Assembly (NCBI GenBank): GCA_030066885.1
Contig: JASJAT010000045.1
Location: forward strand, 1 to 38,160
Direction: 5' to 3'
Origin: Arenicellales bacterium
GTDB lineage: Bacteria; Pseudomonadota; Gammaproteobacteria; Arenicellales; JAANXG01
Length of the DNA stretch: 38,160 bases
Within the stretch, counting starts at the first letter, position 1. Every line of letters starts with the position of its first letter. Position numbers and translations under genes: made by a program. The notes below the pieces were generated by a model, which saw nothing but the letters and a program-made list of their open reading frames with translations, ran no database searches and was not told where the DNA came from. Below, piece by piece: positions 1 through 38,160 of this stretch.

Positions 1-272
1 GAGTGGTATTGTTTGTTCGCCTTAGAGAAGGGGTGAATTTGGATGAGCATTTAATCGACGAGATAAAAACTCGAATTAGAGAGAACACAACCATTCGACA
101 TGTCCCCGCAAAAGTCATTCAAGTTGCCGATATCCCGCGGACAAAAAGCGGAAAGATCGTCGAGCTGGCTGTTCGCAGCATTGTGCACGGCGAACAAGTC
201 AAAAACAAAGAGGCGCTTGCTAATCCCGAAAGCCTGGAGTTGTTCAAAGATCTAGCGGATTTACAAACATGA
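1..272 (+). CDS. Acetoacetyl-CoA synthetase, C-terminal end (partial)
   Basis: Only the last ~90 codons are present; the gene enters from the left edge in the frame whose first full codon is at 3. The visible part is the small C-terminal domain of an ANL-superfamily adenylating enzyme: RHVPAKV, then [11 protein letters not shown] with the conserved catalytic lysine of the SGK motif, and a tail ([17 protein letters not shown]) typical of acetoacetate-CoA ligases rather than acetyl-CoA synthetases. The enzyme activates acetoacetate to acetoacetyl-CoA in the cytosol, which fits the beta-oxidation genes downstream. The identification rests on the tail signature alone, so another acyl-CoA synthetase is possible. 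Confidence 0.8.
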
Positions 273-310
273 CTATCTTGTTATTTCATGTCCGGGAAAA
301 AGAGAAACGC

Positions 311-382
311 TCTCGCCAAGAAGCCAAGGTCGCAGAAGTGGTACAAGTGGGTACCGTTAACGGAGCTAAGGATGCAAAGCAT
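311..382 (+). repeat. Dispersed repeat, copy 1 (pairs with 26824-26935)
   Basis: It begins with ctctcgccaagaagccaag and continues through agaagtggtaca and ggagctaaggatgcaaagc. The same order of words with a few substitutions occurs at 26824-26902, between two unrelated genes. No ORF with a recognisable product covers it. Both copies are followed 30-40 bases later by a reversed REP-like hairpin. Confidence 0.6.
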
Positions 383-411
383 ACACCCCCGTACATGCGG
401 GAACCCAGCTA

Positions 412-438
412 TATCGCGGCGAGGACGCCGCTCCTGCA
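412..438 (-). repeat. REP-like hairpin element
   Basis: Read on the minus strand this is a ggagcggcg-tcct-cgccgcgat unit: a 6-bp GCGGCG/CGCCGC stem with a four-base loop. It matches the family at 1773, 21356, 30112, 36344 and 37352. It lies just before the CaiB-like gene. Confidence 0.65.
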
Positions 439-450
439 AACTTTCGAGCT

Positions 451-1596
451 ATGAGACCTCCACCTCTTTCTGGCAACCGAGTTCTGGATCTCACCAGACT
501 TTTGCCAGGACCTTTGTGTACCCAGCATCTGGCAGACATGGGCGCTGACGTGATTAAAATTGAAGACACCCATACCGGGGACTATGCCCGTACCATGCGC
601 GGATACTTCGACCTGGTTAACCGTAATAAGCGCTCGATGAAACTGGATCTCAAAAGCGAGCAGGGTCGTTCTACCTTTTTGAAGCTGAGCGAAACTGCGG
701 ATGTGATAGTGGAAGGATTTCGTCCAGGTGTTGTAGACCGATTGGGCGTGGGCTATGACGTGGTGCGCAGGGTCAACGAAAAGATCGTGTATTGTGCGTT
801 GACCGGTTACGGTCAAACCGGTCCCTTCCAGCAGCAAGCGGGTCACGATCTGAACTATTGTTCATATAACGGAATAACTGAGCAAAACGGAGTTAATGAT
901 GCAATTCCGACCATTCCAAATCTGCAAATAGCTGATTTGCTTGGCGGCACGCTTAGCGCAGTGATGGGGATATTGGCTGGGTTGGTCGATGCCAAAACCA
1001 CCGGACGAGGGCGGTATGTTGACGTTGCCATGGCAGACTGCTCTTTGGCCCACAGCATCATGGCACTGATGGACTTGAACGAGCGCGGTCGTCCCGATCC
1101 GCGAGGGACAGGAATGTTGTCCGGTGGGCTACCTTGGTATTCCATATATGAGACCGCTGATAAAAAGTATGTTGCACTCGGGGCATTGGAAAATAAATTT
1201 TGGGTTGAATTGTGTTCAACCCTTGGCAGGCCGGAATGGAGTGATCAACAATCAGCATCACCCGACGTATTGGAGCAGATCCGCAATGAGCTTAAGGATC
1301 TGTTTGCCACCCAAACCCAAGCCTATTGGATCGAGCGATTTGAAAAATCAGATTGCTGTTTCTCACCCGTACTCAGTCTGGATCAGACTGTCAAGCATGA
1401 GCAGTTCTTGGCCCGTGAGATGTTTGCTCATAACGATGAACGAATTCAGTACGCATTTCCGGTGAAATTCAATGACTATAAATTTGAGGTTAAGCGTCAA
1501 GCCCCAGAATACGGTGAACACACCGAAGAGCTGCTGTCGGAACTGGGCTACAGCTTCAGCGACATAGCCGATTTAAAGACGCAAGGTGTCATCTAG
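451..1596 (+). CDS. CaiB/BaiF CoA-transferase family protein, alpha-methylacyl-CoA racemase-like
   Basis: The 381 residues cover a full family III CoA-transferase fold. The N-terminus (VLDLTRLLPGPLCTQHLADMG, then VIKIE) is the family hallmark. AGHDLNY (His132) and GRYVDVAM (Asp191) match the His/Asp pair that performs proton transfer in alpha-methylacyl-CoA racemase, so racemisation of 2-methyl-branched acyl-CoAs is more likely than CoA transfer between acids. The product is cytosolic. It precedes the etfBA/acyl-CoA dehydrogenase operon by ~300 bp of repeat DNA, so it probably has its own transcript. An AMACR role would let (2R)-methyl acyl-CoAs enter the downstream dehydrogenase. The substrate cannot be read from sequence. 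Confidence 0.85.
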   Translation: MRPPPLSGNRVLDLTRLLPGPLCTQHLADMGADVIKIEDTHTGDYARTMRGYFDLVNRNKRSMKLDLKSEQGRSTFLKLSETADVIVEGFRPGVVDRLGVGYDVVRRVNEKIVYCALTGYGQTGPFQQQAGHDLNYCSYNGITEQNGVNDAIPTIPNLQIADLLGGTLSAVMGILAGLVDAKTTGRGRYVDVAMADCSLAHSIMALMDLNERGRPDPRGTGMLSGGLPWYSIYETADKKYVALGALENKFWVELCSTLGRPEWSDQQSASPDVLEQIRNELKDLFATQTQAYWIERFEKSDCCFSPVLSLDQTVKHEQFLAREMFAHNDERIQYAFPVKFNDYKFEVKRQAPEYGEHTEELLSELGYSFSDIADLKTQGVI

Positions 1597-1645
1597 ATTG
1601 GTAGCCGACGCCAAAGGTTGTGCATTGCCCTTATAGAAGCAAAGA

Positions 1646-1757
1646 TAACTCTCGCAAAGACGCAAAGGACGCCAAGAAAGAAACAATAGTTATGTCCTAT
1701 AACATCAAGGTTGACTCGTTGCGAGCTTGGCGTCTTGGCGAGAGTTTTTCTTTTTTG
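1646..1757. repeat. Long imperfect palindrome of the gcaaag/cgccaag family, copy 1
   Basis: The left arm reads ctctcgcaaagacgcaaag and gacgccaagaaag; the right arm reads gcgagcttggcgtcttggcg followed by agag and a T-rich run. The arms are imperfect reverse complements across ~50 bases. The same ~110-base design recurs at 14108-14218. Together with the REP unit at 1773 it fills the 304-base gap between the CaiB-like gene and etfB; no gene is seen in this gap. Confidence 0.65.
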
Positions 1758-1772
1758 GCGTTTCAGAGCCTA

Positions 1773-1805
1773 GTAGGAGCGGCGCCATCGCCGCGATTAA
1801 TCGGC
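1773..1805 (+). repeat. REP-like hairpin element
   Basis: GTAG head followed by gagcggcg-ccat-cgccgcga, a 6-bp stem with a four-base loop, then a ttaatcgg tail that also occurs at 7301-7308. It is a clear member of the window's REP-like family. Confidence 0.7.
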
Positions 1806-1900
1806 TTCGTCAATCCATTGCAGTCTAGGGCGGCAGCGGGTAAATTACCCCGCCCCAAAATCAACATGTAGGATAACCAGCCCAGCAAGGTGCTTAAGAG

Positions 1901-2650
1901 ATGAAAATACTAGTGCCGATCAAGCGCGTTGTGGATTACAACGTCAAAGTTCGCGTCAAGAGTGATCAGACAGGCGTGGAAACAGCCAACGTTAAGATGT
2001 CGATGAACCCTTTTGACGAGATTGCAGTTGAGGAGGCGATAAGGCTGCAAGAGGCAGGTACCGCTGAGGAAATCGTCATTGTCTCTATCGGTATTAAGCA
2101 ATGCCAAGAGACTATTCGTACGGCGTTAGCCATGGGTGCTGACCGGGGTATTCTGGTGGAGACCGAAGAGGAGGTGCAACCGCTTGCGGTAGCCAAGATA
2201 CTCAAACACTTGGTGGAGAAAGAATCACCGCAGTTGGTGATAACCGGCAAGCAGGCTATCGACGATGACAACAATCAGACGGGCCAACTACTGGCTGCGT
2301 TGCTGGGATGGTCTCAAGGTACGTTTGCATCAAAACTGGAGTTCACCGACGACCGGCTTAAACTCACCCGTGAGGTAGATGGAGGGCTGGAAACAGTGTC
2401 ATTGTCTTTACCTTCCGTGGTGACTACCGATCTGCGTTTGAACGAGCCGCGGTTTGTCAAATTACCCAACATCATGAAAGCTAAAAAGAAACAACTGGAC
2501 ATTATCCCAATGGACAGCTTGGGTTTAGATACAACATCGCGAGTGAAAATCCTGAAAGTTGAAGACCCTCCCCAACGCGAGGCCGGCATCAAGGTTGATA
2601 GTGTTGAGGAATTGATTGATAAACTCAAAAACGAAGCGAAGGTGATCTAA
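1901..2650 (+). CDS. etfB: Electron transfer flavoprotein, beta subunit
   Basis: 249 residues, the normal length for EtfB. It begins [17 protein letters not shown], has the [17 protein letters not shown] segment, and carries [17 protein letters not shown], part of the AMP-binding and ETF-beta signature region. With EtfA it accepts electrons from acyl-CoA dehydrogenases and passes them to ETF-ubiquinone oxidoreductase, which is encoded at 18365-20023. Its stop codon (2648-2650) overlaps the etfA ATG by one base, implying translational coupling. The start follows a weak ribosome site, but the N-terminus matches the family exactly. Confidence 0.97.
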
Positions 2651-3582
2651 TGGGAGTTTTAGTCGTTGCTGAGCACGATAATGAAGTGCTCCAGGAGTCC
2701 ACGCTCAATGCGGTGACTGCAGGGTTGGAAATCAATGCCGAAGTTTCGGTGTTAGTGGCAGGGCAAAACTGTGGTGGTGTTGTAGACAGCGTTGGTAAGG
2801 TCGCGGGAGTAAGCAAAGTGCTCAGTTGTGAACACGAGCTATATGAGCACCAGCTAGCGGAAAGCCTGGCTGGCTTGATCGCATCCATCGCGAGTGACTA
2901 CACGCATATTTTGGCAGCCGCCACCAGTCAAGGTAAGAATGTTCTTCCCAGGGTGGCTGGGTTGCTCGATGTGGCGCCGATCTCAGATATCACCGATATA
3001 CAGTCTGCAGATACATTCGTGCGCCCCATCTACGCTGGCAATGCGATAGCAACCGTACAATCCGAAGATACCATCAAGATCGTGACCATTAGACCGACCA
3101 CCTTCGACGCTGCGGCTGCCGACGGAGGTAGTGCCGAAATCGTATCAATCGATCCGCACGATGATAAACAGGACCTGTCGCAGTTTATGGGTCAAGAATT
3201 GACGCAGTCTGACCGGCCTGAGTTGACCAGCGCACGCATCGTCGTATCAGGTGGGCGCGGTATGGGTAGTTCGGAAAACTTTCAAATCATCGAAGCCCTG
3301 GCTGACAAGTTAAACGCTGCGGTAGGTGCATCCCGCGCTGCCGTGGATGCCGGCTATGTCCCCAACGACTATCAGGTAGGACAAACCGGCAAAGTGGTTG
3401 CGCCGGATCTTTACGTTGCTGTGGGTATCTCTGGTGCTATCCAGCACTTGGCCGGGATGAAGGACAGTAAAGTCATCGTGGCCATAAACAAAGACGAAGA
3501 AGCGCCCATATTTCAAGTAGCGGACTACGGGATGGTTGCGGATTTGTTCGATGTCGTTCCCAAATTGACTGAATCGCTGTAA
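2650..3582 (+). CDS. etfA: Electron transfer flavoprotein, alpha subunit
   Basis: 310 residues, as usual for EtfA. The N-terminal half is the Rossmann-like domain shared with EtfB. The C-terminal half binds [37 protein letters not shown], and [17 protein letters not shown], the classic EtfA signature. It forms the cytosolic EtfAB heterodimer with the upstream gene. The ATG overlaps the etfB stop by one base, and the acyl-CoA dehydrogenase begins 10 bases after this stop, so the three form one operon dedicated to oxidation of acyl-CoA esters. Confidence 0.97.
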
Positions 3583-3592
3583 CGGAATCCTC

Positions 3593-5368
3593 GTGACCTA
3601 CTCCGCACCCCTCCAGGATATGGAGTTTGTTCTCAACGAACTCTGCGATTTAGAGGGCGTTTGTTCCTTACCTGGGTTACAGGAAACAACCCCGGACCTG
3701 GCGTCGGCCGTGCTGGAGGAAGCGGCTAAGATTGCAAGCGAAGTTCTGGCGCCGCTCAACCGCCAGGGCGATACCCAGGGTGCGAAGCACCTGGATGGAA
3801 AGGTAGTCACTCCGGACGGTTGGAAGGAAGCCTATCGGGAATTCATCGAAGGGGGCTGGAATTCAATTTCCTTCAGCGAAAAGTACGGCGGGCAAAGCCT
3901 ACCTTATCTAGTGGCAACGGCGGTTCAAGAAATGTGGCACGCCTCCAACATGTCCTTTGCCTTATGTCCCATGCTTACCCAGACTGCCATGGAAGCACTC
4001 CTCATGCATGGTTCGGACGCTTTAAAACAGACCTACCTGCCTAAGATGGTATCCGGTGAATGGACCGGAACCATGAATCTAACAGAATCCCAAGCTGGGT
4101 CCGATTTGAGCGCGGTACGCACCCAGGCCGAACCAAATGGTGATCACTACCGATTATACGGTCAGAAAATATTTATCACCTATGGTGACCACGATTTAAC
4201 TGAAAACATTATCCACATGGTGCTGGCTCGCACGCCCAATGCACCTGAGGGTGTCAGAGGGATATCGTTGTTTCTCGTTCCGAAGTTGCTGGTCAATACG
4301 GATGGATCTGTGGGGGAGCCCAACGATGTTCGCTGTGTTTCTATCGAGCACAAACTCGGTATCCACGGCAGTCCGACTTGTGTACTCGCCTATGGTGATA
4401 AAGAGGGCGCGGTGGGTTATTTGGTTGGTGAGGAAAACCAGGGCCTGGTGTATATGTTTGTCATGATGAACTTGGCGCGTCACGCGGTCGGTGTTGAAGG
4501 CCTGGCTATTGCTGAGCGGGCCTACCAGCAAGCTGCCAGTTTTGCAAAGGAGCGAGTCCAGGGTCGACCGATCGGGACCAAGAGTGGGGATCGCGTAAGT
4601 ATCATCCACCACGCCGATGTACGCCGCATGTTGATGACTATGAGATGTAAAGTGGAGGCCATGCGGTCTCTGGCCTATTTATGGGCGGGGGCTTTTGACA
4701 AGTCCACACACCACCCGGATGAGGACGAACGTCTGCGCCAACAACAAATAGTTGAATTGCTGACTCCGATAGTGAAGGGATGGTGTACAGAGACCGGGAA
4801 CCAGCTTGCCTCTCTAGGTGTGCAGGTGCACGGGGGCATGGGATTCATTGAAGAGACGGGGGCGGCCCAACATTTTCGCGATGCCCGTATCACTACCATA
4901 TATGAGGGTACCACGGGCATACAAGCTGGAGACCTGGTTGGACGAAAGTTGCTTCGGGATGGAGGTGCCGCTGCCGTTATGATGCTGGAGACGATGCGCA
5001 AAATCGAACCGTCGATGGCAGATATCAAGGAGTTTGACAAGATTTATAAACAATCCCTGGACGACCTGGAGCAGGCTACCCAATGGTTGCTCAAGGCAGC
5101 CATGGAAGATCCGCAGCTGCCGGCGGCCGCAAGCTACTACTACTTGGAACTATGGGGTGTCGTGGTCGGCGGATGGTTGATGGCAAAAAGTGCGTTGGCC
5201 GCCCAAAAGAAGAAGTCGGCTGGCGAGGGTGATAAGGCTTTTTACGACAACAAGATAAAAACAGCGAGTTACTACGCGGCGCATGTATTATCCGGCACTA
5301 CCGGGTTGAGGCACACGATCATCGAGGGCTCGGATGACGTGATGGCCTTGCAAGTGGAAGATTTTTAA
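3593..5368 (+). CDS. Acyl-CoA dehydrogenase (FAD, large FadE-like type with C-terminal extension)
   Basis: The 591 residues start at GTG. Order: N-terminal helical domain with KYGGQSLPYLV, the flavin-binding MNLTESQAGSDLSAV block (161-175), KIFITYGDHDL, then the C-terminal helical bundle with GMGFIEETGAAQHFRDARI and TIYEGTTGIQ. Glu438 in YEGTTG is at the place of the catalytic base in medium-chain acyl-CoA dehydrogenase. About 140 residues follow, matching the extra C-terminal domain of ~590-residue bacterial acyl-CoA dehydrogenases. It catalyses the first step of beta-oxidation and reduces the ETF encoded just upstream (10-base gap). Its stop lies at the boundary of a 26-bp inverted repeat. 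Chain length preference is unknown. Confidence 0.94.
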   Translation: MTYSAPLQDMEFVLNELCDLEGVCSLPGLQETTPDLASAVLEEAAKIASEVLAPLNRQGDTQGAKHLDGKVVTPDGWKEAYREFIEGGWNSISFSEKYGGQSLPYLVATAVQEMWHASNMSFALCPMLTQTAMEALLMHGSDALKQTYLPKMVSGEWTGTMNLTESQAGSDLSAVRTQAEPNGDHYRLYGQKIFITYGDHDLTENIIHMVLARTPNAPEGVRGISLFLVPKLLVNTDGSVGEPNDVRCVSIEHKLGIHGSPTCVLAYGDKEGAVGYLVGEENQGLVYMFVMMNLARHAVGVEGLAIAERAYQQAASFAKERVQGRPIGTKSGDRVSIIHHADVRRMLMTMRCKVEAMRSLAYLWAGAFDKSTHHPDEDERLRQQQIVELLTPIVKGWCTETGNQLASLGVQVHGGMGFIEETGAAQHFRDARITTIYEGTTGIQAGDLVGRKLLRDGGAAAVMMLETMRKIEPSMADIKEFDKIYKQSLDDLEQATQWLLKAAMEDPQLPAAASYYYLELWGVVVGGWLMAKSALAAQKKKSAGEGDKAFYDNKIKTASYYAAHVLSGTTGLRHTIIEGSDDVMALQVEDF

Positions 5369-5443
5369 ACCGGGGACAGTATACTTTTTAACACCGTGAT
5401 ATCAGCGTTAAACGGAAGTTAAAAAGTATACTGTCCCCGGTTT
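5367..5443. repeat. Perfect 26-bp inverted repeat between convergent genes, probable bidirectional terminator
   Basis: Arms 5367-5392 and 5418-5443 are perfect reverse complements (aaaccggggacagtatac, then tttttaac) around a 25-base loop. The left arm begins with the last two bases of the acyl-CoA dehydrogenase stop (TAA, 5366-5368). The right arm contains the stop of the convergent DsbA-like gene (5442-5444) except its final base. A 24-base piece of the same arm recurs at 14248-14272. It lies exactly where a bidirectional terminator would be expected, but its recurrence points to a mobile repeat end. Confidence 0.8.
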
Positions 5444-6074
5444 AACTGCGTCGGGCGGAGGCGACGGGTAGATTTTCTACACGTTGCATTTCCGGGTCCT
5501 TGAATAGATCCGGGTCATCAAGATAATCCAGAAAAAAGTCAAACAGATCTACGCCCCAGAAAATCTCTCCGTCCACTCGAAATGAGGGTACCCCGAACAC
5601 CCCCTTGGCGATTGCATAATCCGTATTGTCATGCAAGCGTTGCTTGACCTCGCTAGATTGAATCAATTCATCCGCGTTGGGTACGTTCAACTGGTGGATC
5701 AAATGTGACCAGGCCTCCGGCTCGTCGGGCAGCTTTCCTTCACGAAATACAAACCGAAATAAGTCGCGCACCACGTCCGGTCGGTTGTCGAGGGCGATCG
5801 AAAGTCGCAACAAAGGCAGAGGGTTGAACGGGTGGGCACGTGGAAAAGTCAAGGGGATATTGTGTTTGCGCGCGATCCATATGCAGGATCGGAAAGTGAG
5901 TTTACGCTTCGCATCGATCTCGACCGGCCCTTTCTGACCCCAATGATTCAGTAAACCTGCAAACAAGACGGGCTTGTACTCAAGTTGAACTGTCTGCGGC
6001 AGGCGGTGCAGTATTTCGCATTGAAAATAAGAGTAGGGCGAGACAAAATCAAAAAACCATTCGACTGTCTTCAT
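5442..6074 (-). CDS. 2-hydroxychromene-2-carboxylate isomerase family protein (DsbA-like)
   Basis: 210 residues. It starts MKTVEWFFDFVSPYSYFQ; the FDFVSPYSY motif marks the kappa-class GST/DsbA-like fold, with serine replacing the CxxC of true DsbA. The central part is helical (IALDNRPDVVRDLFRFVF) and the end has GVFGVPSFRVDGEIFWGVD, the cis-Pro thioredoxin-fold segment. Characterised relatives use glutathione to isomerise hydroxychromene carboxylate in naphthalene breakdown, but many are uncharacterised and no aromatic-degradation genes flank this one. It has no signal peptide, so it is cytosolic. It is divergent from the thioesterase gene with only 21 bases between start codons. Confidence 0.85.
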   Translation of the reverse strand: MKTVEWFFDFVSPYSYFQCEILHRLPQTVQLEYKPVLFAGLLNHWGQKGPVEIDAKRKLTFRSCIWIARKHNIPLTFPRAHPFNPLPLLRLSIALDNRPDVVRDLFRFVFREGKLPDEPEAWSHLIHQLNVPNADELIQSSEVKQRLHDNTDYAIAKGVFGVPSFRVDGEIFWGVDLFDFFLDYLDDPDLFKDPEMQRVENLPVASARRS

Positions 6075-6095
6075 GAAACAATAATAACGTTAGAT

Positions 6096-6512
6096 ATGCC
6101 TAAAATCACGCCGCGAGAATTTGAGTCCATTGCCAAGGATCGGGTACCCATAGTTAACTACCTAGGTTGTTCGATTGAAGAGATCGGGGAAGGAACAGCC
6201 AAGGGGAGAGCGGTCTACCGAGAGGAGTTCTTGCGTCCGGGCGGAACCGTCGCCGGACCAGTGCTCATGGCCCTCGCCGATTTCGTCATGTATGCAGCCG
6301 TGTTGAGTAAGATCGGACGGGTGGAACTGGCGGTGACGACAAACTTAAGCATCAATTTCCTGCGAAGGCCAAGCCCAAATGATGTCGTTGCCTACGCCAG
6401 CTTGATCAAGTTGGGCAAGAGGTTGGCAGTGGGCGAAGTCGATCTCTATTCAGATGGGGAGGAGGAATTGATTGCCCATGTGACATGTACTTATTCAATA
6501 CCGCCAGATTGA
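6096..6512 (+). CDS. PaaI-family hotdog thioesterase
   Basis: The ATG at 6096 gives 138 residues, the normal length for a single hotdog domain; an in-frame extension back to 5985 would overlap the divergent gene and adds unrelated sequence. The core has GGTVAGPVLMALADFVMYAAV, where the hotdog central helix lies, and TTNLSINFLRRP followed by beta strands ending in IAHVTCTYSIP. It would hydrolyse an acyl- or aryl-CoA ester to the free acid and CoA in the cytosol. The usual HGG-type acid/base motif is altered here (GGTVAG), so activity should not be taken for granted. Confidence 0.83.
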   Translation: MPKITPREFESIAKDRVPIVNYLGCSIEEIGEGTAKGRAVYREEFLRPGGTVAGPVLMALADFVMYAAVLSKIGRVELAVTTNLSINFLRRPSPNDVVAYASLIKLGKRLAVGEVDLYSDGEEELIAHVTCTYSIPPD

Positions 6513-6587
6513 GTTTTGTAAGAAAGCAAAATCAGAGCTGGGTGGTCTATATATTTTATAACTTAAGCTATAAGCCATAATTAAGCG

Positions 6588-7271
6588 ATGCCAATTCACT
6601 TCGCAAATATTGAAGCCTGTGTCTTTGATGCCTATGGCACCTTGTTTGATGTTCATTCTGCAGTGGCGCGGTATGAAAGCCGAATTGGGGCGCGAGCGGA
6701 CGCTGTTTCAAATTTGTGGCGCCTGAAGCAGCTACAATACACCTGGCTGCGCAGTTTAATGGGGAAGCACGTACCGTTTTGGCAGCTTACCGGTGATGCC
6801 CTGGACTACGCACTGGACGCACACAATATTTCAGATCAGTCGCTGCGCGACGACCTCATGTCCGCCTACATGGAATTGGATGCATACCCAGAGGTGCGGG
6901 ATACTTTGTCCAGGCTAAAAGACGCTGGACTGAAAACTGCCATCCTATCTAACGGCTCACCGGAAATGCTGGAATCGGGCGCGGCCAGTGCGGGCATAGC
7001 CGATCTTCTAGATGAAAACCTGTCGGTAGAAGAAGTCGGCATCTACAAGCCAGACCCACGCGTGTACCAATTAGCTGTTGATCGGTTGGGCGTGGCTAAG
7101 GAACGGATCAGTTTTCAGTCTTCAAATGCGTGGGATGCCGTGGGCGCAGCTACTTTCGGTTTTCGTGTAGCCTGGATAAATCGGTTTGGTCAAGGCAGGG
7201 AAAGATTAACTGATGACCCAGATGTAGAGTTGAAAACGCTCGACGAGTTGTTGCCGATTGTGGGGGCATAA
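6588..7271 (+). CDS. Haloacid dehalogenase type II (HAD superfamily hydrolase)
   Basis: 227 residues, typical of L-2-haloacid dehalogenases. Motif I is FDAYGTLFD with the nucleophile at Asp14; the helical cap follows (LWRLKQLQYTWLRSLMG). Motif II is ILSNGSPEML, motif III lysine lies in YKPDPRVYQLA, and motif IV is SSNAWDAVGAATFGF. The LSNG and SSN blocks are those of true 2-haloacid dehalogenases rather than phosphatases. These cytosolic enzymes convert L-2-haloacids to D-2-hydroxyacids. A D-2-hydroxyacid dehydrogenase is convergent next door, so the two could in principle act in sequence, although many members are annotated without a tested substrate. Confidence 0.85.
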   Translation: MPIHFANIEACVFDAYGTLFDVHSAVARYESRIGARADAVSNLWRLKQLQYTWLRSLMGKHVPFWQLTGDALDYALDAHNISDQSLRDDLMSAYMELDAYPEVRDTLSRLKDAGLKTAILSNGSPEMLESGAASAGIADLLDENLSVEEVGIYKPDPRVYQLAVDRLGVAKERISFQSSNAWDAVGAATFGFRVAWINRFGQGRERLTDDPDVELKTLDELLPIVGA

Positions 7272-7277
7272 TCCCGC

Positions 7278-7308
7278 TAGGAGTAGCGTCCTCGCGGCAG
7301 TTAATCGG
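7278..7308 (+). repeat. Degenerate REP-like element
   Basis: taggagtagcg-tcct-cgcggcag followed by ttaatcgg. It keeps the head and the tail of the copy at 1773 but the stem has decayed. It lies seven bases after the haloacid dehalogenase stop. Confidence 0.5.
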
Positions 7309-7328
7309 TTAAATACTGGGCTCCTCCG

Positions 7329-7401
7329 AAAAGTTTAAAGTTCAAAGTTTAAAGATTAAAGGCAAGCTTTTTCTTTAAACTTTATACTTTTCACTTTAAT
7401 C
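7329..7401. repeat. AT-rich palindrome between convergent genes, copy 1
   Basis: The left arm repeats aaagtttaaag/ttcaaagtttaaag; the right arm reads tctttaaactttatac and cttttcactttaat. The arms can pair over most of their length, and the centre is gcaagctt. Similar arms occur at 15946-16030, 18239-18361 and 23391-23421. Placed between two converging stops, it could end transcription from both sides. Confidence 0.6.
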
Positions 7402-7404
7402 TAC

Positions 7405-8367
7405 CTATGCTACTCGATCTTTTGGTTCCCTGCCGGCAAAGATGGCATCGAGGTTGTCAAGTGCCCGGTAACCCATGGCGTCTCGAGTCTCTTTCGTAGC
7501 ACTGCCGACATGGGGTAGTAGAAATACGTTATCCAGCTCGAAAAAATCTCTTTTGATGTTCGGCTCGTTCTTGTAGACGTCCAAACCCGCTGCAGCAAGT
7601 TTGCCCGACTTTAGCGCCTCGATCAGGGCATCTTCATCGACCACTGCCCCTCTTGCCGAGTTCACAACGATAGCGCCGTCAGGCAATTGATCAATATGTT
7701 CAGCGTTCAACAAATCCTGGGTCTCCGGCAGGCTGGGACAATGCATCGCGAGAATATCGCAGAGCGGTAACATGCTGGCTAAGCCGTCATGATAGATCGC
7801 ACCGTTTTCTTTATTAGGATCCAATCGCCTGCGGTTGTGATAGTGGATTTCCATCTCGAATCCGCGTGCCCGTTTCGCGGTAACCTGACCAACACGTCCC
7901 ATGCCGATGATGCCGAGTCGTTTATGTGTGATTTCCGTTCCCACCATAAAAGCGGGGCTCCACGTTGTCCATTTGCCCGCTCGTATCAAACGCTCGCCTT
8001 CGCTGGCTCTTCGTGCCGCTCCCAACATCAATAGTATGGTTAGCTCAGCTGTCGCATCGGTTAGCACATCCGGCGTGTTGGTGACGACGATGCCTCGACG
8101 CTTGGCTGCCTCCAGGTCACAGTGGTCGACCCCGACGGAATAGTTCGCTATGGCCCTGACGCGATCCGGCAAACGCTCGATGACTTCTGCGGACAGGTGC
8201 TCCGTATGGCAAGGCAAGATCGCGTCCGCCTGAGCAGTTTGTTGTAACAACTCTTCGGTCGAGTACAAACGGTCGTCGGGATTGAATATCCCGTTGTAGT
8301 CACGGGCAAGTCTGGCCTCGACGTTAACTGGTAACTTGCGGGACACGAGAACGGTAGGTTTATTCAT
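7405..8367 (-). CDS. D-isomer-specific 2-hydroxyacid dehydrogenase (glyoxylate/hydroxypyruvate reductase-like)
   Basis: 320 residues, full length. The substrate domain has ANYSVGVDHCDLEAAKRRG and TNTPDVLTDATAEL; the NAD(P) Rossmann motif is GMGRVG (155-160). The catalytic triad is visible: Arg239 in NSARGAVVDEDAL, Glu268 in KNEPN, and His286 in LPHVGSAT. HNRRR after the second beta strand, rather than an Asp, suggests NADPH preference. It reduces a 2-oxoacid such as glyoxylate to a D-2-hydroxyacid, or the reverse, in the cytosol. It follows the cytochrome c gene by 47 bases on the same strand, so it is probably cotranscribed with it. Confidence 0.9.
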   Translation of the reverse strand: MNKPTVLVSRKLPVNVEARLARDYNGIFNPDDRLYSTEELLQQTAQADAILPCHTEHLSAEVIERLPDRVRAIANYSVGVDHCDLEAAKRRGIVVTNTPDVLTDATAELTILLMLGAARRASEGERLIRAGKWTTWSPAFMVGTEITHKRLGIIGMGRVGQVTAKRARGFEMEIHYHNRRRLDPNKENGAIYHDGLASMLPLCDILAMHCPSLPETQDLLNAEHIDQLPDGAIVVNSARGAVVDEDALIEALKSGKLAAAGLDVYKNEPNIKRDFFELDNVFLLPHVGSATKETRDAMGYRALDNLDAIFAGREPKDRVA

Positions 8368-8414
8368 AGTTGTTCACGGCTTTTTTGCAAAGAAAACCCG
8401 TGGGCGCAGCGGCT

Positions 8415-8894
8415 TTACTCAGGTGGCGATGGAAACAGAGCATAAGGTGGATTCGGTTCCTGGTCGGGTGGTACGAACGCAGGGGCGGGTTCCCCGGCGG
8501 GACCGAGATGACGGATGTATTGGTAAAGTGCCTTGAGATCTTCATCCTTCATCTGGTTGAGGTTGAACCAAGGCATAGGCGGTCTGGCCTTGAGCGATTT
8601 TGCCATGGTTACCCACTGTTGTTCGGACATTTCCGCCGCGATCAGCCTCAGATTAGGGGCGTAGGTTGTACCCCAAGGACCGCGCCAGCCAAACTGGTCA
8701 CCGAGCAACCAGTTTTCCTCCGGTACGTTACCTTCGGACATAAGATACCCCGCGGTGTGGCAGTCGTTACAGCCCCCTATCTTGGCTAAGTATTTTCCCT
8801 GTTCTATTTGTTCTGCTTGTGATTGTGCTATGGATTCGCCGGTCGCACAGGTAAACGAAAAGATGATGCTAAGACCTGTAAAAAGCTGGCGCAT
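8415..8894 (-). CDS. Exported monohaem cytochrome c (class I)
   Basis: 159 residues. An N-terminal signal peptide (MRQLFTGLSIIFSFTCATG, cleavage likely after SIAQ) is followed by GGCNDCH, a single CxxCH haem c site at about residues 42-46. A probable methionine axial ligand lies in ARPPMPWFNL, and DEDLKALYQYIRHLGP is the usual C-terminal helix. The tail is proline-rich. Start support: gggagaga precedes the ATG. It should act as a periplasmic electron carrier. It sits between two genes for hydroxyacid conversion, which suggests, but does not prove, that it accepts electrons from a dehydrogenase of the same pathway. Confidence 0.88.
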   Translation of the reverse strand: MRQLFTGLSIIFSFTCATGESIAQSQAEQIEQGKYLAKIGGCNDCHTAGYLMSEGNVPEENWLLGDQFGWRGPWGTTYAPNLRLIAAEMSEQQWVTMAKSLKARPPMPWFNLNQMKDEDLKALYQYIRHLGPAGEPAPAFVPPDQEPNPPYALFPSPPE

Positions 8895-8957
8895 TTCTCT
8901 CTCCCAATGTGAATTAATTGTTCTATTTTTGTTGCCATCGGTGGTAGTGATCTTCCA

Positions 8958-10265
8958 CTACCAATAGTTCATTGCACCAGAATACATGTGTGCCAGTGAC
9001 TCTTTACTGACTTCCCGTGGTGATTGTTGCAGTAAACGTTGCTGCGCATAAGCCCCTTCCACCAGATCGGAAATGTCGGTATTGTCATATCCGACGCCGC
9101 CTACGCCATTTGGCATGGCCGTAGTATGCATCATTTCAATCAATCGTTGTGCCAGCACTTCTCCGGTGTCACTATCGGGTACATCCAGGTGGTCGCTGCC
9201 TAGCAGCTCCGCCCCCCGCCGGTGGCGGTCAGGGCAGGCTTCCGCTGTAAAACGAAACGCGGACGGCGCATTGACAATCACCGATATCCCATGCGGACAT
9301 ATGGGTTCATCATCAGGATACCCTTGCGGTTGATAGTCCTTAACCAGACCTGCTACAGAGTAGGCCATGCCATGTGGAATATGAACTCCGCTATTGCCAA
9401 AGGCGATGCCGGCCAAGGTTGCGGCAAACATCATATTGTCACGGGCTTCATGATCATCCGAATTTTGGGTAGCGCGAACCAGATACCGTCCCGTAAGGTC
9501 CAGTGCTTTCTCGCAGCCCACGTCACTATAGGGGTTCGCCCCCTGGCTCATGGGCCGCAGTGCCGGTGATGCAGGTTTACTGCGTTGCGTGTAAGGGATT
9601 GCGGTATAGGATTCTAGTGCATGACTCAGCACATCAAAACCACTCGCTGCAACAACATTGGCGGGCAGGGTATACGTGGAGGTCGGATCGATCACGGCTT
9701 TGGTGGGGCGCAGGGCACGAGATGCGATCCCGGTTTTTACTTTCAATTTTAGGTAGTCGAAGACGGCGATACCAGTGCACTCACTACCCGTTCCTGATGT
9801 GGTCGGACACGCGATATGTGGCTTGAGGCGTCCGGGCACAGGTTTACCATCGCCGAGCGGAGCATTCACATAGGTCTCGAACTCGGCCGGGTGGGTGCTG
9901 TAGAGATTGGCTGCTTTACATGTATCGATGACCGAGCCACCGCCCAATGAGATGAAACCATCGAACTTACCTTCGGTCGCGAACTGGCTGGCATGTTGAA
10001 AAGACTGATCCGTAGGCTCTATATGCACTTCGGTGTAGGTCTCAAAATCCACGTTGGCCTGCCGCAACGCCGTTTGCACGGTATCTAGATAGGGAAAATC
10101 TGCAAGGACCGGGTCGGTGAAAATGCCTACCCGTTTCAGTCCGAGTTCTACGGCATCACTTCCCACTTCTTGCAACGATCCTGGGCCAAACTTGATTGCG
10201 GCGATATCTACCGAAAACACGCGGTCACCCTGTTCGGTAAATTCGTAGTAGTGACAACAACTCAT
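8958..10265 (-). CDS. Hydroxyacid-oxoacid transhydrogenase / iron-containing alcohol dehydrogenase (ADHFE1-like)
   Basis: 435 residues, close to animal ADHFE1 in length and in signatures such as [29 protein letters not shown] and [15 protein letters not shown]. Metal ligands expected for group III alcohol dehydrogenases are in place: Asp211 and His215 in FDVLSHALE, His298 in VHIPHGMAY, His325 in CPHGISV. GGGS at 108-111 is the NAD-binding loop. The family oxidises 4-hydroxybutyrate to succinic semialdehyde while reducing 2-oxoglutarate to D-2-hydroxyglutarate, with tightly held cofactor. The cytochrome c gene starts 63 bases downstream on the same strand. An ordinary NAD-linked 4-hydroxybutyrate dehydrogenase is the main alternative. 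Confidence 0.88.
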
Positions 10266-10290
10266 GAATATACCCTCTGAGAACGGGGCC

Positions 10291-10312
10291 GGCCAGGATT
10301 AACAGCCTGGCC
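10291..10312 (-). promoter_or_regulatory. Hairpin in the leader of the transhydrogenase gene
   Basis: ggccagg-attaacag-cctggcc is a perfect 7-bp stem with an 8-base loop, 26 bases upstream of the minus-strand start at 10265. There is no U-run, so it is not a standard terminator. It could be an operator or a leader structure; this is only a suggestion. Confidence 0.3.
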
Positions 10313-10431
10313 AGCCTGTACAAAAAGTATGCTGGAAAACCACAGCGTATCATACAATCTGGAATTGCCTTTCAGTTGCCGAAAGATTCGGATTGATTTA
10401 CGCTGCCAGTCGACAACCGAAAACTACGACC

Positions 10432-12208
<1,777 letters not shown>

Positions 12209-12251
12209 GACTTTTAAGTCGGGACGTTGTTCTGAATATGGATAGACAAAA

Positions 12252-13319
12252 ATGCGTGAACAAATAAATGACCTCAACGTAGTCAGCCAGGACTTAATCC
12301 CTACCCCGGAACAAATTAAATCCAAGCTTCCTCTCAATGACCAAGCCGCACAAACGGTCCTGGCAGGTAGGGAAACCGTTCGAAACATATTGGATAAGAA
12401 GGATCCTCGCCTGTTTACTGTAGTTGGACCTTGTTCCATTCACGATATTAGCGCTGCCCATGAGTATGCCGAAAAGCTAAGGTCACTGGCTGACCAGGTT
12501 AAGGACACCATGGTGCTGATCATGCGCGTTTATTTCGAAAAACCTCGCACCACTGTGGGTTGGAAGGGCTTGATCAACGACCCCCATATGGACGATTCGT
12601 GTGAAGTTGAAACCGGCCTGAATATGGCACGCGAATTGTTGTTGCACGTCGCAGAAATGGGGCTAGCCGCCGGCACCGAGGCGTTAGATCCGATTATGCC
12701 CCAGTATCTGTCGGACCTGGTGGCATGGTTTGCCATTGGGGCCCGTACGGTGGAGTCGCAGACCCACCGGGAACTTGCCAGCGGGCTGTCCGCCCCCGTG
12801 GGTTTTAAGAACGGGACCGATGGTAGCTTGGATGTAGCCATTAACGCACTGAAATCTGCGTCGCAACCACATCATTTCCTGGGCATCAACCAACAGGCTC
12901 AATCTACAGTTGTCCACACTCGGGGAAATCGCTACGGACACATGGTATTGCGCGGCGGAGGTGGACAGCATAACTACGATTCCGTAAGCATAGCCTTGAG
13001 TGAACAGCAATTGACGAAGGCCGGGTTGCCCACCAACCTGGTAATCGATTGCAGCCATGGCAACTCCAACAAAGATCCCGCCTTGCAGAAACTGGTCTTT
13101 GCTAACTGTATTAACCAGATCATGGAAGGAAACAAGTCTATTATCGGGTTGATGTTAGAAAGCAATCTGAATTGGGGGAACCAGGTCATCCCGGAAGATC
13201 TGAGCACTTTAGAATATGGCGTGTCTATCACCGATGCTTGTATCGACTGGAGTACTACGGAAGAGACGATTTTATCCGCCCACGAGAATCTGCAACAGGT
13301 TCGAAGAAAAGTCAGTTAA
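12252..13319 (+). CDS. aroG: 3-deoxy-7-phosphoheptulonate (DAHP) synthase, class I (AroF/G/H type)
   Basis: 355 residues, the normal length for the E. coli-type enzymes. Visible family blocks are VVGPCSIHDISAAHEYA, MRVYFEKPRTTVGWKGLIN, VGFKNGTDGSLDVAINA, LRGGGGQHNYDS and VIDCSHGNSNKDP. It condenses phosphoenolpyruvate with erythrose 4-phosphate, the first step of aromatic amino acid synthesis, in the cytosol. The N-terminal ~50 residues are the regulatory extension of this class, so feedback inhibition by an aromatic amino acid is expected, but which one cannot be told; the symbol is therefore generic. It lies 43 bases after metY and 29 bases before a nitroreductase gene. Confidence 0.94.
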   Translation: MREQINDLNVVSQDLIPTPEQIKSKLPLNDQAAQTVLAGRETVRNILDKKDPRLFTVVGPCSIHDISAAHEYAEKLRSLADQVKDTMVLIMRVYFEKPRTTVGWKGLINDPHMDDSCEVETGLNMARELLLHVAEMGLAAGTEALDPIMPQYLSDLVAWFAIGARTVESQTHRELASGLSAPVGFKNGTDGSLDVAINALKSASQPHHFLGINQQAQSTVVHTRGNRYGHMVLRGGGGQHNYDSVSIALSEQQLTKAGLPTNLVIDCSHGNSNKDPALQKLVFANCINQIMEGNKSIIGLMLESNLNWGNQVIPEDLSTLEYGVSITDACIDWSTTEETILSAHENLQQVRRKVS

Positions 13320-13348
13320 TCCGCCTAGTGAATTGAGAGCAAACCTAA

Positions 13349-14014
13349 ATGAAGGTTTCAGAAGCTTTGCGCGAACGTCACGCAACACGCGCCTTCGTCG
13401 ATCGTGACGTCGATATAAACGAGATTAAGCGAATGCTGCGACTCGCCAGCCACGCCCCTTCCGGGGCTAATACACAGCCCTGGCGCGTGGCGGTCGTGTC
13501 GGGGCAAGTTAAGCTGACTTTAGAGAGAAAGTTTTTAGCTGAATACCGCTCTGGCAATACAGGTAAACCGGACTATGACTATTACCCGGTGCAGTGGACC
13601 GAGCCATATAAATCGAGGCGTTTTGCCTGCGGCATGCAACTTTATTCGGCGGTGGGCATAAAACGTAAGGACAAGCAGCGCCGAATCGATCAGTGGGTTG
13701 AAAACTATCGTGCCTTTGGCGCGCCAGTGATGTTGTTTTTCTACATGGAATCGCACTTGGAAGCTGGATCCTACATGGACTTCGGGATGTTCCTGCAATC
13801 GCTGATGTTGATTGCGCTCGAGGAGGGTTTAGCTACCTGCCCTCAGGCCGCGTTGGGAGAATACCCGGAAATCGTTAAGAAAGAATTGGGTTTGCCGAAA
13901 AACACCGTTTTATTATGTGGAATGGCGGTAGGCTATGAAGACACCGACGCGGCCGTTAATCAGTACCGTACACCGCGAGCGGAGCTCGATGAGTTTGTTA
14001 CCTTTCATAGATAA
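13349..14014 (+). CDS. Nitroreductase family protein (FMN)
   Basis: 221 residues. The N-terminus MKVSEALRERHATRAFVD and the FMN-binding SHAPSGANTQPWRVAVV block are typical of NfsB/FRase I-like nitroreductases. The middle has GAPVMLFFYME and MDFGMFLQSLMLIALEEGLATC, which lines the flavin site, and the end has LLCGMAVGYEDTDAAVNQYRTPR. Such enzymes use NAD(P)H to reduce nitro groups, quinones or enoates as cytosolic homodimers; the true substrate is not predictable. Spacing of 29 bases after DAHP synthase suggests readthrough transcription, although the functions are not obviously linked. Downstream there is 270 bp of repeat DNA. Confidence 0.92.
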   Translation: MKVSEALRERHATRAFVDRDVDINEIKRMLRLASHAPSGANTQPWRVAVVSGQVKLTLERKFLAEYRSGNTGKPDYDYYPVQWTEPYKSRRFACGMQLYSAVGIKRKDKQRRIDQWVENYRAFGAPVMLFFYMESHLEAGSYMDFGMFLQSLMLIALEEGLATCPQAALGEYPEIVKKELGLPKNTVLLCGMAVGYEDTDAAVNQYRTPRAELDEFVTFHR

Positions 14015-14019
14015 GGTTT

Positions 14020-14051
14020 GTAGGAAGACGCCCTCACTGCGATTCGATCGG
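14020..14051 (+). repeat. Degenerate REP-like element
   Basis: GTAG head, then gaagacg-ccct-cactgcga and a gatcgg tail. The loop ccct and the ends are kept, but the stem no longer pairs well. It sits six bases after the nitroreductase stop. Confidence 0.45.
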
Positions 14052-14107
14052 CGCAAGACACAACTCCCACATTTCGGCCGAAGTGTGTATTTTGCCTGCT
14101 CGCAGTC

Positions 14108-14218
14108 AAGATATTCTCTCGCAAAGGCGCAAAGCACGCAAAGAAAGAAGCAATTGCGCGTCCTGTACCATTGGTTGAATCTCTGCGAGCTTCGCGTCTT
14201 GGCGGGAGTTTCTTTTTT
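14108..14218. repeat. Long imperfect palindrome of the gcaaag/cgccaag family, copy 2
   Basis: The left arm is ctctcgcaaaggcgcaaagc with acgcaaagaaagaag; the right arm is ctgcgagcttcgcgtcttgg with cgggagtttc and a T-run. It aligns with 1646-1757 along its whole length. The intergenic stretch 14015-14286 holds only this repeat, a decayed REP unit and the copy of the 5367 repeat arm. Confidence 0.65.
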
Positions 14219-14247
14219 CCGCTATCGATTTAGGCGGCAAAGGGAAC

Positions 14248-14272
14248 TAAAAAGTATACTGTCCCCGGTTTT
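14248..14272 (+). repeat. Single arm of the 5367-5443 inverted repeat, just upstream of cimA
   Basis: taaaaagtatactgtccccg followed by gtttt is identical over 24 bases to the right arm at 5418-5443. The opposite arm is absent here. It contains TATACT, close to a sigma70 -10 hexamer, 30 bases upstream of the citramalate synthase ATG, so it may contribute to the promoter. Confidence 0.6.
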
Positions 14273-14286
14273 GTTACACTATAAAT

Positions 14287-15858
14287 ATGCCTGAAATACC
14301 GCGACACGTAGAATTACTCGACGTTACCCTGCGAGACGGGGAACAAACGCGGGGGGTTTCATTCTCCCAAGCAGAGAAAATTAGCATTGCAAAGGCGCTG
14401 TTGGGTTCCCTGCGCGTGGATCGAATCGAAGTCGCTTCAGCCGGCATATCGGAAGGTGAGCAGGAAGCGGTATGCATGATAACGGATTGGGCACAACAAT
14501 CGGACTGGCTGAATAGGGTCGAAATACTGGGTTTTATCGACCACAAACGAAGTATCGATTGGATAACTTCCGCCGGGGGTCGAGTGTTGAATTTGCTTAC
14601 CAAGGGCAGTGAAAAACACTGCCGGCAACAACTTCGAAAGACGCTACCCGAACACCTCGCCGATATCAAGCGCACGGTCGATTACGCTAAGGAACAGGGA
14701 CTATCGGTAAATGTGTATCTGGAAGATTGGTCTAATGGTTACCGCGACGGCCCGGACTATGTGTATCGGATGCTGGAAGGTTTGGGGGAACTGGGGATCG
14801 ATCATTTTATGCTACCCGATACCCTGGGGGTAATGACACCGGATGAGGTTTTTTCCAGTCTGACCGATATGATCGATCGCTTCGCAAGTTACCGTTTCGA
14901 TTTTCATCCGCACAATGACTACGGACTGGCCACCGCGAACGTGATGTCAGCGGTGAAGGCGGGGATATCGTCGATACATTGTACGATGAACTGTTTGGGT
15001 GAACGCGCCGGTAATGTATCTTTGGCCGAGGTTGCAGTCGTACTGAAAGACAAAATGAATGTCGAGCTTTCCATCGACGAAACGAAAATCTATGCGCTAA
15101 GTCAGATGGTAGAGAACTTTTCGGCCAAACAGGTGGCTGACAACGCACCCATAATCGGCGCAGATGTGTTTACCCAGACCAGCGGCATCCACGCCGACGG
15201 CGACAACAAAGCCAAGTTGTACCAGACCGAGCTCAGTCCTGATCGCTTTGATCGCAAGCACAGCTACGCTCTGGGCAAAATGAGCGGTAAGGCATCGTTA
15301 CGAAAGAATCTCGAGGAACTGGGTATCAGTCTGTCGGACGAAGATCAGGCAAAAGTGCTGGAACGCATAGTGAAGCTGGGAGACTCTAAAGCGGTGATCA
15401 CCATAGAAGATTTGCCGTTTGTTATCGCCGACATTTTAGAGAGCAAAGACTACACGCATATCGAGCTTTTAAACTGCTCAATCACCAGCGGCCTTGACCT
15501 TGAATCTACTGTGAGCATCAGAGTGAAGATTCAGGATGACATATTCAAAGCATCGGGATCGGGTAACGGTGGATTCGACGCTTTTATTGTGGCGATCAAG
15601 AAAGTCTTAGAGGAAGCGGGGATGAAATTCGAATTTCCCGAGCTCATTGATTACCAGATTCGTATTCCGAAAACGGGTCACAGCAGTGCGCTGACCGAAT
15701 GTTTTATTACCTGGCGCGACGGTAATCTAACCACAAAGACGCGAGGGGTGAGCGCCAACCAGGTATTCGCCGGCATCAGCGCAACGTTGCGCATGCTTAA
15801 CATGAAGCTGCATCAAAGACGATCTGTCGTTGCTCAGGTTAAGCAGCACGCAGTTTAA
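14287..15858 (+). CDS. cimA: (R)-citramalate synthase, Leptospira type, with C-terminal regulatory domain
   Basis: 523 residues: an N-terminal TIM-barrel of the isopropylmalate/citramalate synthase family (LLDVTLRDGEQTRGVSFSQ, DFHPHNDYGLA, GERAGN), a linker (FTQTSGIHADGDNKA), and a C-terminal LeuA-type dimer domain from about residue 385. Compared from memory with Leptospira interrogans CimA, the pyruvate pocket is kept at the same numbers: Arg16, Asp17, Leu81, Leu104, Tyr144 and Glu146. True LeuA has other residues there to fit 2-ketoisovalerate. It would join pyruvate and acetyl-CoA into citramalate, giving 2-oxobutyrate for isoleucine without threonine; the regulatory domain implies isoleucine inhibition. 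An isopropylmalate synthase role is the alternative. Confidence 0.88.
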   Translation: MPEIPRHVELLDVTLRDGEQTRGVSFSQAEKISIAKALLGSLRVDRIEVASAGISEGEQEAVCMITDWAQQSDWLNRVEILGFIDHKRSIDWITSAGGRVLNLLTKGSEKHCRQQLRKTLPEHLADIKRTVDYAKEQGLSVNVYLEDWSNGYRDGPDYVYRMLEGLGELGIDHFMLPDTLGVMTPDEVFSSLTDMIDRFASYRFDFHPHNDYGLATANVMSAVKAGISSIHCTMNCLGERAGNVSLAEVAVVLKDKMNVELSIDETKIYALSQMVENFSAKQVADNAPIIGADVFTQTSGIHADGDNKAKLYQTELSPDRFDRKHSYALGKMSGKASLRKNLEELGISLSDEDQAKVLERIVKLGDSKAVITIEDLPFVIADILESKDYTHIELLNCSITSGLDLESTVSIRVKIQDDIFKASGSGNGGFDAFIVAIKKVLEEAGMKFEFPELIDYQIRIPKTGHSSALTECFITWRDGNLTTKTRGVSANQVFAGISATLRMLNMKLHQRRSVVAQVKQHAV

Positions 15859-15911
15859 CCTATCAGTTGTCATCACTAATCCACTGCCGCGTCGATCCAG
15901 GAATCACTGTT

Positions 15912-16092
15912 ATTGCGAGCAGTAGCGAAGCAATCCAGCAACTGAGTTATAAAGTTAAAAGTTTAAAGTAAAAAGGGAAACATCAAAAACTACAGAAAAA
16001 ATATGTCCTTTAAACTTTCGACTTTCATTCTTTTAACTAGCCAGATTGCCGCAGCCGCTAAAGCGGCTTCGCAATGACCTGGGTGGGTGGAT
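15912..16092. repeat. Composite nested inverted repeat between convergent genes
   Basis: The outer arms are attgcgagcag...gcaatccag (15912-15937) and the reverse complement of aggtcattgcgaagc...ggcaatc (16044-16080). The inner arms are the AT-rich words ttaaaagtttaaag and ctttaaactttcgac. The right arm (16008-16092) recurs reversed at 23337-23421, where both word types are joined in the same order. This fills the gap 15859-16103; no gene is seen in it. Confidence 0.65.
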
Positions 16093-16103
16093 CAGATTAG
16101 CTG

Positions 16104-16892
16104 CTATAGAAATTCGATTAGCGCATCGAGTACCTGATTGGGTTTTTCGGCCATCAGCATATGGCCGCACCTTTTTAACACCTTTGTTTGAACGTCGGGG
16201 ATCACTTTCTCCAGTTCCCTGCCGAGACGTTGCGGGGTCATCACGTCCAGTTGCCCGAGAACTAAAAGAGTCGGACACTGCACTTTAGCGCCGCTTTCTA
16301 AGCCGTCATGATATTCGTTACAGGCGTTTAGGCCCGCGTGGAGTACACCTGGTTTGGACCGTGCTAGGAGGCGAACAGTGGTGGCGCTCATCCACATCCC
16401 CGGTGCTTGATTACCGCCCATCTGGCCAAAGTTACTGTGTCCCCACAAATTGATCATATCGAAGGCGGCTGACTTGTTCTCCTTCGCAGCATTGAGTAGA
16501 GGATCGCTAACCGCCATGGGCACTGCAGTGCCCACAAGCACCAGCTTAGCGACCTTATCCGGGTGACGTGCAGCCGCTTCTAACGATACCAACGATCCCA
16601 TGCTGTGCCCTACAATAGAGGCTTGGTCAATTTCCAGAGCATCGAGGACATCGATAACCCAATCTCCCATGGCGGCTATCGTAGTCAGCGGTTCACCCTC
16701 CGAGCGGCCATGACCCGGTAAGTCGACGGCCAAGACGTTCTTTCCGTGATGAGCAAAATACCTGCTTTGCAACTGCCAAACAGTATGGTCCAATCCGTTG
16801 CCGTGGACAAAGACGACAGTAGGTTGTTCCGGTAAGAATGCTTTCGCTCCAGTGTAAATATAGGTTTGGTGACCATTGACTTTGATTATCAT
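16104..16892 (-). CDS. Alpha/beta hydrolase
   Basis: 262 residues with a complete alpha/beta-hydrolase core: oxyanion loop FVHGNGLDHTVWQ (HGNG), LAVDLPGHGRSEG, nucleophile elbow VGHSMGS with Ser97, an acid in LGQLDVMTPQ, and the catalytic His in RCGHMLMAEKP. No signal peptide is present. It lies 12 bases downstream of the second MetY-like gene on the same strand, so the two are probably one operon. It resembles esterase/lactonase-type hydrolases; homoserine O-acetyltransferase (MetX) shares the fold but is longer and has different signatures, so I do not call it MetX. Substrate unknown. Confidence 0.87.
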   Translation of the reverse strand: MIIKVNGHQTYIYTGAKAFLPEQPTVVFVHGNGLDHTVWQLQSRYFAHHGKNVLAVDLPGHGRSEGEPLTTIAAMGDWVIDVLDALEIDQASIVGHSMGSLVSLEAAARHPDKVAKLVLVGTAVPMAVSDPLLNAAKENKSAAFDMINLWGHSNFGQMGGNQAPGMWMSATTVRLLARSKPGVLHAGLNACNEYHDGLESGAKVQCPTLLVLGQLDVMTPQRLGRELEKVIPDVQTKVLKRCGHMLMAEKPNQVLDALIEFL

Positions 16893-16904
16893 ATTGGGCT
16901 CGAC

Positions 16905-18200
16905 CTAAGTTTTTTGAGAAGCATGTAAAGCACGCCCCAGATCATCTATCAAATCCTCGGCCCCTTCTAATCCGACCGACAGACGAATAGTCCCTTCCTT
17001 GATACCAGCTGCTTCTAGTGCTGCGTTGTCCATCCGGTGATGGGTCGTACTGGCGGGGTGAATTACCAAAGACTTGGCATCGCCAACATTGGCAAGATGC
17101 GAAAAGATATTAAGGCGCTCGATAAATCGGCGACCGGCAGGTCTACCTCCTTTCACAACGAAACTGAATACCGCTCCACACCCTTTTGGCAGAAGCTGTT
17201 TGGCTAGTTCGTGATCAGGGTGGTCAGGTAGTTCCGGGTATATGACTTCTTCGACCGCTTTGTGTTCGTTTAGGTAAGACACCAGCTGGCGAGTGTTTTC
17301 GATGTGTTTTTTCACCCGCAAAGCTAAAGTTTCCATGCCCTGTAGAATATAAAACGCCGTGGTTGGGCTCATACAGGCACCGAAATCCCGTGCGCCCTCT
17401 TTACGTGCACGCGCAATAAACGCTGCAGGACCGTGCTCCTCAGTGAACACCAGATTGTGAAATCCTTCGTAAGGCTCGGTTAGCGTTGGAAATTTACCCG
17501 ATTGATCCCAATCGAACTTGCCACCGTCCACTAACAAGCCGCCGATGGCGATGCCATGCCCGCCTAGGAACTTTGTGGCTGAGTGAAATATCAAGTCGGC
17601 GCCGAAATCAAAGGGTTTGAATAGATAGGGCGTTGCGAAAGTGGAATCAATAAGCAACGGAAGGCCGGCGTTGTGTGCAACCTCGGATATAACAGGAACG
17701 TTCAAAATATCGAGCCCTGGGTTGCCCAGGATCTCACCGAACAGTAGCCTGGTGTTAGGTCGGATCGCGTCTGCAAAGGCGTCCGGGTCACGCGGATCTA
17801 CAAAGGTTGTTTCGATACCAAAACGTGGTAGCGTGTAACTCAACAGATTGTGCGAACCTCCGTATAAAGAACGTGAGGACACGATGTGCGACCCAGCTCC
17901 AATAATCGTGGCGATAGCAAGGTGCATGGCAGCCTGACCGCTGGCAGTGGCGATAGCGCCCACACCACCCTCTAGAGCACAAATGCGTTCTTCCAATACC
18001 GCGTTGGTCGGGTTGGTAATCCTTGAATACACATGCCCCGGCCGTTCACTATTGAAAATCGAAGCTGCCTGCTCGGTGCTTTTAAACACGTAAGAAGTAG
18101 TTTGGTATATCGGTACCGCTCGGGCACCATGAGTTTCATCGGGTTGTTGCCCGGCATGCAACGCTAAAGTGTCAAAATGTGGATATTTTGGTCCGGCCAT
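16905..18200 (-). CDS. Second O-acetylhomoserine sulfhydrylase-like PLP enzyme
   Basis: 431 residues, a paralogue of the enzyme at 10925-12208: [66 protein letters not shown], and PLP-lysine motif HSATKFLGGHG with Lys210. It carries the same MetY-type insertion (GKFDWDQSGKFP). Differences from the first copy lie around the active site (TASGQAAMH against GSGMAAQMV). Possible roles are sulfhydrylation with another sulfur donor such as methanethiol, or direct methionine formation. It starts an operon with an alpha/beta hydrolase, unlike the first copy, which goes with DAHP synthase. The AT-rich palindrome at 18239-18361 separates it from the upstream gene. Confidence 0.9.
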   Translation of the reverse strand: MAGPKYPHFDTLALHAGQQPDETHGARAVPIYQTTSYVFKSTEQAASIFNSERPGHVYSRITNPTNAVLEERICALEGGVGAIATASGQAAMHLAIATIIGAGSHIVSSRSLYGGSHNLLSYTLPRFGIETTFVDPRDPDAFADAIRPNTRLLFGEILGNPGLDILNVPVISEVAHNAGLPLLIDSTFATPYLFKPFDFGADLIFHSATKFLGGHGIAIGGLLVDGGKFDWDQSGKFPTLTEPYEGFHNLVFTEEHGPAAFIARARKEGARDFGACMSPTTAFYILQGMETLALRVKKHIENTRQLVSYLNEHKAVEEVIYPELPDHPDHELAKQLLPKGCGAVFSFVVKGGRPAGRRFIERLNIFSHLANVGDAKSLVIHPASTTHHRMDNAALEAAGIKEGTIRLSVGLEGAEDLIDDLGRALHASQKT

Positions 18201-18238
18201 AAAGTTGTCCTAGGTCTGAAGATCTAAACAGCGTTGGT

Positions 18239-18361
18239 AAGTAAAAAGTAAAAAGTTTAAAGTTTAAAGAGAAAAACCTGACGTCAAACTCGTCAATTTG
18301 ATGTGTCTTTAGGTGTATCTTTACTTTGTTCTTTTAACTTTGCACTTTCAACTTTCTACTT
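18239..18361. repeat. AT-rich palindrome, copy 3
   Basis: Left arm aagtaaaaagtaaaaagttt with aaagtttaaag; right arm ctttactttgttcttttaac, tttgcactttcaactttc. The arms pair imperfectly around cgtcaaactcgtcaatttga. It lies directly after the ETF-ubiquinone oxidoreductase stop and before the second MetY-like gene, both on the minus strand. Confidence 0.6.
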
Positions 18362-18364
18362 AAT

Positions 18365-20023
18365 TTACATATTCGGATAATTAGGTCCTCCCCCGCCCTG
18401 TGGTGTGACCCAGTTGATATTTTGGGTTGGATCCTTTATGTCACAGGTTTTACAGTGAACGCAGTTCTGTGCGTTGATTTGTAGCATGGGCTGCAAATTT
18501 TCATCTTCGACAATTTCATATACACCTGCGGGGCAATACCGTTGCTCCGGCGCTTGGTATTTCTTCAGGTTGACTTCTATCGGTACGGCGTCGTCTTTGA
18601 GTGTGAGATGGCAGGGTTGATTCTCTTCATGATTGGTGCCGGATAGATATACTGACGACAGTCGATCGAAGGTAATCTTTCCATCTGGAGCCGGATACTT
18701 GATCTCTTCATACGCTACAGCGGGTTTCAGAGTTTCGTGATCTACATGCGCATGCTTGAGTGTCCAAGGTGCACGCCCGCGCAACACAGTCTGATCCAGA
18801 CCGGTGTACAAAGTACCGCCCCACAGGCCCCATTTAAAGGAGGGTCTGACGTTGCGTGCCTGTTTTAACTCCTGATACACCCAACTTTCGTTGAAAGCTG
18901 CGGGGTAGGCAGAGAGTTCATCGCCTCCCATGCTACCTTCTTTGAGCGCAGTAAAGGCGGCTTCTGCCGCCAGCATGCCTGATTTCATGGCAGTGTGCGT
19001 GCCTTTAATCTTGGGCATATTCAGAGTGCCGGCTTCGCAACCAACCAAGACCCCGCCGGGAAAAACTAGCTTCGGTAAACATTGCAAACCACCTTCATTC
19101 AGCGCACGAGCGCCGTAAGCGACCCGCCGACCACCGTCAAAGGTCGGTCTGATCTGAGGATGCGTTTTAAAGCGTTGGAACTCGTTAAACGGACTCATCC
19201 AAGGGTTTTGATAGTCAAGCCCCACCACGAATCCCACCGAGACCTGATTGTCTTCCAAGTGGTAGAGAAAAGATCCGCCATAGGTTTTGCTGCCCAAAGG
19301 CCAACCTGCGGTATGCACCACCAGTCCTTGCTCGTGCTTCGACGGGTCGACTTCCCACAGTTCTTTTATACCGATACCGTAAGTTTGAGGCTGTGCGCCT
19401 TCGCGCAAATCAAACTGTGCCATGATTTGCTTGCCCAGTGAGCCGCGACAACCTTCAGCCAGGAAGGTGTATTTAGCGTGTAACTCGATACCGGGTTCGA
19501 AGGCATCGGTTTGGTTACCTTCTTTATCAATTCCCATGTCACCGGTGATAACGCCTTTAACCGCGCCATCATCGGTAAACAAAACCTCTGCTGCTGCGAA
19601 ACCCGGAAATATCTCGACCTCTAGGTCTTCTGCCTGTTCCGCAAGCCACCGACACAAGTTGCCCAAGCTAATGATGTAGTTGCCGGCGTTGTGCATTGCA
19701 GGCGGTAACATAAATGAAGGAAGGCCGATAGATCCCTTTTCCCGCAGAAAGAGAAATTTTTCCTTGTTAACGGGTGTGTTCAGTGGGGCGCCTTTCTCTT
19801 TCCAATTGGGGATTAACTCGTCGAGTGCCCGTGTTTCCACTACCGCTCCCGATAAAATATGGGCGCCGACCTCCGAGCCCTTTTCGAGTATACATACGCT
19901 TAGATCATGATCGTTTTCCTGTGCGAGCTGCTTCAAGCGAATCGCCGCAGCCAAACCCGAAGGGCCGGCACCGACGATAACGACATCGTACTCCATGGAT
20001 TCACGTTCCATAGAAGGCTCCAT
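18365..20023 (-). CDS. etfD: Electron transfer flavoprotein-ubiquinone oxidoreductase
   Basis: 552 residues, the normal length. The N-terminus [20 protein letters not shown] is the FAD-binding GxGxxG motif; [33 protein letters not shown] and [19 protein letters not shown] follow. The C-terminus carries a ferredoxin-like 4Fe-4S site with Cys521, Cys524 and Cys527 ([12 protein letters not shown]) plus an earlier cysteine in [10 protein letters not shown]. It is a monotopic inner-membrane enzyme that moves electrons from EtfAB (1901-3582) to ubiquinone, so it completes the acyl-CoA oxidation chain of the window although its gene lies 13 kb away. Both ATGs at 20023 and 20011 are possible starts. 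Confidence 0.96.
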
Positions 20024-20150
20024 TAGTCGAGGTTTGTGGATGGCAATTGATTATATCTTGTTCCCTGTTGCGTGCAGCATGTGCAAACGGCGGGAACCCA
20101 ATCTGTCATCTTGTGGAGTGACCATCGTTACGGTATTTTACGCCGCCAAA

Positions 20151-20558
20151 ATGACACTAGATGAAATAAAGCGCAAGGCCAAAGGATCGTTGGTCGAACA
20201 CTTGGGGTTGGAATGGGAATACGTCCGGTCTGGGGAGACAAAAGCTTACTTCCAAATCAAGCCGTTTCATTTGGCCCCGAATGGGTACTTGCATGCAGCC
20301 AGTGTCATCGCCCTGGCTGATACGTGTTGTGGTTTCGGTTGTCTGGAGAGTCTGCCACCGAATGGCGAAAGTTTCACGACGATCGAGTTGAAGTCCAATT
20401 TTTTGGCGACAGCGAGACAGGGGCAAGTCGGTTGTATCGCAAAAATGGCGCACGGTGGCAAGACGACCCAGGTGTGGGATGCCACGGTAACCGATGAGAA
20501 TGATAAGGTCATCGCCATGTTTCGTTGTACCCAGTTTATTTTGTATCCAAGAAAATAA
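20151..20558 (+). CDS. PaaI-family hotdog thioesterase (second)
   Basis: Starting at ATG 20151 it has 135 residues, one hotdog domain; the longer frame from 19995 adds 52 residues that look like no known N-terminus and would overlap the divergent gene. The active-site block is LAPNGYLHAASVIALADTCC, an NGxxH motif as in hotdog acyl-CoA thioesterases, and FTTIELKSNFLATARQG follows. It hydrolyses acyl- or aroyl-CoA esters. It is divergent from the ETF-ubiquinone oxidoreductase gene and 19 bases upstream of the SDR gene, so it probably leads a short operon with it. It differs from the thioesterase at 6096 in keeping the histidine motif. Confidence 0.88.
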   Translation: MTLDEIKRKAKGSLVEHLGLEWEYVRSGETKAYFQIKPFHLAPNGYLHAASVIALADTCCGFGCLESLPPNGESFTTIELKSNFLATARQGQVGCIAKMAHGGKTTQVWDATVTDENDKVIAMFRCTQFILYPRK

Positions 20559-20577
20559 TGTAAATAGGAAATGTATT

Positions 20578-21342
20578 ATGAATATTTCAGGCCACGCGGC
20601 TATTGTTACTGGAGCTGCTTCGGGTATGGGCGCGCAGACAGCACAAGCCTTGTCTTCGGCTGGCGCCAAAGTAGCCCTGATGGATGTTCAGCGGGACAAG
20701 CTGGATGAAATCGCAAAGGATATCGGCGGTATCGCCATAGAATGCGACGTGACCAGCGCAAGCAGTGCAGAAGCTGCTGTCACCGAAGCAAAACATGCGC
20801 ACGGTGCGGCCAGGGTGCTAGTTAACTGCGCGGGAATTGCTCCCGCAAAACGCATTGTAGGTCGAGATGGGCCGATGTCTTTGGAGGACTTTAGGCAGGT
20901 TATCGATGTCAATCTCATCGGATCGTTCAACATGATGCGCTTAGTGGCCGCAGATTTGTATGCAGAGGATGCTTTAGACGACGTAGGTGAGCGTGGCGTT
21001 ATTGTCAACACCGCCTCGGTGGCGGCGTTCGAGGGGCAAATAGGTCAGGCGGCGTACTCTGCGTCAAAGGGGGGCATCGTTGCCCTGACCATTCAAGCAG
21101 CCAGAGACCTGTCGGGTAAAGGTATACGTGTGATCACCATCGCGCCTGGATTCATTGCGACACCCATGTTGCTAGAGATGCCGGAAGATGTACAAGAGAG
21201 CCTTGCACAACAGGCACCATTTCCCAAACGATTCGGACACCCGGAAGAATACAGCAAATTGGTGCTTCACGTTATCGACAACCAGATGATTAACGGCGAG
21301 GTGATTCGTCTGGACGGTGCTGCCAGAATGCAGCCGCGTTAG
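20578..21342 (+). CDS. Short-chain dehydrogenase/reductase, type-2 3-hydroxyacyl-CoA dehydrogenase-like
   Basis: The ATG at 20578 gives 254 residues; upstream in-frame codons belong to the end of the preceding gene region. The NAD motif is TGAASGMG (11-18), with Asp36 after beta2 pointing to NAD(H). The catalytic set is Asn112 (DVNLIGSFN), Ser147 (NTASVAAFEGQIGQ), Tyr160 and Lys164 (YSASK). FEGQIGQAAYSASKGGI and APGFIATPML match HSD17B10/FadB2x-type 3-hydroxyacyl-CoA dehydrogenases. It would oxidise a 3-hydroxyacyl-CoA, the third step of beta-oxidation, in keeping with the acyl-CoA dehydrogenase and ETF genes of the window. Confidence 0.88.
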   Translation: MNISGHAAIVTGAASGMGAQTAQALSSAGAKVALMDVQRDKLDEIAKDIGGIAIECDVTSASSAEAAVTEAKHAHGAARVLVNCAGIAPAKRIVGRDGPMSLEDFRQVIDVNLIGSFNMMRLVAADLYAEDALDDVGERGVIVNTASVAAFEGQIGQAAYSASKGGIVALTIQAARDLSGKGIRVITIAPGFIATPMLLEMPEDVQESLAQQAPFPKRFGHPEEYSKLVLHVIDNQMINGEVIRLDGAARMQPR

Positions 21343-21355
21343 GGTTGTTATTTTC

Positions 21356-21380
21356 GGAGGAGCGGCGACCTCGCCGCTAT
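21356..21380 (+). repeat. REP-like hairpin element
   Basis: ggaggagcggcg-acct-cgccgctat: full 6-bp stem and four-base loop, 14 bases after the SDR stop. The GTAG head is replaced by GGAG. Confidence 0.6.
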
Positions 21381-21496
21381 AGAGTAGAGTCTATAGGTAT
21401 TGCTCCTCCCATCAAAGGTGAAGTGTCGCCCGGCAAGTGAACGGGACTCAGGAGACAGGATTGCACATCTCGCCGAGCGGCACTCCAAACCGCTAG

Positions 21497-21559
21497 CCCG
21501 CGTAGGGCAATAATTTCTGGACCACCTTCAGCCCGATTATTCTTATATCCCTACGCGGG
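21497..21559 (+). promoter_or_regulatory. Inverted repeat in a long non-coding leader
   Basis: cccgcgtaggg (21497-21507) and ccctacgcggg (21549-21559) form a perfect 11-bp stem closing a 41-base loop. It lies in the 388-base gap 21343-21730. No known riboswitch class was matched with confidence. Confidence 0.4.
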
Positions 21560-21605
21560 AGTCGCATTGTCAACAAAAGATGCTTACCTGCCTTGACATA
21601 ATCCG

Positions 21606-21656
21606 CCAATCAATTGACTGTTTGTCCCAAAGACAAATGGGTCAACCGATTGGCGT
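21606..21656 (+). promoter_or_regulatory. Two-level hairpin upstream of a small ORF
   Basis: Outer arms ccaatcaattgac and gtcaaccgattgg pair at 11 of 13 positions; inside, tttgtc-ccaaa-gacaaa is a perfect 6-bp hairpin. A TTGACA hexamer lies just before it (21593-21598), but no -10 at the right distance was found. Confidence 0.35.
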
Positions 21657-21730
21657 GTTGGGTCAATACTCAAACAGCGGTGGTCTTCTATGATATCGGC
21701 GACTCAAAAATACCATATAGGAGACAGACC

Positions 21731-21859
21731 ATGCTTTTACTCACCTTACTGGCTTTCGGCGGCGCAACCATACTAACCAGCTCCATATGGATATTCGGCC
21801 GACTCGACCAGGAAAACAAAGCCCTTTTTGTTGAACTGCTCGACGACAATAAAATCTAG
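21731..21859 (+). CDS. Small single-span membrane protein (hypothetical, 42 aa)
   Basis: ATG 21731 follows aggagacagacc, a ribosome site with suitable spacing. The 42 residues begin MLLLTLLAFGGATILTSSIW, one likely membrane span, and end with a charged tail (RLDQENKALFVELLDDNKI). The in-frame codons from 21614 to 21730 overlap a hairpin and look non-coding, so the short form is preferred. No family is recognised. It is convergent with the benE-like gene. Confidence 0.45.
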   Translation: MLLLTLLAFGGATILTSSIWIFGRLDQENKALFVELLDDNKI

Positions 21860-21950
21860 TGCCGACTCGGCACCTTGAGACACTGGTAATTTCTTCAACT
21901 AGAACCGTTGTGAAATGATCTGTTGTAATGATCAGGAGATGGACCGACTG

Positions 21951-23120
21951 CTAACCTCTGTCTTCGACACGCCAGCCGTATACGAACAATCCTAACACTC
22001 CGGCAACCAAACCCCAAAAGGCAGCACCAATCCCAAACAGGGATACCCCAGATGCCGTTACTAAGAATGTGATTAGGGCAGGTTCACGATCACCTGGTGT
22101 TTTCATGGCAACGCTTAAACTGTTGGCGATAGTTGCCAACAACGCAAGACCGGCAACGGTAAACACGAGCTCTGTCGGGAACGCTGCAAACAACGCTGCA
22201 ACTGTCGCTCCAAAAATCCCAAGGATTAGATAAAACACGCCGGCTGACACCGCGGCCATGTAGCGCTTTGACGTGTCATCGTGCGCTTCAGGACCCATAC
22301 AGATCGCGGCAGTGATCGCGGCCAGGTTAAACGCAAATCCCCCGAAAGGTGCTAGTACCAATGTCGTTAAACCGGTCCACGTAATAACAGGTGAGATATG
22401 TGGGTTGTATCCAGACGCCTTTAGTACACCAATGCCGGGAATATTCTGGGAAGCCATGGTAACGACAAACAAAGGGATACCGATTCCGATCATAGTCGCT
22501 ATTGAGAACGAAGGGGTGACAAAAACCGGTGTGGCAAGGGCTAGTTCAAAGTCATCGAATCGCAGTAGATCTTGCATCCAGGCCAACGCTATTCCCAACA
22601 CCAAAACAGCGACGATAGTGTACCTTGGGAACACTCTCTTACCGACTAGGTAGACGAGAAACAGGGAGAACACCAGCACGAACTGAGATTTCATGGAGAG
22701 AAAAACTTCTAATCCAAACTGAAAAAGTACACCGGCCAGCATGGCGGATGCCAGTGACATGGGTAAGCGACCCATTAGCCGTTCGAACCAGCCAGTCACG
22801 CCGGACAATGTAATCAATACGGCACTCAAGAGAAACGCACCAATCGCTTCAGCCAAGGGAATACCAGATAGACTGGTTACCAGTAAGGCTGCTCCCGGTG
22901 TCGACCAGGCAGTGAGGATCGGAGTCCTGTAGTAAAGTGACAAACCGATCGTGGTCAGGCCCATGCCGAGCCCAAGTGCTCCCAGCCAAGAACTGATTTC
23001 AGTGGAGGATGCGCCCGCTGTATCTGCTGCGTGAAAAACGATGACCGCGGAACTCGAAAATCCTACCAATACGGCAATGAAGCCGGCTACGAAGCTGGTT
23101 ATCGATAGATCACGGAGCAT
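21951..23120 (-). CDS. benE: Benzoate/H+ symporter family transporter (BenE)
   Basis: 389 residues with about 11-12 hydrophobic segments. The start LSITSFVAGFIAVLVGFSSS, the TPILTAWSTPGAALL block and FAFNLAAITAAICMGPEAH are family hallmarks, and MASQNIPGIGVLKASGY matches the conserved central loop. It is an inner-membrane secondary transporter; the characterised member carries benzoate with protons. No benzoate degradation genes are present, so another aromatic or small organic acid is possible. It stands alone, convergent with a small ORF and preceded by repeat DNA. Confidence 0.9.
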   Translation of the reverse strand: MLRDLSITSFVAGFIAVLVGFSSSAVIVFHAADTAGASSTEISSWLGALGLGMGLTTIGLSLYYRTPILTAWSTPGAALLVTSLSGIPLAEAIGAFLLSAVLITLSGVTGWFERLMGRLPMSLASAMLAGVLFQFGLEVFLSMKSQFVLVFSLFLVYLVGKRVFPRYTIVAVLVLGIALAWMQDLLRFDDFELALATPVFVTPSFSIATMIGIGIPLFVVTMASQNIPGIGVLKASGYNPHISPVITWTGLTTLVLAPFGGFAFNLAAITAAICMGPEAHDDTSKRYMAAVSAGVFYLILGIFGATVAALFAAFPTELVFTVAGLALLATIANSLSVAMKTPGDREPALITFLVTASGVSLFGIGAAFWGLVAGVLGLFVYGWRVEDRG

Positions 23121-23305
23121 TAGTAAGGCCTGGGTAGTATTCTTTTCGGTCAGTGTCAGGTAACGCTAAATTAGGACAACAGTCATCAGCGTTTTAATTC
23201 TGCGCTCATTGTAAAGTAGCTATTCGTAAAACCCTATTACACGAATTGGGATCTTGGCGAGAGAAAAACGCATTCATACTAAGGCGCACCAATCCAGTCC
23301 TCTGT

Positions 23306-23421
23306 CGTTGCAAAATCGCGTCAGCGCTGCCGTGGCAATCCACCCAGGTCATTGCGAAGCGGCGTCAGCGGCTGTGGCAATCCAGATAGGTAAAAGAATG
23401 AAAGTTGAAAGTTTAAAGAAT
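23306..23421 (+). repeat. Tandem ATTGCGA...CAATCC units joined to an AT-rich arm
   Basis: Two tandem units of ~37 bases (23306-23343 and 23350-23386) share cgtcagcg and tggcaatcca. The second continues into taaaagaatgaaagttgaaa and gtttaaag. The block 23337-23421 matches the reverse complement of 16008-16092. It lies in the 403-base gap 23121-23523, which otherwise contains a fragment of the cttggcgagag palindrome (23254-23266) and no gene that I can support. Confidence 0.6.
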
Positions 23422-23523
23422 GGATGCGAAATACATGTTAGCTACCAAACTGCGACGTGATTCAGGCACCGCATTCGTTGTACGGTCAGTCGATGCGCTC
23501 CGGTTTGGGAGTCTTTAAAATGA

Positions 23524-23709
23524 CTAGCGCTTTTTGAGTTCGGTTACCTTGGACCATTGAGTATTGGGAGGAATGGAAAAAGCGATATCAGGTGAACCAC
23601 AATAGTCGCATCCCGGTGGTGGATTCTTGATTTCACGAAAGCCCAGATTTCTTTGACAATCCCAACAGATATACCACGCCTCTCGCACCGGTTTATTGGA
23701 GTCTTTCAT
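23524..23709 (-). CDS. Small zinc-ribbon protein (hypothetical)
   Basis: From ATG 23709 the protein has 61 residues; gggggtgtcac precedes this start. A TTG start at 23793 would give 89 residues. It holds CWDC and CDYCG, two CxxC pairs 18 residues apart, a likely zinc-ribbon knuckle, in a mostly polar protein with no signal peptide or membrane span. It follows the DUF2889 gene on the same strand, so they may be cotranscribed. No family is recognised; a regulator, an adaptor or a nucleic-acid-binding role are all open. Confidence 0.55.
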   Translation of the reverse strand: MKDSNKPVREAWYICWDCQRNLGFREIKNPPPGCDYCGSPDIAFSIPPNTQWSKVTELKKR

Positions 23710-23815
23710 GTGACACCCCCGTATCACTGCACCTTTATTCTCACTATAGACTAATCCAGGCACTTTTCCTGTCGTGACCGCGGCTGGTCTCAAGGCAAGG
23801 CCGGGATCGTGCCCT

Positions 23816-24415
23816 TTACCGGTTTGAGGCCTCCTTGTAGTCCGGCCAAAGCCTTTTAACTACCTCGCTTCCAGGGGTGTACGCGTGACAGGTACCCACT
23901 AAACTAGAGTTCTTAGCCGAGTTACCGTTTGCTGTCTTCGCTTTTATGGGAATGATGGTTTGAACCGCGGTGGTCGCAACCGAGCCAAGCAACTCACGTA
24001 AATGAGTACAGCCGTGGATCCCTCCCACTACCTTGTTTACCTCACTGCGAAAACCTGGGCCAATTTTTATGTTCTTGATTTTAGAGAAGTTAGGAACCGC
24101 GCCCGGGCAGACGTTGAATGGCCCGTACTCCGTCGATGCCTCTGTTTTATGTATAAGCAAATCATCATCTATGGTGATGCGGATCCACATCTCATGCACG
24201 GGTTCACCCGTTTTGACCGACCCCCGATCCATGTTAGTGAAATCATAGGTCTTGGTATCGATCAGATGACCCTCAATATCCCACAAGCCATCGTCACGTC
24301 GATAGCCGTAACACTCAACTGTGCGATTATGAATCAGTTCTCGTTTACTGTTGCTTTCAGGTAAAGGCATAAGACGACTTCTACTCGCGCGGCTAAATGG
24401 CGGGGTAGTATACAT
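23816..24415 (-). CDS. DUF2889 domain protein
   Basis: 199 residues from ATG 24415; a later ATG at 24370 is also possible and starts nearer the conserved domain. Recognisable blocks are ELIHNRTVECYGYRRDDGLW, DIEGHLIDTKTYDF, EPVHEMWIRITIDDDL and VGGIHGCTHLRELLG. This is the DUF2889 family, cytosolic and of unknown function, common near aromatic or sterol catabolism genes in Proteobacteria as far as I recall. The conserved His and Cys in GIHGCTHL could bind metal, which is inference. It probably forms a short minus-strand operon with the zinc-ribbon gene. Confidence 0.8.
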   Translation of the reverse strand: MYTTPPFSRASRSRLMPLPESNSKRELIHNRTVECYGYRRDDGLWDIEGHLIDTKTYDFTNMDRGSVKTGEPVHEMWIRITIDDDLLIHKTEASTEYGPFNVCPGAVPNFSKIKNIKIGPGFRSEVNKVVGGIHGCTHLRELLGSVATTAVQTIIPIKAKTANGNSAKNSSLVGTCHAYTPGSEVVKRLWPDYKEASNR

Positions 24416-24516
24416 CAACAGCTATAGTTCCATAGGGAATTGCATAAATCCCGCTTCTATTAATGTAGACCCGGCTAATCTATAATCAGTCGCTAAAATC
24501 GAACAACTTGAGAAAC

Positions 24517-25311
24517 ATGGGAGCGCCTGTGGAACCTGTCAATTCAATCTGGTTAGTCGGAATCGCTGCGTTAGTAATAGGTGCAATCATCGGTGCTATT
24601 GCCTATAGACTTTTTACCCCAACCGTAAAAAATGCTGCCAAACTCCGGGCCCAACTGGACGAGGCTAAAGAGGAGTTGGATAGTTACAAGGCCAGTGTGA
24701 GCAGTCACTTCAATAAGACTTCGGACTTAGTGAACGAACTGACTCAAGACTACGTCAAGGTATACAAGCACCTCGCGGAAGGTGCGCAAACTCTGGGTGA
24801 TGCCAAGGAATTCACCAATGTTTTAGAACAGCATCAAGGTAAAGTTTTAATTTCTTTTGGTGACGAATCAGAAGCGCAAGGTACGATAGTCAGTGAACAA
24901 TCTGCCGCTAAGGCAGAGTCGGAATCACCCTTGCAGGAACCCGTGGAGGTACCTTCGGAACAGATAGAGGCGGCCACGCAGGAGAACATTTCGGAAACGA
25001 TCAAAGAAGTCGCCGAAAAGATAAAGGGTGCGGAATCTACACAACCGGTGGCGGACGCAATCGAAGAGAAAGAACCCGTGCTCGATGTTGACAAAGAACC
25101 TGCTGTGAAAGTGGAAAACGACACCGCTGAACCGAAAGTGGCAGTGGATCGGGGTGACGGCAGTAATGAGCCAAAGTTAGCGGTTCAAGAAAACGAACAA
25201 AAGGAAGTAACTCCGTTACCGTCTGCTGAGCCCAAGGCGGATCCCGCAAAAACAAAGAAGGCAAAGCAGCCCACCGAGGAAGTAAAGCAGGAGTCCGACT
25301 TCCCCTTATAA
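24517..25311 (+). CDS. YhcB-like inner-membrane protein (DUF1043) with long acidic C-terminal extension
   Basis: 264 residues from ATG 24517; E. coli YhcB has about 132. A membrane span (WLVGIAALVIGAIIGAIAYR) leads into a coiled-coil (KLRAQLDEAKEELDSYKASV) and the family's SSHFNKTSDLVNELTQDYVK, YKHLAEGAQ and FTNVL blocks. After about residue 120 comes a low-complexity tail rich in Glu, Lys, Pro, Val and Ala. YhcB helps coordinate envelope and cell-wall growth in E. coli. The tail faces the cytosol and is probably disordered. The gene stands alone, divergent from DUF2889 and convergent with the ATP-grasp gene. Confidence 0.83.
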   Translation: MGAPVEPVNSIWLVGIAALVIGAIIGAIAYRLFTPTVKNAAKLRAQLDEAKEELDSYKASVSSHFNKTSDLVNELTQDYVKVYKHLAEGAQTLGDAKEFTNVLEQHQGKVLISFGDESEAQGTIVSEQSAAKAESESPLQEPVEVPSEQIEAATQENISETIKEVAEKIKGAESTQPVADAIEEKEPVLDVDKEPAVKVENDTAEPKVAVDRGDGSNEPKLAVQENEQKEVTPLPSAEPKADPAKTKKAKQPTEEVKQESDFPL

Positions 25312-25468
25312 CAGAGCGAGCGATAGATTTCCCTGTTATGTCACCCGCGCTCACTTCGCGAGTGTAGAGCCGGCGTCCATGGATGAAAGTGGCTAGTTGG
25401 CAGTAACGAGTAGCGACTGTCAATATCCCGCCGGTTGTTTTTCTAGCTGCTCGCCACTGTCATGCAAG

Positions 25469-26773
25469 CTAAACAGCTTCTGTCGTTGTTACGGTTTTAG
25501 GATTCAGGTCCCACACGGGCGCGACAACGAAATTCAAACAGGCGTGGGCTTGACGTAGAGCAGCTTCAGCCTGTTCCGGTGTGGGTGCCCGGGCGAAGAT
25601 AAATCCCAGGTAACTTGAGCCCTCTGGCCAAGGCACCAATCGATGCCCCGGTCGTACCAGAATCGAGACCTCTTCTATAAACGGGACATGTTCTGCAGCT
25701 AACACACCCTCGACACGTCTCAGCATGCCTGCGCTGGGGGTCGGGATCATTAATACACCGGCACCTTCTGCTTTTTCCTGTGTAGATACGAAGGGAAGTC
25801 CCATGGCGTGAGCCAGTACTAGTTCTTCTAGACTTTGACCCGTACCAAAGCTAAGCAGCTGTCCACATAAACCACCGATAGTGCGGGCAGCGACCTCCAG
25901 GATCCAGACATCTTGGTCGTTTACGCGACACTCTGCATGTATTGGTCCTTCACGCAATCCATAGGCGGCACAGCCTTCAGCGATCCTTTGCTGAATTCTC
26001 TGAAGTGTGTTCCTGTTTAATCGTGATGGTGTCACGTAGTAGGTTTCTTCGAAATAGGGCCCGTCCAGCGGATCGGGTTTATCGAAGAAAGCCAGGATAT
26101 TTAACTGTCCACCCGTCAGCATGCCTTCAACCGCGACCTCGATCCCAGGTATGAAGTCTTCCGCCAGTATGGTGTCACGTTCTTTTGCTTCTTCACTTTG
26201 TAGCAAACGATCGATTCGTATACACGACTGTACAAACTGCGTGCGGTCGTCAGCACGAATAACACCACGGCTGGCCGACAAGGCGATCGGTTTCAACACA
26301 CAAGGAAATCGCACGTTGTCGGCTTGTGGTGCAAGGGGTCGACGCAGATTGATACGGTGATGATTGGGTACGGGTATACCTTTTTCTAAGAGAAGGGCAC
26401 GTGCCAGGTCTTTACGTCGAGCTACCTTCACCGCGGATAGAGGATTATGTGGCAGTCTCAGTTCTTGTGCAGCCAGTGCCGCTATTTCTGTGGTGGGATC
26501 ATCGGTTCCAATAACGCCAACAAAGGGACGTCGTTTGGCCTCTTCGAGGATGGCCTCCATCGCGCCGTTAGAATCGTGCAAATCGATGTGTAAACCGTCT
26601 GCATAGACACTGACTACCGAGTGCTTACCTTCGGATGCAAACAACACGTCGACCCCAAGTTTGTCAGCGGCATTTAGGAACGCTGGTGTACGATAACTGC
26701 TGTGCGGTGCGATCACCAGCACACGTTCCCGGTCCACAGCTTGCCTTGGCATGGGAGCGGCGATGTCAAACAC
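25469..26773 (-). CDS. ATP-grasp domain protein (carboxylate-amine ligase type, unknown substrate)
   Basis: 434 residues from GTG 26773; ATG 26752 is an alternative. The N-terminal pre-ATP-grasp domain (RVLVIAPHSSYRTPAFLNAADKLG) is followed by the ATP-grasp core: FPCVLKPIALSASRGVIRAD binds ATP, ILAEDFIPGIEVAVEGM holds the EFxxGxE-like motif, and IHAECRVNDQDVWILEVAAR carries the Mg-binding ExxAR. A C-terminal domain (LVPWPEGSSYLGFIFARAPT) resembles that of CARNS/BacD-like ligases. It probably joins an amino acid or other amine to a carboxylate. It stands after an ErpA-like gene with a repeat between; no biosynthetic partner is seen. Confidence 0.82.
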   Translation of the reverse strand: MFDIAAPMPRQAVDRERVLVIAPHSSYRTPAFLNAADKLGVDVLFASEGKHSVVSVYADGLHIDLHDSNGAMEAILEEAKRRPFVGVIGTDDPTTEIAALAAQELRLPHNPLSAVKVARRKDLARALLLEKGIPVPNHHRINLRRPLAPQADNVRFPCVLKPIALSASRGVIRADDRTQFVQSCIRIDRLLQSEEAKERDTILAEDFIPGIEVAVEGMLTGGQLNILAFFDKPDPLDGPYFEETYYVTPSRLNRNTLQRIQQRIAEGCAAYGLREGPIHAECRVNDQDVWILEVAARTIGGLCGQLLSFGTGQSLEELVLAHAMGLPFVSTQEKAEGAGVLMIPTPSAGMLRRVEGVLAAEHVPFIEEVSILVRPGHRLVPWPEGSSYLGFIFARAPTPEQAEAALRQAHACLNFVVAPVWDLNPKTVTTTEAV

Positions 26774-26823
26774 TATAAAGTTACCGCAGGTTCACGGCAC
26801 GAACTTAACTGGTGTTTATAAAG

Positions 26824-26935
26824 AACTCGCGCCAAGACGCCAAGCTTTGTCCCCGCGAGAAGTGGCACATGTATGTACCGGTTACGGAGCTGAGGATGCA
26901 AAGCGGGGACTAAGTAACCGCGGCGGGGGCGCCGT
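26824..26935 (+). repeat. Dispersed repeat, copy 2 (pairs with 311-382)
   Basis: It contains gcgccaagacgccaagc, then agaagtggcacatgtatgta and ggagctgaggatgcaaagc as in copy 1. Here the shared core is framed by gtccccgc (26849-26856) and gcggggac (26903-26910), a perfect 8-bp inverted repeat, and by cggttac/gtaaccg. It ends in ccgcggcgggggcgccg, a decayed REP-like unit in reverse. It occupies the gap 26774-26953. Confidence 0.6.
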
Positions 26936-26953
26936 ACACCGTCTATTCCGTGA

Positions 26954-27325
26954 TCAGAAGTTGCCACCCATGCAACCACCGCATACACCACTACCCCCGA
27001 CTGCTTGGAAAACGTTCTTAAACACAAAGCTGTTCTGATCGAAATCGATTTCGCAGCCTCGCAGATAATTCAAAGCTACCGCGTCGATTAGAACTCGATA
27101 GCCTTCACCTTCGAGAGTACAATCGTATTCGGTGATCGAGTCGGCGTAAGTTATGCCGTAAGTCATACCACTGCATCCTCCCCCCGTAACAAATACCCGA
27201 ATCCCTTCCATCTCTTCATCGATATCTCCCAACAACTCCGCCATTTTTTGACCTGCAGCGGTTGATAGTCTTACGTCCTGGTCGGAAACGGCGCTGGAAA
27301 ATGTCATGTTTGCTGCTTCTGGCAT
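26954..27325 (-). CDS. A-type iron-sulfur carrier (ErpA/IscA family) with CGGC motif
   Basis: 123 residues. The A-type carrier fold is shown by LSTAAGQKMAELL, GIRVFVTGGGCSGMTYGI, LIDAVALNYLRGCEIDF and the C-terminal CGGC. Cluster ligands are Cys51 and Cys115/Cys118. In ErpA and IscA the last pair is CGC; here it is spaced by two glycines. It would receive Fe-S clusters from a scaffold and pass them to apoproteins in the cytosol. The start has a good ribosome site (gagga). It is divergent from yggX, which also protects iron-sulfur clusters. Confidence 0.9.
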   Translation of the reverse strand: MPEAANMTFSSAVSDQDVRLSTAAGQKMAELLGDIDEEMEGIRVFVTGGGCSGMTYGITYADSITEYDCTLEGEGYRVLIDAVALNYLRGCEIDFDQNSFVFKNVFQAVGGSGVCGGCMGGNF

Positions 27326-27423
27326 AAATTTATCCTCGGTGATTTGTTGACTATGATACCCTTAGTTTTTCGAATAGTTGACTGTTTTAGTCAGGTTTTT
27401 AGTCACTGGTATAACGCAAGTCT

Positions 27424-27708
27424 ATGGTCCGTACCGTATACTGTCAGGTGTTAAAACGCGAAGCCGAAGGGTTAGATCAACCGCCGCACCCGGGCTCGTT
27501 AGGCCAACGCGTCTACGAGAATGTCTCTAAAGAAGGGTGGACTATGTGGCTGGAACGCCTGACAACCATTATCAACGAGAACCAACTGAGTACGGCGGAT
27601 CCTCAAAGCATTGAATTGATTGAGCAACATATGGTCGGGTTTCTGTTTGGTGAAGGGGAGCTTGGTAAGCTACCCCCCGGATTTTCGCCGGCCGGACAAA
27701 AAAAATAA
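27424..27708 (+). CDS. yggX: Fe(2+)-trafficking / oxidative damage protection protein YggX
   Basis: 94 residues. MVRTVYCQVLKREAEGLD, HPGSLGQRVYENVSKEGW, INENQLS and MVGFLFGEGEL align with E. coli YggX from end to end, including Cys7. The protein handles labile iron and protects Fe-S proteins from oxidants. It is divergent from the ErpA-like gene and followed after 127 bases by fumC. The family is largely restricted to gamma- and betaproteobacteria, which helps place the organism. Confidence 0.95.
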   Translation: MVRTVYCQVLKREAEGLDQPPHPGSLGQRVYENVSKEGWTMWLERLTTIINENQLSTADPQSIELIEQHMVGFLFGEGELGKLPPGFSPAGQKK

Positions 27709-27835
27709 GTCCGAGCAGGCTGGCTTTCGCGTTCGCCAGTCAGAAAGGTTGTGGAAGTCTACAGGGCAGGTACCTGCACTCTCATCAACGTACCCGGCCA
27801 ATACATCCGTGTATTCAAGTGAGCGAACCTAAACA

Positions 27836-29236
27836 ATGAAAGAGAGAATTGAGAAGGATACGATGGGCGAGGTGAAAGTACCCGCCGATAGATATTGGGG
27901 TGCTCAAACAGAACGTTCTAGAAAGAACTTTGAGATTGGCCCGCCATGCTCAATGCCGTTGGAGATCATCTATGCCTTCGCATATTTGAAAAAGGCCGCT
28001 GCCCATGCAAATTTCGAACTAGGGGTTTTGTCTGAGGAGAAACGAGATTTGATTTCACAGGTTTGTGACGAGATTCTCGCTAAAAAACTCGATGATCAAT
28101 TTCCTCTTGTGATTTGGCAGACCGGTTCAGGCACACAATCCAATATGAACTGTAATGAAGTCATTGCCAATAGGGCACACGAACTTGCAGGTGGAAAAAT
28201 CGGAGAAGGCGAGAAAACTATTCAACCCAATGACGATGTGAACAAATCCCAGTCGTCCAACGATACGTTCCCCACGGCAATGCACATTGCTTGTTACAAA
28301 ATGGTGGTCGAAAACACTATACCCGGTGTTGAGCAATTAACGGACACATTAAAGACGAAGTCGGAAGCGTTCAGGGACATCGTCAAAATTGGAAGGACAC
28401 ATTTGATGGACGCTACACCACTTACTTTGGGGCAAGAATTCTCTGGGTATGTATCCCAATTGGAGCACGGGTTAAACGCGTTAAAAAATACTCTACCACA
28501 TCTGTCTCAGTTGGCATTAGGAGGTACGGCGGTGGGTACTGGTTTGAACACCCCTGCTGGCTACGATGTTCTCGTCGCACAGAAGATCGCGGAATTTTCA
28601 GATCTGCCGTTCGTTACTGCCGACAACAAATTTGAAGCACTGGCTTCCCATGATTCTATTGTTGAATCCCATGGCGCGTTAAAGCAGCTGGCGGTGTCAC
28701 TGAATAAGATAGCGAATGACATTAGGATGATGGCGTCCGGCCCACGTTCCGGAATCGGTGAACTCATTCTTCCAGCGAACGAGCCTGGATCCTCCATCAT
28801 GCCCGGTAAAGTCAACCCGACCCAGGTAGAAGCGATGACGATGGTCTGTGCCCAGGTTATGGGTAACGATGTAGCCATAACAATAGGAGGGGCGCAGGGT
28901 CACTATGAATTGAACGTTTTCAAACCGATGATGGCGTATAACTTTCTGCAAAGCGCAGAACTATTGGGTGATTGCTGTCGATCGTTTAACGACCGTTGTG
29001 CCGTCGGTATCGAGCCCAATCACTCCAAAATAAAGGAGCACTTGGATAATTCTCTGATGCTGGTCACTGCGTTGAATACCAAGATTGGTTATTACAAGGC
29101 TGCTGAAATCGCTAACCTGGCACACCAAAACGGGACAACTTTAAAAGAAGAGGCCGTTCGTTTGGGTTATGTAACCGAATCGGAATACGACGAGTGGGTT
29201 AAGCCTGAAGACATGACAGGGAGCTTAAAGAGTTAA
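27836..29236 (+). CDS. fumC: Fumarate hydratase, class II
   Basis: 466 residues, the full length of Fum[20 protein letters not shown], the [20 protein letters not shown] block, [34 protein letters not shown] and the superfamily signature [13 protein letters not shown] are all present. It interconverts fumarate and malate in the TCA cycle without an Fe-S cluster, so it tolerates oxidants better than class I enzymes. Its place after yggX and before a hemerythrin gene fits an iron- or oxygen-stress setting. Confidence 0.96.
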
Positions 29237-29301
29237 GCAAGCTTGTCTAGTTGATCTGAGTCAATATAGAAAAGTGTCGCTTCAACTATTGTTTTATTGT
29301 T

Positions 29302-29889
29302 ATGAAATCCTTATCCATCATAAAGCGCGAGCACCGCAACCTCAACGCGGTTCTGTTTACCTTGGAAAGGCTCGTGCTTGAAATCGAGGAACATAATAAG
29401 GCGATAGATTTCGTCATCATGCATGGCATTGTCTATTATCTCGATTCATTTCTAGATCGTTTTCATCACCCTAAAGAAACGGACTATCTCTTTCCGGCGA
29501 TAGAGAACCATTGCCCCGATGCGAGACCTGTATTGGATCTGCTAGGACAGCAACACGCACAAGGGGAGCGACTTCTGGTTAAGCTTCTGAAAACACTTTC
29601 GGCGTATGAATTTCTAGGTCCCGCAGGTTTCGGCCCGTTTCGAGATGCGGCAACTGAGTATGTCGAATTCGAACGGCAGCACGCCTATAAAGAAGAAAAG
29701 GAGGTATTACCCTTGGCCGAAAAGCATCTGACGCAGTCAGAATGGGATCACATCGACGCCGCTTTTGCCGACAATCAGGATCCGATCTTTGGTGAGCGGC
29801 CACAAACGGAATTCAGAGAACTGTTTAAGACTCTGGGGTGTCTGATACCCGCACCCTATGGCCTAGGCCCCGAACTAAAATCCAACTAG
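29302..29889 (+). CDS. Hemerythrin HHE domain protein
   Basis: 195 residues. A four-helix di-iron site is indicated by IKREHRNL (His11), FHHPKETDYLFPAIE (His55/His56 and Glu59), GQQHAQGERL (His85) and QHAYKEEKEVLPLAE (His127 and Glu131/Glu134). This is the HHE pattern of bacterial hemerythrins that bind O2 or NO or repair and sense iron. There is no signal peptide. It lies 65 bases after fumC in the same direction. The C-terminal ~50 residues form an extra segment of unclear role. Confidence 0.9.
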   Translation: MKSLSIIKREHRNLNAVLFTLERLVLEIEEHNKAIDFVIMHGIVYYLDSFLDRFHHPKETDYLFPAIENHCPDARPVLDLLGQQHAQGERLLVKLLKTLSAYEFLGPAGFGPFRDAATEYVEFERQHAYKEEKEVLPLAEKHLTQSEWDHIDAAFADNQDPIFGERPQTEFRELFKTLGCLIPAPYGLGPELKSN

Positions 29890-30450
29890 GAACATCCACA
29901 CTACGGGCACCCTCACAGCCTTATGGGGATCTCCTACAACCGGTCGCCATGCGGGTCGCGTTGTTCTCGCGCAAAGGCGCAGAGCCCGCCAAGAAACAAA
30001 TAACTGTAACAGTATCGAGTAGAACAAACCTTAAAGCAGCACTTAGCATCGACTGCAGTACCGTTAATTACTTTTACTAGCTACTAGATACAAGCTACTC
30101 GCTACTGTTATGTAGGAGCGGCGCCCTCGCCGCGATTATCGGTGCTGGGTGCGCCTACTACATCTCGTCATTCCGGCCGAGCGAGCAAAGCGAGGAGAGC
30201 CGGAATCCATGCGTCATTCAACTGGATCCTGGAACCACAATTCACGTGTTCTCCTGCAGATTCGCTAAGACGATAGGAAAGAAAAAATTTGTTTAGAGCT
30301 TGACGTCTTGGTTGTAGGAACGGCGCCACTGCAACTTTCGTTCTATTATCTTTGCTGGATTCCCGCTAAGGGCACCGGGAATGACGACGGGCTGGATTTT
30401 CGCAGCTGCAACGCGGCCTCGCAATGACCTGACCAATTTCTTGACAAGAA
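29890..30450. repeat. Intergenic pile-up of repeat families (561 bases without a gene)
   Basis: From left to right: a gcgcaaaggcgcagag...cgccaagaaac arm (29962-30000), ctagctactagatacaagct and actcgctactg words (30077-30108) also found near 25444, a REP unit (30112-30142), a cgtcattccggcc... agccggaatccat unit (30166-30210), a decayed right arm of the cttggcgtcttgg palindrome (30291-30312), a decayed REP unit (30313-30340), ctggattcccgct...cgggaatgacga (30355-30387), and gcggcctcgcaatgacctg (30411-30429). No ORF in it has a recognisable product. Confidence 0.6.
30112..30142 (+). repeat. REP-like hairpin element
   Basis: The best-preserved member: gtaggagcggcg-ccct-cgccgcgatta with a tcgg tail. 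GTAG head, 6-bp stem, four-base loop. Confidence 0.7.
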
Positions 30451-32097
30451 CTAATTTAAACTTCCCAACTCCTTAGCCCGTTCCCGCAGTTTGAATTTTT
30501 GAATTTTTCCGGTTGATGTCTTTGGGAGCTCGCTGAAGATTACAGTCTTGGGGCATTTGTAATGCGCTAAGTTGTCGCGACAAAATTGAATAACCTCTTC
30601 CTCTGACGCTTCTATGCCTGATCGAAGGGTAATGAACGCACAGGGTGTTTCGCCCCACTTGTTATCGGGCCGGGCCACAACCGCGGCAGCGTCGACGCCG
30701 GGAAATTTATATAGGGTGTCTTCGACCTCAATAGATGAGATGTTTTCCCCGCCGGAGATAATAATGTCTTTTGACCGATCCTTAAGCTGAATGTAATTAT
30801 CCGGATGCATCACACCCAAATCACCCGAGTGAAACCAGCCGTCACCCAAGCTCTCGTTTGTTGTGGCAGCGTTTTTCAAATATCCCTTCATAACGATGTT
30901 GCCTTGAAACATAACCTCCCCCATGGTTTCACCGTCTCGCGGCACAGGTTGCATGGTTTCCGGATCTATCACATCAAGCCCTTCGAGCATGTGGTAGGTC
31001 ACCCCCTGGCGAGATTTTTCATGTGCTCGCTCCTCGACGGATAACCCATCCCATTCGTCTTTCCAAGCGCACATAACCGCAGGTCCGTATGTCTCGGTGA
31101 GGCCATACACATGGGTGACTTTAAAGCCCCCTTGTTCCATCGCAGCCAACACTTGAGCGGGGGGTGGGGCAGCCGCCGTCATCACATTGACTTCATGACT
31201 AAATGTTCTGTGCTCTTGATCGGTAGCGTTGATGACCATACCCAACACGATCGGCGCGCCACAAAAGTGGGTAACCTTCCGGTCCGCAATTGCGTTATAG
31301 ATGTTTTCACCACTGACTTTGCGGAGACAAACGCTGGTACCGGCAACAGCGGCCAAAGTCCAAGGGAAACACCAGCCGTTACAGTGAAACATGGGTAGCG
31401 TCCATAGATAAACTGGGTGATGTCCCATGTTCCAACCGACAACGTTACTGATTGCATTGAGGTAAGCACCACGATGGTGATAAACGACGCCTTTAGGGTC
31501 ACCGGTTGTGCCCGATGTATAGTTTAGCGAAATGGCTTGCCATTCATCCTTTGGAAGTGTCCATTCAAATTCTGGATCACCCTCATTTAAAAACGATTCG
31601 TACTCTACTTCACCAATCAACTCACCATCGACTTTGTCATCGTCGACATCGATAACCAACGGTTTACTCTTACATTGAGTCAGCGCTGCCCGAGCCGTCG
31701 CACTAAATTCCTTATCGGTTATCAATACCTTGGCTTCGCCGTGGTCGAGAATAAAAGCCACGGTGGCGGCGTCCAGCCGTGTATTGATTGTGTTCAATAC
31801 CGCACCGGCCATGGAAACACCGAAATGGGCCTCATACATAGCGGGAATATTCGACATCAGCACAGCAACCGTATCGCCCGCGCCAATACCTCGCTTTTTT
31901 AGTGCAGACCCGAGTTGTCGGCAACGGGTATATGTTTCCAGCCAGGTATAACTGCGGTCGTCGTGGACGATGGAGGTGTATTCCGGGTATACAGACGCAG
32001 TCCGTTTGATAAAGCTTAAAGGAGATAGCTGGGTGAAGTTTGCTACCCGTTTTTGTAAACCCGTAGCGTAGGGTCCGGTGTCAACGATATCGCTCAC
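30451..32097 (-). CDS. AMP-binding acyl-CoA synthetase (medium-chain/DmdB-like)
   Basis: 548 residues from GTG 32097; a strong ribosome site (gaggagg, seven bases before) fixes the start. The P-loop is YTSGTTGDPKG (193-203); YGLTETYGP is the adenylate motif, SGDLG and RSKDIIISGGENISSIEVE the hinge, and STGKIQKF carries the catalytic Lys531. The MFHCNGWCFPW segment is shared with the branch that includes 3-methylmercaptopropionyl-CoA ligases (DmdB) and plant AAE proteins. It activates a short or medium carboxylic acid with ATP and CoA in the cytosol. Substrate open. It is divergent from the DUF3604 pair. Confidence 0.9.
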   Translation of the reverse strand: MSDIVDTGPYATGLQKRVANFTQLSPLSFIKRTASVYPEYTSIVHDDRSYTWLETYTRCRQLGSALKKRGIGAGDTVAVLMSNIPAMYEAHFGVSMAGAVLNTINTRLDAATVAFILDHGEAKVLITDKEFSATARAALTQCKSKPLVIDVDDDKVDGELIGEVEYESFLNEGDPEFEWTLPKDEWQAISLNYTSGTTGDPKGVVYHHRGAYLNAISNVVGWNMGHHPVYLWTLPMFHCNGWCFPWTLAAVAGTSVCLRKVSGENIYNAIADRKVTHFCGAPIVLGMVINATDQEHRTFSHEVNVMTAAAPPPAQVLAAMEQGGFKVTHVYGLTETYGPAVMCAWKDEWDGLSVEERAHEKSRQGVTYHMLEGLDVIDPETMQPVPRDGETMGEVMFQGNIVMKGYLKNAATTNESLGDGWFHSGDLGVMHPDNYIQLKDRSKDIIISGGENISSIEVEDTLYKFPGVDAAAVVARPDNKWGETPCAFITLRSGIEASEEEVIQFCRDNLAHYKCPKTVIFSELPKTSTGKIQKFKLRERAKELGSLN

Positions 32098-32340
32098 AAC
32101 ATCCTCCTCGTATACTCAAAGGGGCCCTCGGTCTTTATCGCAGGAGAAAGAAGAGGCCCTAAGGGTCAGTATTATATCGAATACCCATATGATCGCGGAC
32201 GCAGTGACAAAGTGATCTGTCGCATATAGATATGCGGGCCAAAGAATGTGGGGTGAATCCGCTGAAATTCTTTGATAAGCTTTCTTTCCACTCAGGTATG
32301 CAGAATAAACCCCGCCTGAGTCCAAAACCGCCACTCATTT

Positions 32341-32355
32341 AGGAGATCACACTTG
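32341..32355 (+). promoter_or_regulatory. Ribosome binding site that decides a TTG start
   Basis: aggag at 32341-32345 is seven bases before TTG (32353). The next ATG at 32368 would be 22 bases from this site. The TTG reading also completes the signal peptide. Confidence 0.6.
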
Positions 32356-34269
32356 GGCATCGTCTTTATGGATCGCGTAGCTGCGATCGTGGTTCTTGTT
32401 GTAGCCATTACTTTCAGTGTAACCAGTTCTGCCATGGATCAGATCCCTGATCAGGATACGGTCGTGGAAAAGATCGGAAGAGTGGAGTTTTCACCTTATG
32501 CAGGCCGTGAATACCCGACCAAGGTACTCTGGGGTGACACCCATCTGCACACTTCAGTGTCGGTTGACGCCGGCACCATGAACCGGATCGGCCAGGAGGA
32601 CGCGTTTCGCTTTGCACGTGGTGAAGAGGTCACAACGACCCATGGGCTGCGGGCCAAACTGTCCCGACCATTGGATTGGATTGTCGTGTCCGACCACGCC
32701 GAAATGTATGGATTAATGCCCAGGTTATTAAATGGCGATCCTGAGATATTGTCTCAAGAAAAAGGCAGACGCTGGTACGACATGTTAACGACGGGAGATC
32801 GAGACCAGATCTTTAAAACGGCAATGGAGATTGTCTCCACTCTGACCGACGACGAAACTCCGATTAAAAGCGACAAAATCGTTCGGGACGCATGGCGTGA
32901 ATACACAGCGCTTGCTGACAAGTACAACGAGCCAGGACGCTTTACCGCTTTGATCGGCTACGAGTGGACTGCGATCGGTGGTTTCAACATGCACCGAAAT
33001 GTCATATTCCGTGGGGATGCCAGTGTGGCCAATCAAACTGTGCCTTTTTCGCAATACGACAGCAAGAATCCGGAAGACCTTTGGAGGGCACTGGCCGCTT
33101 TCGAGGAAAAGGCAGGTGCCTACGTGCTGTCCATCCCCCACAACGGAAACCTCAGTAACGGTCGAATGTTTACGGTAGAAACCTTTGACGGCCAGCCTCT
33201 CACCAAGGAAATCGCGGAATTAAGAGCCCGTATGGAGCCTTTGGTCGAGACAACCCAGATTAAAGGTGACAGTGAGGCGCACCCCTTCTTGTCTCCGGAT
33301 GACGAGTTCGCCGACTACGAGACCTGGGACCGGTCGAACCTCAACGGTACTGAACTAAAGAAAAAGGAGATGTTGAGATGGGAGTACACCCGCGAAGCAC
33401 TTAAGACCGGTTTAATGCTGGAAAACAGCCTAGGCGTCAATCCCTACAAGGTCGGCCAGATCGGTAGTACCGATGCGCACACTTCTTTGTCCGCGGTTGA
33501 AGAAGAGAATTTCTTCGGTAAACACTCAGGCGTGGAGCCTGAGCCTCAACGTTGGGAACATCTGGTGATCGAAGCACCCGATCCGGAATTGAGCATATAT
33601 GGCTGGCAGCAAGCGGCATCAGGTTATGCTGCCGTGTGGGCCAAAGAGAACACACGAGAAGCTGTCTTCGACGCCATGATGCGGAAAGAGACCTATGCCA
33701 CAACTGGATCTCGCATTTTGGTGCGGTTTTTCGGGGGATGGAACTTCGAAGAACAAGATGCACAATCCCGGCTCCCTGCCGGCGTAGGGTACGAGAAAGG
33801 TGTGCCTATGGGTGGAGATCTAACCCAGGCGCCGCAGGGCAAGTCCCCGACCTTTCTGGTGGCGGCCATGAAGGATCCCTTGAGTGGCAATCTCGACCGC
33901 ATCCAGATTGTCAAAGGATGGCAGGACGCTGCAGGTGAATTGCACGAGAAGATATACGACGTGGTCTGGAGCGGAGACCGACAACCCGGTACGGATGGCA
34001 AACTTCCGGCTGTAGGCAATACAGTGGACGTTAAGAACGCCACGTGGAGTAACAGTATTGGATCACCAGAACTCATCAGCATTTGGACGGATCCAGATTT
34101 CGATGCGGCAGAGCGCGCCTTCTACTACGCTCGCGTCATTGAAATCCCAACACCACGTTGGACTGCATACGAAGCCTTGCGATTCGGTATCGAGATGAGC
34201 AAAGAGGTTCCGATGGTGACACAGGAGCGAGCCTATACCTCACCGATTTGGTATACACCTGGCTCGTAG
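32353..34269 (+). CDS. DUF3604 exported protein, first of tandem pair (PHP-like metal hydrolase)
   Basis: 638 residues. The signal peptide (VAAIVVLVVAITFSVTSSAM) implies export. The body is DUF3604 and carries a set of metal-ligand motifs like those of PHP phosphoesterases: GDTHLHTS (His64, His66), VSDHAE (Asp114, His115), GYEWT (Glu204), NMHRNV (His214), IPHNGNLS (His263), ETTQIKGDSEAH (Glu299) and GSTDAHTS (Asp374, His376). The C-terminal part ends [10 protein letters not shown]. No activity is established for the family; metal-dependent ester hydrolysis is inferred from the motifs. A close paralogue starts 95 bases downstream. Upstream is a divergent acyl-CoA synthetase gene. Confidence 0.88.
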   Translation: MGIVFMDRVAAIVVLVVAITFSVTSSAMDQIPDQDTVVEKIGRVEFSPYAGREYPTKVLWGDTHLHTSVSVDAGTMNRIGQEDAFRFARGEEVTTTHGLRAKLSRPLDWIVVSDHAEMYGLMPRLLNGDPEILSQEKGRRWYDMLTTGDRDQIFKTAMEIVSTLTDDETPIKSDKIVRDAWREYTALADKYNEPGRFTALIGYEWTAIGGFNMHRNVIFRGDASVANQTVPFSQYDSKNPEDLWRALAAFEEKAGAYVLSIPHNGNLSNGRMFTVETFDGQPLTKEIAELRARMEPLVETTQIKGDSEAHPFLSPDDEFADYETWDRSNLNGTELKKKEMLRWEYTREALKTGLMLENSLGVNPYKVGQIGSTDAHTSLSAVEEENFFGKHSGVEPEPQRWEHLVIEAPDPELSIYGWQQAASGYAAVWAKENTREAVFDAMMRKETYATTGSRILVRFFGGWNFEEQDAQSRLPAGVGYEKGVPMGGDLTQAPQGKSPTFLVAAMKDPLSGNLDRIQIVKGWQDAAGELHEKIYDVVWSGDRQPGTDGKLPAVGNTVDVKNATWSNSIGSPELISIWTDPDFDAAERAFYYARVIEIPTPRWTAYEALRFGIEMSKEVPMVTQERAYTSPIWYTPGS

Positions 34270-34364
34270 GCAGACCGATCGACCCCATCACAGGTTTTTC
34301 ACATATATTCGTTTAAATACCGGCTTAGCCCCGAAAAGTCACACAACTGATAAAGGAGTCATGA

Positions 34365-36296
34365 ATGCGACTTAGTCCCTTGGTTCTTGTCCTCAGCCTG
34401 ATGCTGAGTGCACTACCGGCATTGGCCCAACTGCCCGTCCCACCGGACGCGGAAAAAGTGCTCTCCGATGCCTATACTGGTAAAAGTTACTCGCCGTGGG
34501 CCCAGCGTGGTTTTCCGAGTAATGTGTATTGGGGTGATACCCATCTTCATACCTCTCTTTCTATGGATGCCGGTGCATTTGGTAATCGACTGGGTCTCGA
34601 AGAGGCGTATCAATTTGCTCGTGGTGATGAAGTGGTTGCAACCACAGGTATTCCGGTGAAGCTGTCTCGGCCACTCGACTGGCTGGTTATTTCCGATCAC
34701 TCCGACAACATGGGTTTCTTCCCTGATCTTTTTGCCGGCAAACAGCATATTCTGGCCGATCCCACAGGGAAGGAGTGGTACGATCGAATCCAGGCCGGTG
34801 AGGGGGTCTCGGTCGCGCTGGAACTTATCGGTAAATTTTCACAGGGCGAATTCCCGGAAAGATTGATGTACACCCCCGATTCTGATCCCTATAAAGCGGT
34901 CTGGCAGGAAACGATAGAGGCTGCAGAGAAATATAACGATCCAGGCAAGTTTACCACTTTCATCGGCTCCGAATGGACGTCTCTCATCAAAGGCAACAAC
35001 ATGCATCGAGTGGTGATACACCGTGACGGTGCAGACAAGGCATCGCAGACCGTGCCCTACACCACCACCCCACCTCTAGGCAGCCCGAATCCGCGTGACC
35101 TTTGGAAATGGATGACGAATTACGAAGAGAAAACGGGCGGTGATGTGTTGGCCATTGCACACAACGGCAACCTCGCCAACGGCATCATGTTTCCGCTCGA
35201 AGCGCAATGGGACGGTACGGTACTCGATGAGGAGTACGTGACTCAACGCGCGAAATGGGAACCCGTTTATGAGATCACCCAGATCAAAGGTGATGGCGAG
35301 GCGCATCCTTTTCTGTCACCGGACGATGAGTTCGCCGACTACGAGCAATGGGATGTTGGCAATCTCGATCTTTCGCAAGCCAAGACTAATGACATGCTCG
35401 CCGGGGAATATGCCCGCGAGGCGCTAAAACGTGGTCTTGAGATCGAAGCCCGCCTCGGCACGAATCCGTATAAATTCGGTCATATCGGCTCTACCGACAG
35501 CCATACCTCCCTATCTACCGCAGAAGAAGATAATTTTTTTGGTAAGCATACCGGCTATGAGCCCAGCCCCCATCGCATGGAACATGTGATGATGGAATCT
35601 CCAGATAAAAAGCTTCGGCTCGACGGCTGGCAATTGGTCGCGTCCGGGTTGGCCGCAGTCTGGGCCACCGAGAACACACGCGAGGCGATCTTTGATGCTA
35701 TCGCACGCAAAGAAGTGTATGGCACGACCGGCAGCCGCATGCTGGTGCGTTTCTTCGGCGGGTGGGAGTTCACCGATCAAGATGTCAACAGTCGCTCTCC
35801 GGCATTCACCGGCTACCGCAAAGGTGTACCGATGGGGGGTGATCTACTCCCAGCACCGGACGGTGCCAAAGCCCCGACCTTTATGGTTTATGCGCTGCGT
35901 GACCCCATTGGGGCCAACCTGGATCGCATCCAGATCGTCAAAGGTTGGATGGATGCCGACGGCAAGACCCATGAGAAGGTTTATAACGTGGCTTGGTCGG
36001 GCGGAAGAGAAATCGGTGCCGATGGCAAGTTGCCTAAAGTGGGCAATACAGTGGATGTCGAAAACGCCAACTGGACCAATACCATTGGCGCCTCCGAACT
36101 CACCACCGTGTGGACCGATCCGGATTTTGATCCGGCTCTGTCGGCGGTCTACTATGCTCGTGTGATCGAAATTCCGACACCACGTTGGTCGACCTATGAT
36201 GCTTTTCGATTCGGCATCCCGATCCCTGAAGGCGCACCGACCTCAACCCAGGAACGAGCCTATACCTCACCGATCTGGTACACACCGAAGTCTTGA
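34365..36296 (+). CDS. DUF3604 exported protein, second of tandem pair
   Basis: 643 residues from ATG 34365 with ribosome site aaaggag; an ATG at 34361 reads only four codons. The signal peptide is [16 protein letters not shown] with cleavage before QLPVP. The same ligand set is present: GDTHLHTS (His60, His62), ISDHSD (Asp111, His112), [20 protein letters not shown] and GSTDSHTS. It matches the first copy nearly end to end, including the tail [10 protein letters not shown]. Differences cluster after the ISDH motif and in TDSH versus TDAH. The gene lies 95 bases after its paralogue and is probably cotranscribed with it. A REP pair 33 bases downstream may end the transcript. Confidence 0.88.
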
Positions 36297-36328
36297 TCCA
36301 AGGTTGCTAAATTAAGATTTTTCGACAT

Positions 36329-36372
36329 GAGGGCGCCGCTCTATTGTAGGAGCGGCGCCCTCGCCGTGATTA
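36329..36372. repeat. Back-to-back REP-like hairpin pair
   Basis: gagggcgccgctc (36329-36341) and gagcggcgccctc (36350-36362) are perfect 13-bp reverse complements with an 8-base loop (tattgtag), and the second is itself the REP unit gtaggagcggcgccctcgcc. There is no U-run. It follows the second DUF3604 gene. The gap 36297-36610 otherwise contains the aquaporin relic. Confidence 0.65.
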
Positions 36373-36458
36373 CTGAATGAAACAAATCGTCTTAAGTTTT
36401 TTAGTCTTGAAATGATCAAGGACGCAAGGTTCTACGAAAAGGCTATGCGAAAGTTTTA

Positions 36459-36575
36459 ATGGTTATTCTCAATTCTTGTAAAGCTCGGAGGTTTCTATTC
36501 TGGGTAGCGCCGATTATCGGGGCGGCGTTGGCGGGAATAGCCTATCGTTGGCTCGGTGGTGAGAACGACAGCTAG
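36459..36575 (+). pseudogene. Relic of an aquaporin gene (C-terminal end)
   Basis: A 38-codon frame reads RRFLFWVAPIIGAALAGIAY then RWLGGENDS and a stop. This matches, from memory, the last transmembrane helix and C-terminus of AqpZ-type aquaporins (LWLFWVAPI...G..YRWL). The rest of an aquaporin (two NPA motifs) is absent upstream; the same frame closes with a stop at 36408-36410. It is most likely what remains after a deletion. A tiny membrane protein in its own right is the alternative, but no good ribosome site precedes the ATG. Confidence 0.55.
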
Positions 36576-36610
36576 TTTACCCTTATTTGTTACCGAAGGA
36601 GGTAAAGTAA

Positions 36611-37267
36611 ATGAAACCAATCCGTACTTTTTTTGCGACCACAATGGTTGCCTTGTTGTTCACATCCCCCGTTTACGCTGAACGAGAACAGTTTGATACC
36701 GACAAAATGCTCTCGGACCTGGAGTCACAGCTTAAGTTGTCAGGTGATAAATTGGATAAGTTAAAGCCGGCAATGGACGCCAAGAGTGAGGAGCTCAAAA
36801 AAAGCATTCATGAATCGGTGGATGAAGGTTTTATGCAACTGGAAAACCTGACAACACAACTCGATGCGGCCTCTAAAGAAGCGGAGGCACAACTAAAAGA
36901 AGCACTGTCCAGCGAGGAAATGCAGCAGCTCAAAGACTATCTCAATAAGATCGATGCCGAGGCGATCAATCAAATACGGGATGAGCTCGTTGCCCAGTTG
37001 AGTGAGTTTCTCAAGTTGACAGAGGAGCAGATTGCAAAGGTCAAACCGATTTTGGAAGATAGCTTCAATCAGTTGGGCGAGCTGCTCGACCAGCTCGTGC
37101 GTGAAGGCGGCAAAAGTCTTGAAAAATTTAAGAGCCAATTCGATCAACTCAATGAAGAGCTGAAACAAAAGCTGCGCGACAATCTAAATCCCGAGCAGAT
37201 TAAATCTCTCGATACAAATCGAGAGGAGCTAAGACAGAATATAAAGCAGGCTTTGGATTTGAGTTAG
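36611..37267 (+). CDS. Exported helical protein with internal duplication (Spy/LTxxQ-like, hypothetical)
   Basis: 218 residues with a very strong ribosome site (gaaggaggtaaag). The signal peptide ends at VYA before EREQ. The remainder is nearly all amphipathic helix rich in Leu, Lys, Glu and Gln. Two halves repeat each other: 38-110 (LKLSGDKLDKLKPAMD...SSEEMQQLKDYL) and 133-205 (LKLTEEQIAKVKPILE...NLNPEQIKSLDTN). LTEEQ...KVKPIL and NPEQIKSL are the kind of words seen in the Spy/CpxP family of periplasmic stress chaperones. It is likely periplasmic and cage-like or coiled-coil; no function is established. It follows the DUF3604 pair and a relic gene. Confidence 0.75.
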   Translation: MKPIRTFFATTMVALLFTSPVYAEREQFDTDKMLSDLESQLKLSGDKLDKLKPAMDAKSEELKKSIHESVDEGFMQLENLTTQLDAASKEAEAQLKEALSSEEMQQLKDYLNKIDAEAINQIRDELVAQLSEFLKLTEEQIAKVKPILEDSFNQLGELLDQLVREGGKSLEKFKSQFDQLNEELKQKLRDNLNPEQIKSLDTNREELRQNIKQALDLS

Positions 37268-37302
37268 AAACATGGGTGGCGGCTCCTAGTCCGTAGTGAT
37301 TT

Positions 37303-37378
37303 TGTAGGAGGCCCGCCCTCGGGCCGATCGGTTGTCATCGGCACACAAATCATCGCGGCGAGGGCGCCGCTCCTACCA
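37303..37378. repeat. REP-like doublet with a covarying stem
   Basis: Forward unit 37303-37331: gtaggaggcccg-ccct-cgggccgatcgg, stem GGCCCG/CGGGCC. Reverse unit 37352-37378: the standard GCGGCG/CGCCGC stem. Both keep the GTAG head and the CCCT loop. They face each other across a 20-base spacer, like the BIME doublets of other bacteria. Confidence 0.65.
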
Positions 37379-37453
37379 CAATAGAGAACAACCGCATCAT
37401 AGGTTGGGAAGGTAGGGTGTTTCAGTGTTGTAATGATAAGAGCCTGGAAACTA

Positions 37454-38160
37454 ATGCGACTGATAAGACTGTTCTGCCTATTCTCGATCATCCATTTGTG
37501 CTTCCCCGCATATGGCGACGATGTGCCATTCTGGCGCCAACTGGTTGAAAAACGCCTGGAAAAAATACGCGCCGGAGAGGTTTATGCGCCGCTATTACAC
37601 CGACAACAGATCCGTTCCCTCTCTTATGCGTACTATCGGTCTACTGAAAGTCTGAGCCTCTCCGACAGTGACCCGCTTCACGTTGCCCTACCTGCGGGAG
37701 AGGAGTTAGAGGCTTACCGGGCATTGTATGAACAAAGTGATTCAGAAGCTTTGGTCTATTTGGATGAGTTATATGGTAAGCGGGACGATTTGAAAGCACT
37801 GGCCTTGAGAGATTCTGACGGAGACGGCTTGCCTGATTATCGAGTGAGCGACTACTTCGGTAAGTTCATGGAGGGAGACATCGATGTGGATGGTGATGGC
37901 GTAAGGAATCTATACGACAGTCACCCCTACGATAGATCCAAAGGTGGGCAGGACGATGACGATGACGGTGTTCCAGATCGGGCCGGGAGCTATAACGACG
38001 TGAATGCAAACGGTTTGCCAGACCATCTGGATTGGTCGGTTCACAAAAATGATCGAGATATGGCCGACATTCAACAACGTTTGTTTGACCAACATAGGAT
38101 TGTCTTGGTGGAGCGTAACGCGTTGTTTGATCTTGAACTCGCCCAAGCGGTAGACGACGC
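37454..38160 (+). CDS. Secreted protein with Asp-rich calcium-binding (thrombospondin type 3-like) motifs, N-terminal part
   Basis: ATG 37454 opens a frame that is still open at the window edge, giving at least 235 residues. A signal peptide (LIRLFCLFSIIHLCFPAYG) precedes DDVPFWRQLVEKRLEKI. A helical region follows, then calcium-loop motifs: DSDGDGLPD, DIDVDGDGVRN, DDDDDGVPD and DVNANGLPDHLD, between about residues 120 and 192. Such DxDxDG loops are typical of thrombospondin type 3 repeats and OmpA-linked surface proteins. The protein is probably exported to the periplasm or cell surface and stabilised by calcium. Its function depends on the missing C-terminus. It lies ~190 bases after the Spy-like gene, past a REP doublet. 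Confidence 0.75.
   Translation, partial: MRLIRLFCLFSIIHLCFPAYGDDVPFWRQLVEKRLEKIRAGEVYAPLLHRQQIRSLSYAYYRSTESLSLSDSDPLHVALPAGEELEAYRALYEQSDSEALVYLDELYGKRDDLKALALRDSDGDGLPDYRVSDYFGKFMEGDIDVDGDGVRNLYDSHPYDRSKGGQDDDDDGVPDRAGSYNDVNANGLPDHLDWSVHKNDRDMADIQQRLFDQHRIVLVERNALFDLELAQAVDD

Follow-up and report, generated by a model that had tools for sequence, protein, structure and literature searches.

The window, i.e., the whole stretch of 38,160 nucleotides that was analysed (contig JASJAT010000045.1 of an Arenicellales bacterium), harbors two tandem genes coding for proteins of the DUF3604 family, referred to here as copy 1 and copy 2 (Table 1). The two genes lie on the same strand, are separated by 95 bp, and are both preceded by a Shine-Dalgarno-like sequence, i.e., AGGAG at 32341-32345, 8 bp upstream of the TTG start codon of copy 1, and AAGGAG at 34353-34358, upstream of the ATG of copy 2. 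In the case of copy 1, an in-frame ATG also exists at 32368, and its use would give a product of 633 aa. Both proteins are full-length members of Pfam family PF12228 (DUF3604), with all the invariant residues present; they score 790 bits (copy 1) and 818 bits (copy 2) against a cut-off of 20.4, cover approximately the whole model, and share 57% identity. When inspected by eye, the N-terminus of copy 1 reads as a Sec signal peptide (...VVLVVAITFSVTSSA/MDQ), as do the 22 letters at the N-terminus of copy 2, suggesting that both proteins might be exported through the Sec pathway and be periplasmic.

A perfect 13-bp inverted repeat is located downstream of copy 2 and represents the likely end of the transcription unit, so that the two genes probably make up a unit of their own; since the repeat lacks a T-run, it can be considered only a putative terminator. 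The scan of the region of the pair for promoters did not find any. The original prediction tentatively assigned to the divergent acyl-CoA synthetase gene the activation of the acid released by the DUF3604 enzymes. This gene is not a conserved neighbour: the flanks fetched from 80 relatives do not contain any close homologue (the best one reaching 30%), and it was discarded as a partner.

Table 1. Features of the DUF3604 locus; positions are those of the window, and conservation refers to the alignment of 90 proteins.
Feature	Coordinates	Strand	Remarks
Divergent acyl-CoA synthetase	30451-32097		
DUF3604 copy 1	32353..34269	+	638 aa; PF12228 E 2e-237, profile positions 3-591 of 591
Copy 1 signal-peptide-like N-terminus	32353..32433	+	Sequence inspection by eye
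Copy 1 HxH...D motif (H64, H66, D72)	32542..32568	+	Equivalent columns invariant, 90/90
Copy 1 DH motif (D114, H115)	32692..32697	+	H 90/90, D 88/90
Copy 1 E204 (EWT) and H214 (MHR)	32962..32994	+	90/90
Copy 1 HNGN (H263)	33139..33150	+	H, N, N 90/90
Copy 1 DAH (D374, H376)	33472..33480	+	D, H 90/90
DUF3604 copy 2	34365..36296	+	643 aa, ATG; PF12228 E 6e-246; AlphaFold2 pLDDT 93.4; PHP match Z 15.7
Copy 2 signal-peptide-like N-terminus (ALA/Q)	34365..34427	+	Read by eye; first 45 residues with low to moderate pLDDT
Copy 2 HxH...D motif (H60, H62, D68)	34542..34568	+	90/90; H60 at the end of predicted strand 53-61
Copy 2 DH motif (D111, H112)	34695..34700	+	H 90/90, D 88/90; after predicted strand 106-109
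Copy 2 E203 and H214	34971..35006	+	90/90; spacing 11; predicted strands 196-204 and 215-219
Copy 2 HNGN (H266, N269)	35160..35171	+	90/90; after predicted strand 261-265
Copy 2 DSH (D378, H380)	35496..35504	+	90/90; after predicted strand 372-375
Copy 2 predicted C-terminal Ig-like beta-sandwich (residues 458-643)	35736..36293	+	Ig-like domains align, Z 3.3-4.1
Perfect 13-bp inverted repeat 3' of copy 2	36329..36362	+	Without T-run; putative terminator

Predicted fold and metal ligands of the DUF3604 proteins

The ORFs of 80 related loci from named genomes were extracted, and 90 proteins were aligned. Nine residues (H60, H62, D68, H112, E203, H214, H266, D378, and H380, in copy 2 numbering) are invariant in all of the 90 sequences, and D111 is kept in 88 of them; such an invariance of the nine putative ligands places the motif pattern far beyond chance. 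In these proteins, the PHP ligand series HxH, (D/H), DH, E, H, H, DxH is present in the right order, and every His/Asp/Glu motif that had been named at the outset (HxH, SDH, the E of EWT, MHR, HNGN, and STDxH) was found in both copies. The same alignment disclosed other invariant polar residues (R215, N267, N269, E303, Q306, K308, E312, D321, and R351), which are candidates for the binding of the substrate.

The AlphaFold2 model of copy 2, built on the 90-sequence alignment, has a pLDDT of 93.4 and a pTM of 0.90. The Foldseek search against the PDB ranked PHP proteins first, at E values of about 0.001 and never below 0.001. In VIA-align, seven PHP entries gave Z values between 8.5 and 15.7, whereas the next unrelated rows had Z 4.1. 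The best structural matches are BVU_3505 (3e38; Z 15.7, 229 residues, 3.4 Å), a two-domain PHP-like protein approximately half as long as DUF3604, and TM0559 (2anu; Z 15.3, 216 residues, 3.8 Å), both titled merely predicted phosphoesterases; they are followed by PsfC (7rty; Z 12.4, 212 residues, 3.9 Å), 3o0f (Z 10.1), and RNase AM (9etk, Z 8.7; 7ug9, Z 8.5). The DUF3604 proteins are predicted to adopt the PHP fold, i.e., a distorted beta/alpha barrel. In the model, the predicted ligands are located at, or just past, the ends of successive predicted strands, in the fashion of the active site of a barrel. The type of the C-terminal beta-sandwich is tentative, since this region aligns solely with Ig-like domains and with low Z values.

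As for searches at the sequence level, the Pfam PHP domain PF02811, which models one subfamily of the superfamily, did not match either copy at E <= 1, and the search against the sequences of solved structures (queried with one sequence, with the profile of the 90 proteins, and with the N-terminal segment) gave no meaningful match. A weak similarity to the CehA/McbA metallohydrolases (NF038032) was detected at the HxH...SDH region of copy 1 only (E 0.0057 over 61-119), with a score of 16.1 bits against a cut-off of 80 bits and no match for copy 2. The HHalign comparison with two narrow CehA/McbA alignments aligned just one short segment past the barrel, and not the metal motifs.

RNase AM binds three Mn through H13/E72/D255, E72/H83/H198, and D20/H45/H257, and its R201 clamps a sulfate (PMC9410882). 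The DUF3604 ligands follow the same order, and the E-to-H spacing is 11 in both (E203-H214 vs. E72-H83). The proposal of a PHP-type metal site, originally based on the motifs, is supported both by the alignment of the predicted fold to PHP structures and by the ligand order of RNase AM, the spacing being kept in part. A difference concerns R201, three residues after H198, which corresponds by spacing to N269 of DUF3604; this position is occupied by Asn in 90/90 proteins, and another Arg could replace R201 spatially. On the basis of these sequences, the metal site looks complete and the phosphate clamp looks absent. Although their predicted fold matches that of RNase AM/CV1693-type PHP enzymes (7ug9, 9etk, and 2yb1; Z 8.5-8.7), the DUF3604 proteins are far larger, are apparently exported, and possess an additional C-terminal beta-sandwich.

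A recurrent module of DUF3604, parvulin, and HupE/UreJ-2 genes

The clustering of the ORFs flanking the DUF3604 genes revealed two dominant partners. The first one is a parvulin of about 290 aa (Rotamase_2) with a single N-terminal hydrophobic segment; the second one is a HupE/UreJ-2 protein with a length of about 335-365 aa. In the 42 well-flanked loci (at least 4 kb on each side), the parvulin is present in 27, the HupE/UreJ-2 protein in 26, and both of them in 24. The partners are located on the same strand as DUF3604 in 35/37 (parvulin) and 32/35 (HupE/UreJ-2) cases, and the median distance between DUF3604 and the parvulin gene is 69 bp.

Since DUF3604 was the bait with which the loci had been collected, the proper test is the co-occurrence in whole genomes, which was analysed in 84 genomes of the order and 114 of the class, with a threshold of E <= 1e-25 for the parvulin. 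In the order, the parvulin is harbored by 17/20 genomes with DUF3604 and by 2/64 without it (Fisher 7e-13); when the family to which the window belongs was excluded, the values were 9/10 and 2/63, respectively (6e-9). Conversely, DUF3604 was found in 17/19 genomes possessing the parvulin and in 3/65 of those lacking it. In the class, the parvulin is present in 4/6 DUF3604 genomes vs. 0/108 of the others (Fisher 2e-6), and DUF3604 in 4/4 parvulin genomes vs. 2/110 without parvulin; all these probabilities are optimistic, given that related genomes are not independent. The full-length HupE partner was found solely in the same four genomes of the class sample, and elsewhere only its membrane domain was matched. 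Co-occurrence and synteny show computationally that DUF3604, parvulin, and HupE/UreJ-2 form a recurrent module in the wider family, apparently unreported in the literature searched, which does not include most subscription journals. The genome under study harbors two parvulin-HupE pairs, on contigs C30 and C16 (the latter following an AraC-type regulator) and not beside the pair of the window; the statement on the partners rests, for this reason, on the relatives.

The model of the HupE partner (pLDDT 88.7) shows a periplasmic beta-sandwich, which matches ZrgA, a zinc-binding protein (Z 10.6), PA4063 (Z 10.0), and Ang-1 (9gce, Z 7.8); the membrane domain belongs to PF13795. Right after the apparent signal peptide, 15/20 proteins carry His and 5/20 carry Asp. 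With its two-part architecture and, in most cases, an N-terminal His, the partner comes close to the anglerases Ang-1/Ang-2 (PMC12537917), ZrgA, and PA4063; unlike the anglerases, the HupE/UreJ-2 partner has a shorter periplasmic domain and is linked to parvulin and DUF3604, neither of which is named as a neighbour in the text of the anglerase paper (PMC12537917). These recently described anglerase/HupE proteins would gain, in DUF3604, a possible client enzyme. The metals bound in vitro by the Ang-1 domain are Cu and Ni and not Zn (PMC12537917). In Bacteroidota, the loci additionally include genes for a ZnuA-like protein and for an ABC/FtsX pair; these neighbours, together with the ZrgA/PA4063-like domain, make zinc the likeliest candidate, and zinc might be a reasonable first guess for the metal of the DUF3604 system. 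Sulfatases recur in 8 DUF3604 loci and DUF1254/DUF1214 in 4-6 loci; on these raw, background-uncorrected counts, sulfatase, DUF1254/DUF1214, and ABC/FtsX/ZnuA genes are just hints about the substrate or the metal.

It might be argued that the HupE/UreJ-2 protein and the parvulin are tied to DUF3604 through a shared general role in the homeostasis of metals or of the envelope, without being dedicated partners. Their genes are indeed unlinked to the DUF3604 pair in this genome, and single parts of the module can be found alone: in the order sample, 3/20 DUF3604 genomes lack the parvulin and two genomes possess the parvulin without DUF3604, while the HupE membrane domain by itself is widespread in the absence of DUF3604. 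However, the strong co-occurrence and the tight same-strand synteny extend over several phyla, and general homeostasis is, in our opinion, a rather unlikely explanation.

Proposed function and alternative chemistries

We favor the interpretation of DUF3604 as a PHP metallohydrolase that is exported and served by dedicated partners for folding and metal supply; to this interpretation, we assign a probability of about 0.6. Each copy would be a periplasmic, Sec-exported, PHP-fold metalloenzyme formed by the distorted (beta/alpha) barrel and the C-terminal beta-sandwich, with a two- or three-metal site likely built by H60/H62/E203/D378, E203/H214/H266, and D68/H112/H380. The metals would most likely activate a water molecule placed between them, leading to the hydrolysis of an ester-type bond in an extracytoplasmic small molecule. 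In the family at large, the enzyme probably relies on the two partners of the recurrent operon: the membrane-anchored parvulin might help it to fold after the export, and the periplasmic domain of the HupE/UreJ-2 protein might capture a transition metal, zinc being the likeliest one, and supply or balance it. In the genome under study, the two partners would be those encoded elsewhere. As anticipated by the original prediction, no reaction assigned to DUF3604 was found in the literature searched, where the family is mentioned just once and incidentally; with a predicted PHP fold, a named set of ligands, and a co-inherited parvulin and metal-capture permease, the metal, the bond, and the loading of these enzymes become testable.

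The hydrolysis of phosphate esters is the activity of most characterised PHP proteins. It might be supposed, for this reason, that the DUF3604 proteins are PHP phosphoesterases acting on phosphomono- or diesters for the scavenging of phosphate in the periplasm; in agreement with this idea, the set of three-metal ligands is complete, and both RNase AM and 3o0f/3e0f, annotated as putative metal-dependent phosphoesterases, are among the structural matches. On the other hand, the sulfate-holding Arg201 of RNase AM corresponds by spacing to N269, and the replacement of the phosphate-clamp Arg with an invariant Asn implies that a phosphoesterase activity is not assured and lowers the confidence in it. 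Moreover, no genes for phosphate uptake were spotted in the clusters of recurring neighbours, in contrast to sulfatases, which occur in 8 loci. A phosphoesterase function is unlikely.

Another type of chemistry is suggested by PsfC, which shares the PHP-type fold with the DUF3604 model, but is shorter and is a diiron oxidase of phosphonate biosynthesis; it is described as a non-heme enzyme with a dinuclear iron site, which turns 2-Pmm into 3-OBPn (PMC12871164). The existence of such a structural neighbour implies that the PHP fold is no guarantee of hydrolysis. DUF3604 proteins might be exported PHP enzymes with a dedicated maturation/metallation module and a possibly non-hydrolytic, PsfC-like chemistry, which we regard as quite improbable. 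Even less probable is the possibility that DUF3604 is not a hydrolase but a PHP-fold diiron oxidase dependent on O2, working like PsfC, which carries out an oxidative decarboxylation in fosfomycin biosynthesis. Among the structural matches, PsfC ranks third, ahead of RNase AM, an established hydrolase, and the invariant Asn at the place of the clamp Arg (by spacing) fits such an activity as well; nevertheless, 3e38 and 2anu, PHP structures whose reaction is not assigned, are at least as close as PsfC, all the nine ligands of the three-metal hydrolytic site are retained, and DUF3604 appears to be exported to a compartment where a ferrous site would be harder to keep.

Paralogy of the two copies

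A tandem arrangement of DUF3604 genes was found in 18 of the 53 flanked loci, and in none of the pairs tested (19/19 being heterotypic) is the tandem partner the closest relative. Accordingly, each of the two copies of the window has a much closer relative elsewhere (75% and 81% for copy 1 and copy 2, respectively). In the phylogenetic tree, copy 1 falls in a clade of six rows (support 100) and copy 2 in a clade of eleven rows (99), and both clades include members of other phyla. Since the tandem partners are not mutual closest relatives, a recent duplication is not the origin of the pair, and the two copies likely have separate roles; they can be viewed as old paralogues that evolved separately and probably act on different substrates. 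A simple duplication for gene dosage, although compatible with the 57% identity, the near-identical motifs, and the adjacency of the two genes, is most improbable, because the copies belong to different supported clades containing other phyla and, like those of all 19 pairs tested, are far closer to genes located elsewhere.

The idea of two substrates rather than dosage, already put forward from the sequence of the two copies, gains indirect support from the heterotypic pairs and the separate clades, but not from the residues on which it had been based. Ser and Ala are both frequent at position 379 of the TDxH motif (S in 66 and A in 15 of the 90 proteins) and at position 113, after DH (S in 68, A in 20), which makes the argument drawn from TDAH/TDSH and from the residue following ISDH a weak one; TDAH/TDSH was rejected as a mark of specificity, given that both residues are common family-wide. 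DUF3604 proteins are widespread, and their genes are often present in several copies per genome.

Further DUF3604-related sequences in the source genome

Besides the tandem pair, the source genome harbors a third DUF3604 gene as a remnant, whose match to the family profile spans positions 464-591 and is interrupted by four stop codons. On another contig, a distantly DUF3604-like ORF (52 bits; 618 aa or longer) is truncated where the contig ends; together with its homologues in sister genomes (790-817 aa), it possibly forms a separate subfamily.

Features in the source genome (assembly GCA_030066885.1)
Feature	Location	Fetched locus
Distantly DUF3604-like ORF	contig C135, 1-1858	L101, 2-1858
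DUF3604 remnant	contig C181, 18641-19012	inside L100
HupE/UreJ-2 protein gene, DUF4198 gene divergent	contig C96	L098, 4334-6334
Highly charged protein, 218 aa	window, 36611-37267	

Other genes of the source genome

The charged protein downstream of the pair, apparently exported and probably helical, has no relatives among the fetched loci, and its sole profile scores are weak and apolipoprotein-like. The divergent HupE/UreJ-2-DUF4198 layout is the same as that of the published neighborhood of the anglerase Ang-1 (PMC12537917).

DUF3604 neighborhoods in other loci

In four Bacteroidota loci (L067, L069, L073, and L082), genes for a ZnuA-like protein, an ABC ATPase, and an FtsX-type permease lie immediately upstream of DUF3604; a HupE protein gene is also present, and a parvulin gene in three of them. 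A sulfatase gene is found near DUF3604 in eight loci (L009, L013, L014, L020, L022, L036, L037, and L081), within 300 bp in five; this raw neighbor count might hint at the DUF3604 substrate.
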